NCBI RefSeq assembly: GCF_024124745.1
Contig: NZ_JAMXRU010000009.1
Span: forward strand, 1-64,000
DNA length: 64,000 bases
DNA from: Aeromicrobium sp. CnD17-E
GTDB taxonomy: Bacteria; Actinomycetota; Actinomycetes; Propionibacteriales; Nocardioidaceae
Reading direction: 5' to 3'
Translations under genes and position numbers: made by a program
Shown here: piece after piece, positions 1-64,000 of the stretch
Layout: every line of letters begins with the position of its first letter
How positions within the stretch are numbered: the first letter of the stretch is position 1
Notes under the pieces: generated by a model
Seen by the model: only the letters and a program-made list of their open reading frames with translations
The model's database searches: none
Told to the model about the DNA's origin: nothing

Positions 1-2
1 GC

Positions 3-161
3 GCCGCCGCCCCCGGCAGCCGTCGCCCCCAGCGCGGGCGCCGTCCCGCTCGTGACGACCAGGCCGGCCAGGGTGCTCCCCAGGCCGAGCAGGCCGCTCC
101 CGCCGCCGAGGCTCCCGCCACGGCCGGCGCCGGCGCTGCCACCGAAGGAGGGCAGTCCTGA
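3..161 (+). CDS. rpsC: 30S ribosomal protein S3, C-terminal end (partial)
   Basis: The first 161 bases are the 3' end of a gene that begins outside the window. The frame is fixed by the TGA at 159-161, which overlaps the next ATG (TGATG). The translation is an Arg/Gly stretch ([15 protein letters not shown]) followed by an Ala/Pro/Gln-rich tail ending in GGQS. Actinobacterial S3 carries this kind of low-complexity tail after its KH and C-terminal domains, and rpsC always precedes rplP in this operon. The identification rests on tail composition and position; no folded domain is visible. Confidence 0.85.
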
Positions 162-583
162 TGTTGATGCCTCGTAGGGTCAAGTACCGCAAGCAGCACC
201 ACCCCAAGCGCCGCGGCATGGCGAAGGGCGGCACGGAGCTGGCGTTCGGCGACTTCGGCATCCAGGCGGTCGAGGGTCACTACGTGACCAACCGTCAGAT
301 CGAGTCCGCTCGTATCGCCATGACGCGTCACATCAAGCGTGGCGGCAAGGTGTGGATCAACATCTACCCCGACCGCCCGCTGACCAAGAAGCCGGCCGAG
401 ACCCGCATGGGCTCCGGCAAGGGCTCGCCCGAGTGGTGGGTCGCGAACGTCAAGCCCGGACGCGTCATGTTCGAGCTCTCGGGTGTCTCCGAGGACGTCG
501 CGCGCGAGGCGATGCGTCGCGCCATCCACAAGCTGCCCATGAAGGCGCGCTTCATCACCCGCGACACCGAGGGAGGGTTCTGA
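161..583 (+). CDS. rplP: 50S ribosomal protein L16
   Basis: L16 (140 aa) is a large-subunit protein near the A site and peptidyl transferase centre. The N-terminal motif [19 protein letters not shown] and the central [17 protein letters not shown] motif are diagnostic, and the length matches the family. The ATG overlaps the rpsC stop, and a GGAGGG lies 9 bases upstream. It is followed two bases after the stop by rpmC, so it is translationally coupled within the S10/spc-type super-operon. Confidence 0.98.
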
Positions 584-585
584 GC

Positions 586-810
586 ATGGCTGCGAAGACC
601 ACTGCCGCAGAGCTGCGCGGCCTCGATGCCGAGGCTCTGGAGACCAAGCTGCGCGAGGCCAAGGAAGAGCTGTTCAACCTGCGCTTCCAGAACGCCACGG
701 GACAGCTCGACAACACGGCTCGTCTGAAGACGGTCCGCCGCGAGATCGCCCGCATCTACACGGTGCTGACCGAGCGCGAGCTGGGCATCATCGAGGCGGT
801 CGAGGCATGA
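586..810 (+). CDS. rpmC: 50S ribosomal protein L29
   Basis: L29 (74 aa) is a small helical-hairpin protein at the exit of the nascent-peptide tunnel. The helical sequence [20 protein letters not shown] followed by [17 protein letters not shown] is the family core. I start at the ATG at 586, two bases after the rplP stop; the open frame extends further upstream but into rplP. The stop overlaps the rpsQ ATG at 807 by four bases (ATGA), which indicates translational coupling. Confidence 0.97.
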
Positions 811-1103
811 GCACCAGCGAGAAGGACACCGTGACCACGAACACCGACACCACCCGCAACTACCGCAAGGTGCGCGAGGGCCTCGTCACGAGCGACAAGA
901 TGGACAAGACCGTCGTCGTCATCGTCGAGGACCGCGTGAAGCACCCGCTGTACGGCAAGGTGCTGCGACGCAACGTGAAGCTCAAGGCGCACGACGAGGC
1001 CAACGCGGCCGGCATCGGCGACCGTGTGCTCATCCAGGAGACCCGCCCGCTGTCGGCCACCAAGCGCTGGCGCGTCGTGGAGATCCTCGAGAAGGCGAAG
1101 TGA
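807..1103 (+). CDS. rpsQ: 30S ribosomal protein S17
   Basis: S17 (98 aa) is a primary 16S rRNA-binding protein of the small subunit with an OB fold. Recognisable motifs are [24 protein letters not shown] and the terminal [15 protein letters not shown]. The first about 20 residues (Thr-rich) are an extension relative to the E. coli protein; a downstream GTG at 831 would shorten it but leaves the ATGA coupling with rpmC unused. rplN follows within 7 bases. Confidence 0.96.
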
Positions 1104-1110
1104 GAGACAG

Positions 1111-1479
1111 ATGATTCAGCAGGAGTCGCGACTCAAGGTCGCCGACAACACCGGTGCGAAGGAGATCCTCTGCATCCGCGTGCTCGGCGGCTCGGGTCGA
1201 CGCTACGCCGGTATCGGCGACACCATCGTCGCCACCGTCAAGGACGCCATCCCCGGCGGCAACGTCAAGAAGGGCGACGTCGTCAAGGCCGTGGTCGTGC
1301 GCACCGTCAAGGAGCGCCGCCGTCCGGACGGCTCGTACATCAAGTTCGACGAGAACGCCGCCGTCATCCTCAAGGCCGACGGCGACCCGCGTGGAACGCG
1401 CATCTTCGGCCCCGTGGGCCGCGAGCTGCGCGACAAGAAGTTCATGCGGATCATCTCGCTCGCCCCGGAGGTGCTCTGA
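1111..1479 (+). CDS. rplN: 50S ribosomal protein L14
   Basis: L14 (122 aa, the exact family length) sits at the subunit interface and contacts L19 and 16S helix 14. The opening [19 protein letters not shown] and the [16 protein letters not shown] motif near the C-terminus are strongly conserved. The ATG at 1111 is preceded by GAGAGA. The protein leads directly into rplX with one base between stop and start. Confidence 0.98.
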
Positions 1480-1480
1480 C

Positions 1481-1852
1481 ATGACCAGCAACAAGCGAAC
1501 GCTGTCGATCCGCAAGGGTGACCAGGTCAAGGTCATCGCGGGTGCCGACAAGGGCGTCGAGGGCAAGGTCATCGAGGTGCTCGCCGAGCGTGAGCGCGTC
1601 ATCGTCGAGGGCGTGAACCGCATCAAGCGCCACACCCGCGCCGGTGCCGACGGCACGCAGGGCGGCATCATCACGCGTGAGGCCCCCATCCACGTCTCCA
1701 ACGTGATGCTCGTCGTCGACGTCGACGGCGACAAGACCACGACGCGCGTCTCGCACCGCCGCGACGACGTCACCAAGAACCGTCCCGACGGTTCCAGCTA
1801 CGAGGCGCAGCGTTCCGTGCGCGTGTCCTCCAAGACCGGAAAGGAGATCTGA
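1481..1852 (+). CDS. rplX: 50S ribosomal protein L24
   Basis: L24 (123 aa) is an early assembly protein with a KOW domain near the tunnel exit. The KOW motif lies at about residues 9-38 ([20 protein letters not shown]), followed by the family motif [10 protein letters not shown]. The C-terminal region ([20 protein letters not shown]) is longer than the E. coli protein, as is usual in actinobacteria. The start at 1481 is one base after the rplN stop. Confidence 0.97.
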
Positions 1853-1854
1853 GC

Positions 1855-2415
1855 ATGGCCGAGACGACCACCGCTCCGCGGCTGAAGGCCAAGTACCGCG
1901 AGGAGATCCTCCCGGCGCTGCGCGAGGAGTTCGACCACGCGAACGTCATGCAGGTGCCCGGACTGACGAAGATCGTCGTCAACATGGGTGTCGGCGAGGC
2001 TGCCCGCGACGGCAAGCTCATCGAGGGCGCCATCCGCGACCTCACGGCGATCACCGGCCAGAAGCCGCAGGTCACCAAGGCTCGCAAGTCCATCGCGCAG
2101 TTCAAGCTGCGCGAGGGCATGCCGATCGGTGCGCACGTCACGCTGCGCGGCGACCGCATGTGGGAGTTCCTCGACCGTCTGCTCACGCTGGCGCTGCCCC
2201 GTATCCGCGACTTCCGCGGTCTCAACGGCAAGCAGTTCGACGGCCGCGGCAACTACACGTTCGGTCTGACCGAGCAGGTCATGTTCCACGAGATCGACCA
2301 GGACAAGATCGACCGGTCGCGGGGCATGGACATCACCATCGTCACCACCGCCACCAACGACGACGAGGGTCGCGCGCTGCTGAAGCAGCTGGGCTTCCCC
2401 TTCAAGGAGAACTGA
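1855..2415 (+). CDS. rplE: 50S ribosomal protein L5
   Basis: L5 (186 aa) binds 5S rRNA and forms a bridge with the small-subunit head. Motifs seen are [46 protein letters not shown] and the C-terminal [20 protein letters not shown]. The length is normal. The start two bases after rplX keeps the coupled spc-operon arrangement. Confidence 0.98.
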
Positions 2416-2416
2416 C

Positions 2417-2602
2417 ATGGCGAAGACCGGCCTCAAGATCAAGGCGGCCCGCAAGCCCAAGTTCGCGGTCCGTGGCTACACGCGCTGCCAGCGCTGCGGC
2501 CGTCCGAAGTCCGTGTACCGCAAGTTCGGCCTGTGCCGGATCTGCCTGCGCGAGATGGCCCACCGCGGCGAGCTGCCCGGAGTGACCAAGTCCTCCTGGT
2601 GA
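2417..2602 (+). CDS. rpsN: 30S ribosomal protein S14, zinc-binding (type Z)
   Basis: This is the short 61-residue form of S14, which binds 16S rRNA in the small-subunit head. Four cysteines in two CxxC pairs (CQRCG and CRIC) form a zinc ribbon; the longer zinc-free form used under zinc limitation in actinobacteria lacks them. The [20 protein letters not shown] core is the family signature. It starts one base after rplE. A 126-base gap containing a hairpin separates it from rpsH. Confidence 0.97.
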
Positions 2603-2666
2603 CCTCGTCGGCCTCGAGCCGCTGACCACCACCCCTTCCACCACGACCGTCGCAGGTCCTCCCTCA

Positions 2667-2696
2667 CCCGTCCGGAACCCCGGGCCCGGGGACGGG
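2667..2696 (+). promoter_or_regulatory. Hairpin in the rpsN-rpsH gap
   Basis: Outer arms CCCGTC and GACGGG enclose the self-complementary CCCCGGGCCCGGGG, so the transcript can fold into a very GC-rich stem about 30 bases ahead of rpsH. There is no U-tract, so it is not an obvious terminator. It could be a processing site or a feedback site for S8, which regulates this operon in E. coli; that role is inference only. The rest of the gap holds nothing else I can identify. Confidence 0.4.
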
Positions 2697-2728
2697 ATGC
2701 GAAACCACGGCAGGAACGGAAACACCAC

Positions 2729-3136
2729 ATGACCATGACCGACCCGATCGCGGACCTGCTCACGCGGATCCGCAACGGCAACCAGGCGTACCACGACGAC
2801 GTGTCGGCGCCCTACTCCAAGCTGAAGGAGGGCGTGCTCGCCCTGCTGAAGCAGGAGGGGTACATCACCGACCACAAGGTCGTCGAGCCCGCCGAGGGCG
2901 AGGTGGGCAAGTCCCTCCACGTGACCCTCAAGTACGGCCCCCAGCGCGAGCGCTCGATCGCCGGCATCCGCCGCATCAGCAAGCCGGGCCTGCGGGTGTA
3001 CGCCAAGTCCACGAACCTCCCGAAGGTGCTCGGTGGACTGGGCGTCGCCATCATCTCGACCAGCCAGGGCCTGCTGACTGATCGTCAGGCCACGACCAAG
3101 GGTGTAGGCGGAGAAGTCCTCGCCTACGTCTGGTGA
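2729..3136 (+). CDS. rpsH: 30S ribosomal protein S8
   Basis: S8 (135 aa) organises the central domain of 16S rRNA and acts as the spc-operon repressor in E. coli. The N-terminus [20 protein letters not shown] and the C-terminal [13 protein letters not shown]...GGEVLAYVW are diagnostic. A second in-frame ATG at 2735 could also serve, but the MTMTDP form is common in this lineage. It follows a hairpin-bearing gap after rpsN. Confidence 0.97.
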
Positions 3137-3151
3137 GGGAGGAGCACACAC

Positions 3152-3694
3152 ATGTCGCGCATCGGCAAGCTTCCCGTCGCCGTCCCGAACGGCGTCGAGG
3201 TCACCATCGAAGGTCAGGACGTCCGCGTCAAGGGCCCCAAGGGCGAGCTCTCGCACCGCGTCGCCGAGCCCATCACGGTCAACCGTGGTGAGGACGGCAG
3301 CCTCGAGGTCCAGCGTCCCGACGACGAGCGTCGCAGCAAGGCCCTCCACGGCCTGAGCCGCACGCTCATCAGCAACATGGTCGTCGGCGTCACCGACGGC
3401 TACGAGAAGAAGCTCGAGATCGTGGGCGTCGGCTACCGCGTCCTGTCCAAGGGCCCGACGGAGCTCGAGTTCGCGCTCGGCTTCAGCCACCCCGTGATCG
3501 TCAAGGCCCCCGAGGGCATCACGTTCAACGTGGAGGCCCCCACCAAGTTCTCGGTCATCGGCATCGACAAGCAGTCGGTCGGCGAGGTCGCCGCGAACAT
3601 CCGCAAGATCCGCAAGCCCGAGCCCTACAAGGGCAAGGGTGTCCGTTACGCCGGCGAGCGCGTGCTGCGCAAGGCTGGAAAGGCTGGTAAGTGA
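3152..3694 (+). CDS. rplF: 50S ribosomal protein L6
   Basis: L6 (180 aa) lies near the factor-binding site of the large subunit. It has the [17 protein letters not shown] opening and the second-domain signature [16 protein letters not shown] near the C-terminus. AGGGAGGAG precedes the ATG. The stop overlaps the rplR ATG (TGATG). Confidence 0.98.
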
Positions 3695-4077
3695 TGGCCG
3701 TCTCCATCAAGCAGTCCAAGGGTCGCTCCGCCCGCGCCACGTCGCGCGCGCGTCGCCAGATCCGTGGTCGCAAGAAGCTGCACGGCTCGCCCGAGCGTCC
3801 TCGTCTCGTCGTGACCCGCTCCAGCAAGCACATCGTGGCCCAGGTCGTGAACGACCTCGAGGGACACACGCTGGCCTCGGCCTCGACCCTCGAGGCCGAC
3901 CTGCGCGCCTTCGACGGCGACAAGACCGCCAAGGCGAAGAAGGTCGGCGAGCTCGTCGCCGACCGGGCGAAGGCTGCCGGCATCGAGGCCGTCGTCTTCG
4001 ACCGCGCGGGCAACCGTTACGCGGGTCGCGTGGCCGCCCTGGCCGACGGCGCGCGCGAGGGTGGGCTGGAGTTCTGA
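3694..4077 (+). CDS. rplR: 50S ribosomal protein L18
   Basis: L18 (127 aa from the ATG at 3694) mediates attachment of 5S rRNA to the large subunit. The motifs [16 protein letters not shown] and the terminal [28 protein letters not shown] type ending are characteristic. A GTG codon immediately upstream (3691) is in frame, but the ATG gives the one-base overlap with the rplF stop seen elsewhere in this operon. Confidence 0.97.
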
Positions 4078-4117
4078 TGTCCACCAAGACGAACAACTAC
4101 GACATGGGGAGTGCCGC

Positions 4118-4741
4118 ATGAGCGCCCAGCAGAGTGGTAACCGCCGCGGAGGCGGAGACCGTCGCGGTGGTCGAGGCGACCGCGGCGGCGACAAGTCCAA
4201 CTACATCGAGAAGGTCGTCACGATCAACCGTGTCGCCAAGGTCGTGAAGGGTGGTCGTCGCTTCAGCTTCACCGCCCTCGTGATCGTCGGCGACGGTGAC
4301 GGCCAGGTCGGTATCGGCTACGGCAAGGCCAAGGAGGTCCCCACGGCGATCTCCAAGGGTGTCGAGGAGGCGAAGAAGAACTTCTTCCGCGTCCCGCGCA
4401 TCCAGGGCACCATCCCGCACCCGGTGCAGGGCGAGAAGGCGGCCGGTGTCGTCTTCCTGCGTCCCGCGTCGCCCGGTACCGGCGTCATCGCCGGTGGCCC
4501 GGTGCGTGCAGTGCTCGAGGCCGCCGGTGTCCACGACGTCCTGAGCAAGTCGCTCGGCTCGTCGAACTCCATCAACATCGTCCACGCGACGGTGGAGGCC
4601 CTCAAGGGCCTGGAGTCGCCCGAGGCGGTCGCGCAGCGTCGCGGCCTCGCGGTCGAGGACGTCGCCCCGTCGGCCCTGCTCAAGGCTCAGGCCGAGGGCA
4701 TCAAGGAGGCGCAGAACGCGCCCGCCGAGGTGGGTGTCTGA
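4118..4741 (+). CDS. rpsE: 30S ribosomal protein S5
   Basis: S5 (207 aa) works in decoding fidelity and mRNA unwinding. After an Arg/Gly-rich N-terminal stretch (residues 8-25) the S5 N-terminal domain reads [20 protein letters not shown], followed by [10 protein letters not shown] and the C-terminal [16 protein letters not shown] place the start at the ATG at 4118 behind GGGGAG; upstream in-frame codons fall inside rplR. The stop overlaps the rpmD ATG. Confidence 0.97.
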
Positions 4742-4923
4742 TGGCGCGCCTCGAGATCACCCAGGTTCGTTCGGCGATCGGTCGCCCGCAGAACCAGCAC
4801 CACACGCTGCGGTCGCTGGGTCTGAAGCGCATCGGCGACGTCGTCGTCAAGGAGGACCGCCCCGAGATCCGCGGCATGGCGAACACCATCCCGCACCTCG
4901 TGGCCGTCAAGGAGGTTGACTGA
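4741..4923 (+). CDS. rpmD: 50S ribosomal protein L30
   Basis: L30 (60 aa) is a small large-subunit protein. [20 protein letters not shown] followed by LGLKRIGD is the family core, and the length is exact. The ATG overlaps the rpsE stop by one base (TGATG), and the gene ends one base before the rplO ATG. Confidence 0.97.
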
Positions 4924-4924
4924 C

Positions 4925-5365
4925 ATGGCGCTGAAGCTTCACCACCTGCGCCCCGCCCCCGGTGCCAAGACCGCGAAGACCCGCGTGGGTCGCGGTGAGG
5001 GCTCCAAGGGCAAGACCGCCGGTCGCGGCACCAAGGGCACCAAGGCCCGCTACCAGGTGTCCGCCGGCTTCGAGGGTGGACAGATCCCGCTCCACATGCG
5101 TCTGCCCAAGCTGAAGGGGTTCAAGAACCCGTTCCGTGAGGAGTACCAGGTCGTCAACGTCGAGCGGATCGGCACCCTCTTCCCCGAGGGTGGCGCCATC
5201 GACGTCGACGCGCTGGTCGCGAAGGGCGCGGTCCGCAAGGGCCAGCTGGTCAAGGTGCTCGGCGAGGGTGACCTCTCCGTGGCCGTCCAGGTGACCGCCC
5301 ACAAGTTCTCCGGCTCGGCCCGCAGCAAGATCGAGGCCGCCGGTGGCAGCGTGACCGAGCTCTGA
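4925..5365 (+). CDS. rplO: 50S ribosomal protein L15
   Basis: L15 (146 aa) is a late-assembly protein of the large subunit. [15 protein letters not shown], the Gly/Lys-rich [20 protein letters not shown] and the C-terminal [16 protein letters not shown] are typical. I start at the ATG at 4925, one base after rpmD; an in-frame TTG at 4916 lies inside rpmD and is less likely. A strong hairpin follows the stop and separates it from secY. Confidence 0.97.
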
Positions 5366-5381
5366 ATGACGCTCTGACGAG

Positions 5382-5429
5382 ACGACGGCGAGGTTCGTGG
5401 CCCTAGCGGCCACCGGACCTCGCCGTCGT
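5382..5429 (+). terminator. Hairpin terminator between rplO and secY
   Basis: A perfect 13-bp stem (ACGACGGCGAGGT with ACCTCGCCGTCGT) encloses an inner 6-bp stem GTGGCC/GGCCAC with loop CTAGC. The second arm is followed by TCGTCGTCC rather than a U-tract. The position directly after rplO, with about 150 bases before secY, fits termination or partial attenuation of the ribosomal transcript. Confidence 0.7.
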
Positions 5430-5525
5430 TCGTCGTCCGGCCCTCGCAGGCCGAGGCCCGTCCCGGGCGCCCGCCCCACGTGCGGGGTGCAACGACCGGG
5501 CAACGGCCGATCTGCGAGAACTGAC

Positions 5526-5534
5526 TGTTAGAGT
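5526..5534 (+). promoter_or_regulatory. Possible extended -10 promoter for secY
   Basis: TGT-TAGAGT resembles an extended -10 element 44 bases upstream of the secY start, after the rplO hairpin. No good -35 hexamer is seen 17 bases upstream. A dedicated promoter here would let secY-adk-map continue after the hairpin. Confidence 0.35.
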
Positions 5535-5577
5535 CGCCGAGGTCCCGCCAGGGGCCCACGATCGAGGAGGACACCCG

Positions 5578-6882
5578 GTGCTCAGCGCCTTCGTCAACGC
5601 GTTCAAGACGCCTGACCTTCGACGCAAGCTGCTGTTCGTGCTCGCCGTGATCGTGCTGTTCCGGTTCGGCTCGACCCTGCCGGCCCCCGGCATCAACGTG
5701 AGCAACGTCCAGCGCTGCGTCGACCTCGCCTCGCAGGGCGAGAACAGCAGCCTCTTCGCGCTCATCAACGTCTTCTCCGGCGGTGCGCTCCTGCAGCTGA
5801 CCGTGTTCGCGCTGGGCATCATGCCCTACATCACCGCGAGCATCATCCTGCAGCTGCTCGTCGTCGTCATCCCGCGGCTGGAGGCCCTCAAGAAGGAGGG
5901 CCAGTCCGGCCAGGCGAAGATCACGCAGTACACCCGCTACCTGACGCTCGGGCTCGCCGTCCTGCAGGCGACCGGCATCGTGGCGCTCGCGCGCAGCGGC
6001 CAGCTGTTCGGCGGCGTCGACTGCGGCCAGCTGCTCTACCGCCCCGACAGCATCCCCGCCTTCCTGCTGATCGTCCTCACCATGGTCGCCGGCACCGCCG
6101 TCATCATGTGGCTCGGCGAGCTCGTGACCGACCGCGGCGTCGGCAACGGCATGTCGATCCTGATCTTCACGCAGGTCGTCGCGACGTTCCCCGGCGCCAT
6201 GTGGCTGATCAAGGAGCAGAAGGGCTGGGCGACGTTCTCCGTCGTGGTGCTCGTCGGTCTCGTCATCGTCGCGGCCGTCATCCTCATCGAGCAGGCGCAG
6301 CGCCGGATCCCGGTCCAGTACGCCAAGCGCATGGTCGGGCGCCGGATGTTCGGCGGCTCGTCGACCTACATCCCGCTCAAGGTCAACCAGGCCGGCATCA
6401 TCCCGGTCATCTTCGCCTCGAGCCTGCTCTACCTGCCGGCGCTGTACGCGCAGTTCCGGCCCGACGGACCGGGCGCGGTGTTCATCACCGACCACTTCGT
6501 GCGTGGTGACCACCCGTACTACATGATCACGTACTTCGCGCTGATCGTGTTCTTCGCCTACTTCTACGTGGCGATCACCTTCAACCCGGAGGAGGTCGCC
6601 GACAACATGCGCAAGTACGGCGGCTTCATCCCGGGCATCCGTGCCGGCCGTCCGACGCAGGACTACCTGGCGTACGTCCTGAGCCGCATCACGGCTCCGG
6701 GCGCCGTGTACCTGGGCTTCATCGCCCTCATCCCGATGGTGGCCGTGGCGCTGCTCGGCGCCAGCCAGAACTTCCCGTTCGGCGGCACCTCGATCCTCAT
6801 CATCGTGGGCGTCGGCCTCGACACGGTGAAGCAGATCGAGAGCCAGCTCCAGCAGCGCAACTACGAAGGGTTCCTGCGGTGA
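5578..6882 (+). CDS. secY: Preprotein translocase subunit SecY
   Basis: SecY (434 aa) is the channel of the Sec translocon in the inner membrane and works with SecE, SecG and SecA. The opening [20 protein letters not shown], the plug-region [20 protein letters not shown] and the cytoplasmic [14 protein letters not shown] loop are family hallmarks. About ten hydrophobic segments are visible. The GTG start has GAGGAGG seven bases upstream. The stop region overlaps the adk GTG by four bases, so secY, adk and map appear co-transcribed. Confidence 0.98.
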
Positions 6883-7445
6883 CTCGTCTCCTCATCATGG
6901 GTCCGCCCGGTGCCGGCAAGGGCACGCAGGCGGCGACGCTCGCGCAGCGGATCGAGGGCGCGCACGTCTCGACCGGCGACATCTTCCGGGCCAACGTCCA
7001 GCAGCAGACCGAGCTCGGCCGGACCGCGCAGCGCTACATGGACGCGGGCGAGTACGTGCCCGACGAGGTCACGAACGCGATGGTGCAGGACCGCCTCGCC
7101 CAGGAGGACGCCCGCGAGTCCTTCATCCTCGACGGGTACCCGCGCACGCTCGAGCAGGTCTCGACGCTCGACCGGATCCTCGCCGACCTCGGCTCCGAGC
7201 TCGACCACGTGCTCGTGCTGACGGTCGACCACGAGGAGCTGATCGCCCGGCTGCTGAAGCGGGCCGAGACCAGCGGCCGCGCCGACGACACCGAGGACGT
7301 CATCCGGCACCGCCAGGAGGTCTACATCGCGGAGACGGCGCCGTTGCTGCCGGTGTACCGCGAGCGTGGCCTGCTGCGCGAGGTCGACGGCATGGGCACG
7401 GTCGACGAGGTCGAGGCGCGCATCGACGCCGCACTCGGCCTCTGA
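6879..7445 (+). CDS. adk: Adenylate kinase (short form)
   Basis: Adenylate kinase interconverts ATP + AMP and 2 ADP in the cytoplasm. The P-loop GPPGAGKGT is at residues 8-16, the AMP-binding STGDIFR follows, and FILDGYPRT is present. At 188 residues it lacks the long zinc-containing LID insertion of the 214-residue form; the LID is a short stretch ([12 protein letters not shown]), as in other actinobacteria. The GTG start overlaps secY. map follows 19 bases later. Confidence 0.97.
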
Positions 7446-7464
7446 CCGGAGGCCGGGGGAGACC

Positions 7465-8304
7465 GTGTTCGGTCGCGGCATCGAGATCAAGACACCCGAG
7501 CAGGTGGCGCTCATGCGCCGCGCCGGTCTCGTCGTCGCGCACGCCCTCGAGGCGGTCCGCGAGACCGTCGCGCCAGGGGTGACGACGGCCGAGCTCGACG
7601 CGGTCGCGCACGACACGATCCGCGCGCACGGGGCGACGTCGAACTTCCTGCACTACGGTGCCGAACCCGGTGTGCCCGGCTTCCCCGGCGTCATCTGCGC
7701 GTCGGTCAACGACGAGGTCGTGCACGGCATCCCCGGGTCCCGCGAGCTGCGCGAGGGCGACGTGGTCTCCATCGACTGCGGCGCGATCGTCGACGGATGG
7801 CACGGCGACGCGGCCGTGACGGTCACGGTCGGGGAGGTCGCCCCCGAGGTGCAGCAGCTCGTCGACGACACCGAGCGGGCGCTCTGGGCCGGTATCGCGG
7901 CCGGCGGCGTCGGCCGGCGGGTCGGCGACGTGAGCCAGGCGATCGAGCGCAGCGTGCGCTCGTCCGGTGACTACGGGATCGCCGACGGCTACACGGGACA
8001 TGGCATCGGCACGGCCATGCACCAGGCGCCCGACGTGCCGAACGTGGGGCGAGCCGGCAAGGGCCCGCGCATCGTGCCCGGCCTCGTGCTGGCCGTCGAG
8101 CCGATGGTCACGCTCGGCTCGCCCGACACCCGCACCCTCGACGACCACTGGACGGTCGTGTCCGACGACGGGTCCTGGGCGGCCCACTGGGAGCACACGG
8201 TCACCTGGACGGCCGACGGCGCCTGGGTGCTGACGGCGGTCGACGGCGGGCGTGCGCGGCTCGCCGAGCTCGGCGTGCCGTACGCGGGCGACGACGCGTC
8301 GTAG
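7465..8304 (+). CDS. map: Methionine aminopeptidase, type I
   Basis: This removes the initiator methionine from nascent proteins. All five metal ligands of the pita-bread fold can be placed: Asp104 and Asp115 (SIDCGAIVDGWHGDAAV), His179 (GHGIG), Glu212 (AVEPM) and Glu243 (WEHTVTW). I start at the GTG at 7465 behind GGAGGCCGGGGGAG, giving 279 aa; the frame is open upstream but inside adk. It is the last gene of the first ribosomal block: infA, which normally follows, is 5.2 kb away. Confidence 0.95.
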   Translation: MFGRGIEIKTPEQVALMRRAGLVVAHALEAVRETVAPGVTTAELDAVAHDTIRAHGATSNFLHYGAEPGVPGFPGVICASVNDEVVHGIPGSRELREGDVVSIDCGAIVDGWHGDAAVTVTVGEVAPEVQQLVDDTERALWAGIAAGGVGRRVGDVSQAIERSVRSSGDYGIADGYTGHGIGTAMHQAPDVPNVGRAGKGPRIVPGLVLAVEPMVTLGSPDTRTLDDHWTVVSDDGSWAAHWEHTVTWTADGAWVLTAVDGGRARLAELGVPYAGDDAS

Positions 8305-8314
8305 CCGTCGAGGT

Positions 8315-10219
8315 TCAGCGACGTGGCGCGGCGGCGACCGGCGCGGTCGTGCGGGTCGAGGCGATCGTGCGGGCGACGTACCCGCTGCGGCTGCCCGTGA
8401 CCGTCACGTGGATCCGCTTGCCACGGTCGGCGGCCACCGGTCGGTAGGCGCTGCCGGTCGCGCCGGCGATGAGCCGGCCGTCGGCGTACCAGCGGTAGCC
8501 GAAGGTCGCGACGGGCGACCATGCCGGCGTGCTCGCCCGCAGGACCGTGCCCACCTGGGCCGCCCCGGAGAGGACCGGCCGGTGCACCGTCCTGAACGCC
8601 ACGGGTGCCGCCTGGACGGGGGGCGTGGTGCGGCTCGACGACAGGGTGCGGGTGACGTAGCCGTCGCGCGTGCCCGTGACGCCGACGCGGATGCGCTTGC
8701 CGCGGTCCGCCGACGTCAGGCGGTAGCTGGTGCCCGTGGCGCCGGGGATCGGCCGCCCGTCGGCGAACCACTGGTAGGTGAAGGTGGCGACCGGCGACCA
8801 GGCGTCGGTGCGGACCTGCAGCGTGGTGCCGACCTGGGCCGCGCCGGACAGCACCGGTCGCGCCGTCGTCGTGAACTGCCCGGGCGCGACGGCGTCCGTC
8901 GGCTGGGACGCGACCTGCGTCGTCGTGTAGGCCGTGCGCGAGCCGGTGACGACGACGTGCAGCCGGTGCCCTCGGTCGTCCGGAGTCACGGTGTAGCGCG
9001 CCGTGGTGGCGCCGGCGATGGGGGTGTCGTCGGAGAACCACTGGTAGGCGAGCGTGGCCGTCGGCGACCACGCGGCCGTGCTCGCGGTGAGGACCGACCC
9101 GACCGCGGACGTGCCCGCGACGACCGGCGCCGGCGCGAGGTCGAAGACGCCTGGGGCGACGGGGTCGGTCACGGTCGCGGACTCCAGCACCTGCGTGTTG
9201 TAGCCCGGGCGTGAGCCCGTGGCGACCACGCCGATGCGCTGGCCGAGCAGGTCGGCGTCGAGCGGAAGGGTGCTGCTCGTGGCCCCGGGGATGATCTCGT
9301 CGTCGGCGTACCACTGGTAGTCGAGCGTGGCCGCAGGCTTCCAGGTGGGTGCGGACGCGACGAGCTGGGCGCCCACGCGCTCGGTGCCCGTCAGCGTCGG
9401 GCGTGCGGTCGTGCCGAAGTCGCCTGCCGCGATCGGCTTGGACGTGCGCGCCGACGTGGAGGCCGTCGCCGGGTACCCGGCGCGCCGTCCGGTGACGACG
9501 ACGTGGACCTTGCGGCCGCGCTCGGCCGCGGTCAACCGGTACGTCGACGCGGTGGCGCCGCGGATCGGCGTCCCGTCGGCGAACCACTGGTAGCTCAGGG
9601 TGGCCGTCGGCGACCAGGAGCCCGCACGCGCGGTCAGCAGGCTGCCGACCTTCTCGGCACCGGCGAACGTCGGTCGTGGGGCCGAGGTGAAGCGGGGGGT
9701 GACGTCCGGGTCGGCGAAGTGGATGAAGCCGTCCGGCCAGCCGGACCCAGACTTCGTGATCCGCCGGTGGTCGAAGTCGCGACCCCAGTTCGACTCCGAG
9801 ACGATGATCTCGGTGGGGGAGGCGACCCGCTCGACGTACGCGACGTGGTTGCCGGTGCGGCCCCACCAGGCGACCGAGCCGACCGCGGGCGTGGTGTCGG
9901 TGATGGACGCCATCGTCGTGCCCCAGTCGCGGGCGTTGCCGACGCCGGAGGCCGGACGTCGGTTCGCCATGCCGTTGGTGGTGACGAGGCGGTACGCGAC
10001 GTAGTTCGTGCAGTTCGTGCCGCCGTACATGTTCCAGTAGCTGGTGCGCTGGTTCTGCTCGTAGCCGTGGTGGTCGTACCCGGCGCGCAGGCAGTTCGCG
10101 TAGCCCGAGCACAGCAGGGTGGAGGCGGCCTGCGCGCTGGGCGCAGCGACCAGCGTCCCGGCCACCAGGACGGCGGCGAGGGAAGATAGCAGCGCTGAGA
10201 GCACCCGAGAACGCGACAC
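8315..10219 (-). CDS. Secreted CHAP-domain hydrolase with five C-terminal Ig-like repeats
   Basis: This 634-residue exported protein has a signal peptide ending near AQAA (residue 32). A CHAP (NlpC/P60-like amidase/endopeptidase) domain spans about 35-170, with candidate catalytic Cys70 in GGTNCTNYVAYR and His125 in GNHVAYVE. Such domains cut peptidoglycan cross-links or stem peptides. From about 176 to the end come five tandem repeats of about 90 residues, each with a WxPxAT-x-x-YQWxADG core and an RGKR-type motif before VTGxRxGY; these look like beta-sandwich surface domains. It is convergent with map. A strong hairpin lies in its presumed 5' leader. Substrate and binding target are unknown. 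Confidence 0.85.
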   Translation of the reverse strand: MSRSRVLSALLSSLAAVLVAGTLVAAPSAQAASTLLCSGYANCLRAGYDHHGYEQNQRTSYWNMYGGTNCTNYVAYRLVTTNGMANRRPASGVGNARDWGTTMASITDTTPAVGSVAWWGRTGNHVAYVERVASPTEIIVSESNWGRDFDHRRITKSGSGWPDGFIHFADPDVTPRFTSAPRPTFAGAEKVGSLLTARAGSWSPTATLSYQWFADGTPIRGATASTYRLTAAERGRKVHVVVTGRRAGYPATASTSARTSKPIAAGDFGTTARPTLTGTERVGAQLVASAPTWKPAATLDYQWYADDEIIPGATSSTLPLDADLLGQRIGVVATGSRPGYNTQVLESATVTDPVAPGVFDLAPAPVVAGTSAVGSVLTASTAAWSPTATLAYQWFSDDTPIAGATTARYTVTPDDRGHRLHVVVTGSRTAYTTTQVASQPTDAVAPGQFTTTARPVLSGAAQVGTTLQVRTDAWSPVATFTYQWFADGRPIPGATGTSYRLTSADRGKRIRVGVTGTRDGYVTRTLSSSRTTPPVQAAPVAFRTVHRPVLSGAAQVGTVLRASTPAWSPVATFGYRWYADGRLIAGATGSAYRPVAADRGKRIHVTVTGSRSGYVARTIASTRTTAPVAAAPRR

Positions 10220-10269
10220 GCCGAGCAGCGTACGGGATTTCGGGGGCGCGTGGGACCTGTGTGACGGAA

Positions 10270-10316
10270 GTGGTCGCTCTCGGACCCCGTCGAAGGGGCG
10301 GAGGTAGAGCGACCAC
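10270..10316 (-). promoter_or_regulatory. Strong hairpin in the presumed leader of the CHAP hydrolase gene
   Basis: Arms GTGGTCGCTCT and AGAGCGACCAC match perfectly over 11 bp and enclose a second GGACCCC/GGGGCGG-type stem. It lies 51 bases upstream of the CHAP gene start and just before the heme-oxygenase promoter on the other strand. On the minus strand it would be part of the 5' untranslated region. I do not see the conserved core of the ydaO c-di-AMP riboswitch that controls many wall hydrolases in actinobacteria. Confidence 0.45.
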
Positions 10317-10330
10317 GCCGTGGACCCCCG

Positions 10331-10360
10331 TGGACTCCTTAGGGTTGCCTAGCCTATGCT
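10331..10360 (+). promoter_or_regulatory. Heme oxygenase promoter with DtxR/IdeR-type iron box
   Basis: The sequence at 10339-10357 (TTAGGGTTGCCTAGCCTAT) matches 15 of 19 positions of the DtxR/IdeR consensus TTAGGTTAGSCTAACCTAA. It sits in the spacer between a -35-like TGGACT (10331-10336) and a -10-like TATGCT (10355-10360) with 18-bp spacing, and overlaps the -10. That placement fits repression by an iron-loaded DtxR-family regulator. Match and position are seen; regulation is inferred. Confidence 0.7.
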
Positions 10361-10410
10361 CTGAGCACGGGTCGGCCGACCCGGACGGTCGGGGCGGACG
10401 AGAGGCAGAC

Positions 10411-11058
10411 ATGACGATCATCGAGCCGGACACCTCCTCGTTGTCGCGCCTGCTGCGCGACGGCTCGCGACGTGAGCACGAGTCCGCGGAGGGATCGGCC
10501 TTCATGAGCGAGCTGCTCGCCGGCCGGGTGTCGCCCCGTGGGTACGCGGACTACCTGGCGCGGCTGCAGCGGGTGTACGCGGCGCTGGAGGCCGCAGGAC
10601 GGGCGCTCGCCGGGCACCCGGCGGTCGACGCGGTCCTCGACCCCGCCCTGGAGCGGTCGTCGGCGATCCTCGACGACGTGGCGCACTGGGGGACCGGCGA
10701 CGCCGCGACGCCGGCGACCGACGCCTACGTCGCGCGGATCGAGACCACCCGTGACCACCCTGCGCGGTTCGTGGCGCACCACTACACGCGGTACCTGGGC
10801 GACCTCTCGGGCGGGCGTGCGATCGGCCGGGTGCTGGCTCGGACCTTCGACCTCGACCACGACGGTCTCGCCTTCTACGCGTTCGTCGACGTGCCGAAGC
10901 CGAAGCCGTACAAGGACGCCTACCGCGAACGCCTCGACGCGCTCGACCTCACCACGCAGGAGCGGCTGGACGTCCTCGCCGAGGTGCGTCTCGTCTTCGG
11001 GCTCAACGAGGCCCTGTTCGCCGAGCTGTCCGCCGACCTCGACGCCTACCGCCCCTGA
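10411..11058 (+). CDS. Heme oxygenase (biliverdin-producing)
   Basis: The 215-residue product opens heme to biliverdin, CO and Fe2+, releasing iron. The candidate proximal heme ligand is His23 (SRREHESAE). The distal-helix motif GDLSGG follows RYLG, and HHYTRYLGDLSGGRAIGRVL is characteristic of the HmuO/HO-1 family. The ATG at 10411 follows GAGAGGCAG. The gene stands alone, without heme-uptake genes beside it. The DtxR/IdeR-like box at its promoter suggests expression under iron shortage. Confidence 0.93.
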   Translation: MTIIEPDTSSLSRLLRDGSRREHESAEGSAFMSELLAGRVSPRGYADYLARLQRVYAALEAAGRALAGHPAVDAVLDPALERSSAILDDVAHWGTGDAATPATDAYVARIETTRDHPARFVAHHYTRYLGDLSGGRAIGRVLARTFDLDHDGLAFYAFVDVPKPKPYKDAYRERLDALDLTTQERLDVLAEVRLVFGLNEALFAELSADLDAYRP

Positions 11059-11094
11059 CGGCGCCGCCGACAGGAGGTGGCGCGTGTCCCGTGC

Positions 11095-11982
11095 TCAGGA
11101 GTGGTGCTCCTGGGTGCAGCACTTGACGCTGCCGCCGGCCTTGAGCAGCTCGCTCACGTCGACGGGGACCGGGACGTAGCCCCGCTCCTCGAGCTGACGG
11201 GTCAGGGTGCGCGCCTGCACGGGCACGACGACGTGGCGTCCGTCGCTCACGGCGTTGAGCCCGAGCACGAGGGCGTCCTCCTCCGTGCACTCCACCGCGT
11301 CCGGGAACAGCTCGCGCAGCGTGCGACGGCTGTGCTCGGAGAACGCCGACGGCAGGTAGGCGATGTCGGCCGGGGCGTCGCCGTTGCCGTCGTCGAGCAC
11401 GGCCAGGGCAGTGTCGAGGTGGTAGAAGCGCGGGTCGACGAGCTGCAGGCTGACGACCGGACGGTCGAGCACGCGAGCCGCCTCGACGTGCGCGTGCAGG
11501 CTCGTCCGGAAGCCCGTTCCTGCCAGGATCATGGAGCCGAGCACGAGGAAGTCGCCCTCGCCCTCGTTGGTCTGCGTGGGGTCGGTGACGGCGACGCCCT
11601 GCCCCCGGAGCCAGGCGGCGTGCTCGACGGCCTCGGCGGCGCGCTCGGGGTGGCGGAACCGAGCGCCGTAGGCGCGGCCGCCGACGACGGTCGCGCCGTT
11701 GGCGGCGAACACCATGTCGGGCAGGCCGGGCACCCCGTCGAGCACGTGCACCCGGTGGCCCAGCGCGCTGTACGTCTGGCGCAGCACCTCCCACTGGACG
11801 AGGGCGCGCTGGCGGTCGACGGCCACCCCGGGTCGCATCCACGCGTTGATCGCGTAGGTGACGTCGAAGTGGGTCGGCGCGCACATGAGGTACGTACGGG
11901 TCCGGGCGGACCGGGTCACCTGCCGTGCGGGCGAGGGACTCACCGGGACGTGGGTGGCGGGACGGGTCTCGAGCACGGTCAC
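11095..11982 (-). CDS. Dimethylarginine dimethylaminohydrolase-like amidinohydrolase
   Basis: This belongs to the amidinotransferase/deiminase (pentein) superfamily that hydrolyses guanidino groups, most like dimethylargininase. Motifs seen are YLMCAPTHFDVTYAINAWM near the N-terminus, PDMVFAANGATV, FRHPERAAE, the His-bearing RFYHLDTAL and the C-terminal nucleophile region GGSVKCCTQEHH. I choose the GTG at 11982 (295 aa), which has AGGAGG five bases upstream; an ATG at 12030 with GGAGGG nine bases upstream is a real alternative. The divergent neighbour is an Lrp-type regulator, a common pairing for amino-acid catabolic genes. Methylated arginine versus another guanidino substrate is not decided by sequence. 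Confidence 0.85.
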   Translation of the reverse strand: MTVLETRPATHVPVSPSPARQVTRSARTRTYLMCAPTHFDVTYAINAWMRPGVAVDRQRALVQWEVLRQTYSALGHRVHVLDGVPGLPDMVFAANGATVVGGRAYGARFRHPERAAEAVEHAAWLRGQGVAVTDPTQTNEGEGDFLVLGSMILAGTGFRTSLHAHVEAARVLDRPVVSLQLVDPRFYHLDTALAVLDDGNGDAPADIAYLPSAFSEHSRRTLRELFPDAVECTEEDALVLGLNAVSDGRHVVVPVQARTLTRQLEERGYVPVPVDVSELLKAGGSVKCCTQEHHS

Positions 11983-12017
11983 GGCGACCTCCTGGTCAGT
12001 GGCGTCACCCCTGCGAC

Positions 12018-12123
12018 GCAACGAATCCATCGTAGTTCGCCCTCCGTGCGGACCGAGAGTTCGAAACTGCACGTCCTCGCGCAGGATCCTGGCGTTCTGG
12101 CGCCATGGGCGGCGATTCGTTGC
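12018..12123. promoter_or_regulatory. Inverted 10-mers in the divergent ddaH-like/lrp intergenic region
   Basis: GCAACGAATC (12018-12027) and its exact reverse complement GATTCGTTGC (12114-12123) lie upstream of the two divergent genes, 96 bp apart. Each therefore reads in the same direction relative to the gene it precedes. Lrp/AsnC proteins commonly bind several sites between themselves and a divergent target. If the hydrolase starts at 11982, its copy is 36 bases upstream. These are candidate operators by inference. Confidence 0.5.
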
Positions 12124-12134
12124 ACGATGGGTGC

Positions 12135-12575
12135 ATGGACGACCTCGACCGCCGCATCATCGACCACCTCGTGCGCGACGGCCGGGCCGGCTACGCCCGG
12201 ATCGCCGCCGACGTCGGCCTCTCGGCCCCGGCGGTCAAGCGCCGGGTCGACCGGCTCGTCGCCGACGGCGTGGTGAAGGGGTTCACCGCAGTGGTCGACC
12301 CCGACCTCATGGGATGGGCGGTCGAGGCGTACGTGGAGGTCCACTGTCGAGGCACGATCACGCCCGAGGCCCTCGGGTCCGCCTTCGCGAAGGTCCCCGA
12401 GATCCACGCGGCGGCGACCGTGTCGGGCCAGGCGGACGCGATCCTGCGGATCGTCGCACGCGACGTGCGCGACCTGGAGCGAGCGCTCGAGCGGGTGCGC
12501 ACCGAGGTCGACAACGTCGACCACACCGACACCGCGATCGTGCTCTCGCGCCTGATCGACCGCTACACCGGCTGA
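12135..12575 (+). CDS. Lrp/AsnC-family transcriptional regulator
   Basis: The 146-residue protein has an N-terminal winged helix-turn-helix (LDRRIIDHLVRDGRAGYARI, then VGLSAPAVKRRVDRLVADGV) and a C-terminal RAM/AsnC ligand domain (about 65-140, with VSGQADAILRIVARDVRDLE). Such regulators form octamers that respond to amino acids. Being divergent from the arginine-type hydrolase gene, it probably controls that gene and itself. I start at the ATG at 12135 (MDDLDRR), the usual N-terminus; the upstream frame includes intergenic bases. Confidence 0.93.
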   Translation: MDDLDRRIIDHLVRDGRAGYARIAADVGLSAPAVKRRVDRLVADGVVKGFTAVVDPDLMGWAVEAYVEVHCRGTITPEALGSAFAKVPEIHAAATVSGQADAILRIVARDVRDLERALERVRTEVDNVDHTDTAIVLSRLIDRYTG

Positions 12576-12582
12576 GCGCCGT

Positions 12583-13314
12583 TCACGTCGGCGGGCGGAC
12601 GCCGAGCACGCAGACGGCGTTCCCCGACGGGTCGGCGCAGACCGTCCACGGCAGCCCTGCTGCGGGCTGCTCCACGACGGAGCCGCCGAGGTCGCGCACC
12701 AGGTCGAGCGGCGCGGTCGGCGACGCAGCGACGTCGGCGGGGTCCGGTCGGACGTCGAGGTGCAGCACCGACGGCGTGCGCCGAGGCTCGGGCTCCGGGC
12801 AGAGCTCGAGGAGCGGCCCGGCTCCCGCCGGGTGCTGCAGCGCGTGCGGGTCGTCGGTCGTCGGGACCCAGCCGGTGATCGCGGCCCAGAAGACCGCGTC
12901 GCGGTCGGGGTCGGCGCTGTCGAGCGGGAGCGCGGCCACGGGGCCCGTGCCCGTCGCGTAGGCGGCGCGGTCCTCCATGACGCAGAACGCGTTGCCGGCA
13001 GGATCGGCGAGCACCACCCACGGGACGTCGCCCTGTCCGATGTCGGCACGGCGCGCGCCGAGCGAGAGCAGCCGCCGCACCACGGCGTCCTGGGCCCGAC
13101 CGCCGCGCAGGTCGAGGTGCAGGCGCTGAAAGCCTCGAGGCGGGTCGCTGGGCGGGCCGAAGCAGACGTCGAGGAACACGTCGGCTCCGAGCAGCACGCG
13201 CGCCTCGAGCTGGTCGTCGGACTCCACGAGCACCTCGGCGTCCAGCGCGGCCGCCCAGAACCGCCCCAGGGCGTGTGGGTCGCGGCACGCCCAGACGACG
13301 TTCTCCAGCCTCAT
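12583..13314 (-). CDS. VOC-family (glyoxalase-like) protein, two modules
   Basis: This 243-residue protein has two similar halves, each ending in a DPAGNAFCV or DPSGNAVCV motif typical of the glyoxalase/bleomycin-resistance/dioxygenase fold. The first begins MRLENVVWACRDPHALGRFW, and the second has HLDVRPDP. Proteins of this sub-type are common in actinobacteria and mostly uncharacterised; substrate and reaction cannot be assigned. It is convergent with the lrp gene, and its start faces the infA promoter region. Confidence 0.8.
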   Translation of the reverse strand: MRLENVVWACRDPHALGRFWAAALDAEVLVESDDQLEARVLLGADVFLDVCFGPPSDPPRGFQRLHLDLRGGRAQDAVVRRLLSLGARRADIGQGDVPWVVLADPAGNAFCVMEDRAAYATGTGPVAALPLDSADPDRDAVFWAAITGWVPTTDDPHALQHPAGAGPLLELCPEPEPRRTPSVLHLDVRPDPADVAASPTAPLDLVRDLGGSVVEQPAAGLPWTVCADPSGNAVCVLGVRPPT

Positions 13315-13369
13315 CGGCCCATCCTGGCGCGTGTCGGCGGTGCGGAGCCAGAGCCCGCCGACCCTCGAT

Positions 13370-13399
13370 TTGAAACGAGTGCCCCGACCGACGTAGACT
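13370..13399 (+). promoter_or_regulatory. Promoter of the infA-rplQ block
   Basis: TTGAAA (13370-13375) and TAGACT (13394-13399) are separated by 18 bp and lie 135 bases ahead of infA, just beyond the divergent VOC gene. This is a good housekeeping-sigma match and gives the second ribosomal block its own start, needed because it no longer follows map. Confidence 0.6.
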
Positions 13400-13533
13400 T
13401 CCCTGTCGGCCTATGTCGGGCGCATCGACCCCTGCCCTCGTGGTTCACCCCTCGTCGGAAGCGGCTCCTCGGAGTCGCGGGTCCTCGCGCGTGCCCGGGC
13501 CGTCCCTGACGATCAACCGAGAAGCTGAGGTCC

Positions 13534-13755
13534 ATGGCGAAAAAAGAAGGCGTCATCGAGATGGAGGGTGCTGTCGTCGAGGCACTCCCGAACGCGATGT
13601 TCCGGGTCGAGCTGGCCAACGGCCACAAGGTCCTGGCGCACATCAGCGGCAAGATGCGCCAGCACTACATCCGCATCCTCCCCGAGGACCGGGTCGTGGT
13701 GGAGCTGTCGCCGTACGACCTCAGCCGTGGACGGATCGTCTACCGCTACAAGTGA
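13534..13755 (+). CDS. infA: Translation initiation factor IF-1
   Basis: IF-1 (73 aa) occupies the A site during initiation. [20 protein letters not shown] and the S1-like/OB core [19 protein letters not shown] with [19 protein letters not shown] are near-invariant. GAGAAGCTGAGG precedes the ATG. It opens the second ribosomal block and is followed by rpmJ after 82 bases. Confidence 0.98.
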
Positions 13756-13837
13756 TCGACACGTCGGGAACGACACCGTCGAGCACGCCACAACTGCACA
13801 CCGAACACGTTCAGACTGAAGAAGAGAGAGCTTCTCG

Positions 13838-13951
13838 ATGAAGGTCAACCCGAGCGTGAAGAAGATCTGTGACAAGTGCAAGGTGATCCGTCGCCACGGC
13901 CGCGTCATGGTGATCTGCGAGAACCCCCGGCACAAGCAGCGCCAGGGCTGA
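13838..13951 (+). CDS. rpmJ: 50S ribosomal protein L36, zinc-binding
   Basis: L36 is only 37 residues: it opens [19 protein letters not shown] and ends PRHKQRQG. Cys11, Cys14, Cys27 and His32 form the zinc ribbon, so this is the zinc-dependent paralogue. The ATG is preceded by AAGAAGAGAGAG. It sits in its canonical place between infA and rpsM. Confidence 0.97.
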
Positions 13952-14021
13952 TCGCACCCTCTTCACCGCGACCACACTGAACATCTGACGGCTCCCGTCG
14001 CCCACCAGGGCGGCGGGTCAC

Positions 14022-14085
14022 CCCCGGCGCAGAGGCCGGGGCCCGGCTCAGGACCCCCAAGGAACGGGTCCTGGAGGCAGCCGGG
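14022..14085 (+). promoter_or_regulatory. Two consecutive hairpins in the rpsM leader
   Basis: The first hairpin pairs CCCCGGC (14022-14028) with GCCGGGG (14035-14041) around loop GCAGAG. The second pairs CCCGGCT + CAGGACCC (14042-14056) with GGGTCCTG (14066-14073) and AGCCGGG (14079-14085), a nested stem. They lie 47 bases before rpsM. In E. coli S4 represses the rpsM operon from a structured leader; whether this is analogous is unknown. Confidence 0.45.
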
Positions 14086-14132
14086 GCGCCTCAGGTGACG
14101 ACACCTCTGCCGTACCGGAAGGAACTGCCACC

Positions 14133-14501
14133 ATGGCACGCCTCGTCGGAGTCGATCTCCCGCGCGACAAGCGCATCGAGATCGCACTCACCTACATCTT
14201 CGGCGTCGGGCGCACCCGCGCCACCGACACCCTCGCCGCCACCGGCATCAGCCCCGACCTGCGGGTCCACGAGCTGACCGACGACCACCTCGTCGCGCTG
14301 CGTGACCACATCGAGGCCAACTACCAGGTCGAGGGCGACCTGCGCCGTGAGGTCACGGCCGACATCCGTCGCAAGATGGAGATCGGTTCGTACCAGGGCC
14401 GTCGCCACCGTGCGCACCTGCCCGTCCGCGGCCAGCGCACGAAGACCAACGCGCGTACCCGCAAGGGTCCGAAGCGCACCGTCGCCGGAAAGAAGAAGTG
14501 A
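14133..14501 (+). CDS. rpsM: 30S ribosomal protein S13
   Basis: S13 (122 aa) bridges the small-subunit head to the large subunit. [30 protein letters not shown] and the basic C-terminus [20 protein letters not shown] are diagnostic. GGAAGGA precedes the ATG. rpsK starts five bases after its stop. Confidence 0.98.
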
Positions 14502-14506
14502 TCTAG

Positions 14507-14905
14507 ATGCCTCCGAAGAATACCGGCGCCAAGAAGGTGCGCCGCAAGGAGAAGAAGAACGTCGTTCAGGGCCAGGCCCACATCAAGAGCACGTTCAACA
14601 ACACGCACGTGACGATCACGGACCCCTCGGGCGCCGTGATCGCGTGGGCCTCCGGCGGAACCGTCGGCTTCAAGGGCTCGCGCAAGTCCACGCCCTTCGC
14701 GGCGGGCATGGCGGCCGAGGCCGCCGGTCGCCAGGCGATGGAGCACGGGATGAAGAAGGTCGACGTCTTCGTGAAGGGCCCGGGCTCGGGTCGCGAGACG
14801 GCGATCCGGTCGCTGAGCGGCGTCGGCATCGAGGTCGGCACCATCTCCGACGTCACCCCCAGCCCGCACAACGGCTGCCGCCCGCCCAAGCACCGTCGTC
14901 TGTGA
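14507..14905 (+). CDS. rpsK: 30S ribosomal protein S11
   Basis: S11 (132 aa) lines the mRNA path on the platform. The motifs [30 protein letters not shown] and the C-terminal [18 protein letters not shown] are near-invariant. It lies between rpsM and rpsD in the canonical order. Confidence 0.98.
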
Positions 14906-14934
14906 CGGACGCGAAGAACTCAGGAGTCTGAATC

Positions 14935-15543
14935 ATGGCCCGTTACACCGGACCTCTCACCAAGAAGTCGCGCCGCCTCGGCGTCGACCTCGTCGGTGGC
15001 GACGCCGCGTTCGAGCGTCGTCCGTACCCCCCGGGCATGCACGGTCGTGCCCGCATCAAGGAGTCGGAGTACCGCACCCAGCTGCAGGAGAAGCAGAAGG
15101 CGCGCTACACCTACGGCGTCCTCGAGAAGCAGTTCCGCAAGTACTACGAGACCGCTCACCGCAAGCCGGGCAAGACGGGTGACAACCTGCTCATCCTGCT
15201 CGAGAGCCGTCTCGACAACGTGGTCTACCGTGCCGGCCTCGCCCGCACGCGCCGCCACGCGCGTCAGCTCGTGACGCACGGTCACTTCGTCGTCAACGGC
15301 GTGAAGACGAACATCCCGTCCTTCCAGATCAGCAAGCACGACATCATCGATGTCAAGCAGAAGAGCCTGGAGACGACGCCGTTCATCGTCGCGCGCGAGA
15401 CCCACGACCGGGACACCGTCCCCGGCTGGATCGACGTCGACGCCGACCGCGGCCGCATCCTGGTGCACCAGCGCCCGGTCCGCGAGCAGATCACCGTCCC
15501 CATCCAGGAGCAGCTGATCGTGGAGTACTACTCCAAGATCTGA
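14935..15543 (+). CDS. rpsD: 30S ribosomal protein S4
   Basis: S4 (202 aa) initiates 16S rRNA 5'-domain folding. MARYTGPLTKKSRRLGVDLV, RPYPPGMHGR and the S4 RNA-binding domain (LDNVVYRAGLARTRRHARQL) are present. The N-terminal region lacks the four cysteines of zinc-binding S4, so this is the zinc-free form. A short hairpin separates it from rpoA. Confidence 0.98.
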   Translation: MARYTGPLTKKSRRLGVDLVGGDAAFERRPYPPGMHGRARIKESEYRTQLQEKQKARYTYGVLEKQFRKYYETAHRKPGKTGDNLLILLESRLDNVVYRAGLARTRRHARQLVTHGHFVVNGVKTNIPSFQISKHDIIDVKQKSLETTPFIVARETHDRDTVPGWIDVDADRGRILVHQRPVREQITVPIQEQLIVEYYSKI

Positions 15544-15561
15544 TCGTCCTGTTCCACCGAG

Positions 15562-15589
15562 CCGGCCCTTCAAATAGCGGGAGGGCCGG
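15562..15589 (+). promoter_or_regulatory. Short hairpin between rpsD and rpoA
   Basis: CCGGCCCT (15562-15569) pairs perfectly with AGGGCCGG (15582-15589). The ribosome-binding AAAGGAAG of rpoA follows at once and the ATG is at 15602. No U-tract follows, so I read it as an RNA-stability or translation-control element rather than a terminator. Confidence 0.4.
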
Positions 15590-15601
15590 AAAGGAAGTTC
15601 C

Positions 15602-16612
15602 ATGCTCATCGCACAGCGCCCCGTCCTGACCGAAGAGGTCGTCGCCGACAACCGTTCGCGGTTCGTCATCGAGCCCCTCGAGCCCGGCTTCGGGTACACC
15701 CTCGGCAACTCGCTGCGCCGCACGCTCCTCAGCTCCATCCCGGGCGCGTCGGTCACGTCGATCAAGATCGACGGCATCCAGCACGAGTTCTCGACCGTCC
15801 CAGGCGTGACCGAGGACGTCACCGAGATCATCCTCAACCTGAAGAACCTCGTCGTCTCCTCCGAGCACGACGAGCCGTTCGTCATGTACCTGCGCGCGCA
15901 GGGCCCCGGTGTCGCCACCGCGGCCGACATCGAGGCCCCCGCGGGCGTCGAGGTCTACAACAAGGACCTGCACATCGCCACGCTGAACGAGAAGGGCAGC
16001 CTGGAGATCGAGCTCGTCGTCGAGCGCGGCCGCGGCTACGTCTCGGCGGTGCAGAACAAGACCGGCGACGAGGAGATCGGGCGCATGCCGGTCGACTCGA
16101 TCTACAGCCCGGTCCTCAAGGTCACGTACAAGGTCGAGGCCACCCGAGTCGAGCAGCGCACCGACTTCGACAAGCTGATCATCGACGTCGAGACGAAGTC
16201 CTCGATCCTGCCGCGCGACGCGATCGCGTCGGCCGGTTCGACCCTCGTCGAGCTCTTCGGCCTGGCCCGCGAGCTCAACGTCGAGGCCGAGGGCATCGAC
16301 ATCGGCCCGTCGCCGGTCGACGAGCAGCTCGCCGCCGACCTCGCCCTGCCGATCGAGGAGCTCAACTTCACGGTTCGCTCGTACAACTGCCTCAAGCGCG
16401 AGGGCATCCACTCCGTGGGTGAGCTCATCACGCGCTCGGAGCAGGACCTGCTCGACATCCGCAACTTCGGCTCGAAGTCGATCGACGAGGTCAAGGCCAA
16501 GCTGGCCGAGATGGGCCTGGCCCTCAAGGACAGCCCGGCCGGTTTCGACCCGTCGGCCGTCCTCGACTCCTACGACGACGACGCCAGCTTCGCCGAGGAC
16601 GAGCAGTACTGA
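15602..16612 (+). CDS. rpoA: RNA polymerase alpha subunit
   Basis: Alpha (336 aa) dimerises to nucleate RNA polymerase assembly. The N-terminal domain shows [20 protein letters not shown] and [17 protein letters not shown]. The C-terminal domain (about 250-320), which contacts UP elements and activators, has LTRSEQDLL-type motifs and [14 protein letters not shown]. An acidic tail follows. It lies in its canonical place between rpsD and rplQ. Confidence 0.98.
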
Positions 16613-16655
16613 GCTGCTCGCTCATCGACCGTATTACTGACCTGGAGACAGACAC

Positions 16656-17249
16656 ATGCCCACGCCCACCAAGGGAGCCCGCCTCGGCGGCAGCCCGTCG
16701 CACCAGCGCCTGATCCTGGCGAACCTCGCGACGGCGCTGTTCGAGCACGGCCGCATCACCACCACCGAGGCCAAGGCCCGCCGTCTGCGGCCCTACGCCG
16801 AGCAGCTCATCACGAAGGCCAAGACCGACACGGTGGCGAACCGCCGCCAGGTCGTGAAGGTCGTGCGTGACAAGAGCGTCCTGCACACGCTGTTCACCGA
16901 GATCGGCCCCGCCATGGCGAGCCGTCCCGGTGGGTACACGCGCATCACGAAGATCGGTCCGCGCAAGGGCGACAACGCCCCCATGGCCGTCATCGAGATC
17001 GTCGAGGAGAAGTCCTTCACGGCGCAGGCGACCGCCCCGGCGACGAGCAGCGCGGCTCCGGTCGAGGAGCCGACGGCCGAGGAGACGCCCGCGGTGAACG
17101 CGGCCGACGACTCCGCCGAGGTCGAGACCGACGTCGTCGCGGGTGCGCCCGCCACGGAGGCCGAGACCGAGCCGGCCACCGAGGCCGACGTCGAGGCAGC
17201 GGCCGAGGCCGTCGAGGGTGCGACCGACGAGGACACCACCAAGGCCTGA
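16656..17249 (+). CDS. rplQ: 50S ribosomal protein L17 with long acidic C-terminal tail
   Basis: L17 lies near the tunnel exit. Residues 1-120 are the conserved domain ([40 protein letters not shown]). After [20 protein letters not shown], residues from about 125 to 197 form an Ala/Glu/Thr-rich low-complexity tail, longer than in most phyla but common in actinobacteria. It ends the super-operon, with a perfect terminator hairpin just after it. Confidence 0.97.
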
Positions 17250-17262
17250 CCCCAGGTCCCGT

Positions 17263-17302
17263 CACGAGGGCCCCCACCGCACCAGCGGTGGGGGCCCTCG
17301 TG
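17263..17302 (+). terminator. Terminator after rplQ
   Basis: A perfect 18-bp stem starts CACGAGGGCCCCCACCGC and closes over the loop ACCA. It begins 13 bases after the rplQ stop. No U-tract follows (TGCGTGCG), which is common for terminators in GC-rich actinobacteria. It closes the ribosomal super-operon. Confidence 0.85.
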
Positions 17303-17420
17303 CGTGCGTCCCGGAACGGGACGAGATTCCCGATACTGGTCGGACCGGCGGCCGAGGGCCGATAGGGTCGGCCCGGGCGTGTCACTCGGGGGCGCTCGTC
17401 GTCTGCACCGAGGAGTCGTC

Positions 17421-19571
17421 GTGGTCAGGTCCGGAGTCGTCATGCTCACCACCGGAGCGGTGCTCGCAGCACTGTTCCCGGCCGCGGCGGTCGCCGCCCC
17501 GACCCCGACCGCGACCACCGACCCGGCACCCGTCGCCACTGCCGCGCTGGCCGAGGCGCAGGCACCGTCGGTCGAGCCCGAGGCCGTGGGCATCATCGTG
17601 CAGAGCACCGCGTCGCCGCAGAGGGTCGAGGCCGCGGTCGACGACGCGCTCCCGTCCGACGTCGCGGTGCGTGACACGGTCGACGGCGCCGGCGGCCTGT
17701 CGCTCGTGGAGCTCGACGGGACGCTCGAGGGCGACACGGCCAGCGAGGTCGCCGACGCGATCGAGCAGCGCAGCGACGTCACGTTCGCGACCCCGAACTA
17801 CCGGGTCCGTGCCTTCTCCACGCCGCCCGTGTCGACCGACGACACGTTCTTCGGCGACCAGCACAACCTCTGGGACCGCTCCCGCTCGCGGGGCGGCTAC
17901 AGCGTGCGCGCCCCGTCCTTCTGGCAGACCACGCGCGGCAGCAGCGACACCGTGGTGGCCGTGCTCGACACCGGCATCGTGGCGAACCACGCCGACCTCG
18001 CAGGCCAGCTGGTCCCGGGCTACGACCTGGTGACCGACGAGTACGTCTGCCCGTCGGGCTCTCAGGTGTGCAGCACCCGCGGGACCTTCACCAACGCCGA
18101 CGACGGCGACGCCCTCGACCCCGACCCGTCCGACCCGGGTGACTGGATGGACGCGACGTGGGCGAAGAAGTGTGGCGCGCCGAAGGGGACGAGCTACGCC
18201 AGCTCGTGGCACGGCACCCACGTGGCCGGCATCGTCGCGGCCAAGGCGGACAACGGACGCGGCACCGCCGGCGTCGCCCCCGGCGTCCGGGTGCAGCCGG
18301 TGCGCGTCCTCGGCCACTGCGGAGGCGACACCTGGGGCATCATGCACGGCATCTACTGGGCCGCCGGCGCCGACCTCGGCACGGTGGAGGACAAGGAGTT
18401 CGCGGGCACGCCCGTGAACCCGACGCCGGCGAAGGTGCTGAACATGTCGCTCGGCAGCACGATGCGCACGGAGGCGCAGCGTCGCCAGGCCTGCAAGGCC
18501 TACGCGAAGCCGCTGGCGTTCGCGCGGTCCCGTGGAGCCACCGTGGTCGCGGCGGCGGGCAACGACAGCTTCACCAAGAACGTCAGCGCCAACCTCTCGG
18601 TCCCGGCGGCGTGCCCCGGGGTGATCTCGGTGGGCGCGACCAGCCGCACGGGGCACCGGTCGTACTACTCCCAGGCCGGCTCCACCGTCGACCTCTCGGC
18701 ACCCGGTGGCGACACGATCATGGACGCCCGGAGCGACGAGAGCGACGGGCGGGGCCACGGCGGCATCTGGTCCAGCGTGATCACCGCCACGACCCGCCCG
18801 AACACCGGCTACGTCGCTCGTCAGTACGAGGGCACCAGCATGGCGGCTCCCCACGTCGCCGCGGCCGCGGCGCTGCTCTACTCCCAGGGCGCGACGTCGC
18901 CCGCCAAGGTCGAGGAGACGCTCGAGCGATCCGTCAGCCGTTTCCCGGCCCGCGACAAGCGGTACGCGTCGGTCGTGGTCAGCGACGGGCGGAAGAACTA
19001 CCGGCTGTTCGACCTGAACTGCACGACGTCGCGCTGCGGCACCGGGATGCTGAACCTCGAGCGGTTCGCGCCCCGGACCGCTGGCACCGCCACCGTCGGG
19101 CGGACGGTCTCCTTCGAGGGCTGGCAGACCAGCCGCAGCGACGTCGCCTACGAGTGGTTCATGGGGGACCCCACGCAGGTCCTCGGCCGCGGCCGCACCT
19201 TCACCGTGCCCACCTCGGCACTGGGCCGTTCGCTGGCCGTCAAGGTCACGGTGCCCGGCCAGGGCGACACGATCGTCGGCACGCCCACCGTCGGCAAGTC
19301 GACCAGCACCACCTCCACGGCGCTCGGGACGTCGGTCTCGCGGACCAAGCGCGCGACGTTGAAGGTGCGGGTCTCCGGACCCGTGGGCGCGACGGGCACC
19401 GTGCAGGTCTACGACGGCCGCCGCCGCGTGACCACCGTGACCCTCGCGCGCGGCCGGGCGACGGTGCTGCTGCCGCGACTCTCGAAGGGCCGGCACACCA
19501 TCAAGGCCGTCTACTCGGGGAGCTCGCTGCTCAAGGGCTCGTCCCGCGCCCGGACGATCACGTCGAAGTAG
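17421..19571 (+). CDS. Secreted subtilisin-like (S8) serine protease
   Basis: This is a 716-residue exported subtilase. The GTG at 17421 (GAGGAG nine bases upstream) gives a signal peptide with hydrophobic core and cleavage near AVAAP. An I9-like propeptide occupies about 50-135. The catalytic triad is Asp183 (VAVLDTGI), His267 (SWHGTHVAGI) and Ser473 (YEGTSMAAPHVA), with the oxyanion Asn in VVAAAGND. Cysteine pairs suggest disulfides. The C-terminus (about 640-716) is an Ig-like repeat with a TGTVQVYDG strand and an AVYSGSS ending. It probably processes or degrades extracellular proteins; targets are unknown. Confidence 0.93.
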   Translation: MVRSGVVMLTTGAVLAALFPAAAVAAPTPTATTDPAPVATAALAEAQAPSVEPEAVGIIVQSTASPQRVEAAVDDALPSDVAVRDTVDGAGGLSLVELDGTLEGDTASEVADAIEQRSDVTFATPNYRVRAFSTPPVSTDDTFFGDQHNLWDRSRSRGGYSVRAPSFWQTTRGSSDTVVAVLDTGIVANHADLAGQLVPGYDLVTDEYVCPSGSQVCSTRGTFTNADDGDALDPDPSDPGDWMDATWAKKCGAPKGTSYASSWHGTHVAGIVAAKADNGRGTAGVAPGVRVQPVRVLGHCGGDTWGIMHGIYWAAGADLGTVEDKEFAGTPVNPTPAKVLNMSLGSTMRTEAQRRQACKAYAKPLAFARSRGATVVAAAGNDSFTKNVSANLSVPAACPGVISVGATSRTGHRSYYSQAGSTVDLSAPGGDTIMDARSDESDGRGHGGIWSSVITATTRPNTGYVARQYEGTSMAAPHVAAAAALLYSQGATSPAKVEETLERSVSRFPARDKRYASVVVSDGRKNYRLFDLNCTTSRCGTGMLNLERFAPRTAGTATVGRTVSFEGWQTSRSDVAYEWFMGDPTQVLGRGRTFTVPTSALGRSLAVKVTVPGQGDTIVGTPTVGKSTSTTSTALGTSVSRTKRATLKVRVSGPVGATGTVQVYDGRRRVTTVTLARGRATVLLPRLSKGRHTIKAVYSGSSLLKGSSRARTITSK

Positions 19572-19580
19572 GTCGGGCCC

Positions 19581-20189
19581 TCAGCCCCGGCGCACGGTCA
19601 GCACGCGGAAGCCCTTGCTGCTGGCCGTGCGCTCGGTGGGCCAGCCCTGCCCGACGAGCCAACGCTGCAGGCTGTCTGCACCCAGGTTCTTGCCGACGAC
19701 CAGCCGGGCTTGGCCGTCGTCGGCGAGCCGGTCGAGCCAGTGCAGGAGCAGCGCGTGCAGGGCGTCCTTGCCGATGCGGATCGGGGGGTTCGACCACATC
19801 GCGTCGAACGTCACGTCGTCGGGCACGTCGTCCGGTGCGGCGACGTGGACGCGCGCCCCGCCGTCCGCCGGCAGCGCGTCGGCGTTGAGCCGGGTCAGCT
19901 CGCGCGCCCGCTCGTTCACGTCGACGGCCCACACCCGCGCCGCGGGTGACGCGGCCGCGACGGCGCAGGCGATCGGGCCCCAGCCGGACCCGAGGTCGAG
20001 GACGGTGCCCGTGCGAGGGTCGGCGGACTCCAGCAGGACCCGCGTGGCGTGGTCGAGGTGCTCGCCGGAGAACACGCCCGTGCTCGTGGTGCAGGTGAGC
20101 CGGTGTCCCCAGGCCTCGACCGCGACGGTGCGGCGCTGGTCGGGTCCGTCGGGACGGTCGTCGAAGTAGTGGCCGCTCACACGCACCAT
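19581..20189 (-). CDS. Class I SAM-dependent methyltransferase, RsmC/RlmG-like
   Basis: The 202-residue protein has a SAM-binding motif VLDLGSGWGPIACAVA at about residues 65-80, the acidic VWAVDVNERA strand and the catalytic SNPPIRIG (NPP[FYI]-type) motif of N-methyltransferases acting on nucleic-acid bases or protein amides. The overall pattern resembles the C-terminal catalytic half of RsmC (16S m2G1207). The start is uncertain: GGGAGG abuts the ATG at 20189, so the GTG at 20180 (nine-base spacing) may be used. It is convergent with the protease gene. Confidence 0.8.
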   Translation of the reverse strand: MVRVSGHYFDDRPDGPDQRRTVAVEAWGHRLTCTTSTGVFSGEHLDHATRVLLESADPRTGTVLDLGSGWGPIACAVAAASPAARVWAVDVNERARELTRLNADALPADGGARVHVAAPDDVPDDVTFDAMWSNPPIRIGKDALHALLLHWLDRLADDGQARLVVGKNLGADSLQRWLVGQGWPTERTASSKGFRVLTVRRG

Positions 20190-20214
20190 CCTCCCAGCGG
20201 CTCGCGGGAGCGGC

Positions 20215-21036
20215 TCAGCAGTGTCGTGAGACGTGCCCGCGGGCACCGCGCGGCAGCACGTCGCGGTCACGCAGCTGGATGGGGTGCTCGCCGGCTCGCT
20301 CCTTGCAGGCGCGGGCGTAGGCCCGGCGGCCGTTGTCGGTGTACTCGACCTCCACGACGGCCGAGCCGTACACGTCGGTGTAGGCAGCGCACTCGCGGTA
20401 GACCTCGCACTCCTCGGCCACCGCGAAGTCGAAGCCGAGCGCCCTGCCGTCCAGCTCGGGGGTGTTCTTCTGTGCGATCGCGAGCCCGGCGTCGTGCGCG
20501 GCGCGCACGAGGGCACGGGCCGTCGCCTCCGTCTGGCGGCGCGTCATCAGGCCCCTCGACCGTGTCCAGGCATCGAGGTTGTCGGGCTCGACCGCGGCGT
20601 AGCCGTCGCGGGCACACGCGCGGAACCAGCGCGCCACCACGGCGACGACGGCGGCCCGACGTGCCGCGGTGCGCTGGTCCAGCAGCACCTCGTCCGGCCA
20701 GCCGGGATCGCGCACCAGACGTCCACCCTGCCGCAGCAGCAGCGTGGGGTGGTGCTTCTTCCACCAGCCGAGGTCGCCCGGCTGCGTCTGGAAGGCGTTG
20801 ACGTAGCAGACCGAGTACCGGTCCGGGTCTGCCGGAGCCGTCCGGTCGCGGACGACGACGGTGACGTCGTCCGCCGGGCGGTAGGCGCCGCCCAGCTGGT
20901 AGTCGGCGACGGCGTCGGCCGGGAACGGCCGTACCTCGGGCGGGGCCTGGTCGGCGGCCGCGGAGCAGGCCGACGCGACGAGGACGGCCGCGACGAGCGG
21001 GAGGCAGAGCCGCAGGGCGCGCGCACGGGACGTCAC
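20215..21036 (-). CDS. Lipoprotein, GH114-like (endo-alpha-1,4-polygalactosaminidase family)
   Basis: A 273-residue lipoprotein: basic N-terminus, hydrophobic helix and lipobox LVASAC (Cys24). The mature part is a GH114/DUF297-type TIM barrel, with a DYQLGGAY opening, CYVNAFQTQPGDLGWW, a FRACARDGYAAVEPDNLDAW acidic catalytic loop and IAQKNTPEL. Characterised members cut alpha-1,4-linked galactosamine polymers. Here it would be anchored outside the membrane. It lies 9 bases after truA in the same direction, though the functional link is not obvious. Confidence 0.8.
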   Translation of the reverse strand: MTSRARALRLCLPLVAAVLVASACSAAADQAPPEVRPFPADAVADYQLGGAYRPADDVTVVVRDRTAPADPDRYSVCYVNAFQTQPGDLGWWKKHHPTLLLRQGGRLVRDPGWPDEVLLDQRTAARRAAVVAVVARWFRACARDGYAAVEPDNLDAWTRSRGLMTRRQTEATARALVRAAHDAGLAIAQKNTPELDGRALGFDFAVAEECEVYRECAAYTDVYGSAVVEVEYTDNGRRAYARACKERAGEHPIQLRDRDVLPRGARGHVSRHC

Positions 21037-21045
21037 CGCCCCAGG

Positions 21046-21867
21046 CTACGGCGTGCGGGTGCCGGGCCCCTCGTCACGACGTCGTCGCGCCTCGCCGACC
21101 CTGGTGGCGAGCCCGGCGTCGTCGGGGTACACGACCTCCTCCAGGACCAGGCCGTGTGCCGGCATCACCTTGACGCGGGGGTCGCGGGCACCGGCCAGCA
21201 GGACCTCCCGCGCCCACGACGCCGGGTGCCGTCCCTCGCCGACCGCGACCAGCGCGCCCATGAGCGCCCGCACCATGGAGTGGCAGAAGGCGTCGGCCCG
21301 CACCGTGGTGACGAGCAGCCCGTCGTCGGGGGAGCGGACCGTGCTGAGCTCGAGGAGTGTGCGGATGGTCGTCGCGCCCTCACGTCGCCGGCAGAAGGCC
21401 GCGAAGTCGTGCTCGCCCACGAGCAGGCCACCAGCCGCGGACATCGCCGCCGCGTCGAGCGCCCGCGGCCAGGCGACCACGGTGCTGCGGTACAGCGGGT
21501 CGACGCGGGCCGGGTCGTCCTGGATCCGGTACGCGTAGCGACGTTCCAGGGCGGCGAAGCGTGCGTCGAACCCCTCGGGTGCGAGGCGGACCCGGTGGAC
21601 GACGACGTCGTCGGGCAGCAGTCGGCGCAGCCGCCGGGCCAGCACCTCGGGGTCGACGTCGACGTCGAGGTCGACGTGCGCCACCTGGCCGCGGGCGTGC
21701 ACGCCGGCATCGGTGCGGCCGGCGCAGGTCAGGCCCGGCCGCTCCTCCAGGCGCAGCACGGTGGCGATGGCCTGTTCGACGGTCTCCTGCACGCTGCGCA
21801 GTCCCGGCTGCGTCGCCCAGCCCCGGAAGCCGGCCCCGTCGTAGGAGAGGTCGAGTCGCAGGCGCAC
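21046..21867 (-). CDS. truA: tRNA pseudouridine(38-40) synthase TruA
   Basis: TruA (273 aa) makes pseudouridine at positions 38-40 of tRNA anticodon arms. The catalytic Asp is in [17 protein letters not shown], preceded by the typical [18 protein letters not shown]. The C-terminal [20 protein letters not shown] fits the family. In many actinobacteria truA directly follows rplQ in the same direction; here it is 3.8 kb downstream and on the opposite strand. Its start is 29 bases from the divergent phosphoesterase gene. Confidence 0.96.
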
Positions 21868-21896
21868 CCCGACACGGTAGTCCCTACGCTGGTCCC

Positions 21897-23180
21897 GTGA
21901 AGCGCGGACTCGTGGCCTCCACCTGTGCAGCCCTCGTCCTCGCGGCGTGCTCCCCGAGCACCCCGCAGGAGACCGCTCCGCCGGAGAAGGGCACGGGGAC
22001 GACGCCGACGTTCGTCGTCCTCAACCCGACCCCCGACCCCGCGACGTCGCAGACCGTCACCTGGCGGTCGCGGGAGGCGTTCGACGACCAACGGGTCGTC
22101 GCGCGTCCCGTCGGCGGCGGCCCGCAGGTCCGCGCCGACGCGACCCGCAAGGCGGCGACGAGCGTGCGCGACAGCGGCTCGGCGCTGCCCGCCTACACGG
22201 CCACCCTGCGCGGGCTGCAGCCCGGCACGCGCTACCGCTACCGCGTCGAGAACGCCGGCGGCACGGCCGGCCCGTACACGTTCCGCACGCCCCGCGACGA
22301 CGACGCCCCGTGGACGTTCCTCGCCCTCGGCGACACCCAGGTCGACAACGCCGACGTCCCCGCACGGATCGTGCGCGAGGCCGTCGACGAGCACCCCGAG
22401 GCCAACCTCGTCCTGCACGCCGGCGACGTCGTCAACGAGCCGTGGCGGCACGGCGAGTGGGTCGACCTGATGAAGGCGCTCGCGCCCGTGCGGACCAGCC
22501 GCAACCTCGCGGTGTCGATCGGCAACCACGAGCGGTGCATCCTCGTGCGGGGGTGCCGTTCCGGTGGAGCCGAGGGCTTCCGCACCTACTTCACCGACCC
22601 CAGCAACGACGTCGACGGCCAGCAGCCGACCTGGTACAGCTTGGACCAGCAGGGCGTCCGGTTCGTCGTGCTCGACTCCTTCGGCACGGACCTCGAGGCC
22701 CAGGCCCGCTTCCTCGACGAGCGGCTCGCGGACAACCCGAACCGGTGGAGCGTCGTGCTCATGCACGCGGGGCCGTTCGCGTCGCGCGTGTACCGCACGA
22801 ACACCGAGGTGTTCTCGACGATCCTGCCGGTGGTGGAGAAGCACGACGTCGACCTCTTCCTCAACGGCCACGACCACGTCTACACGAGCGGCTACCACGG
22901 GGACCCGGACGGCACGGTCTTCGCGGTCTCGGACTCCGGGCCGAAGTACTACCAGATCTCCGGGGAGGACTGGACCCGTCGAGGGGCCACGCGCACGCGC
23001 TGGGCGAAGCAGGTGAGCACCTACCAGGTCGTCGACGTCGGGCCCGACGCGCTGCACTACCGGGCGGTCGTCGCCGCCAACGGTGCCGCCGCGCAACCGC
23101 GGCTGCGACCGGGGACCGTCCTCGACGACGTGACGATCCGCAAGGACGCACGGGGGACGAAGACCGTCACCCGCCGCTGA
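21897..23180 (+). CDS. Lipoprotein metallophosphoesterase, purple-acid-phosphatase type
   Basis: A 427-residue exported protein with lipobox LVLAAC (Cys18). An N-terminal fibronectin-like domain (about 35-125, ending [16 protein letters not shown]) precedes a calcineurin-like phosphoesterase domain. Metal-binding motifs are in order: LGDTQ (Asp), [20 protein letters not shown] and NGHDHVY. The layout matches bacterial purple acid phosphatases, which release phosphate from extracellular esters. The GTG start at 21897 is divergent from truA. The enzyme substrate is not known. Confidence 0.88.
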
Positions 23181-23187
23181 CCTGTCG

Positions 23188-24765
23188 TCAGCCGGCGAGC
23201 CGGGTCGCCGAGCAGGACGGCGTGCCCAGCATCCTGACCTCCATGATCCCGAGCTGGATGCCGAGCATCTTCAGCAGCGGCTGGACCAGCAGGTCGAGCG
23301 TGCCGGTGAGCTTGTTGATGGCGTCGAGCACGGAGTTCGTGGTGCTGTCGACGCTGCTCAGGACGATCCGTTCGCCGCCGCCGTAGATCTGCGTGAGATC
23401 AGGTGCGGGTGGGTAGGGGAACTGCTGGGTGGTGGTCTTCGCGCCGACCGTCCCGGTGATCCGCACGACGCCCGCGAGCGGGATCCCCAGCAGCGACAGC
23501 GGGGTGACCGTGGCGCTGCCCGTGCCGCCGGGCCCGCTGAGCGTCGCGAGCGAGGTGTCGCCGCGCACGGTCGTGGAGGCCTGCACACCGCTGGACGCGC
23601 ACGTGACGCTGGTCAGCGTGGCGGTGCCCTGGCCGACCTGCACGCCCAGCGAGATGTTGCCGATGCCGGCGATCCCGAGGACGCTCACCCCGGTCTTGAC
23701 GTCGAGGCGGACCTGGGCGGTGCGTGCCTGCGCCCCCACGCCGCCGCAGGCGATGACCGGCGGTTCGATGATCGTCAGCTGCGTGTTCGCGGTGACGAGG
23801 TCCAGCGGCACGCCGAGGTCGGTGCCGATCGCGACCGCGTTCTTGCCGTTCGCGACCGCGGCGGAGACGGCGGCGGTGCCGATGAGGTCGAGGGCGTTCA
23901 GCTGGGCGTCCAGACCGGACTCCCCACCCGTGCCGACCGACAGGAAGCGTCCGAGGTTCACGTTCAGCGCGCCGACCTGCCCGCCGATGGTGTTCAGCAG
24001 GGTCGCCTGGGCCGTGTTGCCCTGGCGCTGCAGGACCGTCGCGGTCGCCACCATCAGCTGGCGCAGCGTCACCGTCGCGGTCGCGAGCTGCTGCGTCGTG
24101 CCGACACCCAGCTCGGCGGCCACGTCGCCCAGTCGGACGGAGAGCGTCTTGAGGTCGACGATGCCGGAGTAGCCCACGAGCCCCAGGTTCACCCGGAGGA
24201 TCCGGTCGAGCAGCGGGCTCAGGGCGCTCTGCGAGGAGTTGAGCACGAGCGACTTGGTGCCGGCGGAGAAGCAGACGGCGGGTTGGGCGCGGGCGCCGAC
24301 GGCGCTGCGTGCCGCGCTGCCCGAGCTGCGACCGATGACCGGTGCGAAGGCGAAGTCGACCGTGGTGCTGGACTCGACCTTCACCGCGTCGCAGACGCCG
24401 TTGGCCGCACCCGCCACGAACGTCTTCGTCGCCGTGTCGAGGTGGCCCGGCGTCACCACGAGCGGCGACGTCCGGCCGATGCGACGGTTCTGGCGGGCGA
24501 GGCTCGCGTTCGCCGCGGTGGTGAGCGCCGTGGCGTCGCAGGTCGGGAGCTTGCGCGCGGCGTCGAGCGCGACGACGTCGGCGACCGACTGCATGTCGCG
24601 GACCGCCACCCGCTGGAGGCCGAGGTCGGCCGCGAACGCCGTGAAGCCCAGCAGGATCGTCATCGTGAGGATGGTCAGCGGCAGGATCGAGCCGCGCTCG
24701 TCGCGCCGACGCGAGGGCCGGCGGTCGTCGCCCCGCAGCGCGAGACGCGCCCACCGCCCGGTCAC
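23188..24765 (-). CDS. TadG-like pilus-assembly/secreted protein
   Basis: A 525-residue protein with one N-terminal membrane segment (ILPLTILTMTILLGFTAFAA) of the Tad/TadG type, followed by VADVVALDAARKL, typical of Tad proteins with a type IV pilin-like leader. The remaining about 450 residues are Thr/Ser/Val-rich, contain scattered Cys and are probably extracellular. It overlaps the tadE stop by four bases (GTGA), so the two are coupled. No TadA ATPase, TadB/C or Flp pilin gene is in the window, so the partner machinery must be elsewhere or absent. Confidence 0.72.
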   Translation of the reverse strand: MTGRWARLALRGDDRRPSRRRDERGSILPLTILTMTILLGFTAFAADLGLQRVAVRDMQSVADVVALDAARKLPTCDATALTTAANASLARQNRRIGRTSPLVVTPGHLDTATKTFVAGAANGVCDAVKVESSTTVDFAFAPVIGRSSGSAARSAVGARAQPAVCFSAGTKSLVLNSSQSALSPLLDRILRVNLGLVGYSGIVDLKTLSVRLGDVAAELGVGTTQQLATATVTLRQLMVATATVLQRQGNTAQATLLNTIGGQVGALNVNLGRFLSVGTGGESGLDAQLNALDLIGTAAVSAAVANGKNAVAIGTDLGVPLDLVTANTQLTIIEPPVIACGGVGAQARTAQVRLDVKTGVSVLGIAGIGNISLGVQVGQGTATLTSVTCASSGVQASTTVRGDTSLATLSGPGGTGSATVTPLSLLGIPLAGVVRITGTVGAKTTTQQFPYPPAPDLTQIYGGGERIVLSSVDSTTNSVLDAINKLTGTLDLLVQPLLKMLGIQLGIMEVRMLGTPSCSATRLAG

Positions 24766-25259
24766 GAGTTGATCTCCGCCGTCGTCTCGTAGGAGACCTT
24801 GGACGGCAGCACCACCCCGAGCCCCGGGAACGACGGCAGCAGGGGGTGGTCGCGGTAGAGGTGGGAGATCGCGACCTTCGCGCACTTCGACGTCGAGCCG
24901 GTGCAGGTCATCGACGGCGTGATGACGCAGGTGCCGACCACCTCGCTGCCGCGGGTGAGCGTGCCTGCGGACGTGCACGTGACGCCGTAGGAGCCGAGCG
25001 ACCGGTTGACGGCCGCGCGGGCGTCGGACAGCGACGTCGTCGAGCCGCTGGGTGCGACCGCGAGCACCCGCGCCCCCTCGGCCGCGGCCTGGCTGATCCC
25101 CTGCCGGTAGCTCAGCATCCAGCCGTAGCTGATGATGCCGAACAGCAGCGCCACGAAGATGGGCAGCACGAGCGCGAACTCGACGGCTGCCGCACCGTCC
25201 TCACGGCGGCGCTGGTGCGTGGTGCGTCCCTGGACGCGTCGGTGTCGTCGTCCGACCAT
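24762..25259 (-). CDS. TadE-family protein
   Basis: A 165-residue minor-pilin-like protein. After an Arg/His-rich N-terminus comes the TadE signature EDGAAAVEFALVLPIFVALL, a leader-peptide-like site plus hydrophobic helix, then QAAAEGARVLA. The ATG at 25259 is preferred over the GTG at 25262 because GGGAG lies seven bases upstream. It is the first gene of a two-gene unit with the TadG-like protein, probably a pseudopilin of a tight-adherence-type secretion system. Confidence 0.82.
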   Translation of the reverse strand: MVGRRHRRVQGRTTHQRRREDGAAAVEFALVLPIFVALLFGIISYGWMLSYRQGISQAAAEGARVLAVAPSGSTTSLSDARAAVNRSLGSYGVTCTSAGTLTRGSEVVGTCVITPSMTCTGSTSKCAKVAISHLYRDHPLLPSFPGLGVVLPSKVSYETTAEINS

Positions 25260-25378
25260 CACGATGCTCCCTCAGTCGTGACCGTCGGTTCTGCCGTGTG
25301 CAGAGCCGGCGTGAAAGCTCCCTCCCCTCCGGCGCTCCCACACCGGAAAGGTCTTTCGTCCCGCAACATAGCGCGAAA

Positions 25379-25415
25379 ACGGCCCCCTGTCCGTGGAACC
25401 AGGACAGAGGGCCGT
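25379..25415 (-). terminator. Intrinsic terminator of gltA
   Basis: On the minus strand ACGGCCC-TCTGTCC pairs with GGACAGGGGGCCGT around loop TGGTTCCAC and runs directly into TTTTCGCG, a classic stem plus U-run, 15 bases after the gltA stop. The tadE start is on the far side in the same direction, so this isolates the two units. Confidence 0.85.
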
Positions 25416-25430
25416 CGAGCGGTGCGGGGG

Positions 25431-26723
25431 TCAGGCCCAGCGCTGCTCCGCCGGGACGAAGTCGAGCGTGCGCGCCCCGGTGTAGATCTGCTTCGGGCGG
25501 GCGATCTTCTGCTCCTTGTCGTCCACGAGCTCGATCCACTGCGCCAGCCAGCCGGCGGTGCGGGGGATGGCGAACAGCACCGTGAACATCTCCGGCGGGA
25601 ACTGCAGGGCCTCGTAGATGAGGCCCGAGTAGAAGTCGACGTTCGGGTAGAGCTTGCGCTGCACGAAGTACTCGTCCTCCAGGGCGATCCGCTCCAGCTC
25701 CTGCGCGATCTCCAGCAGCGGGTTGACGCCCGTGACCTCGAAGACGTCGTCGACGGCCTTCTTGATGATCTTCGCGCGCGGGTCGTAGTTCTTGTAGACC
25801 CGGTGGCCGAAGCCCATCAGGCGCTCCTCGCCCTTCTTCACGCCCTCGATGAAGCTGGGGATGTTGTCCTTGCTGCCGATCCGCTTCAGCATGCGCAGGA
25901 CGGCCTCGTTGGCGCCGCCGTGCAGCGGGCCGTACAGGGCCGCGATGCCCGCGCTCACTGCCGAGTACGGGTCGACGTCGCTGGAGCCGACCGAGCGGAC
26001 CGCGTTCGTCGAGCAGTTCTGCTCGTGGTCGGCGTGGAGGATGAACAGCACCTCGAGCGCCTTCGACAGACGCGGGTCGGGGTCGTACTTCTGCTCGCTC
26101 ATCTTGAACAGCATCGACAGGAAGTTCTCCGTGTAGGAGAGATCGTTGTCGGGGTAGACGTACGGCTTGCCCTGGGCGTGGCGGAACGCCCACGCGCCGA
26201 GCGTCGGCATCTTGGCGATGAGGCGCACGACCTGGTCGTGACGCACCTTCTCGTCGGTGATCGCCCGGGCCTCGGGGTAGAAGGTCGACAGCGCGCCGAC
26301 GCTCGACAGCAGCATGCCCATGGGGTGCGCGTCGTAGCGGAAGCCCTGCATGAGGCTCTTGAGGTTCTCGTGCACGAAGGTGTGGAAGGTGATCTCGTGC
26401 ACCCACGCGTCGTGCTGGTCCTTCGTCGGCAGCTCGCCGTGGATGAGCAGGTAGGCCACCTCGAGGAAGGTCGAGGACTCGGCCAGCTGCTCGATCGGGT
26501 ACCCGCGGTACTCGAGGATGCCCTTGTCGCCGTCGATGTAGGTGATCGAGCTGCGCGTGGAGGCGGTGTTGGTGAAGCCGGGGTCGTACACGGCGATGCC
26601 GGGCTCGTCCTCGGTCCTGCCGATCTTGCCGAGGTCGGAGGCGCGGACGGTGCCGTCCGTGATCTCGAGCTCGTACTCCTCGCCCGTGCGGTTGTCGCGG
26701 ACGGTCAGGGTCTGGTCGGTCAC
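25431..26723 (-). CDS. gltA: Citrate synthase
   Basis: Citrate synthase (430 aa) condenses acetyl-CoA and oxaloacetate at the entry to the TCA cycle. Family landmarks include GDKGILEYRGYPIEQLA, LFILHADHEQNCSTNAVR, the active-site GPLHGGANEAVLRML and GFGHRVYKNYDPRA. The length fits the type II (hexameric, Gram-negative-like) form also used by actinobacteria. AGGAGA lies upstream of the ATG at 26723. It is a single-gene unit with its own terminator. Confidence 0.97.
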   Translation of the reverse strand: MTDQTLTVRDNRTGEEYELEITDGTVRASDLGKIGRTEDEPGIAVYDPGFTNTASTRSSITYIDGDKGILEYRGYPIEQLAESSTFLEVAYLLIHGELPTKDQHDAWVHEITFHTFVHENLKSLMQGFRYDAHPMGMLLSSVGALSTFYPEARAITDEKVRHDQVVRLIAKMPTLGAWAFRHAQGKPYVYPDNDLSYTENFLSMLFKMSEQKYDPDPRLSKALEVLFILHADHEQNCSTNAVRSVGSSDVDPYSAVSAGIAALYGPLHGGANEAVLRMLKRIGSKDNIPSFIEGVKKGEERLMGFGHRVYKNYDPRAKIIKKAVDDVFEVTGVNPLLEIAQELERIALEDEYFVQRKLYPNVDFYSGLIYEALQFPPEMFTVLFAIPRTAGWLAQWIELVDDKEQKIARPKQIYTGARTLDFVPAEQRWA

Positions 26724-26868
26724 GATGGGTCTCCTGTGACGTGCTGTACGGGTCGTTGATGTGGTCCCGGACTCACTTCCAACCTAGTGCGGCCCCCCGC
26801 GGTGCGCGAGGCTGGGTCTCGGGGACCGGACCCACGGCGGGGCCCGACGTCGTGCTCCGCACCCCGTT

Positions 26869-26898
26869 TTGACCCGGCTGGGGCGGGCCGGTTACTCT
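26869..26898 (+). promoter_or_regulatory. rplM-rpsI promoter and long leader
   Basis: TTGACC (26869-26874), an 18-bp spacer and TACTCT (26893-26898) form a housekeeping promoter. The transcript would carry a leader of about 140 bases before rplM at 27044. The rest of the 320-base gap between the gltA and rplM starts holds no gene. L13 leaders in other bacteria bind the protein, but I cannot match a known RNA motif here. Confidence 0.55.
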
Positions 26899-27043
26899 TG
26901 GACGTCGTTGTGCCCTGCGTGCGCGATCGCCCTCCGGCGGTCCGGCGCCGACGCGGGAAAACCACGTCCCTCACGCCGCCACCTCGCGGCACGGGACCGC
27001 GCAACGACACCGACGCCAAGAACGACAACGAGAAGGTCACGCC

Positions 27044-27487
27044 GTGCCCACGTACAGCCCGAAGCCTGCTGACATCAGCCGTCAGTGGCACGTCATCGAT
27101 GCCCAGGACGTCGTCCTCGGGCGTCTCGCCGTCTCGGCCGCGCACCTGCTGCGCGGCAAGCACAAGGCGACGTTCGCCCCGCACGTCGACGGTGGTGACT
27201 TCGTCGTCATCATCAACGCCGAGAAGGTCGCGCTGACGGGCAACAAGCGCTCCGACAAGGACGTCTACCGCCACAGCGGCTACCCGGGCGGCCTGAAGAC
27301 GATCGCCTACGGCGACCTCCTCGACAAGGACGCCCGCAAGGCCGTCGAGAAGTCCGTGGCCGGCATGCTGCCGAAGAACCGCCTCGGACGTCAGATCATC
27401 AAGAAGCTGAAGGTCTACGCCGGCCCGGAGCACCCGCACGCCGCGCAGCAGCCCCAGCCGTACGAGATCAAGCAGATCTCCCAGTGA
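27044..27487 (+). CDS. rplM: 50S ribosomal protein L13
   Basis: L13 (147 aa) is an early-assembly protein. [39 protein letters not shown] and [20 protein letters not shown] are typical. The GTG start follows GAGAAGGTCACGCC. The stop overlaps the rpsI GTG by four bases, giving the universal rplM-rpsI pair. Confidence 0.98.
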
Positions 27488-28002
27488 GCACCCGAGCAGA
27501 AGAGACGAGCACCGTGGCCGACACCACCGAGACCGACGTCCCCACCAGCACCGACGGCGTCTACACGACCGAGACCTCGCCCTCCTCGGAGATCGCGACC
27601 AGCAACTCGGTCATCGCCCCCGGCGCGGCCACCGGCCGTCGCAAGGAGGCCGTCGCCCGCGTGCGCATCGTGCCCGGCACCGGCGTGTGGACCGTCAACG
27701 GCAAGCCGCTCGAGGAGTTCCTCCCGAACAAGCTGCACCAGCAGATCGCGAAGGAGGCCCTGGCGGCCACCGGCCTCGAGGGCAGCTTCGACGTCGTCGC
27801 CCGTGTCACCGGCGGTGGCATGACCGGCCAGGCCGGCGCGCTGCGCCTCGGCGTCGCCCGTGCCCTGAACGGCGTCGACGAGGAGGTCAACCGTCCGATC
27901 CTCAAGAAGGCCGGACTGCTGACCCGCGACGCCCGCATCAAGGAGCGCAAGAAGGCCGGCCTCAAGAAGGCCCGTAAGGCTCCTCAGTACAGCAAGCGCT
28001 GA
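27484..28002 (+). CDS. rpsI: 30S ribosomal protein S9 with N-terminal extension
   Basis: S9 (172 aa from the GTG at 27484) contacts the P-site tRNA with its C-terminal tail. The core runs from [19 protein letters not shown] through [20 protein letters not shown] to the RKAPQYSKR ending, whose terminal Arg touches the anticodon loop. About 45 Thr/Ser/Glu-rich residues precede the core. An alternative GTG at 27514 would shorten this by ten; I keep 27484 for the GTGA overlap with rplM. glmM follows after five bases. Confidence 0.95.
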
Positions 28003-28007
28003 CTCCG

Positions 28008-29351
28008 TTGGGCCGGATCTTCGGCACCGACGGCGTACGCGGCCTCGCCAACCGCGACCTCACGGCCGAGCTCGCGCTCGACCTGTCGGTCGCTGCTGCC
28101 CACGTGCTGGGCGAGGCCGGTGCGTTCGCCGACAGCCGGCCCACGGCCGTCGTCGCCCGCGACCCGCGTGCCTCGGGGGAGTTCCTCGAGGCCGCGATCG
28201 TCGCCGGCCTGGCGTCGGCCGGGGTCGACGTCCACCTGCTCGGCGTCGTCCCGACGCCCGGTGCGGCGTACCTGACGGCCGAGCTCGACGCCGACATGGG
28301 CGTGATGATCTCCGCCAGCCACAACGCGATGCCCGACAACGGCATCAAGTTCCTCGCCCGCGGCGGCCACAAGCTCGACGACGCCGTCGAGGTGGCCATC
28401 GAGCAGCGACTGCGTGAGCCGTGGGACCGGCCGACCGGCATCGGCGTCGGTCGCGTCGGCGACAGCCACGTGGGCGTCGACGCCTACGTGAAGCACCTCG
28501 TCGGCACCGTGCCGGGACCGCTCACCGGCCTGAAGGTCGTGCTCGACTGCGCGAACGGCGCGGCGTACCACGTGGGGCCGGCGGCGTTCCGACGCCTCGG
28601 CGCCGAGGTCGTCGCGATCCACGACGAGCCCGACGGCCTGAACATCAACGAGGCGTGCGGCTCGACCCACCTCGACGACCTGCAGGCGGCCGTCGTGCGT
28701 CACGGTGCGGACGCCGGCTTCGCGTTCGACGGCGACGCCGACCGGTGCCTCGCGGTCGACGCGTCGGGTCAGGTGGTCGACGGCGACCAGATCCTCGCCG
28801 TGCTCGCCCTCGCCCGGCTCGAGCGCGGCCTGCTGCACGCCGACACGGTCGTCGCGACGGTCATGAGCAACCTCGGGTTCGTGCAGGCCATGGAGGCCGC
28901 CGGGATCACGGTGCTGCAGACCGCGGTGGGCGACCGCTACGTGCTCGAGGCCATGCGTGCCGGGGGCTTCACGCTCGGCGGCGAGCAGTCGGGGCACGTG
29001 ATCATGGCCGACCACGCGACCACCGGCGACGGGGTGCTGACCGCCCTGCACCTCGCGGCCCGGATGAGCGAGACCGGCCGCACGCTCGCCGACCTCGCCG
29101 GCGTCATGCGACGGCTCCCGCAGGTGCTCGTGAACGTGCCCGACGTCGACAAGAGCCGGGTCGACGCCGACCCGGTGCTGCAGGGCGAGCTGGTGGCCGC
29201 GAACGGCGGCCTCGAGGGCCGTGGCCGGATCCTGCTCCGCCCGTCCGGCACCGAGCCGCTCGTCCGCGTCATGGTCGAGGCCCCGACGCTCGAGGAGGCC
29301 ACGTCGGTGGCCGAGCACCTCGCCGGCGTCGTGCGCCGCACGCTGGGCTGA
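28008..29351 (+). CDS. glmM: Phosphoglucosamine mutase
   Basis: GlmM (447 aa) converts glucosamine-6-P to glucosamine-1-P for peptidoglycan precursor synthesis. The active-site phosphoserine is in [14 protein letters not shown], the magnesium site is [12 protein letters not shown], and the sugar-binding motif GGEQSGHVI and phosphate-binding [12 protein letters not shown] are present. The start is TTG, reading [14 protein letters not shown]. It is coupled behind rpsI, as in many actinobacteria; glmS, the preceding enzyme of the pathway, lies at 32055. Confidence 0.97.
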
Positions 29352-29384
29352 GGACGTCCGCGGCGACCTCGTTACGGTGTCGCC

Positions 29385-30350
29385 ATGCGCCTCGCCGAGA
29401 TCGACCTGAGGGACGACGCTGCCTACACGGCCTTCCACGCGGTCTACGCGCGCGCCCACACGGAGCGTTTCGACGAGCCGTGGGGGTTCGCCGAGAAGCG
29501 CACCAACCTGACGAGCGACGCGTACGCCGAGCACGTCGTCGTGGCGGGTGAGGTCGACGGGGAGGTCGTCGGGGGAGCGTGGGTGTCGTTCCCGCAGCAG
29601 GACAACCGGACGCTCGCCTACCTGCACGTCTTCGTCGTGCCGCAGGAGCGTCGTCGTGGGTACGGGAGCCTGCTGCTGCGCGAGGTCGAGCGGCTCGCGG
29701 CAGAGCGCGGTCGGGCGAACGTGTTCGCGGAGGCGTCGTGGCCGGTGGAGCAGTCCGAGGGGCCGGGGTCGGCGTTCGCGCTGGCGCACGGGTACGCCGT
29801 CGACCTGCTCGACGCGATCCGCGCACTCCCGCTGCCCGCCGAGGTCGCACCGCCGGTGTGGCGCGACGGGTACACGGCGGTGGCCTGGCGTCGCTGCCCC
29901 GACGAGTGGCTCGACCAGTACGCCGTCCTGCGGGCGTTGATCCTCGCGGAGGCGCCGTCGGGGGAGGTGGGGCTGGAGCCCGAGCACTTCGACGCGGAAC
30001 GGGTGCGTCACGAGGAGGCCCGCTGGGCCGAGCAGGGCCGGGTCGGGCAGACGGTCGCCGCCGTCGCACCCGACGGCACCCTCGCCGGCCACACGCAGCT
30101 CGTGGTGCCCGACCACGGCGACACCGCCTACCAGTGGGACACGCTCGTCCTCCCCGCCCACCGCGGCCACGGCCTCGGCCTCGCGATGAAGACCGCCGCC
30201 CTCGGCGAGGCCACCGACCTCCTCTCCGGCCGCGCCCGCGTGACCACCTGGAACGCCGCCTCGAACACGCCGATGATCGCGGTCAACGAGGCCCTCGGCT
30301 ACCGGCAGGTGGCGTGGGCGGCGGAGCTGGTCAAGCCGTTGGGTCGCTGA
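29385..30350 (+). CDS. Tandem-GNAT acetyltransferase
   Basis: This 321-residue protein has two GNAT folds. The first (about 1-155) has the acetyl-CoA loop motif VVPQERRRGYGSLLL. The second (about 165-321) has VLPAHRGHGLGLAMK and NTPMIAVNEALGYRQ. Tandem GNATs of this kind include mycothiol synthase-like and antibiotic- or peptide-modifying enzymes; the substrate cannot be assigned. It lies 33 bases after glmM and just upstream of a large palindromic element. Confidence 0.82.
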   Translation: MRLAEIDLRDDAAYTAFHAVYARAHTERFDEPWGFAEKRTNLTSDAYAEHVVVAGEVDGEVVGGAWVSFPQQDNRTLAYLHVFVVPQERRRGYGSLLLREVERLAAERGRANVFAEASWPVEQSEGPGSAFALAHGYAVDLLDAIRALPLPAEVAPPVWRDGYTAVAWRRCPDEWLDQYAVLRALILAEAPSGEVGLEPEHFDAERVRHEEARWAEQGRVGQTVAAVAPDGTLAGHTQLVVPDHGDTAYQWDTLVLPAHRGHGLGLAMKTAALGEATDLLSGRARVTTWNAASNTPMIAVNEALGYRQVAWAAELVKPLGR

Positions 30351-30374
30351 GGGTTTCGACCTGCGGCTAGGCTG

Positions 30375-31022
30375 CTCGTCCTGCGGCTGCGTGGGTGCGG
30401 CTCGTCGTTCGGGTGGGGCTGCGCTGGCGCGGCTCCGTCTGGTCCTGCGCTCCGCAAGGGCCTCGACCGGGCGGGTGGCGACCGCGCTGGTCTGGGTGCT
30501 CGGGCTGTGGCCCGCGTTGGGCGCAAGATTCTGCGTTGCCGCCCGCTGAGCGGTAGTTCTGCCACCGCATCGCCGTCGGCGGTGGATCTGCCACCCTTCC
30601 CAGCGCTCGAAGGGTGGTGGATCAACCGCTGAGGGGGCGGGGTGGCAGTGCTTCTTCCTTCTCGTGGACCGTGCCACGAGAAGGGAGAAGCGCTGCCCAC
30701 CCCACCCCAAAGCGCGCCCACGATTCTTCATCTGCGCGTTCGAGGTCGAACGCTTCTGCGTTGGTGACGCGATCTCGGAGCAAACGCAGCATCCTGGGCT
30801 CTCCGACGCGCGAACGCAGCGTCTTGCGTCCAACGAAGGCCACAGCCCGAGAACCCCACCCAGCGCGGCACCCAGCCGCCCGGTCGAGGCCCTTGCGGAG
30901 GCCACCCCAGCGAACGCCGAGGCAGCGCACCGGCAACCCCAGACCCCCTGCGGCGACGCATGAGCACGGCAAGACTCCCGCAGGCAGCGCACCAGCAATC
31001 GAGGACCCCCTGCGGCAGCGCA
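30375..31022 (+). repeat. Large quasi-palindromic intergenic element, copy A
   Basis: This fills the 707-base gap between the convergent GNAT and coaA genes. A 21-mer beginning CTCCGCAAGGGCCTCGACC at 30450-30470 recurs as its perfect reverse complement at 30880-30900, and the similarity of the two arms extends about 70 bases inward. A central hairpin (CCTTCTCGTGG/CCACGAGAAGG, 30657-30684, with longer imperfect flanks 30641-30701) lies at the symmetry centre. Inner motifs CTGCGTT/AACGCAG (30756-30789) form a side hairpin. The left end carries CTCGTCCTGCGGCTGCGTG (30375-30393), and the right end CCCCCTGCGGCAGCGCA (31006-31022). Copy B has the same parts in reverse orientation. Open frames crossing it are not convincing genes. 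Confidence 0.85.
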
Positions 31023-31057
31023 GCCGCCGGACGACGCCCAGCAGAACCCCCGCGACG

Positions 31058-31999
31058 TCACATCTTGCGGAACCGCACCCACTTGACGGAGTGGTCGCTG
31101 CCCTTGCGGAGGACGAGGTCGGCGCGGCCGCGGGTGGACTGGATGTTCTCGCGCAGGTTCGGCCAGTTGATGGTGTCCCACAGCTCCTCGGCGCGGGCGA
31201 CGGCCTCGTCGTCGGTGAGGCTGCTGTAGCGGTGGAAGTAGGAGGCGGGGTCGGCGAAGGCGGTGCGGCGCAGGGCGAGGAAGCGGTCGACGTACCAGCG
31301 GCGGATGTCCTTGCTCGACGCGTCGACGTAGATCGAGAAGTCGAAGTAGTCGCTGACCGACAGGCCGGGGGAGCCGTCGCCGCGGTCCTTCGCGGGGGCG
31401 AGCACGTTGAGACCCTCGACGATGACGATGTCGGGCCGCTCCACGACCACCGTCTCATCGGTGCGGTCGTAGGTCAGGTGCGAGTAGACGGGGGCGGTCA
31501 CCTGCTCGACGCCCGACTTCACGTCGATGACGAACCGCAGCAGCGCCTTGCGGTCGTACGACTCCGGGAAGCCCTTGCGCTGCAGGATCCCGCGACGCTC
31601 CAGCTCGGCGTTCGGCCACAGGAAGCCGTCGGTGGTCACCAGCTTCACGTTCGGGTGCTCGGGCGACGTCGACAGCAGCTCGCGGAGCAGGCGGGCGGTG
31701 GTCGACTTGCCGACCGCGACCGACCCGGCGACGCCGATGACGAACGGCGTGCGCTGCGGCTGCGGCTCGCGCAGGAACGACTCGGTGGCCTCCCAGAGGC
31801 GGGTCGCTGCGCGCACGCGCAGGCTGATCAGCTCGGTCAGCGGCAGGTACACCTGCCGCACCTCGTCGATGTCGAGCTCCTCGCCGAGGCCCTTGAGACG
31901 TTGGACGTCGTCCTCGGTGAGGGGCTGGGGGACGTCGTCGGCGAGGTCGGCCCATGCCGACCGCTCGATCTCGACGTACGGCGAGAGCTCACGGGCCAT
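31058..31999 (-). CDS. coaA: Pantothenate kinase, type I
   Basis: CoaA (313 aa) phosphorylates pantothenate in the first step of CoA synthesis. The P-loop is [51 protein letters not shown] and the C-terminal [20 protein letters not shown] are type I signatures. The ATG at 31999 ([10 protein letters not shown]) is the usual N-terminus. It is divergent from glmS, with 55 bases between starts. Confidence 0.97.
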
Positions 32000-32054
32000 G
32001 ACGCCATCCTGCCGGTACCGGGGCCCACGGGCGCTCCTGGGTACCCTGGAGCGC

Positions 32055-33905
32055 ATGTGCGGAATCGTGGGATACGTCGGGCACCGCAACGCCCTCGACG
32101 TCGTCATGGGCGGGTTGCGACGGCTCGAGTACCGCGGGTACGACTCCGGTGGTGTCGCCCTGCCCGACCCCTCGACCGGGCGGATCGCCTGGGCGAAGAA
32201 GGCCGGCAAGCTGGCCAACCTCGACGGCGTCCTGGCCGAGACGACGATGCCCGAGACGACGACCGGCATCGGCCACACCCGGTGGGCGACGCACGGTGCG
32301 CCGAACGACCGGAACGCCCATCCGCACCTGAGCGAGGACGGTCGCCTGGCCGTCGTGCACAACGGCATCATCGAGAACTTCGCGGTGCTGCGGGCCGAGC
32401 TGGAGGCCGCCGGGCACGAGCTGCAGTCCGAGACCGACACCGAGGTGGTCGTGCACCTGCTCTCCGACGAGCTGCAGCGCACCCCCGCCCTCGACGACGC
32501 CGTCCGCGCCGTCTGCCAGCGGCTGGAGGGCGCGTTCACCCTCGTCTTCACCGACGCCCAGCAGCCCGAGGTCGTGGTCGGCGCGCGACGCAACTCCCCG
32601 CTGGTGGTGGGTCGCGGCGACGGTGAGAACTTCCTCGGCTCCGACGTGTCGGCCTTCATCGAGTTCACGCGCGAGGCCGTCGAGCTCGGCCAGGACCAGG
32701 TCGTCGCCATCACGCGCGACTCCATGACGGTCACCGACTTCGACGGCGCGCCCGCCGAGACGACCAGCTACCACGTCGACTGGGACGTGTCCGCCGCCGA
32801 GAAGGGCGGCTACGACTGGTTCATGCTCAAGGAGATCGACGAGCAGCCGCAGGCCGTCGCCGAGACGCTGCTCGGGCGCTACGGCCGGTCCGGTCGCCTG
32901 CAGCTCGACGAGATGCGCCTCAGTGACGACGAGCTGCGCGACGTCGACAAGATCATCATCATCGCCTGCGGCACCGCGTCGTACGCCGGGCTGGTCGCCA
33001 AGTACGCGATCGAGCACTGGACGCGCATCCCGTGCGAGGTCGAGCTGGCGTCGGAGTTCCGCTACCGCGACCCGATCATCGACCGGTCGACGCTCGTCGT
33101 GGCGATCAGCCAGTCGGGCGAGACGATGGACACGCTCATGGCGATCCGCTACGCCCGGCAGCAGCGGGCGCGGGTGCTCAGCATCTGCAACACCAACGGC
33201 TCCACGATCCCGCGCGAGTCCGACGCGGTCATCTACACGCACGCCGGCCCCGAGGTGGCGGTCGCGTCGACCAAGGGCTTCCTGTCGCAGATCGTCGCCT
33301 GCTACCTGCTCGGCCTGTACCTGGCACAGGTGCGCGGCGTGAAGTACGGCGACGAGATCGACGCCATCATGGCCGCGCTCGAGAAGCTGCCGGCCGGCAT
33401 CCAGCGGATGCTCGACGAGGGCGAGCAGGTCCGCAAGCTCGCGGCCGAGCTCGTCGACACGCGGTCCGTGCTGTTCCTCGGCCGCCACGTCGGCTACCCG
33501 GTGGCGCTCGAGGGTGCGCTGAAGCTCAAGGAGCTCGCGTACCTGCACGCCGAGGGGTTCGCGGCCGGCGAGCTGAAGCACGGCCCGATCGCGCTCATCG
33601 AGGACGGCATCCCGGTGTTCGTCGTCGTGCCGCCGAAGGCTCGCGACCAGCTGCAGGAGAAGATCGTCAGCAACATCCAGGAGATCCGGGCCCGGGGCGC
33701 GCTCACCATCGTCCTCGCGGAGGACGGCGACGACGACGTCGTGCCGTACGCCGACCACCTGATCCGGCTGCCGAAGGTGCCGACGCTGCTGCAGCCGCTC
33801 GTCGCCACGGTGCCGCTGCAGATCTTCGCGTGCGAGCTGGCCGGCCTGCTCGGCCACGACGTCGACCAGCCGCGGAACCTCGCCAAGTCCGTCACGGTCG
33901 AGTAG
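32055..33905 (+). CDS. glmS: Glutamine-fructose-6-phosphate aminotransferase (isomerizing)
   Basis: GlmS (616 aa) makes glucosamine-6-P from fructose-6-P and glutamine. Cys2 of [13 protein letters not shown] is the glutaminase nucleophile. Motifs [35 protein letters not shown] and HNGIIENF define the amidotransferase half. The two SIS domains follow, with [17 protein letters not shown] and [10 protein letters not shown], ending in NLAKSVTVE. It feeds GlmM, encoded 4 kb upstream. Confidence 0.97.
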
Positions 33906-34029
33906 GCCGTCGTGGCCGGCACCAGGGGCGGCGCGCACGTGCGCCCGGTGGCAGGGGATCGGGTCCACGGGGCGTCGGTGCACGACACGTCGGTGGCGAC
34001 GACGCCCGTCGTGGCGGAGGCTTGAGCCC

Positions 34030-35448
34030 GTGCTGAACGCCCACACCGTCGCCCAGGTCCGTGCCGCCGAGGAGCGTCTGGCCGCCGAGACCGGCTGGGA
34101 CGCGCTGATGCAGCGCGCCGCCCGCGGTCTCGCCGACGCCCTCGCCGCCGTGCCGGCCGACGAGACGGTCCTCGTCCTGGTCGGCCCCGGCAACAACGGT
34201 GGCGACGCGCTCTTCGCCGCCCCCCACCTGCTCGCGCGTGGCGTCGCCGTCGACCTCGCGCTGCTCGACCCCGATGCGGTCCACCCCGAGGGACTGGCGG
34301 CGGCCGAGGCGGCCGGGGCCCGACGCGTGTCGTCGCCGGGCGACCAGCGGTGGTGCCTCGACGCGCTGTTCGGCATCGGCGCGCGTCCTGGCCTCGAGGG
34401 CCGAGCGGGGGAGTGGGCGGACTGGACCCACGACACCGATGCCCACGTCGTCGCGGTCGACGTCCCGTCGGGCGTGGCCGTCGACACGGGCGCGACGCCG
34501 GGCCGCCACGTCCGCGCCGACCGCACCGTCACGTTCGGCACCCTCAAGGTCTGCTCGATCGTCGGGCCCGCCGCCGACGCCGGTGGCGGGGAGCCGCCGA
34601 CGCTCGTCGACATCGGTCTCGGCCCCCACCTCGACGCGCCGACGGTGACGTCGCTCGAGGCGACCGACGCCGACCTCCTCCGTCGGCACGTGCCCGGCGC
34701 CGCCTCGCACAAGTACGCGCGCGGCGTGGTCGGGGTCGACGCCGGCTCCGACGCCTACGCCGGTGCCGCCCACCTGTGCGTCGCGGGCGCGCAGTCGGGC
34801 CTGGCCGGGATGGTGCGATTCGTCGGCAGCGACACCCTCGCGGCGCGGGTGGTCGACCGCGCCCCGGAGGTCGTGCACGGTCGCGGACGGGTGCAGGCCT
34901 GGGTCGTCGGACCCGGCGCCGGTGACGATGTGGCCGACCAGCTGGCCGCCTGCCTCGACGACGACGTGCCGCTCGTCGTCGACGCCGGCGCGCTCGAGCA
35001 CCTGCCGCGTCCCGTCGGCGTGCCCGCGCTCCTGACGCCGCACGCCGGAGAGCTCGCCCGGCTGCTCGACGTCGAGCGCGAGACCGTGGAGGCCGACCCG
35101 CTGGAGCACGCGCGGCGGGCCGCCGCGCACTGGGACGCGACCGTGCTGCTCAAGGGCGCCCGCACGGTCGTCGTGGCTCCTGACGGACGCGTGGCCGTCA
35201 ACCTGTCCGGCACCCCGTGGCTCGGCACCGCAGGCTCGGGCGACGTCCTCGCCGGGTTCGCGGCGTCGCTCCTCGCCGGTGGGCTCGACCCGTTCGACGC
35301 GGGCCGGCACGCAGCGTTCCTGCACGGCGTCGCGGGCGTCCGCGCGAACCCGGGCGGACCGTTCGTGGCGTCCGACGTCGCCGCCGCCCTCCCGCAGACC
35401 CTGGCCGCGTTCCTCGCCGGCTCGCTGGATCAGGTGCGCGCGTGGTGA
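34030..35448 (+). CDS. nnrD: Bifunctional NAD(P)HX epimerase/dehydratase
   Basis: This 472-residue repair enzyme has an N-terminal NnrE-like epimerase domain (about 1-205, GPGNNGGDALFAAPHLLARG) and a C-terminal ADP-dependent NnrD-like dehydratase domain (GAGDDVADQLAACL, TPHAGELARLL and the catalytic/ADP motif GTAGSGDVLAG). Together they return damaged hydrated NADH/NADPH to the active form. The GTG start has GGAGG ten bases upstream. In many actinobacteria acpS lies between glmS and this gene; here only 124 bases separate them. The stop overlaps the alr start. Confidence 0.93.
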   Translation: MLNAHTVAQVRAAEERLAAETGWDALMQRAARGLADALAAVPADETVLVLVGPGNNGGDALFAAPHLLARGVAVDLALLDPDAVHPEGLAAAEAAGARRVSSPGDQRWCLDALFGIGARPGLEGRAGEWADWTHDTDAHVVAVDVPSGVAVDTGATPGRHVRADRTVTFGTLKVCSIVGPAADAGGGEPPTLVDIGLGPHLDAPTVTSLEATDADLLRRHVPGAASHKYARGVVGVDAGSDAYAGAAHLCVAGAQSGLAGMVRFVGSDTLAARVVDRAPEVVHGRGRVQAWVVGPGAGDDVADQLAACLDDDVPLVVDAGALEHLPRPVGVPALLTPHAGELARLLDVERETVEADPLEHARRAAAHWDATVLLKGARTVVVAPDGRVAVNLSGTPWLGTAGSGDVLAGFAASLLAGGLDPFDAGRHAAFLHGVAGVRANPGGPFVASDVAAALPQTLAAFLAGSLDQVRAW

Positions 35449-36557
35449 GCCCTCAGGCCGAGGCCGTCGTCGACCTCGAGGCGTACCGGCACAACGTGGC
35501 CACCCTCGCGGCGCACGCGCCCGGTGCCGCGCTGATGTCCGTCGTCAAGGCCGACGCGTACGGCCACGGACTGCGACCGGTGGCACGCGCCGCACGCGAC
35601 GCGGGAGCGTCGTGGCTCGGCGTCGTCACCGTCGAGGAGGCGCTCGCGCTGCGCCAGGCCGGCGACACCGGGCCGGTCCTGTGCTGGCTCGCGGCACCCG
35701 GTGCCGCCTACGGCGCCGCGGTCGAGCACGACGTCGAGCTGACGGCGTCGTCCGCCGAGCAGCTCGACGAGATCCTCCACGACGCACCGACGGGTCGACG
35801 ACCCCGCCTGCAGCTCAAGGTCGACACGGGCCTCTCGCGCAACGGTGCGCGCGGTCCGGCGTGGGACGAGCTCGTCGCCGCCGCCGGACGAGCGCAGGCC
35901 GCAGGGCGGGTCGAGGTCACCGGCGTGTGGTCGCACCTGGCGTGCGCCGACGAGCCGGACCATCCCGCCAACGACCAGCAGGAGACCGTGTTCCGGGCCG
36001 CGCTCGACGTCGCCGGCGCGGCCGGGCTCGACCCGCAGTGGCGTCACCTCGCCAACTCCGCCGCCCTCCTGACCCGCCCCAGCGCGCACTTCGACCTCGT
36101 CCGTCCGGGCATCGCCACGTACGGCATCGACCCCGACCCCGCGGTGGCGGGCATCGTCGACCTGCGTCCGGTCATGACGCTGCGCGGCCGGCTCGCGCAG
36201 GTCAAGCGGGTCCCCGCCGGCACCGCCGTGTCCTACGGCCACACGTGGACCACCGACCGCGAGACCACCCTCGGCCTCGTGCCGCTGGGGTACGGCGACG
36301 GTGTCCTGCGCTCCGCGTCCGGCCGCGCCGAGGCCGCCCACGACGGCGAGCGGGTGCCGGTCGTCGGCCGCATCTGCATGGACCAGCTGGTCGTCGACCT
36401 CGGAGACCGCCCGGCGCGACGCGGCGACGTCGTCACCCTGTTCGGCGCCGCCCCCGGTGCCCCCACCGCCCAGGACTGGGCGAGCGCCGCCGGTACGATC
36501 GCCTACGAGGTCGTCACCCGTCTCGGCGACCGCGTCGTGCGTACCCACCGAGGCTGA
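35445..36557 (+). CDS. alr: Alanine racemase
   Basis: Alr (370 aa) makes D-alanine for peptidoglycan, using PLP. The Lys that binds PLP is in VVKADAYGHGLRPVA at about residue 31. The other catalytic base (Tyr) is in GTAVSYGHTW. DTGLSRNG and VGRICMDQLVVDLG are also typical. I use the GTG at 35445, which overlaps the previous stop (GTGA); the GTG at 35442 is the only near alternative. Confidence 0.96.
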   Translation: MSPQAEAVVDLEAYRHNVATLAAHAPGAALMSVVKADAYGHGLRPVARAARDAGASWLGVVTVEEALALRQAGDTGPVLCWLAAPGAAYGAAVEHDVELTASSAEQLDEILHDAPTGRRPRLQLKVDTGLSRNGARGPAWDELVAAAGRAQAAGRVEVTGVWSHLACADEPDHPANDQQETVFRAALDVAGAAGLDPQWRHLANSAALLTRPSAHFDLVRPGIATYGIDPDPAVAGIVDLRPVMTLRGRLAQVKRVPAGTAVSYGHTWTTDRETTLGLVPLGYGDGVLRSASGRAEAAHDGERVPVVGRICMDQLVVDLGDRPARRGDVVTLFGAAPGAPTAQDWASAAGTIAYEVVTRLGDRVVRTHRG

Positions 36558-36588
36558 GGGCGTCCGAGCCCCGCCACCGAGGACAGTG

Positions 36589-37617
36589 ATGAGCCCCGCC
36601 CCCTCCCGCCTGGCAGCACTCGCCGCGACCGCCGGAGCCTTCGTGGCCGCCGGCGTGACCGCCAAGGTCGTCGACACCCGACGTCGTGAGCACCGGCGCG
36701 AGCAGCGCGGCGAGGAGGTCCCGTTCGGCAGCGTGCACAGCCCCGCCCGCACCGTCGTCGCCTCCGACGGCGTCCCGCTCAACGTCGAGGTCGACGAGGC
36801 CGACGAGGTGCACGCGGGCAGCGCGGCGCCCACCGTCGTCTTCGTGCACGGCTGGGTGTGCACGCTCGACACCTGGCACTACCAGCGTCTCGCGCTGCGC
36901 GGACTCGTGCGGATGGTGTTCTACGACCAGCGCTCCCACGGTGGCTCCGGTCGCTCGACGCGTCAGGGGTCGAGCTTCAGCCAGCTCGCCGACGACCTGC
37001 GGACCGTCCTCGACGAGGTCGTGCCCGAGGGGCCCGTCGTGCTCGTCGGCCACTCGATGGGCGGCATCACGGTGCAGCAGCTCGCGGCGGAGTCGCCGGA
37101 GCTGTTCGGCGACAGGGTCGTGGGTGCGGTGCTGCTGTCGACCAGCGACAACCGGCTCGTGCGGCAGAGCCCGGCCCTGCGCCGCATCCTGCCGTTCCTG
37201 CGCGCCGGCGCGCCCCTGCTCGACTGGGGCCGGACCTTCAACAGCTACAGCGTCATCCGACGGTGGGCGGTCGGGCCCGACGCGCCCCGCAAGTACGCCG
37301 ACATGTCCGACGAGATGATCCTGCGCGCCCAGACGCACGTGCTGCTCGACTTCTACCCCGCGTTCGTGGACCTCGACGTCCGCAGCGGCGCGGAAGGCCT
37401 GGGTCGGGTGCCCGTCGTCGTCGCGTGCGGCGACCACGACCTGCTCACGCCCATCAAGCACGCCCGCCGCCTCGCGCGCACCATCGAGGACGCGCGTCTC
37501 GTGACGCTCGGCGGCGCCGGGCACATGGTGCCCTTCGAGGAGAACGTGGCCGTCACCCGGATCATCGAGGACCTGCTCGACCGGATCGGGCACCCCGTGC
37601 GCGAGGGCGACCGGTGA
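36589..37617 (+). CDS. Alpha/beta-hydrolase with N-terminal membrane anchor
   Basis: This 342-residue protein has an N-terminal hydrophobic segment (LAALAATAGAFVAAGVTA) and then an alpha/beta-hydrolase domain. Landmarks are FVHGWVCTLDTWHYQ (oxyanion region), the nucleophile elbow VGHSMGGIT and the final His in GGAGHMVPFEE, with the acid residue probably in ACGDHDLLTP. The gene lies between alr and tsaE, a conserved place for this family in actinobacteria. GAGG lies six bases before the ATG. Substrate unknown. Confidence 0.85.
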   Translation: MSPAPSRLAALAATAGAFVAAGVTAKVVDTRRREHRREQRGEEVPFGSVHSPARTVVASDGVPLNVEVDEADEVHAGSAAPTVVFVHGWVCTLDTWHYQRLALRGLVRMVFYDQRSHGGSGRSTRQGSSFSQLADDLRTVLDEVVPEGPVVLVGHSMGGITVQQLAAESPELFGDRVVGAVLLSTSDNRLVRQSPALRRILPFLRAGAPLLDWGRTFNSYSVIRRWAVGPDAPRKYADMSDEMILRAQTHVLLDFYPAFVDLDVRSGAEGLGRVPVVVACGDHDLLTPIKHARRLARTIEDARLVTLGGAGHMVPFEENVAVTRIIEDLLDRIGHPVREGDR

Positions 37618-38585
37618 TGAGGGCGCTCGACGTCCTCGACGCCGGCCCTGAGCACGCCGAGGCGATCGTCGACATCATCCACCGCTCGTTCAGCGTCCGG
37701 CCCGACCTCGACCCGCCGTCGACCGCGCTCGACGAGACCGTCGAGTCGGTCTCGGAGGTGCTCGCGACGGCCGGCGGGCTGCTCGTGGAACGTCGCGGCG
37801 TGCCGATGGGCGCGCTGCTGTTCGACGAGTCGCGGCCGGGCAAGCTCGGCCTGCGTCGCGTGTCGGTCGATCCGGAGATCCAGGCCCGCGGGGTCGCGTC
37901 GGCCATGGTCGGCGTCGCGGAGGACACGGCCGAGGAGCGCGGCAAGGACGGCATCTGGCTGCACGTGCGCGAGGAGCTGCCCGACACGGTGCGGTTCTGG
38001 ACCCGCCGCAAGTACCACCCGGTGGGCCAGGAGGGGCCGCTGCTGGTGCTCGGCAAGACCTTGTGGCTCGCCCGCGAGGTGCCGACGCCCGACGCGATGC
38101 AGCACCTCGCCGGGCGCGTGGCCGAGCTGGTGCGTCCCGGTGACCTGCTGGTCCTCTCGGGCGACCTCGGCGCCGGCAAGACGACGTTCACCCAGGGCCT
38201 GGGCGACGCGCTGCAGGTGCGCGGACCCGTCACCTCGCCGACGTTCGTGCTCGCCCGCACGCACCCGTCGCTCGTCGACGGTCCCGCCCTCGTCCACGTC
38301 GACGCCTACCGCCTCGGCAGCGCCGCGGAGGTCGACGACCTCGACCTCGACACCGCCTCCGACGAGGCCGTCACCGTGGTCGAGTGGGGCGAGGGGATGG
38401 CCGAGCAGCTCAACGACAGCTGGCTCTCGGTGAGCATCGAGGTCCGCGGCGCCCGCCCCATCGACCCCCTCGGCACCGAGCACGACGGCGACCACCCCGA
38501 CGAGGCCGAGCCGCGCGTCGTCACCATCAAGCCGAACGGTCCCCGTTGGGTCGACGTGCCGTTGCGCTCCACGCTCCTCGGCTGA
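37617..38585 (+). CDS. tsaE: Fusion of GNAT acetyltransferase and TsaE ATPase
   Basis: A single 322-residue frame joins two proteins. Residues 1 to about 150 are a GNAT domain (LGLRRVSVDPEIQARGVASA, VRFWTRRKYHPVGQ). Residues about 158-322 are TsaE, the ATPase that drives the TsaBD complex in forming the t6A37 modification of tRNA. The Walker A is SGDLGAGKTTFTQGLG, followed by VTSPTFVLARTH and VDAYRLGS. The ATG overlaps the hydrolase stop (TGATG). No internal stop or frameshift separates the halves. tsaB, normally next, is 781 bases away beyond a palindromic element. Confidence 0.9.
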   Translation: MRALDVLDAGPEHAEAIVDIIHRSFSVRPDLDPPSTALDETVESVSEVLATAGGLLVERRGVPMGALLFDESRPGKLGLRRVSVDPEIQARGVASAMVGVAEDTAEERGKDGIWLHVREELPDTVRFWTRRKYHPVGQEGPLLVLGKTLWLAREVPTPDAMQHLAGRVAELVRPGDLLVLSGDLGAGKTTFTQGLGDALQVRGPVTSPTFVLARTHPSLVDGPALVHVDAYRLGSAAEVDDLDLDTASDEAVTVVEWGEGMAEQLNDSWLSVSIEVRGARPIDPLGTEHDGDHPDEAEPRVVTIKPNGPRWVDVPLRSTLLG

Positions 38586-38633
38586 GGGGCTGGCCGCGTC
38601 GCTGCGGTGGGGGGTTGGGGCGTGACCTTGGGG

Positions 38634-39257
38634 TGCGCTGCCGCAGGGGGGCGGGGTGTGCTGCTGCGCTGCCTGCGGTCGTCGTGACCTTGCTGGTGCG
38701 CTGCCTCGGCTTTCGCTGTGTCTGGTCTCCGCAAGGGCCTCGACCGGCGGCGAGCCTGGAGGCGGCTTGGAGTCTCGGGGTCTGGTCTGGGCCCGCCCTT
38801 GGATCCACGATTCTTCGTTTCTGCGTTCAGGGGCCAAGGTTCTGCGTTTGCGCGTCCGGGCGGTGGGTCTGCCACCGCAGGAGCGCTTCTACGGTTGCGG
38901 ATCCACCGATAGAGGGCTGAGCGGGGGGAAGGATTCTTCTTTCGCGTGGAACGGTCCACACCAAGGAAGAATCATTCGTCACCCCCACGCAAAGTGCACC
39001 CACGATTCTTCATTCACGCGTGCGAGGCCGAAGGCTTCTGCGTTCACGACGGGATCCCGTAGCAAACGCAGAAGGCTTGGCCCTCCGACGCACAAACGCA
39101 GATCCTCGCGTCCCACGCGAGTCGCAGCCCGAGACCCCAGACCAGCGCGCCGCCCAGCCGCCCGGTCGAGGCCCTTTCGGAGACCACCCCCAGCGAAGGG
39201 CGAGGCAGCGCAGCGCCGCGTCGACGAGAACGTGCGCGCACGCAGCCGCAGGACGAG
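38634..39257 (-). repeat. Large quasi-palindromic intergenic element, copy B (inverted relative to A)
   Basis: This fills the 781-base gap between tsaE and tsaB. The 21-mer of copy A occurs here at 38727-38747 and, with one mismatch, in reverse complement at 39162-39182, so the inverted pair spans 456 bases versus 451 in copy A. The central hairpin (38932-38973, 16 of 19 bp, loop ACGG) sits at the symmetry centre. A side hairpin (CTTCTGCGTT/AACGCAGAAG, 39035-39074, enclosing ACGGGATCCCGT) matches the one in A. The end features are swapped: the CCCCCTGCGGCAGCGCA end is on the left (38634-38650, reverse complement), and the CACGCAGCCGCAGGACGAG end on the right. Two and a half 31-bp repeats follow to about 39310. 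Confidence 0.85.
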
Positions 39258-39366
39258 TCGACCAAGGCCCACGCAGCCGCAGGACGAGTCGAACGAGACC
39301 CACGCAGCGGCGAGTCCTCGCACCGACCCCCGTGACGCGTCGTGAGGTGAGGGTAGGCTCACTCGT

Positions 39367-40008
39367 GTGCTGCTGCTCGCGATCGACACGTCCGGACCCG
39401 CGGTGAGCGTCGCCGTGCACGACGGTGACCAGGTCGTCGGGACGGCGCAGGGCGAGGGGACGATGGCGCACGGCGAGCTGCTTGCGCCGGCGGTGCGCGA
39501 CGCCCTCGCCGACGCCGGGCGCAGCGCCGCCGACCTCACCGACGTCGCCGTCGGAGTGGGTCCCGGACCCTTCACCGGGCTGCGGGTCGGGATCGTCACC
39601 GCCCGCACCCTCGCCGCGACCCTGGGCCTCACGAGCCACGGCGTCTGCTCGCTCGACGCCCTCGCCCTCGACGCCGGCCTCGGCCGCGAGCACCTCGTCG
39701 CCATCGACGCACGGCGCAAGGAGGTCTACTGGGCGCGCTACGTGCCCGACGCCGACGGCGTCGCGCGCCGGGTCGACGGACCGCACGTCGACAAGCCTGC
39801 CGAGCTCGCGCGGCTCCACCCCGACCTGCCCGTCGTCGGACGCGGCGCCACCCTCTACGCCGACGTGCTCGACGCCGCCGACGGGCCGCTCGACCCGTCC
39901 GCCGCCGCGCTCGCCGAGGGCGTGGTGCGGGGCCACGTCGAGGTGCTGGGGCTCGAGCCGCTCTACCTGCGCCGTCCCGACGCGCAGCCCGCCGCCCCGG
40001 TGCGGTGA
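39367..40008 (+). CDS. tsaB: t6A biosynthesis protein TsaB
   Basis: TsaB (213 aa) is the scaffold partner of TsaD in tRNA t6A37 synthesis, with an ASKHA fold lacking the catalytic site. MLLLAIDTSGPAVSVAV, MAHGELLAPAVRDAL and VGVGPGPFTGLRVGIVTART are family motifs. The GTG at 39367 lies just after the palindromic element. The stop overlaps rimI by four bases. Confidence 0.94.
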   Translation: MLLLAIDTSGPAVSVAVHDGDQVVGTAQGEGTMAHGELLAPAVRDALADAGRSAADLTDVAVGVGPGPFTGLRVGIVTARTLAATLGLTSHGVCSLDALALDAGLGREHLVAIDARRKEVYWARYVPDADGVARRVDGPHVDKPAELARLHPDLPVVGRGATLYADVLDAADGPLDPSAAALAEGVVRGHVEVLGLEPLYLRRPDAQPAAPVR

Positions 40009-40451
40009 TCCGGCCGGCGCTGGAGACCGACCTGCCCGTCCTGCTCGCGCTGGAGGGGCAGGCCTTCGCGGTCGACGCCTGGTCCGAGCCGACCCTGCGT
40101 GCAGAGATCGCCCACCCCGGTCGCACGGTGCTCGTGGTCGAGAGCGACGCCACCGTGGTCGGGTACGTCGACGTCGGCGTGGTGGCCGACGTCGCCGACC
40201 TGCACCGGGTGGCCGTCGCGCCGACGCACCGCCGACGTGGCCTCGCGTCGCAGCTCGTCGAGGCCGGCCGCGACGCCGCCCGCGAGCGCGGTGCCGACCG
40301 CATGCTGCTGGAGGTGGCAGCCGACAACGCCGCCGCCCTCGCGCTCTACGCGGCGCACGGGTTCGAGCAGCTGTCCCGACGCCGCGGCTACTACGCCGGC
40401 GGCCGCGACGCCCTCGTGCTGCAGGTCGGGCTGACGGGGGAGCGGGCATGA
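40005..40451 (+). CDS. rimI: Ribosomal protein S18 alanine N-acetyltransferase RimI
   Basis: This 148-residue GNAT enzyme carries the acetyl-CoA loop in LHRVAVAPTHRRRGLASQLV and the C-terminal ALALYAAHGFEQLSRRRGYY, closely matching RimI, which acetylates the N-terminus of S18 and other proteins. Its place between tsaB and tsaD is classic. The GTG start overlaps tsaB (GTGA), and it overlaps the next gene by four bases (ATGA). Confidence 0.92.
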   Translation: MIRPALETDLPVLLALEGQAFAVDAWSEPTLRAEIAHPGRTVLVVESDATVVGYVDVGVVADVADLHRVAVAPTHRRRGLASQLVEAGRDAARERGADRMLLEVAADNAAALALYAAHGFEQLSRRRGYYAGGRDALVLQVGLTGERA

Positions 40452-40915
40452 CCGAGCAGATCCGCTCCTGGCCATGGGCGTGGGCCTGGCTGACGCTCTT
40501 CGTCATCGTGCTGCTGCGCGCGGGCGCCACCTACGGGATCGGTCGTCTGGTGGCCGCCGGCGTCGTGCGTCGCCGACCACCCGGCCCGCGCCTCCAGGCC
40601 GCCGTCGACCGCGTCGAGCGGTGGGGGCCGCCGGTCGTCACGGCGAGCTTCCTCACCGTCGGGGCGCAGACGGTCGTCAACGCCGGTGCGGGCCTGGCGC
40701 GGATGTCCCTGCCCCGCTACCTCGTCGGCCTCGTGCCCGGCGCCGCCCTCTGGGCGACGGTGTGGAGCACCGTCGGGGCGGGTGTCTTCCTCGCGGCGCT
40801 GCGCAGCGGCACCGACCGCGGCCAGGCCGTCGCCGTCGCCGTCGCGGCGGTCGTGCTCGTCGCGGTCGTCGCAGCGGTTGCGTCGCGTCGACGCCGTGGA
40901 AGGCTGGACGCATGA
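40448..40915 (+). CDS. Small DedA/VTT-like membrane protein
   Basis: A 155-residue protein with an N-terminal membrane helix (WAWLTLFVIVLLRAGATYGI), a middle amphipathic region and two C-terminal hydrophobic segments. PPGPRLQAAVDRVERWGPPV followed by LPRYLVGLVPGAALWATVW resembles the core of DedA/SNARE-associated (VTT) proteins, shortened. Function is unknown; DedA proteins influence lipid carrier flipping. It overlaps both neighbours by four bases and so is co-translated with rimI. Confidence 0.65.
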   Translation: MTEQIRSWPWAWAWLTLFVIVLLRAGATYGIGRLVAAGVVRRRPPGPRLQAAVDRVERWGPPVVTASFLTVGAQTVVNAGAGLARMSLPRYLVGLVPGAALWATVWSTVGAGVFLAALRSGTDRGQAVAVAVAAVVLVAVVAAVASRRRRGRLDA

Positions 40916-41388
40916 CTGACGGACCCCTCGAGTTTGACGACACCCAGGAGAACCGCGACGACTCGGAGGTGCTCGACCAGCTGCAGCCCGACGACACGCT
41001 CGTCGACCGCGGCGTCGACGACGTGCTCGACGAGGGCTACTCGCCGGCCGAGAAGTGGAGCCCCGGCGAGGGCTTCGGCACCACCGCGGACGAGGCCCTG
41101 GAGGGCGAGACGCTCGACCAGCGCGTCGCGCAGGAGGAGCCCGACGTCGACCCGTACGCCGACGTCGACCCCGAGGGCAACGGCAACGAGCTGGGCGACC
41201 CCGAGATCGGCGACGACCGGTCCGGCCGTCTCGTCGCGCCCGACGAGGGTCTGGCCGAGGACACCGAGAAGGCCCTCGTGGGCGACGAGGTGGGCATCGA
41301 CGGCGCTGCCGCCAGCGCCGAGGAGGCCGCCGTGCACGTCGTCGAGGACGACCCCGACGACATCAGCGCCGGCACGCCCGACCTCTGA
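40912..41388 (+). CDS. DUF5709-family acidic protein
   Basis: A 158-residue, very acidic soluble protein without predicted membrane segments. LDQLQPDDTLVDRGVDDVLD and EGYSPAEKWSPGEGFGTTAD fit the actinobacterial DUF5709 family, whose function is unknown. The ATG overlaps the preceding stop (ATGA). It is encoded inside the t6A cluster between rimI and plsC/tsaD. Confidence 0.78.
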   Translation: MTDGPLEFDDTQENRDDSEVLDQLQPDDTLVDRGVDDVLDEGYSPAEKWSPGEGFGTTADEALEGETLDQRVAQEEPDVDPYADVDPEGNGNELGDPEIGDDRSGRLVAPDEGLAEDTEKALVGDEVGIDGAAASAEEAAVHVVEDDPDDISAGTPDL

Positions 41389-41444
41389 GCGACGGCCCCG
41401 TCCACGGACCCCCTGGGTGCACACCTGTGCACTACCCTGGACCG

Positions 41445-42227
41445 ATGCGCGACTACACGTACCCGACGGTGATCGTCACCGCCAAGACCCTGTTCAAGGT
41501 GCTCGGCATGAAGTTCCAGACGTCGGGGACGGAGCACATCCCCCGCGAGGGCGGGGCCATCCTCGCCGCCAACCACATCGGCTACGTCGACTTCGTCTTC
41601 GACGGCCTCGCCGCGCAGCCGTCGGGGCGGCTCGTGCGCTTCATGGCGAAGAAGGAGGCCTTCGACCACGCGATCAGTGGGCCGCTGATGCGCTCGTTCC
41701 ACCACATCGAGGTCGACCGCGACGCAGGCCAGGCGTCCTACGACAAGGCCGTCGAGTACGCGCGCTCCGGCGAGATCGTCGGCATCTTCCCCGAGGCCAC
41801 CATCAGCCGCTCCATGGAGATCAAGGAGCTCAAGACCGGCGCCGTCCGGATGGCCGCCGAGGCGGGCGTGCCCCTGATCCCCATGGTCACGTGGGGCACG
41901 CAGCTGCTCAAGACGAAGGACCACGACTCCGACATCTGGGGTCGCGGCAAGACGATCGCGCTGCACGTGGGCGAGCCGATCCCCGTGACGGGCGAGGACC
42001 CGGTCGCCGAGACCCAGCAGCTGCGCGAGGCCATGACGGCGCTGCTCGACAAGGCCATCCGCGAGTACCCGACGCCGCCGGAGGGGCAGTGGTGGGCACC
42101 CGCGCGGTACGGCGGTCTCGCGCCGACGCCCGAGGAGGCCGCCCGCCTCGACGCCGAGGAGAAGGCCGCGAAGGCGGCCCGTCGCGCGGCCCGTGCAGCC
42201 GAGCGTGGGACCGACCCGCAGGCCTGA
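41445..42227 (+). CDS. plsC: 1-acylglycerol-3-phosphate acyltransferase family protein
   Basis: A 260-residue PlsC-type enzyme that transfers acyl chains to lysophosphatidate or a related acceptor at the membrane. The catalytic HX4D is in AANHIGYVDFVF, the glycerol-phosphate-binding motif is GIFPEATISRS, and VPLIPMVTWG is the block IV motif. A Lys/Ala-rich tail follows. No clear transmembrane helix is seen, so peripheral membrane association is likely. Acceptor specificity is not decided. Confidence 0.85.
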   Translation: MRDYTYPTVIVTAKTLFKVLGMKFQTSGTEHIPREGGAILAANHIGYVDFVFDGLAAQPSGRLVRFMAKKEAFDHAISGPLMRSFHHIEVDRDAGQASYDKAVEYARSGEIVGIFPEATISRSMEIKELKTGAVRMAAEAGVPLIPMVTWGTQLLKTKDHDSDIWGRGKTIALHVGEPIPVTGEDPVAETQQLREAMTALLDKAIREYPTPPEGQWWAPARYGGLAPTPEEAARLDAEEKAAKAARRAARAAERGTDPQA

Positions 42228-42269
42228 GCCGCGGGCCGTCGGCGTCGACCGGTCTGGGACACTGGGCCG

Positions 42270-43313
42270 GTGAGCGAACCCCTCGTCCTCGGCATCGAGT
42301 CGTCCTGCGACGAGACGGGCGTCGGCATCGTCCGCGGCACCGAGCTCCTCGCGCACGCCGTGGCGTCCAGCGTCGAGGAGCACGTGCGCTTCGGGGGTGT
42401 CGTGCCCGAGGTGGCCAGCCGGGCCCACCTCGAGGCCATGGTGCCCACGCTCGAGCAGGCGTACGCGCAGGCCGGCCTCGACGTGCGCGACGTCGACGCG
42501 ATCGCCGTCACCTGCGGACCGGGTCTCAGCGGTGCCCTCCTGGTCGGCGTCGCCGCGGCCAAGGCGCTCGCGGTCGCGCACGACAAGCCGCTCTACGGCC
42601 TCAACCACCTGGCCGCCCACGTGGCGGTCGACCAGCTGGAGCACGGCCGCTTCGACCGTCGCGTCGCCGCCCTGCTGGTCAGCGGCGGCCACACCGAGAT
42701 CCTCCTCGTCGACGACATCGCCTCCGACATCACGATGCTCGGCACCACGATCGACGACGCCGCCGGCGAGGCGTTCGACAAGGTCGCCCGCCTGCTCGGC
42801 CTGCCCTACCCGGGTGGTCCGCACATCGACCGGGTGGCGCGCGAGGGCGACGGCACCGCCATCGCGTTCCCACGCGGCCTCACCGCGGCGAAGGACGCGG
42901 AGCGCTACCGCTACGACTTCTCCTTCTCGGGCCTCAAGAGCGCGGTCTCGCGGCACGTGCAGCACGAGCAGCGCATGGGACGCCACGTCGACGTCGCCGA
43001 CGTCGCCGCCTCCTTCCAGGACGCCGTCGTCGACGTGCTCACCCGCAAGACCGTCCAGGCCTGCCGCGACCACGACGTCGACACGCTCGTCGTGGGCGGC
43101 GGCGTGGCCGCCAACGGACGACTGCGCGAGATGGTGCTCGTCCGGGCCGAGGCGGCGGGCATCGAGGTGCGCATCCCCCGACCCGGCCTCTGCACCGACA
43201 ACGGCGCCATGGTCGCGGCGCTGGGCGCCGAGGTCGTCGCGCGGGGCGTGGCCCCGTCGTCGCTCGACCTGCCCGTCGACTCCAGCCTGCCCGTCACCCG
43301 CATCGTCGCCTGA
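42270..43313 (+). CDS. tsaD: tRNA t6A37 threonylcarbamoyltransferase TsaD
   Basis: TsaD (347 aa) transfers threonylcarbamoyl to A37 of tRNAs reading ANN codons, working with TsaB and Tsa[16 protein letters not shown], the metal-binding [42 protein letters not shown] and [14 protein letters not shown] are all hallmarks. The GTG start lies 42 bases after plsC. tsaE, tsaB and tsaD span 5.7 kb here rather than one tight operon. Confidence 0.97.
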
Positions 43314-43367
43314 CCCGACGCGCGCGCAACGCTGCCGTCGCGCCCCGCCGTCTGGCAGGCTGAGCCC

Positions 43368-44315
43368 GTGGCAGTCATCGAGGCACGAGGGCTCGGCAAG
43401 AGCTACGGCACCCGGCGAGCGGTCGACGACCTGAGCTTCACGGTGCACCCGGGGAGCGTCACGGGCTTCCTCGGGCCCAACGGGTCGGGCAAGTCCACCA
43501 CCATGCGGCTCATGCTGGGTCTCGACCGCGGCGAGGGTCGTACGACGTTCGACGGACGCACGTTCGCCGAGCTCGAGCAGCCGATGCGCCACGTCGGGGC
43601 GCTGCTGGAGGCCAAGCCCTTCCACCCGACGCGCCAGGCACGTCACCACCTGCAGATGCTCGCCGTGGCCAACCGCATCGAGCGGCGCCGCGTCGACGAG
43701 GTGCTGGAGCTCGTCGGTCTCTCCGCCCAGGCGAAGGGCCGCCCGCGCAAGTTCAGCCTCGGCATGGGCCAGCGGCTGGGCATCGCGGCCGCCCTCCTCG
43801 GCGACCCGCACACGCTGATCCTCGACGAGCCCAGCAACGGGCTCGACCCGCAGGGCATCACCTGGCTGCGTCAGCTGCTCCGCCACCTCGCGGGGGAGGG
43901 CCGCTCGGTGTTCGTCTCGAGCCACCTGCTCCAGGAGATGGCGCAGCTCGCCGACGAGGTCGTCGTCGTGGGCCGCGGGCGGCTCCTCACGAGCGGCCCC
44001 GTGAAGGACTTCGTCGAGCACGGCGGCACCGCCGAGGTGCTGCTGCGCACGCCCGACCTCGGCGTCCTCGCGCCGGCCATCGTCGCCGCGGGCGGGACCC
44101 TCACCCCCGACGCGGACGGTCTGCAGCGCGTCACGGGCCTCGACGCCGCGCGCGTGGGCGACCTCGCGCACGAGCACGGCGCCCGGGTGCACGAGCTGTC
44201 GGTCCGACGCGCCACCCTCGAGGAGGCGTTCCTCAACGCCACCGGCCTCGACGAGGAGTACCGCGGGGCGATCACCGCCGACCGCCCGGCCGGGGAGACG
44301 GGCGGTGCCCGATGA
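43368..44315 (+). CDS. ABC transporter ATP-binding protein
   Basis: This 315-residue ATPase has Walker A GPNGSGKSTTMRLML, signature FSLGMGQRLGIAAALL and Walker B TLILDEPSNGLDPQG, with a C-terminal domain of about 90 residues typical of CcmA-type multidrug/lantibiotic exporter ATPases. It is coupled by a four-base overlap to the permease. Substrate unknown; daunorubicin-type or bacitracin-type exporters have this layout. Confidence 0.92.
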   Translation: MAVIEARGLGKSYGTRRAVDDLSFTVHPGSVTGFLGPNGSGKSTTMRLMLGLDRGEGRTTFDGRTFAELEQPMRHVGALLEAKPFHPTRQARHHLQMLAVANRIERRRVDEVLELVGLSAQAKGRPRKFSLGMGQRLGIAAALLGDPHTLILDEPSNGLDPQGITWLRQLLRHLAGEGRSVFVSSHLLQEMAQLADEVVVVGRGRLLTSGPVKDFVEHGGTAEVLLRTPDLGVLAPAIVAAGGTLTPDADGLQRVTGLDAARVGDLAHEHGARVHELSVRRATLEEAFLNATGLDEEYRGAITADRPAGETGGAR

Positions 44316-45130
44316 CCGACGCGCTCCGCTACGAGATCACCCGACTGCGCACCATCCGGTCCACCTACTGGATCCTCGGCGTCGCCTTCGGGTTCCAGCT
44401 CCTGCTGACCGTGCTCATCGCCTGGAACCTGCCCGAGACGGGGCCGCTGTCCGGGGGAGACCAGACCTTCGCGATCCTCGTGACCGTCGGCGCCACCCTC
44501 GGCGTGGCGCCGCTGTTCATCGCCTACGTGATCGGCCTGCTCGGCGTCTTCTCCATGGGTCACGAGTACCGCCACGGCATGATCCGCGCGACGCTGACCG
44601 CCCTGCCCAGCCGTCTGCACGTCATGCTCGCCAAGGTGCTCACGACGGCCGTCCTCTCGCTCGTGGCCGCCCTGGTCTGCGTCGGCATCGCGTTGCTCAG
44701 CGCCGTGTCCTTCGGCGTCGGGCTGCCGAGCGTCGGTGGGCTGCGCGACATCACCGTCGGCACCGTCCTCTACACCACGCTGTTCTCGCTCTCCGGCCTG
44801 GCGTTCGCGACCCTCACCCGCAACCAGACCGCCGCCGTCGCGCTGCTCCTGCTCGTCCCGTCGCTCGTCGAGGGCCTGGTCAAGGCAGTCGTGCTGGCCA
44901 TCAAGGCGTCGTCGGGCGACCCGACGAGCCGCGGCGGCATCGTCGACATCCTCAAGTTCCTCCCGTACGACGCAGGCGGGCAGATGTACACGCGCGTCTC
45001 GCTGAACGACGCGTTCCAGGTGTTCGGCTACAAGCCGTTCGGCGCGGTCGGGGGAGGCATCACGATGGCCGTGTTCGTCGTCGTGCTCCTCGTCCTGGCC
45101 ACCGCGGCCTTCCAGCGCCGCGACGCCTGA
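44312..45130 (+). CDS. ABC transporter permease, ABC-2 type
   Basis: The 272-residue partner of the preceding ATPase has about six hydrophobic segments, opening with YWILGVAFGFQLLLTVLIAW and including FSMGHEYRHGMIRATLTALP, a typical ABC-2 permease cytoplasmic motif. Together they form a heterodimeric or homodimeric exporter. No dedicated regulator lies beside them. Confidence 0.9.
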   Translation: MTDALRYEITRLRTIRSTYWILGVAFGFQLLLTVLIAWNLPETGPLSGGDQTFAILVTVGATLGVAPLFIAYVIGLLGVFSMGHEYRHGMIRATLTALPSRLHVMLAKVLTTAVLSLVAALVCVGIALLSAVSFGVGLPSVGGLRDITVGTVLYTTLFSLSGLAFATLTRNQTAAVALLLLVPSLVEGLVKAVVLAIKASSGDPTSRGGIVDILKFLPYDAGGQMYTRVSLNDAFQVFGYKPFGAVGGGITMAVFVVVLLVLATAAFQRRDA

Positions 45131-45197
45131 GGGCCTGGTCGGCCGGCGCACGTCGTCGACCCTTCTGGGCGTGAGCCGCGTCACGTACACTCGCGGC

Positions 45198-46511
45198 ATG
45201 GCACGCACCTCCGAGCCGCGCGCGAGGCACCACGGACGTGACCTCGCGATGCCGCCGGGCTCGGACCCCGACGCCCTCTCGCGGCGGCTGCGGCGGGCCC
45301 ACGAGGAGTTCCTGGCCTCCGGCGCCACCGACGCACCGCTGCGCGACGTCGTGCGGGAGTCGTGGGAGCGCAGCCTCGCCGACGGTCTCGACCCCGAGAC
45401 CGACCTGCCGCGCATCACGCTCGACGACGACGCCCTGCGCGAGATCCGCGAGCACCACCCCCTCGCCGCGGGCCTCCCGGTCATCCGACGGCTCCTGGTC
45501 GAGTCGGCGGGGGAGGCGGGCCTGCTCGTCGCCGTCAGCGACGCCGCCGGCCAGCTGCTGTGGGTGGAGGGCGCGGCGTCGCTGCGCTCGCGGGCCGAGT
45601 CGATGCACTTCGTGCCGGGTGCCGACTGGAGCGAGACGAGCGCCGGGACGAACGCCCCCGGCACGGCCCTGGCGATCGACCGACCCGTGCAGATCTTCGG
45701 CCCCGAGCACCTCGGCCGCCAGGTGACGCCGTGGAGCTGCTCGGCGGCGCCCATCCACGACCCCGACACCGGCGCCGTGCTCGGCGTCCTCGACGTGACC
45801 GGCGGACCCGAGGTCGCGACGGCGCAGGGACTCGGGTTCGTGCGGGCGACCGCGGCCGCGGTCGAGGCCGAGCTGCGCATCGCCCGCCTGCAGCCGGCGA
45901 CAGCCCCGCTGCACGTGACGAGCGGGTGGTCGGCACCGCGCCTCGACGTCCTCGGCGTGCACGGCGCGACGCTGCAGGTCGGTCCGCTCACGTCACGGCT
46001 GAGCCGCCGGCACAGCGAGCTCCTCCTGCTGCTGTCGCGGGCCCCTGACGGCATGACGGCCGCGGAGCTGGGCGTGGCGCTCAGCGACGACGACCAGGCT
46101 CCCGTGACGATCCGCGCGGAGCTGTCGAGGCTGCGCGGGGTGCTCGGGCCGCTCGAGCTCGCGTCGCGGCCGTACCGCCTGCGCAGCGCGGTGCGCACCG
46201 ACGTCGACGAGGTCCGCGACCTGCTGCGGGACGGACGTCTGCGCAGCGCCGTCGCCGCCTACCGTGGCCCCGTGCTGCCGTCGTCGTCCGCGCCCGCCGT
46301 CGAGGAGCTGCGCGACGACCTGCACCTCGAGCTCCTCTCCGCCCTCCTGGCCTGTGACGACGCCGACGCGCTGCTGTCGTTCGCGGACACGCCGCACGGT
46401 CGCGAGGACCTCGGCGTCTGGTCGCGGGCGCTCGAGATCCTCCCCGTCTCCTCCCCCCGCCACGCCCAGGTCGCGGCCCACGTCGAGAAGCTCGACCGCG
46501 CCTTCGGCTGA
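45198..46511 (+). CDS. GAF-domain transcriptional regulator with C-terminal winged helix
   Basis: A 437-residue protein whose first half resembles AcoR-type sensors: VVRESWERSLADGLDPETDL, a GAF domain (about 85-235, VSDAAGQLLWVEG, DWSETSAGTNAPGTAL, VTPWSCSAAPIHDPDTG). The sigma54-activating AAA domain is missing; instead about 255-330 reads as a winged helix-turn-helix (LSRRHSELLLLLSRAPDGMT, AELSRLRGVLGPLEL). Proteins of this type are regularly encoded beside an acetaldehyde-type dehydrogenase, which here follows beyond a repeat block. It probably controls that gene. I use the ATG at 45198. Confidence 0.85.
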   Translation: MARTSEPRARHHGRDLAMPPGSDPDALSRRLRRAHEEFLASGATDAPLRDVVRESWERSLADGLDPETDLPRITLDDDALREIREHHPLAAGLPVIRRLLVESAGEAGLLVAVSDAAGQLLWVEGAASLRSRAESMHFVPGADWSETSAGTNAPGTALAIDRPVQIFGPEHLGRQVTPWSCSAAPIHDPDTGAVLGVLDVTGGPEVATAQGLGFVRATAAAVEAELRIARLQPATAPLHVTSGWSAPRLDVLGVHGATLQVGPLTSRLSRRHSELLLLLSRAPDGMTAAELGVALSDDDQAPVTIRAELSRLRGVLGPLELASRPYRLRSAVRTDVDEVRDLLRDGRLRSAVAAYRGPVLPSSSAPAVEELRDDLHLELLSALLACDDADALLSFADTPHGREDLGVWSRALEILPVSSPRHAQVAAHVEKLDRAFG

Positions 46512-46545
46512 ACCCGCGGCCTTCCGCTGTTCGAGCAGCCGAAGG
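46501..46545 (+). terminator. Hairpin at the end of the GAF regulator gene
   Basis: CCTTCGGCTG (46501-46510), which includes the last codons of the gene, pairs perfectly with CAGCCGAAGG (46536-46545) across a 25-base GC-rich loop. Without a U-run this is only a possible terminator; it separates the regulator from the following repeat block. Confidence 0.35.
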
Positions 46546-46558
46546 TGCGGGACGTTTC

Positions 46559-47061
46559 GCTGTTCGAGTGCCTTCACGAGCGCCAGCGAGGGGAGGTGTA
46601 TCGAGACCACTCTGGGCGGTCGCTGGGGGTCGGCTCGCGCTGGGCTGTTGCCGGGTGGTCTCGATACGCGGCACGACGCTCCTTCGTCGCGCGTGCCGCT
46701 ACTCGACCAGCGGGACGTTTTGCTGGTCGAGTGCCTCCACGAGCGCGAGCGAGGGGAGGTGTATCGAGACCACTCTGGGTGGTCGCTGGGGGTCGGGCCG
46801 CGCTGAGCCGTTGCCGAGTGGTCTCGATACGTCCGAGCCTCGCAAGCTCGCTCGGACTACTCGACCAGCGATGGGTTTCGCTGGTCGAGTGCCTCCACGA
46901 GCGCCAGCGAGGGGAGGTGCTGGAGCCGTCGCAGGGGGGCGTAGCCGCGACGGAGCGAGACCACTCTGGGCGGTCGCTGGGGGTCGGGCCGCGCTGGGCT
47001 GTTGCCGGGTGGTCTCGATGCGCAGGGACCTCGCACGCTCGCTCGGACTGCGCGACCAGCG
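46559..47061. repeat. Three tandem nested-palindrome repeats
   Basis: Three related units lie at 46559-46712, 46721-46870 and 46879-47061. Each begins with CGCTGGTCGAGTG or a one- to two-base variant and ends with its complement ACTCGACCAGCG or a variant. Each also has an inner inverted pair TATCGAGACCAC/GTGGTCTCGATA around a conserved GGTCGCTGGGGGTCG core. Unit 3 has an insert of about 35 bases before its inner arm and degenerate right arms. Repeats built on GGTCTCGATA and CTCGACCA arms are common in intergenic regions of actinobacteria. They fill most of the 655-base gap before the aldehyde dehydrogenase; no gene is seen in it. Confidence 0.85.
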
Positions 47062-47071
47062 GTGCCGACGA

Positions 47072-47112
47072 CGTTGCAACGGCTGCAACGTCGGGACAAC
47101 GTCGTTGCAACG
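47072..47112 (+). promoter_or_regulatory. Candidate operators of the aldehyde dehydrogenase gene
   Basis: Two perfect palindromes CGTTGCAACG lie at 47072-47081 and 47103-47112, with centres 31 bp apart, close to three helical turns on the same DNA face. A further CTGCAACG lies between them. They are 55 bases upstream of the dehydrogenase start. The most likely binder is the neighbouring GAF regulator. Confidence 0.55.
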
Positions 47113-47166
47113 AAGCTGTGACTAGCGTCACTCGCACCAGATCCCACCCCGCGAGGAGTCATTTCC

Positions 47167-48690
<1,524 letters not shown>

Positions 48691-48799
48691 GCCCACGGTG
48701 ACGTCGCGGCCCGGCCCCTCCACGAGGGGTCGGGCTCCCGGCGTTCCCGCCTCGGCGCCCGCCCCCCGCCCCGCCCGCCCCGCCCGAGAGGTGACCACC

Positions 48800-49213
48800 A
48801 TGACCGAGCGCCCGACCGCGACCACCCGCGTCGACGTCAGCCCCGACGCTGCCGCACTGCTGCGCACCCTCCGCGCCGAGCAGGCGAAGCCGCTCATGTT
48901 CCACCAGTCCGGCGGGTGCTGCGACGGGTCGGCGCCGATGTGCTACGCCCAGGTATTCTTCCTGACGGGACCGTCCGACGTGCACCTCGGCGACCTCGAC
49001 ATCGGCGCGAGCGACGTCGACCCCGACGGTCTCGTGCCGGTGTGGATCTCGCGCGAGCAGTTCCGGTACTGGTCGCACACGCACATCACCATCGACGTCG
49101 TCCCGGGGCGCGGCGCCGGCTTCTCGCTGGAGGGCCCCACGGGGCACCGCTTCATCATCCGGTCACGGGTGTTCACGGAGGAGGAGACCGCCGCGCTCGC
49201 GCCCGTCGACTGA
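48800..49213 (+). CDS. DUF779 protein
   Basis: A 137-residue protein with the DUF779 motif FHQSGGCCDGSAPMCYAQ at about residues 34-51 and FSLEGPTGHRFIIRSRVF near the C-terminus. It is consistently encoded next to AcoD/ExaC-type aldehyde dehydrogenases; its biochemical role is not established. The Cys-Cys pair and additional Cys suggest a metal or redox site. GAGAGG lies nine bases before the ATG at 48800. Confidence 0.88.
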   Translation: MTERPTATTRVDVSPDAAALLRTLRAEQAKPLMFHQSGGCCDGSAPMCYAQVFFLTGPSDVHLGDLDIGASDVDPDGLVPVWISREQFRYWSHTHITIDVVPGRGAGFSLEGPTGHRFIIRSRVFTEEETAALAPVD

Positions 49214-49326
49214 GCGCGACGCACGAACGTCCGCACCCGCGTCATGATCGACGCGCTCGAGGTTCCTCCCCCGTGGAGCGCGGTCCCCCCATCCCCCCGA
49301 CGACCGTGCCGCCGGAGAGGACCCCC

Positions 49327-51645
49327 ATGCGTCGCCCCCGCACGTGCTCAGCCCTGCTCACCTGCACCCTCGTCGTCGCCAGCCTGGTGGCTGCGCCGTC
49401 GGCGGCGAGTGCGGCGTCGGTGGTGCCGGACGGCTCGAGTGCTGGGTCGGCGGCGGCGTCGTGCTGGGAGGTCAAGCAGGTGGCTCCGTCGTCTCCTGAC
49501 GGGCTCTACTGGTTGTTGACGCCGCAGCTGCGGACGCCGAAGCAGTTCTACTGCGACATGACGACCGACGGTGGCGGCTGGGTGCTGGTGGGTCGTGGTC
49601 GTGACGGGTGGAGCTGGGACGGTGACGCGCAGGGGACGACCGCGCAGGTCGCCTCGCCGGTCACCGGCCAGGCCGCGTTCTCGCCGCGCAAGCTGTCCTC
49701 GGCGACCATCGACGCGCTGCTGGGCGGTGGCCGGGTCGACCAGCTCACGGACGGGGTGCGGCTGCGGCGCGCGAAGGACGCCGGCGGCACGGCGTGGCAG
49801 GAAGTGCGGTGGCGGCTGCGGTCGATGGGGTCGTGGTCGTGGGCGTTCGGTGCGGGCCACCCGCTGACCGGCTCCTCGTTCGACGGGGTCCCGTTCTCGG
49901 GCCAGACCACCCGCGACGCCGGCACGACGTCGACGGCCGCGGCCGAGCGGCTGCGCCGCGTGTGGACCTTCGAGTCCGCCGACAACGGCTGGGTGCGCGG
50001 TTTCGGCTACGGGAGCGCGGTGACGGGCTCGACCTCGTCGAGCAGCGCGCTCTACGCGACCCGCTCGGGCTACGCGACGCCGTTCACGCAGGTCTTCGTG
50101 CGGCCACGGCTGCGCCAGGCCGACCTGTCGTTCGCGGCGGTGCCCGACAGCGGGACGGCGGCCGTCACGGCGCTGCCCGTGGCCCGCAGCAGGTCGCTGC
50201 CGCAGGCGTGGGGCGTGACGGGCACGGGTGCGGGCGGTACGGGAGAGCTGGCCACGGAGGTGCAGGCCTTCGCCCAGGTCGGCGACGTCATGTACGTGGG
50301 CGGCAACTTCACGACCGTGCGCAACCAGGACGGGTCGCGCAAGGTCGCGCAGGCCTACCTCGCCGCGTTCCGGGCCTCGACGGGGGAGTGGATCTCCTCG
50401 TTCAGGCCGACGCTGAACGGTCAGGTGCGCGCGTTGAAGGCGCTGCCCGACGGCCGGCTCGCGGTCGGCGGCGACTTCACGCGCGTCGACGGTCAGCGTC
50501 GCACCGGCCTGGCCGTCCTCACCGCGAAGCGGACCCTCGACCGCACGTGGACCACCGGGGTCGAGCGACGTGGCGGCGACCGTCGGGCCTCGGTGCGCTC
50601 GCTCGACGTCGCCGGCGGCCGGCTCTACCTGGGCGGACGCTTCTCGCACGTCGTGCGGGGCACGGGTGCCGCGGCGCTTCCGTACGCCGCACGGGTCGTG
50701 CTGCCGAGCGGGCGTGGCGACAGCCAGTGGCGGCCGCACCTGAACGGCACCGTGGCCGACCTCGACGTGTCCACCGACGGTCAGCGCGTCTACCTGGCCG
50801 GCTACATGACGCGCAAGGGCGGCGCGACCGTGCGCAACGCGGTGGCGGTCACGACCTCGGCGGCGCGCCTCGTCTCACCGGCGTGGAGCCCGACGTTCAG
50901 CACCAAGGGCTCCGCGACCTACCAGCAGGCGGTCCAGCAGGTCGGGTCGCTCGTGTGGCTCGGCGGCTCGCAGCACAGCATGTTCGCCTACGACGTCCGC
51001 ACGCTCGCGCTGCGCAGCCCCAGCATCACCAAGGCCGGTGGCGACCTGCAGGCGATCGGCAGCAACGGCCGGGTGGTCTACGGCGGGTGCCACTGCGGCG
51101 ACTGGGTGTTCGAGGGCACGTCGAGCTGGGACTCGTGGTCCACCGGGCAGAACCCGGTGCCCTGGCGTCAAGCCGGCAAGATCTCCCTGCTCGGGGCGTG
51201 GGACGCCGCGTCGGGTGCGTTCGTGAGCACGTTCGCACCACAGTGGAAGTCGCGCGGCGGCTACGGCGTCTGGGCCGTCGAGGTGGCCAAGGACGGCACC
51301 CTGTGGGCCGGCGGGTCGATCCAGACGAGCATCCGCGAGGGCGGCTCCAACCAGTTCTCCGGCGGCTTCGCGCGGTTCGCGGCCCGGCCCTCCCGGGCCC
51401 CGGCAGCCCCCACGGCGCCGGCGGTGTCCCTGCAGGGCTCGACGGCCACGGTCTCGTGGTCGGGCTCGGCGGGCGACGGCGTCCGGTACGAGGTCCTGCG
51501 CGGCGACCGGGTCGTGGCCGTCTCCTGGACGACCTCGGTGCGCGTGCCCGACTCGGGCCCCGACGACCGGTTCTTCGTGCGCGCGAGCGACGGCCAGGGC
51601 AACTGGTCGGCCTCCACCCGTGTGGTGCGCGCCGTCCGGTCCTGA
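49327..51645 (+). CDS. Secreted fibrinogen-like domain/beta-propeller protein, copy 1
   Basis: A 772-residue exported protein. The signal peptide ends near AASAA (residue 30). A fibrinogen C-terminal-like (FReD) domain follows from Cys46, with SPDGLYWLLTPQ, YCDMTTDGGGWVLVGRGRDG and a GHPLTGSSFDGVPFSGQTTR segment to about residue 260. Then comes a propeller of about 400 residues with DUF5122-like repeats (VMYVGGNFTTV, GRLAVGGDFTRVDGQRRTGL). The last about 85 residues are fibronectin type III-like (VRYEVLRGDRVVAV). FReD domains usually bind carbohydrate or acetylated ligands, so surface adhesion is plausible. Copy 2 follows directly. Confidence 0.85.
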   Translation: MRRPRTCSALLTCTLVVASLVAAPSAASAASVVPDGSSAGSAAASCWEVKQVAPSSPDGLYWLLTPQLRTPKQFYCDMTTDGGGWVLVGRGRDGWSWDGDAQGTTAQVASPVTGQAAFSPRKLSSATIDALLGGGRVDQLTDGVRLRRAKDAGGTAWQEVRWRLRSMGSWSWAFGAGHPLTGSSFDGVPFSGQTTRDAGTTSTAAAERLRRVWTFESADNGWVRGFGYGSAVTGSTSSSSALYATRSGYATPFTQVFVRPRLRQADLSFAAVPDSGTAAVTALPVARSRSLPQAWGVTGTGAGGTGELATEVQAFAQVGDVMYVGGNFTTVRNQDGSRKVAQAYLAAFRASTGEWISSFRPTLNGQVRALKALPDGRLAVGGDFTRVDGQRRTGLAVLTAKRTLDRTWTTGVERRGGDRRASVRSLDVAGGRLYLGGRFSHVVRGTGAAALPYAARVVLPSGRGDSQWRPHLNGTVADLDVSTDGQRVYLAGYMTRKGGATVRNAVAVTTSAARLVSPAWSPTFSTKGSATYQQAVQQVGSLVWLGGSQHSMFAYDVRTLALRSPSITKAGGDLQAIGSNGRVVYGGCHCGDWVFEGTSSWDSWSTGQNPVPWRQAGKISLLGAWDAASGAFVSTFAPQWKSRGGYGVWAVEVAKDGTLWAGGSIQTSIREGGSNQFSGGFARFAARPSRAPAAPTAPAVSLQGSTATVSWSGSAGDGVRYEVLRGDRVVAVSWTTSVRVPDSGPDDRFFVRASDGQGNWSASTRVVRAVRS

Positions 51646-51805
51646 CCCGTCCTGTCCTGACCCGACCTGCCCGGCACGGCGTGTGAGGCGACCCACCGCG
51701 ACCGGTCGGCCGTGCCGCGTCATGAGGCAGGCCCCGCGCACTCTCCCTCCCCGTGAGCCTGCGGCCCACGCCCTCTCGTCCCCCTTCGATCCCACGAGGA
51801 CTGTC

Positions 51806-54631
51806 GTGCACCTCAAGACCTCCCTGACGGCCCTGGTCGTCTCCGCCACCACCGTCGCGAGCCTGGCGTGGGTGCCGTCGGCGGCGAGTGCGGCGTCGGT
51901 GGCGCCGGACGGGTCGAGCGCGGCGTCGGCGGCGGCGTCGTGCTGGGAGGTCAAGCAGGTGGCTCCGTCGTCTCCTGACGGGCTCTACTGGTTGTTGACG
52001 CCGCAGCTGCGGACGCCGACGCAGTTCTACTGCGACATGACGACGGACGGTGGCGGCTGGGTGCTGGTGGGTCGTGGTCGTGACGGGTGGAGCTGGGACG
52101 GTGACGCGCAGGGCACGACCGCGCAGGTCGCCTCGCCGGTCACCGGCCAGGCCGCCTTCCGGCCGCGCCGGCTCTCGTCGGCCACCATCGACGCCCTCCT
52201 GGGAGGTGGAGCCGTCGACGCGCTGCCCGACGGCGTCCGTCTGCGACGGGCCAAGGACGCGCAGGGCACCGCGTGGCAAGAGGTCCGCTTCTCCCTGCGC
52301 TCGCTCCCCGCGTGGTCGTGGGCGTTCGGTGCCGGCCACCCGCTGACCGGCTCCTCGTTCGACGGGGTCCCGTTCTCGGGCCAGACCACGCGCGACTTCG
52401 GCACGAACGACGGCGGCCGCCAGAACTTCCGCCGGGTCTGGACGAACGAGTACAGCGGCAACGGCTGGGTCCGCGGCTTCAACTACAACTCTGCGGTCCA
52501 GGGCACCACCGACGCGTCGAGCTACCTGTACTCCAAGGGCACGGGCGACGCGACGCCGTTCACGCAGGTCTACCTGCGGCCGCGGCTGCGCCAGGCCGAC
52601 CTGTCGTTCGCGGCGGTGCCCGACGGCGGGACGGCGGCCGTCACGGCGCTGCCGGTGGCCCGCAGCGGCTCCCTGGCCCAGCCGTGGGGCGTCACCGGGA
52701 CCGGCGCCGCCGGCACCGGCGAGCTGGCCACCGAGGTGCAGGCCTTCGCCCAGGTCGGCAACGTCATGTACGTGGGCGGCAACTTCACCACCGTGCGCAA
52801 CCAGGACGGGTCCCAGAGCGCGGCGCAGTCCTACCTCGCCGCCTTCGACGTCTCGACCGGCGCATGGATCTCCTCGTTCCGGCCGACCTTCGACAACCAG
52901 GTGCGCGCGCTGAAGGCGCTCCCGGACGGCCGGCTCGCCGTCGGCGGCGACTTCACCACCGTCAACGGCCAGCAGCGCACCGGCCTCGCCGTGCTCGACA
53001 CCGCCGGCGCGCTCTCCTCGTCCTGGAGCACCGTCGTCGAGAACCGTGGCAGCTCGGGCAAGGTCAGCGTGCGCAGCCTCGACGTCTCCGACGGGCGGCT
53101 CTACGTCGGCGGCAGCTTCACGCACCTCGTCAAGGGCACCTCGTCGTGGTTCGCGCGCAACGCCGGACGCATCGCCCTGTCGACCGGCAACGGCGACGGG
53201 CAGTGGAACCCCAACCTCAACGGCGCGGTCGCGTCGCTCGACGTCGACGACGACGGCAGCCGCGTCTACCTCGCCGGGTACATGACCGCCTCGGGCTCCA
53301 CGGCGGTCAGGAACGGGGTCGCGATCAGCACCGCAGCCGGGGCGCCCGTCACCGACCCGGCGTGGAACCCGACGTTCAGCACGTCCGGAGCCACGTACCA
53401 GCAGGCCGTGGAGCAGGTGGGCTCGAAGGTGTGGCTGGGCGGCTCGCAGCACAGCATGTTCTCCTACGACCGCTCCACCCTGGCGCTGCAGGACACGAAC
53501 ATCACGAAGTCCGGCGGCGACCTGCAGGCGATCGGCAGCAACGGCCGGGTGGTCTACGGCGGGTGCCACTGCGGCGACTGGGTGTTCGAGGGCACATCGA
53601 GCTGGGACACCTGGGGCGTGGGGCAGAACCCCGTCCCCTGGCGCCAGGCGGGCAAGATCTCGCTGCTCGGGGCGTGGGACGCCGCGTCGGGCGCCTTCGT
53701 GAGCACGTTCGCCCCGCAGTGGAAGTCGCGCGGCGGCTACGGCGTCTGGGCCGTCGAGGTGGCCAGCGACGGCACCCTGTGGGCCGGCGGGTCGATCCAG
53801 ACGAGCGTCCGCGAGAACGGCTCCAACCAGTTCTCCGGCGGTTTCGCCCGATTCGCGCAGCGACCGTCGACGGCGCCTGTCGCTCCGTCGAGCCCGGCGG
53901 TCTCGCTGGAGGGCTCGACGGCGACGGTCTCGTGGTCGCCGTCCTCCACGACCGGGGTGCGCTATGAGGTCCTGCGCGACGACCGGGTGGTCGCCGTGAC
54001 GTCGTCGACCTCCGTCCAGGTGCCCGGCTCCGACGTCGACGACCGGTTCTTCGTGCGCGCGAGCGACGGACAGGGCAACTGGTCCGCCTCGACGACGGTG
54101 GTGCGTCCGACGGCGAGCAGCACCGTGCTGCCCGCCGGCTCCACGTGGGCCTACTGGTTCGACGACGCGAACGCCGTCGACCCGGCGTGGACGAGCGACG
54201 GCTACGACAGCTCCGGCTGGCGTCGCGGACCCGCGCCGCTCGGCTGGGGCGGCAGCTCGATCGCGACCGACGTCGACGTCCCCGCGGGCACCCGGCGGGC
54301 GGTCACGGCCTACTACCGGACCGGCTTCGACCTCGCCGACGTCGACGCGTTCACCCGTTACGTGCTCACCACCCGCGCCGACGACGGCGTGCTGGTGCGC
54401 GTGAACGGCGTGGAGGTGGCGCGGGTCAACCTCCCCAGCGGCGCGCTGACGTCGACCACCTACGCGACCTCCGCGCCCAGCACCACGGCGGCGACGGCCT
54501 CGCCCGTACGCGTCGACCTGCCGCTCTCGGTGCTGCGCGACGGGACCAACATCGTCACCGTCGAGGTCCACTCCAACTACCGGTCCACGCCGAACGCGAG
54601 CCTCGACGCGTCCGTCGTGGCGTCGCGCTGA
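51806..54631 (+). CDS. Secreted fibrinogen-like domain/beta-propeller protein, copy 2 with extra C-terminal domain
   Basis: A 941-residue paralogue of the preceding protein with the same order: signal peptide (cleavage near AASAA), FReD domain, DUF5122-like propeller, fibronectin-like domain. It adds about 170 residues (from STVLPAGSTWAYWFDDANA) that look like a jelly-roll/galactose-binding-like domain (YDSSGWRRGPAPLGWGG, RADDGVLVRVNGVEVAR). The GTG at 51806 has GAGGA five bases upstream and gives a clean signal peptide. Parts are about 98% identical in DNA to copy 1, others much less. Confidence 0.84.
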   Translation: MHLKTSLTALVVSATTVASLAWVPSAASAASVAPDGSSAASAAASCWEVKQVAPSSPDGLYWLLTPQLRTPTQFYCDMTTDGGGWVLVGRGRDGWSWDGDAQGTTAQVASPVTGQAAFRPRRLSSATIDALLGGGAVDALPDGVRLRRAKDAQGTAWQEVRFSLRSLPAWSWAFGAGHPLTGSSFDGVPFSGQTTRDFGTNDGGRQNFRRVWTNEYSGNGWVRGFNYNSAVQGTTDASSYLYSKGTGDATPFTQVYLRPRLRQADLSFAAVPDGGTAAVTALPVARSGSLAQPWGVTGTGAAGTGELATEVQAFAQVGNVMYVGGNFTTVRNQDGSQSAAQSYLAAFDVSTGAWISSFRPTFDNQVRALKALPDGRLAVGGDFTTVNGQQRTGLAVLDTAGALSSSWSTVVENRGSSGKVSVRSLDVSDGRLYVGGSFTHLVKGTSSWFARNAGRIALSTGNGDGQWNPNLNGAVASLDVDDDGSRVYLAGYMTASGSTAVRNGVAISTAAGAPVTDPAWNPTFSTSGATYQQAVEQVGSKVWLGGSQHSMFSYDRSTLALQDTNITKSGGDLQAIGSNGRVVYGGCHCGDWVFEGTSSWDTWGVGQNPVPWRQAGKISLLGAWDAASGAFVSTFAPQWKSRGGYGVWAVEVASDGTLWAGGSIQTSVRENGSNQFSGGFARFAQRPSTAPVAPSSPAVSLEGSTATVSWSPSSTTGVRYEVLRDDRVVAVTSSTSVQVPGSDVDDRFFVRASDGQGNWSASTTVVRPTASSTVLPAGSTWAYWFDDANAVDPAWTSDGYDSSGWRRGPAPLGWGGSSIATDVDVPAGTRRAVTAYYRTGFDLADVDAFTRYVLTTRADDGVLVRVNGVEVARVNLPSGALTSTTYATSAPSTTAATASPVRVDLPLSVLRDGTNIVTVEVHSNYRSTPNASLDASVVASR

Positions 54632-54641
54632 GGTCCGCGCC

Positions 54642-55346
54642 GTGACCGCCCTCGACGTCCGCACCTCCTGGGACCGCCTCGCCGCGGCCCAGAAGGACGG
54701 TGCCGGCGTGCCCTTCTACATGCGGGTGGTCAACCGCAGGCTCGGCCGCGGGGTCGCGGCCCTCGCGCACCGCGTCGGTGCCACGCCCGACCAGGTCACC
54801 GCCGTGAGCGCGGGCCTCGTGGCCGCTGCCCTCGTGGTGCTGGTGGCAGCTGCGCCCACGCTCCTGTCGGCCGTGCTCGTGGTGGTGCTGCTGCAGGCCG
54901 CGTTCGCCTTCGACGCTGCCGACGGCCAGCTGGCCCGGCTGCGTGGCGGCGGGTCGCGGGCGGGGGAGTGGCTCGACCACACCGTGGACGCGGCCCGCAC
55001 CCTCGCCGTCCACCTCGTGGTGGCCGTGGCGCTCCTGCGGCACACCGACCTCGACCCCGCGTGGGCCCTGCTGCCGCTCGGCTACGCGTTCGTCGCGTCG
55101 GTGCGGTTCTTCGCGCAGATCCTGGCCGAGCAGCTCGTGCCCGACCGGGGCGCCCGTGCAGCGGCGGCCGGGCGCTGGTCGTCGGTGGTGCAGCTCCCCG
55201 CCGACGTCGGCGTGCAGAACCTGGTGTTCCTGCTGTGGCCGGTCACCCCCCTCTTCCTGCTCGGCTACGGCCTCCTGGCCGCGGCCAACCTGCTGCTGAT
55301 GGTCATGACGTTGCAGCGGCGCCTCCGGGCGCTGCGGACGCTGTGA
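54642..55346 (+). CDS. CDP-alcohol phosphatidyltransferase family membrane enzyme
   Basis: A 234-residue integral membrane enzyme with the CDP-alcohol phosphotransferase motif DAADGQLARL...GEWLDHTVD (D-x2-D-G-x2-A-R-x8-G-x3-D-x3-D) at about residues 89-113. About six membrane segments follow the usual plan. These enzymes displace CMP from a CDP-linked donor with an alcohol. Next to a cytidylyltransferase (61499) and polysaccharide genes, it may attach a polyol phosphate or make an inositol-phosphate lipid; substrates are unknown. The GTG starts the locus 10 bases after the preceding gene. Confidence 0.88.
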   Translation: MTALDVRTSWDRLAAAQKDGAGVPFYMRVVNRRLGRGVAALAHRVGATPDQVTAVSAGLVAAALVVLVAAAPTLLSAVLVVVLLQAAFAFDAADGQLARLRGGGSRAGEWLDHTVDAARTLAVHLVVAVALLRHTDLDPAWALLPLGYAFVASVRFFAQILAEQLVPDRGARAAAAGRWSSVVQLPADVGVQNLVFLLWPVTPLFLLGYGLLAAANLLLMVMTLQRRLRALRTL

Positions 55347-56662
55347 CCGGCCCGGCGGCCCCGCCCGTCGACGGACCGGCCGGCGCCGCACCGAGCAGCC
55401 TGCCCGACGCCGTCCGCGCGCCGCGGCTGCCGCCCGACCCGCTCCCTGCCTGGCCGCTGCTGACCATGCTCTGGGGCTTCCCCGTCATGTGGCTGCTCGG
55501 CGTCACCGTCGTGCCCGGGGCGGTCACCCTGGCGCTCGTGATGCTCGGGTTCCTGCTGACCCGCCGGTGCGCGATCTGGGTCCCCGGTGTCGGCGCGATC
55601 GTCGGGCTCTGCCTCTGGATGCTGGCCTCGTCGGTCATGATCGACACCGGCCCGCGTCTGCTCGGCTTCGCGTTCCGCCTCGCGATCATGGCCTTCGTCG
55701 CGATCGCCTTCGTCTACGCCCTCGCGGCGCGCACGCGGCTCACCCGGGCGAGGATCGTCGACGGACTGACGTTCCTGTGGTTCTTCGTCATCGTCGGCGG
55801 GCTGCTCGGCATGCTGCTGCCCGAGACCCGCCTCACGACACCGGTGGGGATGCTGCTGCCCGGGTCGATCGCCGAGAACTCCTACGTCCGCGACCTCTTC
55901 TTCCCGCCGTTCGCCGAGGTGCAGCACCCGTGGGGCGCCCCCGAGGCCTTCGTCCGCCCGTCCGCGCCGTTCCCGTACGCGAACAGCTGGGGGGTCGCGA
56001 TCCTCGTCCTCACCCCGGTCGCCCTGGCCTGCTTCCTCTCCACCCGGTCGCTGCTGCTGCGCGCCGCGATCCTCGTGGGCGCGGGCGTCATGGTCGTGCC
56101 GGCCATGGCGACGTCGAACCGCGGCATGTTCGCGGCCCTCGCGCTCGCCGGGGCCTACGTGCTCGTCCGGTACGCCCTGCGCGACCGGGCGGCACCCGTG
56201 CTCGCCCTCGCCGTGCTCGGGCTGCTCGCCGGCGCGGTGCTCCTGTGGCAGGGCCTCCTCACGCAGTTCGAGGTCCGGCAGGAGTACGGCCAGTCCAACG
56301 GTGCCCGGTTCACCCTGTACGCCGAGACCGTCCAGCGGACGCTGCAGTCCCCGCTGCTCGGCTACGGAGCACCCAGGCCGTCGGCCGAGCAGGCGCTCTC
56401 GGTCGGCACCCAGGGGTACGTGTGGACCCTCATGTTCAGCTTCGGCTTCGTGGGGCTCGGCCTGTTCCTGCTGTTCCTCTGGGGCTCGACGTGGCGCACC
56501 CGCACCTGCCGCGACGACGTCGACGTGGCCCTGCACGCCACGCTCGTCGTCTCGAGCCTGGCGATCGTGGTCTACGGCCTCGACATCGTGCAGCTGCTCG
56601 CGATCGCCCTCGTCGCAGCCGTCCTCCTGCGCCGGCGCTACGGTCTCGACGCCGATGACTGA
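55343..56662 (+). CDS. O-antigen polymerase/ligase-like (Wzy) membrane protein
   Basis: A 439-residue polytopic protein with about ten hydrophobic segments and one large extracytoplasmic loop (about 175-225, NSYVRDLFFPPFAEVQHPWG) before SAPFPYANSWG. MATSNRGMFAAL (a T/S-RG motif) and LLGYGAPRPSAEQ resemble the Wzy_C/WaaL domain. It probably polymerises or ligates undecaprenyl-linked oligosaccharide repeats outside the membrane. GTGA coupling with the upstream gene. Confidence 0.8.
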   Translation: MTGPAAPPVDGPAGAAPSSLPDAVRAPRLPPDPLPAWPLLTMLWGFPVMWLLGVTVVPGAVTLALVMLGFLLTRRCAIWVPGVGAIVGLCLWMLASSVMIDTGPRLLGFAFRLAIMAFVAIAFVYALAARTRLTRARIVDGLTFLWFFVIVGGLLGMLLPETRLTTPVGMLLPGSIAENSYVRDLFFPPFAEVQHPWGAPEAFVRPSAPFPYANSWGVAILVLTPVALACFLSTRSLLLRAAILVGAGVMVVPAMATSNRGMFAALALAGAYVLVRYALRDRAAPVLALAVLGLLAGAVLLWQGLLTQFEVRQEYGQSNGARFTLYAETVQRTLQSPLLGYGAPRPSAEQALSVGTQGYVWTLMFSFGFVGLGLFLLFLWGSTWRTRTCRDDVDVALHATLVVSSLAIVVYGLDIVQLLAIALVAAVLLRRRYGLDADD

Positions 56663-58151
56663 GCCGATCGCCGGCCGGTCCGCGACAGGGCTCGCCCCGG
56701 TGCGTGCGCGGTCCGGGCTCGGCGCCGCAGCCGTCGCCAACCTGGTCGGCGGTGCGCTGGGCGCCGTCGTGAACCTCGTGCTCGCCGCCCTCGTCGGCCG
56801 ACACCTCGGCGTCGAGGGGTCGGGCGTGTACTTCCTGGTGGTCGCGGTGTTCGTCGTCGTGGCCAACACGGCCGAGCTCGGCGCCGACACCGGACTCGTC
56901 CGGTTCGTCGCGGCGACCCGGGCCCGGGGCCGACCGGAGGACACCGGCTGGGTCGTACGCACCGCCGTCGGACCCGTGCTGGTGGGCGGTGGGCTCGTCG
57001 TGCTGGTGGGGGTCCCCCTCGCGCTCGCGACCGCACCCGACGGCCTCGCCCCCGCGGTGGTCGTCGCCGCCGTCCCGCTCGCCGTCCTGGCCTCGCTGAC
57101 GGCCCTCGCCCTCGGCGTCTCCCGCGGTGCCGGCGACACGCTGACCTACCCGCTGCTGCAGAACGTCCTGCTGCCCGCCGGGCGCGTGGTCGCGGTCGGG
57201 GTGGCCGTGCTGGCCGGCTGGGGGGTCAGCGAGGTCGTCGCGGCCTGGTTGCTGCCCGTGCCGCTCGTGCTCGTGGTCGCCGTCGCGCTCGCCCTGCGGC
57301 ACGTGCCACGGAGGCCGACGCCGCGGCGCGGCTACCCGGGCTTCTGGGGGTTCAGCGCGGCACGGGGCGCGACGGCGTGCGTCGAGGTCGTCCTCGAGTG
57401 GGCCGACGTCGTGGTCGTCGGCGTCCTCGCGTCGCCGGCCGAGGCGGGCGTGTACGCCGTGGTCACGCGCTGCGCCCGTGCGGGCGAGGTCGTGCAGCAG
57501 GCGGCGCGCATCGCGGTCGGACCGGCGATCAGCAGCGCGTCGGCGCGCGGCGACACCGCGCTCGTCGGGCGCCTGTACGGCGTCGTGACCGCCGCCATGG
57601 TGTGGGCGGCCTGGCCGTTCTACGCCGTGCTGGCGGTGTTCGCCGAGCCCGTGCTCTCGATCTTCGGCCCCGACTTCACCGCGGGCGCGACGTCGCTGCG
57701 CGTCCTGGCGGTCGCGATGGCGGTGGCCACCGCCGCCGGCGCCGTCCAGAGCGTGCTGCTCATGGCCGGGCGCAGCAGCTGGCAGCTCGCCGACAAGACC
57801 GGGGCGCTCGTGCTCGACCTCGTCCTGCTGGCGCTGCTCGTCCCGCAGTGGGGCATCGAGGGCGCGGCCGTCGCCTGGGCGGTGACCATCGTCGTCGACA
57901 CCCTCGTCGTGGGCTACCAGGTGCAGGTGCTGATGGGCGTGCGTCCGCCCTGGCGACCCATCCTGTGGGCGGCGGCCCTGCCCGTCGTCCTCGTCCTCGT
58001 CCCGAGCGCGGTCGCGCTGCTGCTGTGGGGCACGTCGTGGACGGTGGCCGTCGCCACGACCGCCGTGGTCGCGCTCGTCCACGTCGTCGTGGGGGTCGCG
58101 GCGCGCGAGCGGCTCGGCCTCGTCGCCCTCGCCCGGCTCCGAGCCGTCTGA
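56655..58151 (+). CDS. Polysaccharide flippase, Wzx/MATE-like
   Basis: A 498-residue protein with about twelve to fourteen membrane segments, opening GLGAAAVANLVGGALGAVVN and containing GVYFLVVAVFVVVANTAELG, a typical oligosaccharide flippase N-terminus (MOP superfamily). It should move lipid-linked repeat units across the membrane to the Wzy-like enzyme encoded just before. The ATG overlaps the wzy-like stop by eight bases. A short hairpin follows its stop. Confidence 0.85.
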   Translation: MTEPIAGRSATGLAPVRARSGLGAAAVANLVGGALGAVVNLVLAALVGRHLGVEGSGVYFLVVAVFVVVANTAELGADTGLVRFVAATRARGRPEDTGWVVRTAVGPVLVGGGLVVLVGVPLALATAPDGLAPAVVVAAVPLAVLASLTALALGVSRGAGDTLTYPLLQNVLLPAGRVVAVGVAVLAGWGVSEVVAAWLLPVPLVLVVAVALALRHVPRRPTPRRGYPGFWGFSAARGATACVEVVLEWADVVVVGVLASPAEAGVYAVVTRCARAGEVVQQAARIAVGPAISSASARGDTALVGRLYGVVTAAMVWAAWPFYAVLAVFAEPVLSIFGPDFTAGATSLRVLAVAMAVATAAGAVQSVLLMAGRSSWQLADKTGALVLDLVLLALLVPQWGIEGAAVAWAVTIVVDTLVVGYQVQVLMGVRPPWRPILWAAALPVVLVLVPSAVALLLWGTSWTVAVATTAVVALVHVVVGVAARERLGLVALARLRAV

Positions 58152-58160
58152 GGCCACCCC

Positions 58161-58182
58161 GCGCTGCCGGCTCCGCCGGCGC
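58161..58182. terminator. Hairpin between convergent flippase and chain-length genes
   Basis: GCGCTGCCGGC and GCCGGCGC pair with one bulged T around loop TCC in the 34-base gap between the two convergent genes. It could stop transcription from either side. No U-run. Confidence 0.45.
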
Positions 58183-58185
58183 TCC

Positions 58186-59430
58186 TCAGCGACGCGGGAG
58201 CAGGACCGTGAGGGCGACGTCGACGCCCTGCACGGCCAGCAGGCTGCGCACGCGACGTGCCGCGACCGCGTCGTCGTCGACCGACCGCGCCATCACCACG
58301 TGGTCGACACGGGTGCCGAGGGTGGCGACGAGGGCGTCGGAGGCCAGCGCGGAGGAGTCGATGACGACGAGCTCGCCCGCCCAGGTCGCCTTCTTGCGGT
58401 CCGTCGGCCAACCCCGGGCGATCTTGCTCTCGAGCAGGGCCGACGCGTCGACGTGCCGCACCGGCAGGCCGCGGCGTCGCAGTGCCTCGGCGAGGCCCGC
58501 TCCCGACTCGGTGCCGACGGACCCGTCGACGAGCAGGGTCACGGGCCCGTCGGCCGGGGCGGTCGCCGGGAGGTCGAGCATGAGGGCGGCGACGTCCCAG
58601 GTGTCCTGCGGGCTGGCGTCGGCCGTGCCGTCCAGCACCGCCGAGCCCTGCCCCGACCCGAGGTCCTGCGGGCCGGCGATGATGCCGGGGTCGGGCGCCC
58701 GGTCCCTGCGGGTCAGCGCCACCGGGACGGCGACGAGGAGACCGAGCGCGAGGCCGGCCACCCCGAGAGGCAGCACGCCCAGCGACGACGGCGCGGACGG
58801 GGTGGCCGGTGCACCGAGCACCCGGCCCGGTGACGTGTCGACCGTGGCCAGCTCCGCGGCGCGGGTGCCCAGCGTCTTCGCCTCGGTGAGGATCGACTCG
58901 CGGGCGGGGGAGTCGTCCGGGTAGCGGTCCGCCGAGTCCTCGAGCATGTCGATGCGGTCCCAGGTGGCCTCCTGCAGCTCCTGCACCGTCTTCGCCGCGG
59001 CCTCGCCGCGCACGGTGAGGAACGCCTCGGCCACCGCGCTCGACCCGGCCGCTGCGGCGCGCGGCGACGACGCCGTGTAGGCGATGTCGAGGACGGCCGT
59101 GTCGGGCGGGTTCGTCACCGACACCCCGCTCCTCAGCGCGCCCGCCGACGTGTCGAGGTCGTCGGCAGCGGCCGACAGCACGTCGCCGGACGTGACGAGC
59201 TGGGCGTCGGTGGCGACGTCGAGCGTCGGGCTCGACCCGCTGGAGGGGCTGACGTCGACCGGCGCGACCCGCACCGACGTGGTGGCCGTGTAGGTGACGG
59301 GGAGGAGCACCCAGGCGAGCACGCCGAGCAGGAGGCCCACCACGGCACCCAGCGCGAGCACGCGCCAGCGACGGCGCAGGGTGCCGGCGAGCTCGCTGAG
59401 CTGGGCGGGCTGGGGTGGTGCGGACTGCAT
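58186..59430 (-). CDS. Wzz-type chain-length protein with degenerate tyrosine-kinase domain
   Basis: A 414-residue protein. It has a Wzz N-terminus: LSELAGTLRRRWRVLALGAV then a first membrane helix, periplasmic-type YTATTSVRVAPVDVSPSSG and helices to about 200, and a second helix (VLPLGVAGLALGLLVAVPVA). The cytoplasmic C-terminus (about 275-414) follows the BY-kinase fold (TLLVDGSVGTESGAGLAEAL, ELVVIDSSALASD) but has no Walker A lysine and no Tyr cluster. It probably sets polymer length without kinase activity. GAGGAG lies seven bases before the ATG at 59430. It is opposite in strand to the rest of the locus. Confidence 0.8.
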   Translation of the reverse strand: MQSAPPQPAQLSELAGTLRRRWRVLALGAVVGLLLGVLAWVLLPVTYTATTSVRVAPVDVSPSSGSSPTLDVATDAQLVTSGDVLSAAADDLDTSAGALRSGVSVTNPPDTAVLDIAYTASSPRAAAAGSSAVAEAFLTVRGEAAAKTVQELQEATWDRIDMLEDSADRYPDDSPARESILTEAKTLGTRAAELATVDTSPGRVLGAPATPSAPSSLGVLPLGVAGLALGLLVAVPVALTRRDRAPDPGIIAGPQDLGSGQGSAVLDGTADASPQDTWDVAALMLDLPATAPADGPVTLLVDGSVGTESGAGLAEALRRRGLPVRHVDASALLESKIARGWPTDRKKATWAGELVVIDSSALASDALVATLGTRVDHVVMARSVDDDAVAARRVRSLLAVQGVDVALTVLLPRR

Positions 59431-59527
59431 GCAGGAGCTCCTCGGGTGCGGGACGTCATGCACTGGGAGCGACGACGGCCTCGTTCATGACGCCGCGAGG
59501 CGGCGTCCGTGCCTGTGAGTTGGGCCA

Positions 59528-59555
59528 TTGACCCGCTGTCTCACCCGGTTACTAT
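59528..59555 (+). promoter_or_regulatory. Promoter upstream of the ECF sigma gene
   Basis: TTGACC (59528-59533), a 16-bp spacer and TACTAT (59550-59555) lie 96 bases before the sigma gene. The hexamers match the rplM promoter type, so this looks like the housekeeping sigma rather than an ECF autoregulatory promoter. The 221-base gap between the divergent genes holds nothing else I recognise. Confidence 0.5.
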
Positions 59556-59651
59556 GGCCGAGCTGCAACTGCCTGTGTCACGAATGCGGGCAGCCCGGCT
59601 GGAGACCGTCACCACGGTGGAGGGCTGGGAACGATCCAGGGGAAAGTTCAG

Positions 59652-60440
59652 ATGTCCATCGATGAATCGCGCATGCCTGCGCGCACGACCGGCGTAGAGC
59701 TGGACGACGCGCACCTGCTGTCCCTCGCGCGGGACGGCGACGACGACGCCTACGCCGAGCTGTTCCGCCGGTACCGGCCCGTCGCCCTGCGCCTCGCGCG
59801 GCGCCTCGGCGCCCCGAGCGAGGCCGAGGACACCGTCTCCGAGGCCTTCGCCCAGGTGCTCGGCCAGCTCCGTCGAGGTCTCGGTCCCGACCGGGCCTTC
59901 CGCGCGTACGTGCTGACCTCGGTGCGGCACGAGGCCGCTCGGCGCGGGCGGCTGCGGCAGCGCGTCCAGCCGACCGACGACCTCGCGACGATCGACACCG
60001 CGGTGCCGTTCGGCCACGGGCAGCTCGACACCTTCGAGCGCGACCTCGTCCGCTCGGCGTTCGCGTCGCTGCCCGAGCGTTGGCGCACCGTGCTCTGGTA
60101 CCTCGACGTCGAAGGACTCAAGCCGCACGAGGTCAGCGACCGGCTCGGTCTCACGGCCAACGGCGTCTCCGCGCTCGTCTACCGCGCCCGGGCCGGGCTC
60201 CGCGAGGCGTACCTCGCCCAGCACGTCGCCGCCGACGGTGTCGAGGCCAGCGACGAGTGCCGTCAGCTGCGCCCCCGACTCGCCTCGCTCGTGCGGCGCA
60301 CCGTCGGCATGCGCGAGCAGAAGCGCATCCACGTGCACCTCGAGGCCTGCCCGTCCTGCATGGCCAGCTACCTCGAGCTCGAGGACGTCAACGCCCGCGT
60401 CGTCGCCCCGCAGCAGGCCGTCGCCGGCGTCCGCGCCTGA
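59652..60440 (+). CDS. ECF sigma factor with fused C-terminal anti-sigma-type zinc motif
   Basis: A 262-residue sigma-70-family protein. Region 2 is at about 25-100 (DDAYAELFRRYRPVALRLAR, PSEAEDTVSEAFAQVL) and region 4 at about 130-190 (SLPERWRTVLWYLDVEGLKP, LGLTANGVSALVYRARAGLR). The extra C-terminus has Cys203, His229, Cys233 and Cys236, a C-x25-H-x3-C-x2-C pattern identical to zinc anti-sigma (zf-HC2) domains, but without a membrane helix. The sigma factor may carry its own inhibitory or redox-sensing domain. It lies between polysaccharide genes and may control them. Confidence 0.88.
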   Translation: MSIDESRMPARTTGVELDDAHLLSLARDGDDDAYAELFRRYRPVALRLARRLGAPSEAEDTVSEAFAQVLGQLRRGLGPDRAFRAYVLTSVRHEAARRGRLRQRVQPTDDLATIDTAVPFGHGQLDTFERDLVRSAFASLPERWRTVLWYLDVEGLKPHEVSDRLGLTANGVSALVYRARAGLREAYLAQHVAADGVEASDECRQLRPRLASLVRRTVGMREQKRIHVHLEACPSCMASYLELEDVNARVVAPQQAVAGVRA

Positions 60441-60457
60441 CGTCCGCAGGCCGCCGG

Positions 60458-61381
60458 GTGCGTCGCAGGGTCCTGCTCGTCGTCGTGGGGGTCGCCGTCG
60501 TGGCGGGTCTCCTCGTGACGGTGCGGCTGGTCGTGCGGGGAGGCGACCGCGCCGACGGACCGAGCGCCGACGCGGTGCCGTGCCGGGCCGGTGACGTCGA
60601 CCGACTCGACCTCTCCGACCCGGCCCAGGGTCGGCTCGCGTGGCACGACGAGTTCTCCGGCGCCCGCGTCGACCCCGGCCGCTGGACGGTCCGCGACGAC
60701 ACGACGCTGTCCTTCGACCAGGCCCGCATCCGGGCCGACGCCGTCGAGGTGCGCGGCGGGCGCCTGCGCATCACCGCGCGCGCCGACCCGGCCGGCGACG
60801 CCTCCGGCGAGCGTCCCGTCACCACCGGCTACCTCGACACGATCGGCCACTTCGCCCAGCAGCACGGACGGTGGGAGGTGCGGGCCCGGCTCCCCGTCGA
60901 GCCCGGCCGCTCGCGGGCGCTCTGGCCGGCCTTCTGGCTGCGGGCCTCCGACCTGCCCGGCGAGATCGACGTCGTCGAGGCGTGGGGCACCCCCACCTCC
61001 CGCCAGCGCACCGCGATGGCCGAGCAGTACGCCTGGACCGTCCACGAGGACACCACCGCACCACCCGGGTACCGGCGGGTCGGCGGCTGGGGACGGGCCG
61101 CGGAGCCGCTCGCCGACGGCTTCCACACCTACGCCGTCGACTGGACGCCCGGCTGCCTGCGGTTCTCGCTCGACGGTCGCACGACCGGGTTCGTCGACCT
61201 CGACCGCGAGCCCCGCCTGCGCCGAGCACTGGACGGTCCGGTCGACATCCGGCTCAACCTGCAGGTCGGCAGCAGCTACTGGGGGCGCCTCGATCCCGAC
61301 CGTCCGAGCACCACCCGGCTGCCGGCGACCTTCGAGATCGACCACGTCCGGGTCTTCCGCCCTCGACTTTCCCGGGACTGA
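60458..61381 (+). CDS. Membrane-anchored GH16-family glycoside hydrolase
   Basis: A 307-residue protein with an N-terminal Arg-rich stretch and one membrane helix (VLLVVVGVAVVAGLLVTVRL), then a GH16 domain. The catalytic motif is GEIDVVEAWG (E-x-D-x-x-E, nucleophile and acid/base). AWHDEFSGARVDPGRW at the start and INLQVGSSYWG-like NLQVGSSYWGRLDPDRPSTT at the end fit bacterial beta-glucanases and transglycosylases. It would face the outside and may trim or remodel the exopolysaccharide. The GTG start at 60458 is the best candidate; the ribosome-binding site is weak. Confidence 0.85.
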   Translation: MRRRVLLVVVGVAVVAGLLVTVRLVVRGGDRADGPSADAVPCRAGDVDRLDLSDPAQGRLAWHDEFSGARVDPGRWTVRDDTTLSFDQARIRADAVEVRGGRLRITARADPAGDASGERPVTTGYLDTIGHFAQQHGRWEVRARLPVEPGRSRALWPAFWLRASDLPGEIDVVEAWGTPTSRQRTAMAEQYAWTVHEDTTAPPGYRRVGGWGRAAEPLADGFHTYAVDWTPGCLRFSLDGRTTGFVDLDREPRLRRALDGPVDIRLNLQVGSSYWGRLDPDRPSTTRLPATFEIDHVRVFRPRLSRD

Positions 61382-61498
61382 AGTCCTGACTTCGCGTTCG
61401 TGACCTGAGACACGCCCGATTCGGCCTCGTCCTGCGTCACGCGTCCACGCTCCTCCGCTCTCCAGGCATGCACGAACGTCCAGGGGATCGGAGAACCG

Positions 61499-61948
61499 GT
61501 GAGCATCACGCGCACGACCTACGGGGTGGGATACGCCAGCGGCGTGTTCGACATGTTCCACGTCGGCCACCTCAACCTGCTGCGCCGGGCACGGCACCGG
61601 TGCCGCCACCTCGTGGTCGGGGTCGCGAGCGACGAGTACGTCGAGATCCTCAAGGGTCGCCAGCCCGTCGTCCCGTGCGACGAGCGCATCGACATCATCT
61701 CCGCGCTCGGCATCGTCGACGAGGTGGTCATCGACCGCTCCGAGGACAAGCGCATGGTGTGGGAGCAGCGGCCCTTCGACGTGATCTTCAAGGGCGACGA
61801 CTGGCAGGGCACCCCCAAGGGCTACCGGCTCGAGCGCACGATGGGCGAGATCGGCGTCGACGTCGTCTACTACCCGTACACGCGGCAGACGTCGAGCACC
61901 ATGCTGCGTGCCCACCTCACCGGTGCCGAGCTGGAGGGGCTCGCGTGA
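61499..61948 (+). CDS. Glycerol-3-phosphate cytidylyltransferase-like nucleotidyltransferase
   Basis: A 149-residue nucleotidyltransferase with the HxGH motif in GVFDMFHVGHLNLLRRAR at about residues 15-32 and the TSST (ISTT-type) motif in TRQTSSTMLRAHL. GDDWQGTPK (substrate loop) is closest to TagD/GCT, which forms CDP-glycerol. Related enzymes use ethanolamine phosphate or heptose phosphate. In this locus it would supply a CDP-linked polyol for wall or capsule decoration. The stop overlaps the GT2 start (GTGA). Confidence 0.85.
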   Translation: MSITRTTYGVGYASGVFDMFHVGHLNLLRRARHRCRHLVVGVASDEYVEILKGRQPVVPCDERIDIISALGIVDEVVIDRSEDKRMVWEQRPFDVIFKGDDWQGTPKGYRLERTMGEIGVDVVYYPYTRQTSSTMLRAHLTGAELEGLA

Positions 61949-62904
61949 GCGTCGACAGCGCGGTCGAGGTTGTCGGCACCGCCACGACCCCGTACGCGCC
62001 GCCCGTCACCGTCGTCGTGCCCACCCACGACCGTCCGACCCTCATGGCCGAGGCCGTCCGCAGCGTCCTGCTGCAGGAGTACGCCGGGCCGGTCGAGGTC
62101 GTCGTGGTCTTCGACGCCTGCGAGCCGGTGCTGCCCGACGTCGCGCTGCTGCCGGGCCAGAGCCTGCGCGCCGTGGTCAACGACCGCGTCCGCGGCCTCG
62201 CCGGCGCCCGCAACACCGGCATCCTGGCCGCCAGCCACCCGTTCGTCGCCTTCCTGGACGACGACGACACCTGGCTGCCGGGCAAGCTCGCCGCCCAGAT
62301 GCCGCTCTTCCGCGACCACCCGGAGGCGCGGCTGGTGGCCACCGCGATGCAGGTCGACGACGGCGAGCGCCTCACCGACCGGCTCGTCCCCGCCGACGTC
62401 GTCTCCCACGCCGAGCTCGTGCGCGAGCGGTTCGGGGGCCTGCACTCCAGCAGCTTCGTGTTCCGGCGCGACGCGCTCGTCGACGAGATCGGCATGATCG
62501 ACGAGGACCTCCCGCGCGGCTACGCCGAGGACACCGACGTGCTCCTGGCGGCCTCGCGGCTCGCGCCAGTGCGGCTCGTGAACGAGCCCCTCGTGCGGGT
62601 GCGCTGGCAGGGGCAGTCCTACTTCTTCGGGCGCTGGGCCGACTACGCCGCCGCGCTCACCTACCTCCTCCACAAGCACCCGCAGTTCGCCGACGACGAC
62701 GCCGCGCACGCGCGGATGCTCTCGCAGATCGCGTTCGGCGAGGTCTCCTCCGGCCAGCGTCGGGCGGGTCGCCGGCACGCCCGGCAGGCCCTGACGCTGC
62801 GACCCACCACCCTGCGCGCCTGGCTGGCGCTCGCCGTCGGTCTGCGTCTGCTGACGCCCGGCGCCGTCGTCACCGTCGCGCGACGCTTCGGAAAGGGCAT
62901 CTGA
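61945..62904 (+). CDS. Family 2 glycosyltransferase
   Basis: A 319-residue GT-A enzyme: VTVVVPTHDRPTLMAEAVRS at the N-terminus, GLAGARNTGILAASHPFVAF and the metal/donor motif FLDDDDTWLPGK. SSFVFRRDALVDEIGMIDED precedes EDTDVLLAASR, the acceptor side. The C-terminal about 60 residues are Arg-rich with a hydrophobic end, suggesting membrane contact. Sugar donor and acceptor are not known. GTGA overlap with the cytidylyltransferase gene. Confidence 0.88.
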   Translation: MSVDSAVEVVGTATTPYAPPVTVVVPTHDRPTLMAEAVRSVLLQEYAGPVEVVVVFDACEPVLPDVALLPGQSLRAVVNDRVRGLAGARNTGILAASHPFVAFLDDDDTWLPGKLAAQMPLFRDHPEARLVATAMQVDDGERLTDRLVPADVVSHAELVRERFGGLHSSSFVFRRDALVDEIGMIDEDLPRGYAEDTDVLLAASRLAPVRLVNEPLVRVRWQGQSYFFGRWADYAAALTYLLHKHPQFADDDAAHARMLSQIAFGEVSSGQRRAGRRHARQALTLRPTTLRAWLALAVGLRLLTPGAVVTVARRFGKGI

Positions 62905-62905
62905 C

Positions 62906-63355
62906 ATGCGCATCCTCATCGCCTGCTCCTCCGGCGGACACCTCGCGCAGGCCCTCGCCCTCGAGCCCTGGTGGGGCGAGCACGAGCGCCTCTGGGTCAC
63001 CGGGCCCACCGAGGACGCCCGGCTGAAGCTGCGCGACGAGCGCGTCATCGAGTGCGCGTGGCCGACGCAGCGCAACCTGCCGAACCTGGCCCGCAACATG
63101 GTGCTGGCCCGCCGGGTCATCGACGAGTGGCGTCCCGACGTGGTCTTCAGCACCGGCGCCGCCGTCGCCGTGCCGTTCCTGCGCCAGGCGCGCCGGGTCG
63201 GCGCCCGGTCGATCTTCCTGGAGACGATCGACCGCATCGACAAGCCGTCGCTGACCGGCCGGCTGGTGTACCCCTTCGTCGACGAGTACCTGACGCAGTG
63301 GGACCAGCTCACCGAGAAGCTGCCGCGCGCGCAGACCGTCGGCCTGGTGCTGTGA
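62906..63355 (+). CDS. Alg14-like/Cps14F-type glycosyltransferase subunit
   Basis: A 149-residue protein of the Alg14/PssD/Cps14F group: ILIACSSGGHLAQALAL with the SGGH motif, RPDVVFSTGAAVAVPFLRQA and ETIDRIDKPSLTGRLVYP. Alg14-type proteins recruit the separate catalytic Alg13-type half to the membrane and bind the lipid-linked acceptor. Its N-terminus lacks a long membrane anchor. The next gene is the Alg13-type partner, coupled by a four-base overlap (GTGA). Confidence 0.87.
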   Translation: MRILIACSSGGHLAQALALEPWWGEHERLWVTGPTEDARLKLRDERVIECAWPTQRNLPNLARNMVLARRVIDEWRPDVVFSTGAAVAVPFLRQARRVGARSIFLETIDRIDKPSLTGRLVYPFVDEYLTQWDQLTEKLPRAQTVGLVL

Positions 63356-64000
63356 CCGAGCCGCTCAGCGTCGTCGCGAGCGTCGGCACCTACCACCACC
63401 CGTTCGACCGCTTCGTCGACTGGCTGGAGCCGTGGGCCGACGCGCAGGAGGCCGCCGTCGTCTTCCAGCACGGCTCGACCCGACCGCTGGCGCGGGCCGA
63501 CAACCGCACCATGATGGCGCCGGACGAGCTGCTCGAGCACTACCGGCGCGCCGACGTCGTGGTGCTGCAGGGCGGTGCCGGCGGCGTCATGGACGCCCGC
63601 CGGGCCGGCCGTATCCCGATCGTGGTGCCCCGCGTGCCCGTCGACGACGAGGTCGTCGACGACCACCAGGTCGTGCTCAGCCGGCGGCTGGCCGAGATGG
63701 GGCTCGTGCACGTCGCGGAGTCACGCGAGCAGCTGCACCGGCTGCTCGACGAGGTGGCCGCCGGCACGCTGCGCACCCGGTCGGAGGAGCTGCAGCCGAC
63801 GGCCGGCGTGCTGGAGGCCACCCGACTGCTCGGCGACCTGCCCGAGGCCCGCCGCGACGCCGAGGGACGCACGCGCCTGGGCGTCCCACGCAGCACCCGC
63901 GCCCCCGCCGGCGAGGAGTTCCTGGCCGCCCGCGCCCAACGTCGTCGCAGCGGTGTCGTCCGGGCCGTCGCCGACGCCGTGCGGCAAGGACTGGTCGGCT
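63352..64000 (+). CDS. Alg13-like/Cps14G-type glycosyltransferase subunit (partial, 3' end missing)
   Basis: The frame runs open from the GTG at 63352 to the window edge (216 codons). VASVGTYHHPFDRFVDWLEP at the start, FQHGSTRPL and the nucleotide-sugar-binding VVVLQGGAGGVMDARRAGRI with PIVVPRVPVDDEVVDDHQ are those of GT28 C-terminal/Alg13/PssE proteins. With the preceding Alg14-like protein it makes a two-component transferase like Cps14F/Cps14G, which adds galactose to a lipid-linked sugar in pneumococcus. Here the tail after about residue 150 is longer than in the usual 160-residue subunit. Confidence 0.88.
   Translation, partial: MTEPLSVVASVGTYHHPFDRFVDWLEPWADAQEAAVVFQHGSTRPLARADNRTMMAPDELLEHYRRADVVVLQGGAGGVMDARRAGRIPIVVPRVPVDDEVVDDHQVVLSRRLAEMGLVHVAESREQLHRLLDEVAAGTLRTRSEELQPTAGVLEATRLLGDLPEARRDAEGRTRLGVPRSTRAPAGEEFLAARAQRRRSGVVRAVADAVRQGLVG

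Follow-up and report, generated by a model that had tools for sequence, protein, structure and literature searches.

Dispersed intergenic palindromes in Aeromicrobium hold largely fixed sites and appear to share their cores between copies

Copies A and B, two elements in a 64,000-nucleotide stretch of Aeromicrobium sp. CnD17-E (contig NZ_JAMXRU010000009.1, positions 1 to 64,000; hereafter the window), belong to a dispersed family of intergenic palindromes. We consider it probable that each copy keeps a fixed site while its core is overwritten by short tracts from other copies in the same genome. Because the cores would be overwritten repeatedly from other sites of that genome, the copies would evolve in concert.

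Each element consists of a quasi-palindromic core, mostly ~295-463 bp long, bounded by nearly invariant 21-bp inverted arms that read CTCCGMAAGGGCCTCGACCGG in copies A and B. The arms are flanked on their outer side by ~31-bp tandem units, which come in two kinds that we call P and Q, and inside the core are several hairpins, built as modules of ~50-88 bp, with clear compensation in two (Table 1). A preliminary description of this DNA had reported the 21-mer inverted pair as well as central, side and CTGCGTT/AACGCAG hairpins, and all of these are seen in both copies; the arms of copy B lie at 38727-38747 and 39162-39182, 456 bp end to end. The two distinct ends that it described are conserved but not unique, as they are tandem arrays of ~31-bp units. 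Its proposal of one polar element present twice and inverted is half right: the core is polar and the P and Q ends are swapped in B relative to A, but copy B is not simply an inverted A, since its core aligns to that of A in the same orientation. Copy A lies between the convergent GNAT and coaA genes, and copy B between tsaE and tsaB, which run in the same direction. The side hairpin also occurs as a lone 50-bp version in the relative G011.

Table 1. Parts of copies A and B, in window coordinates
Feature	Positions	Strand	Remark
Copy A left flank, P-type ~31-bp tandem units	30352..30449	+	Between GNAT gene end (30350) and left arm
Copy A left 21-bp arm	30450..30470	+	CTCCGCAAGGGCCTCGACCGG
Copy A core, quasi-palindrome	30450..30900	+	451 bp
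Copy A side hairpin, helix 5	30573..30635	+	GGCGGTGGATCTGCCACC ... GGTGGTGGATCAACCGC
Copy A central hairpin, helix 6	30627..30714	+	41-nt arms, 80% complementary
Copy A third hairpin, helix 8	30756..30790	+	CTGCGTT/AACGCAG
Copy A right 21-bp arm	30880..30900	+	CCGGTCGAGGCCCTTGCGGAG
Copy A right flank, Q-type tandem units	30901..31034	+	GGCAGCGCACCAGCA...CCCCCTGCGG
Copy B left flank, Q-type tandem units	38602..38726	+	Reverse complement
Copy B core	38727..39182	+	456 bp; orientation as copy A core
Copy B side hairpin	38859..38909	+	
Copy B central hairpin	38930..38975	+	
Copy B third hairpin	39035..39072	+	CTGCGTT/AACGCAG
Copy B right flank, P-type tandem units	39183..39320	+	CACGCAGCCGCAGGACGAG; stops short of tsaB (39367)

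The family is much larger than the two copies first noticed. The genome of CnD17-E (G000), an assembly of 219 contigs, has 58 candidate loci, giving a family size of ~50-60, and nucleotide searches of this genome and of other Nocardioidaceae returned far more than two occurrences, with conserved ends. This supports the reading of a genuine non-coding repeat whose arms and ends are conserved and which relatives also carry. We read 57 of the 58 candidates (C44 was left out); eight stretches had no arm pair (L147, L151, L152, L157, L159, L176, L177 and L183). A codon-usage gene caller placed 48 of the 50 paired cores between predicted genes, and the arms of the other two, L160:0 and L162:1, which overlap predicted genes, probably pair by chance. 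Genome G005 has ~57 arm loci, from which 40 stretches were compared first and 13 arm-bearing ones were added later; in L218 and L220 the apparent G005 arm pairs result from IS insertion. The MAG JAPLCA01 also carries the element. Among 341 genomes of the bacterial family, with the best two candidates per genome scored, matches occurred in six, all in one genus; this survey, like one further search that scored the best 14 candidates per genome, was less sensitive than the searches that scored 40, our search of G000 included. An arm match on JAUXQH010000070 was a lone arm with no partner within the 900 bases read, and we took it as chance. DUF559 nucleases, which came to our attention as genes adjoining some hairpins in congeners, were rejected as partners, with two matches in G000, one each in G005 and G019, and 0-5 in other congeners. 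None of the five ORFs overlapping copies A and B matched Pfam (E 0.01), which rejects a coding element and agrees with the earlier statement that no convincing protein is encoded; likewise, no Rfam family matched at gathering score across 30000-39700.

To what extent the sites are shared was read from the 1.8-kb flanks of the 50 paired cores. Both flanks fell in one arm-bearing stretch of the sister genome G005 for 48 of them, a count that includes L160:0 and that draws on G005 stretches picked for arm matches, among which an empty site would show as no match. Forty-two of these matches came from the first G005 set and six after the 13 further stretches. Flank identity was mostly 93-98%, with a full range of 85.5-99.6%. 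Unmatched were core L163, one side of L190:1 and the unpaired stretches L147 and L159, which aligned only within the repeat; the other six of the eight stretches lacking an arm pair aligned to an arm-bearing G005 stretch. In JAPLCA01, 26 of our sites, A and B among them, have a paired core between both flanks. On the strength of these 48 matches we take the sites to be largely fixed, and comparison of the genomes suggests that they have been so since before the three sister species split. For G019, where stretches were again chosen for arms, both flanks of 8 of the 50 sites were found, five with a paired core between them; because so few sites are common, spread or loss at deeper time is suggested. 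In more distant congeners short gaps occur, too diverged to show target duplication.

The contents of these sites tell a different story from their positions. Core, tract and flank statistics rest on 37 of the first 42 G000/G005 synteny pairs, with the six later pairs outside this set and five left out: L162:1 (doubtful), L168, L186 and copy B (G005 partner IS-interrupted), and L192:1 (partner arm pair missing). Aligned core identity was 0.829 at the same site and 0.811 between different sites, and the same-site partner had the best identity in only 5 of the 37 pairs and the longest exact tract in 3. Between our genome and JAPLCA01 the values were 0.679 and 0.672 (P 0.09), with the same-site partner best in 2 of 26. 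Different sites share exact tracts of 60-155 bp, the longest being 82 bp between G000 and G005 and, in one case, 155 bp within G000; at 85% identity a longest run of ~28 bp would be expected. Over the longer core, G000/G005 identity was 0.730 at the same site versus 0.669 at different sites, with 0/5000 permutations as high, and because this resemblance persists, exchange between these sites is incomplete. Very rapid point mutation under strong structural selection could mask same-site descent, but it would not produce 60-155 bp exact tracts at different sites. Linkage (r2) across 37 JAPLCA01 cores fell from 0.32 at 1-5 bp to 0.04 at 40-80 bp; the fall was slower and smaller in G000 (27 cores) and G005 (26 cores). 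JAPLCA01 cores are homogenized, with the nearest neighbor in JAPLCA01 for 36 of 37 and identity of 0.853 within that genome against 0.762-0.772 to the others, and because JAPLCA01 is a MAG, misassembly at repeats could swap its cores. Cores of G000 have their nearest neighbor in G000 in 11 cases, G005 in 15 and JAPLCA01 in one, with identity of 0.769 within G000 and 0.776 to G005, so these two are not homogenized by species. Same-site resemblance is nearly lost in the core, and the dispersed copies appear to evolve together.

Judged from sequence comparison, the fixed sites, the lost same-site resemblance, the sharing of tracts and the decay of linkage fit short-tract ectopic gene conversion. 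We infer that the family spread earlier and has since become mostly immobile, and that cores are exchanged by RecA-type ectopic gene conversion. The 21-bp arms and the shared hairpin stems may prime such exchange, as the stems could pair whichever way they are oriented and could also do so as ssDNA hairpins. More tentatively, the long hairpins might be kept for an action on DNA or on transcripts from both strands: at gene borders they could, for instance, block transcription in both directions or serve as supercoiling sinks.

A structured RNA or a strong two-way transcription terminator, selected on the transcript, is a serious possibility though not the likely one. The cores fold better as RNA than shuffled sequence, with z scores of -17.9 for copy A and -10.0 for copy B and 0/100 shuffles as good for either, which also upholds the earlier view that this is not random GC-rich spacer. 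Compensatory changes in stems gave 81 double-change cells versus 32.8 in shuffles; 0/500 shuffles reached 81 and slid controls gave ≤20. Of the 46 cores 448-465 bp long, alignment A1 took in 43, with L227, L108 and L115 removed by hand for no biological reason. Two of five covariation measures were not above shuffles (pairs with double change, 209/500; further pair types, 272/500). Copies are also enriched between convergent genes (15/48 versus 71 of 499 other adjacent pairs from G000 and G005 stretches; Fisher P 0.0056). Against selection on a transcript, 7/48 copies lie between divergent genes, where transcripts do not end, a share close to background (81/499, P 1.0). Cells with G-U outnumber those with A-C on the + strand (135 versus 50), but because the complementary strand shows an excess too (450 versus 22), the + strand excess comes from folding itself; it disappears when only the 50 pairs common to the predictions for both strands are counted (16 G-U versus 21 A-C), with no strand preference. 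This rejects selection on one-strand RNA and weakens the structured RNA suggested earlier, whose hairpins do covary. Rfam matches to copy A at E up to 1 were 11 generic miRNA-precursor hairpins far below gathering score, and insertion sequences sit inside the cores of 3 copies in the first 40 G005 stretches, where the only IS type found carries an HTH_38 + rve transposase.

We think it quite unlikely that the family is a set of binding sites for a nucleoid or chromosome-organizing protein, with the ~31-bp units or hairpin motifs as putative sites. The Q unit occurs 150 times in G000 (control 8), and the listed matches are confined to element loci bar two at C60. The 55 positions in G005, whose assembly is one contig, are compatible with uniform spread (KS P 0.25), which rejects a positional bias; none falls at 6.4-534 kb, an interval picked after inspection (P 0.00018). 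However, a family restricted to one small clade in the 341-genome survey is unlike a general chromosome function, and the 39 oriented G005 cores are mixed in both chromosome halves (8 + / 8 - in the first, 9 / 14 in the second), which also rejects a replication-oriented signal.

More doubtful still is an active non-autonomous, MITE-like transposon with the arms as 21-bp terminal inverted repeats, a transposase supplied in trans and copies still moving. Inverted arms, intergenic location, high copy number, several size classes and the few sites common with G019 would suit it. The sites common to G000, G005 and JAPLCA01 stand against it, and G005 empty sites could hide only among the four unmatched cases above, so the earlier suggestion of a mobile element is unsupported for the present day. 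The flanking arrays also speak against it. Among 87 classified copies in two genomes the order is P-core-Q in 38, Q-core-Q in 36, P-core-P in six, unclear in six and Q-core-P in one, copy B. At the 37 G000/G005 site pairs, P/Q type is identical at 67 of 70 classifiable flanks, while the number of units is identical at only 19 of 74; this constancy of array type beyond the arms does not point to a moving unit bounded by the arms. No exact arm match was found in the viral contig collection and no match to copy A in the plasmid collection, which rejects phage or plasmid carriage. Finally, vertical descent alone, in which neutral spacer mutates very fast and the apparent shuffling is noise, could draw on the small but significant same-site signal in G000/G005, but it is very improbable and already strongly contradicted by the long exact tracts between sites, the linkage decay and the compensated stems.

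A broader reading is unlikely as it stands: genus-wide, species-own "dialects" of intergenic palindromes at some of the same gene boundaries, seeded, copied and homogenized within each genome by a putative machinery, with the arm-bounded element of G000, G005 and JAPLCA01 as the most elaborate form. G021 and G024 have a motif of their own at the same gene boundary, with 10 and 12 matches per genome by pattern search. If true, such a repeat system, driven by recombination yet fixed in position, would be of a new kind.

Returning to short-tract exchange at fixed sites, dispersed bacterial repeats are usually taken as mobile DNA or static relics, and this family fits neither. Because its sites are largely fixed and their contents are exchanged at a scale of tens of bp, the scattered copies behave as a recombining population. 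If confirmed, they would offer a natural assay of ectopic short-tract recombination in actinobacteria, which to our knowledge lack MutS/MutL, and a clean test of whether long intergenic hairpins affect expression. Assembly of such genomes from short reads may also break at these copies or swap them; that of G000 is in 219 contigs.

MITEs and Correia-type elements have inverted ends, are non-coding and are dispersed between genes. Our family resembles them in being non-coding and dispersed between genes and in carrying 21-bp inverted arms, but arrays of a type tied to the site lie outside those arms, and its sites are largely fixed over three species. DNA uptake sequence dialects are species-specific short motifs, often in inverted pairs, and the motifs of G021 and G024 resemble them in being species-own at the same gene boundary. 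Their 10 and 12 copies are far fewer than the 1,831-1,910 uptake sequences per genome given in the part of PMC3898611 available to us.

The accessible portions of the literature on BIME, REP and REPIN describe these in Enterobacteria and Pseudomonas (PMC2817692, PMC3116915, PMC3733652), with REPs of 20-40 bp that carry a GTAG or CGTC tag at one end (PMC3733652), serve as targets of IS elements together with BIMEs (PMC1525189) and have been proposed to undergo gene conversion (Higgins 1988, cited in PMC2267715). As far as these portions go, our family is alike in being intergenic, palindromic, high-copy, a mosaic of repeated motifs and interrupted by IS, and unlike REPs in the length of its core, its constant arms and its outer arrays. 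A RAYT/REP system was rejected, as RAYT (Y1_Tnp, PF01797) was absent from all 39 genomes searched, G000 included (positive control 5/14). The part of PMC3898611 on NIMEs describes the 20-bp dRS3, ATTCCC(N8)GGGAAT, with 6-bp terminal inverted repeats, combined with 30-160 bp variable RS units into intergenic arrays, and discusses recombination between copies. Short repeats with inverted ends, variable units between genes and proposed inter-copy recombination are common to both; by that description, ours is set apart by 21-bp arms that face each other across a palindromic core, by a single element at each site and by whole-core folds, and no dRS3 repeat was found bounding the cores on reading copies A and B. 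We see the element as a variant of interspersed mosaic palindromes, BIME/NIME-like, for which the present analysis measures both the fixity of sites and the exchange of their content.

Two complete copies of a composite element lie in the window (see table). As the preliminary description had it, a 21-bp inverted pair encloses each core, spanning 451 bp end to end in copy A and 456 bp in copy B. Three hairpins are present in both cores, one at the side, one at the centre, and a third with CTGCGTT/AACGCAG arms. Both cores fold far better as RNA than shuffled sequences (z = -17.9 for core A, -10.0 for core B). Beyond the arms the sequence continues as tandem units of about 31 bp, which come in two kinds: P, which is CACGCAGCCGCAGGACGAG-like, and Q, GGCAGCGCACCAGCA...CCCCCTGCGG.

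Features in the window and in relatives (L numbers are stretches around loci; GNAT, coaA, tsaE and tsaB are provisional names based on the translations)
Feature	Position	Context
Copy A	core 30450-30900	between GNAT gene (end 30350) and coaA, convergent neighbours
Copy B	core 38727-39182, with ends 38602-39320	between tsaE (end 38585) and tsaB (39367), same-direction neighbours
TAGGCT motif	39340-39367	few bases before tsaB
Separate repeat array	46540-47000 and beyond	between two same-direction genes
Matches to array motif	46598, 46655, 46761, 46818	
IS insertion, G005	L218:1503-2598	
IS insertion, G005	L219:1449-2544	
IS insertion, G005	L220:1533-2637	
Lone palindrome, G011	L063:1517-1566	just past a gene

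The element had been thought to be present twice, which proved a large underestimate. The CnD17-E genome (G000) comprises 219 contigs and 3.57 Mb. Searching it for the arm pattern, allowing up to 2 mismatches, gave 87 matches, against 1 for the reversed control, and combining this with a DNA similarity search gave 58 candidate loci. Paired cores were sought in 57 of these (55 stretches plus the two in the window, candidate C44 being left out), and 50 were found. Of these, 48 are intergenic; the remaining two each overlap a predicted gene, probably as chance pairs of arms. Without these two, core length ranges from 244 to 463 bp, grouping around 328, 360, 388, 425, and 458 bp. The Q unit, at up to 1 mismatch, matched 150 times (control, 8), and among the matches listed all lie at candidate element loci except two at candidate C60. 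A separate repeat array in the window has units about 160 bp apart, with inverted pairs GTATCGAGACCAC ... GTGGTCTCGATAC and ends TACTCGACCAGCG; its motif is absent from the CnD17-E element stretches examined.

Copy B had also been described as an inverted version of copy A, which holds for its ends and not for its core, which has the same orientation as that of copy A. Among 87 copies of two genomes, aligned to copy A, the order was P-core-Q in 38, Q-core-Q in 36, P-core-P in 6, and unclear in 6. The order Q-core-P occurred once, in copy B, so that core B runs parallel to core A with its ends reversed. The core of copy B may have flipped between its arms.

Using genes predicted by a home-made codon-usage caller, we found that 48 CnD17-E copies lie between same-direction (26), convergent (15), or divergent (7) genes, compared with 347, 71, and 81 of 499 other adjacent pairs in stretches of CnD17-E and its sister genome G005. 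The convergent setting is over-represented (Fisher P = 0.0056), with no depletion of the divergent one (P = 1.0). In three G005 copies, an insertion of about 1.1 kb encoding an HTH_38 and rve transposase, presumably of IS30 type, lies within the core hairpin stems. The three are 99% identical to one another, and one interrupts the element that G005 also carries at the site orthologous to copy B. IS elements targeting REP palindromes are known (see PMC1525189).

The sites are shared between close relatives. In a first comparison, both 1.8-kb flanks of 42 of the 50 cores matched one G005 element stretch, and 13 further arm-bearing stretches added six, giving 48 of 50; L163 had no match and L190:1 matched on one side only. 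Flank identity was mostly 93-98% (full range 85.5-99.6%). The comparison covered arm-bearing G005 stretches, so the unmatched loci are the one place where an empty G005 site might be concealed. In JAPLCA01, a metagenome-assembled genome (MAG), both flanks matched for 27 of 50, one for 18, and neither for 5; a paired core lay between the flanks in 26 of the 27, including the sites of copies A and B. In the relative G019, both flanks matched for only 8 of 50, with a paired core in 5; the site of copy A is among those matched, and that of copy B holds 296 bp with hairpin remnants. By these counts, sites are stable at closer divergence and largely different at deeper divergence, and we conclude that between the closer relatives they are largely fixed. 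Separately, no arm was among the hits listed for 6.4-534 kb of the G005 contig, an interval that adjoins the dnaA end and would be expected to carry about 8 copies (P = 0.00018; the interval was picked after seeing it).

Core contents behave differently from the sites. Across 37 G000/G005 site pairs, cores without arms had an aligned identity of 0.829 at the same site vs 0.811 at different sites, or 0.730 vs 0.669 over the longer core, a difference reached in 0 of 5000 permutations. This same-site signal is small: the same-site partner ranked first in 5 of 37 cases and shared the longest exact tract in 3 of 37. Exact tracts between different sites reach 82 bp across genomes and 155 bp within CnD17-E, where simulation at 85% identity predicts a longest run of about 28 bp. 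Against JAPLCA01, the same-site excess was not significant (0.679 vs 0.672, P = 0.09), and the same-site partner ranked first in 2 of 26. In JAPLCA01, variable positions 1-5 bp apart are linked with r2 = 0.32 and those 40-80 bp apart with r2 = 0.04; in G000 and G005 linkage decays more slowly, reaching 0.13 and 0.16 over 40-80 bp and 0.10 and 0.06 at the greatest separations. JAPLCA01 cores are homogenised (identity 0.853 within the MAG, 0.762-0.772 to others), and 36 of 37 have their nearest neighbour in the same MAG; similarity does not separate G000 from G005 cores. The outer array keeps its type at a site in 67 of 70 classifiable flanks, its unit number in only 19 of 74. With array type kept and core resemblance nearly lost, the site and end types appear to be inherited while the core is exchanged.

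The hairpin structure is kept. In an alignment of 43 of the 46 listed cores, 96.8% of cells pair, and double-change cells number 81, a count reached by none of 500 shuffles. The corresponding figure is 32.8 for shuffles, and slid controls gave 20 or fewer; on two of the five measures the cores were no higher than shuffles. Nine of 11 double-change pairs fall in the side and central hairpins; the outer stem, which hardly varies, has none. On pairs predicted on both strands there was no G-U over A-C excess (16 vs 21), and thus no hint that selection acts on a single strand of a transcript. The pattern is equally compatible with a hairpin in the DNA, with transcripts from both strands, and with templated repair inside the hairpin.

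Nor is the element confined to CnD17-E. Among 39 relatives, itself included (1e-5, best 14 candidates per genome), G000, G005, G019, and G011 matched, the last by 6 short fragments only. Six of 341 genomes of the bacterial family matched (1e-8, best 2 candidates per genome). They belong to a single genus out of 26 and are G000, G005, G019, G056, G011, and G040, the last two having one match each. The exact arm occurred in 63 stretches of a named genome collection, 62 in JAPLCA01 (Propionibacteriales bacterium LacPavin_0920_WC90_MAG_72_22) and a lone match in JAUXQH01. G011 also carries a lone 50-bp perfect palindrome, GGTGGATCCGCCACCGTACGAGCGCTCGTACGGTGGCGGATCCACC, on the plan of the side hairpin, so element modules also occur by themselves.

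The tsaE-tsaB gap is 9-64 bp in 16 of 24 genus genomes measured (G005 is outside the 24) and 102-781 bp in G000, G019, and six others; the coaA-GNAT distance was measurable in 14 of 25. A TAGGCT motif before tsaB, present in 14 of 22 gap sequences regardless of gap size, is a putative promoter that may explain tolerance of the 781-bp insert. Short inverted repeats with an unrelated motif lie in several of the longer gaps, and beside coaA where a different gene adjoins it. Such repeats, mostly species-specific, occur at the tsaE-tsaB border of G003, G007, G009, G011, G021, and G024 and on the coaA side of G002, G003, G004, G008, G009, and G015. A GAGTGGYGCA-type motif is common to gene borders of G008, G015, and G003, and a pattern for the G021 and G024 motifs matched 10 and 12 times there, once in G012, and never in the 8 other genomes searched. 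These unrelated repeats are the basis of our boldest reading, that species may have their own palindrome dialects.

The element is a real repeat family, undescribed as far as our searches of the open PMC literature show, which turned up neither an account of it nor its arm motif. Its interest lies in its position-fixed, content-exchanging behaviour, which several statistics support. Among known systems, BIME/REP and neisserial mosaic elements come closest: the family described here has their mosaic, palindromic, intergenic character but lacks their defining units.
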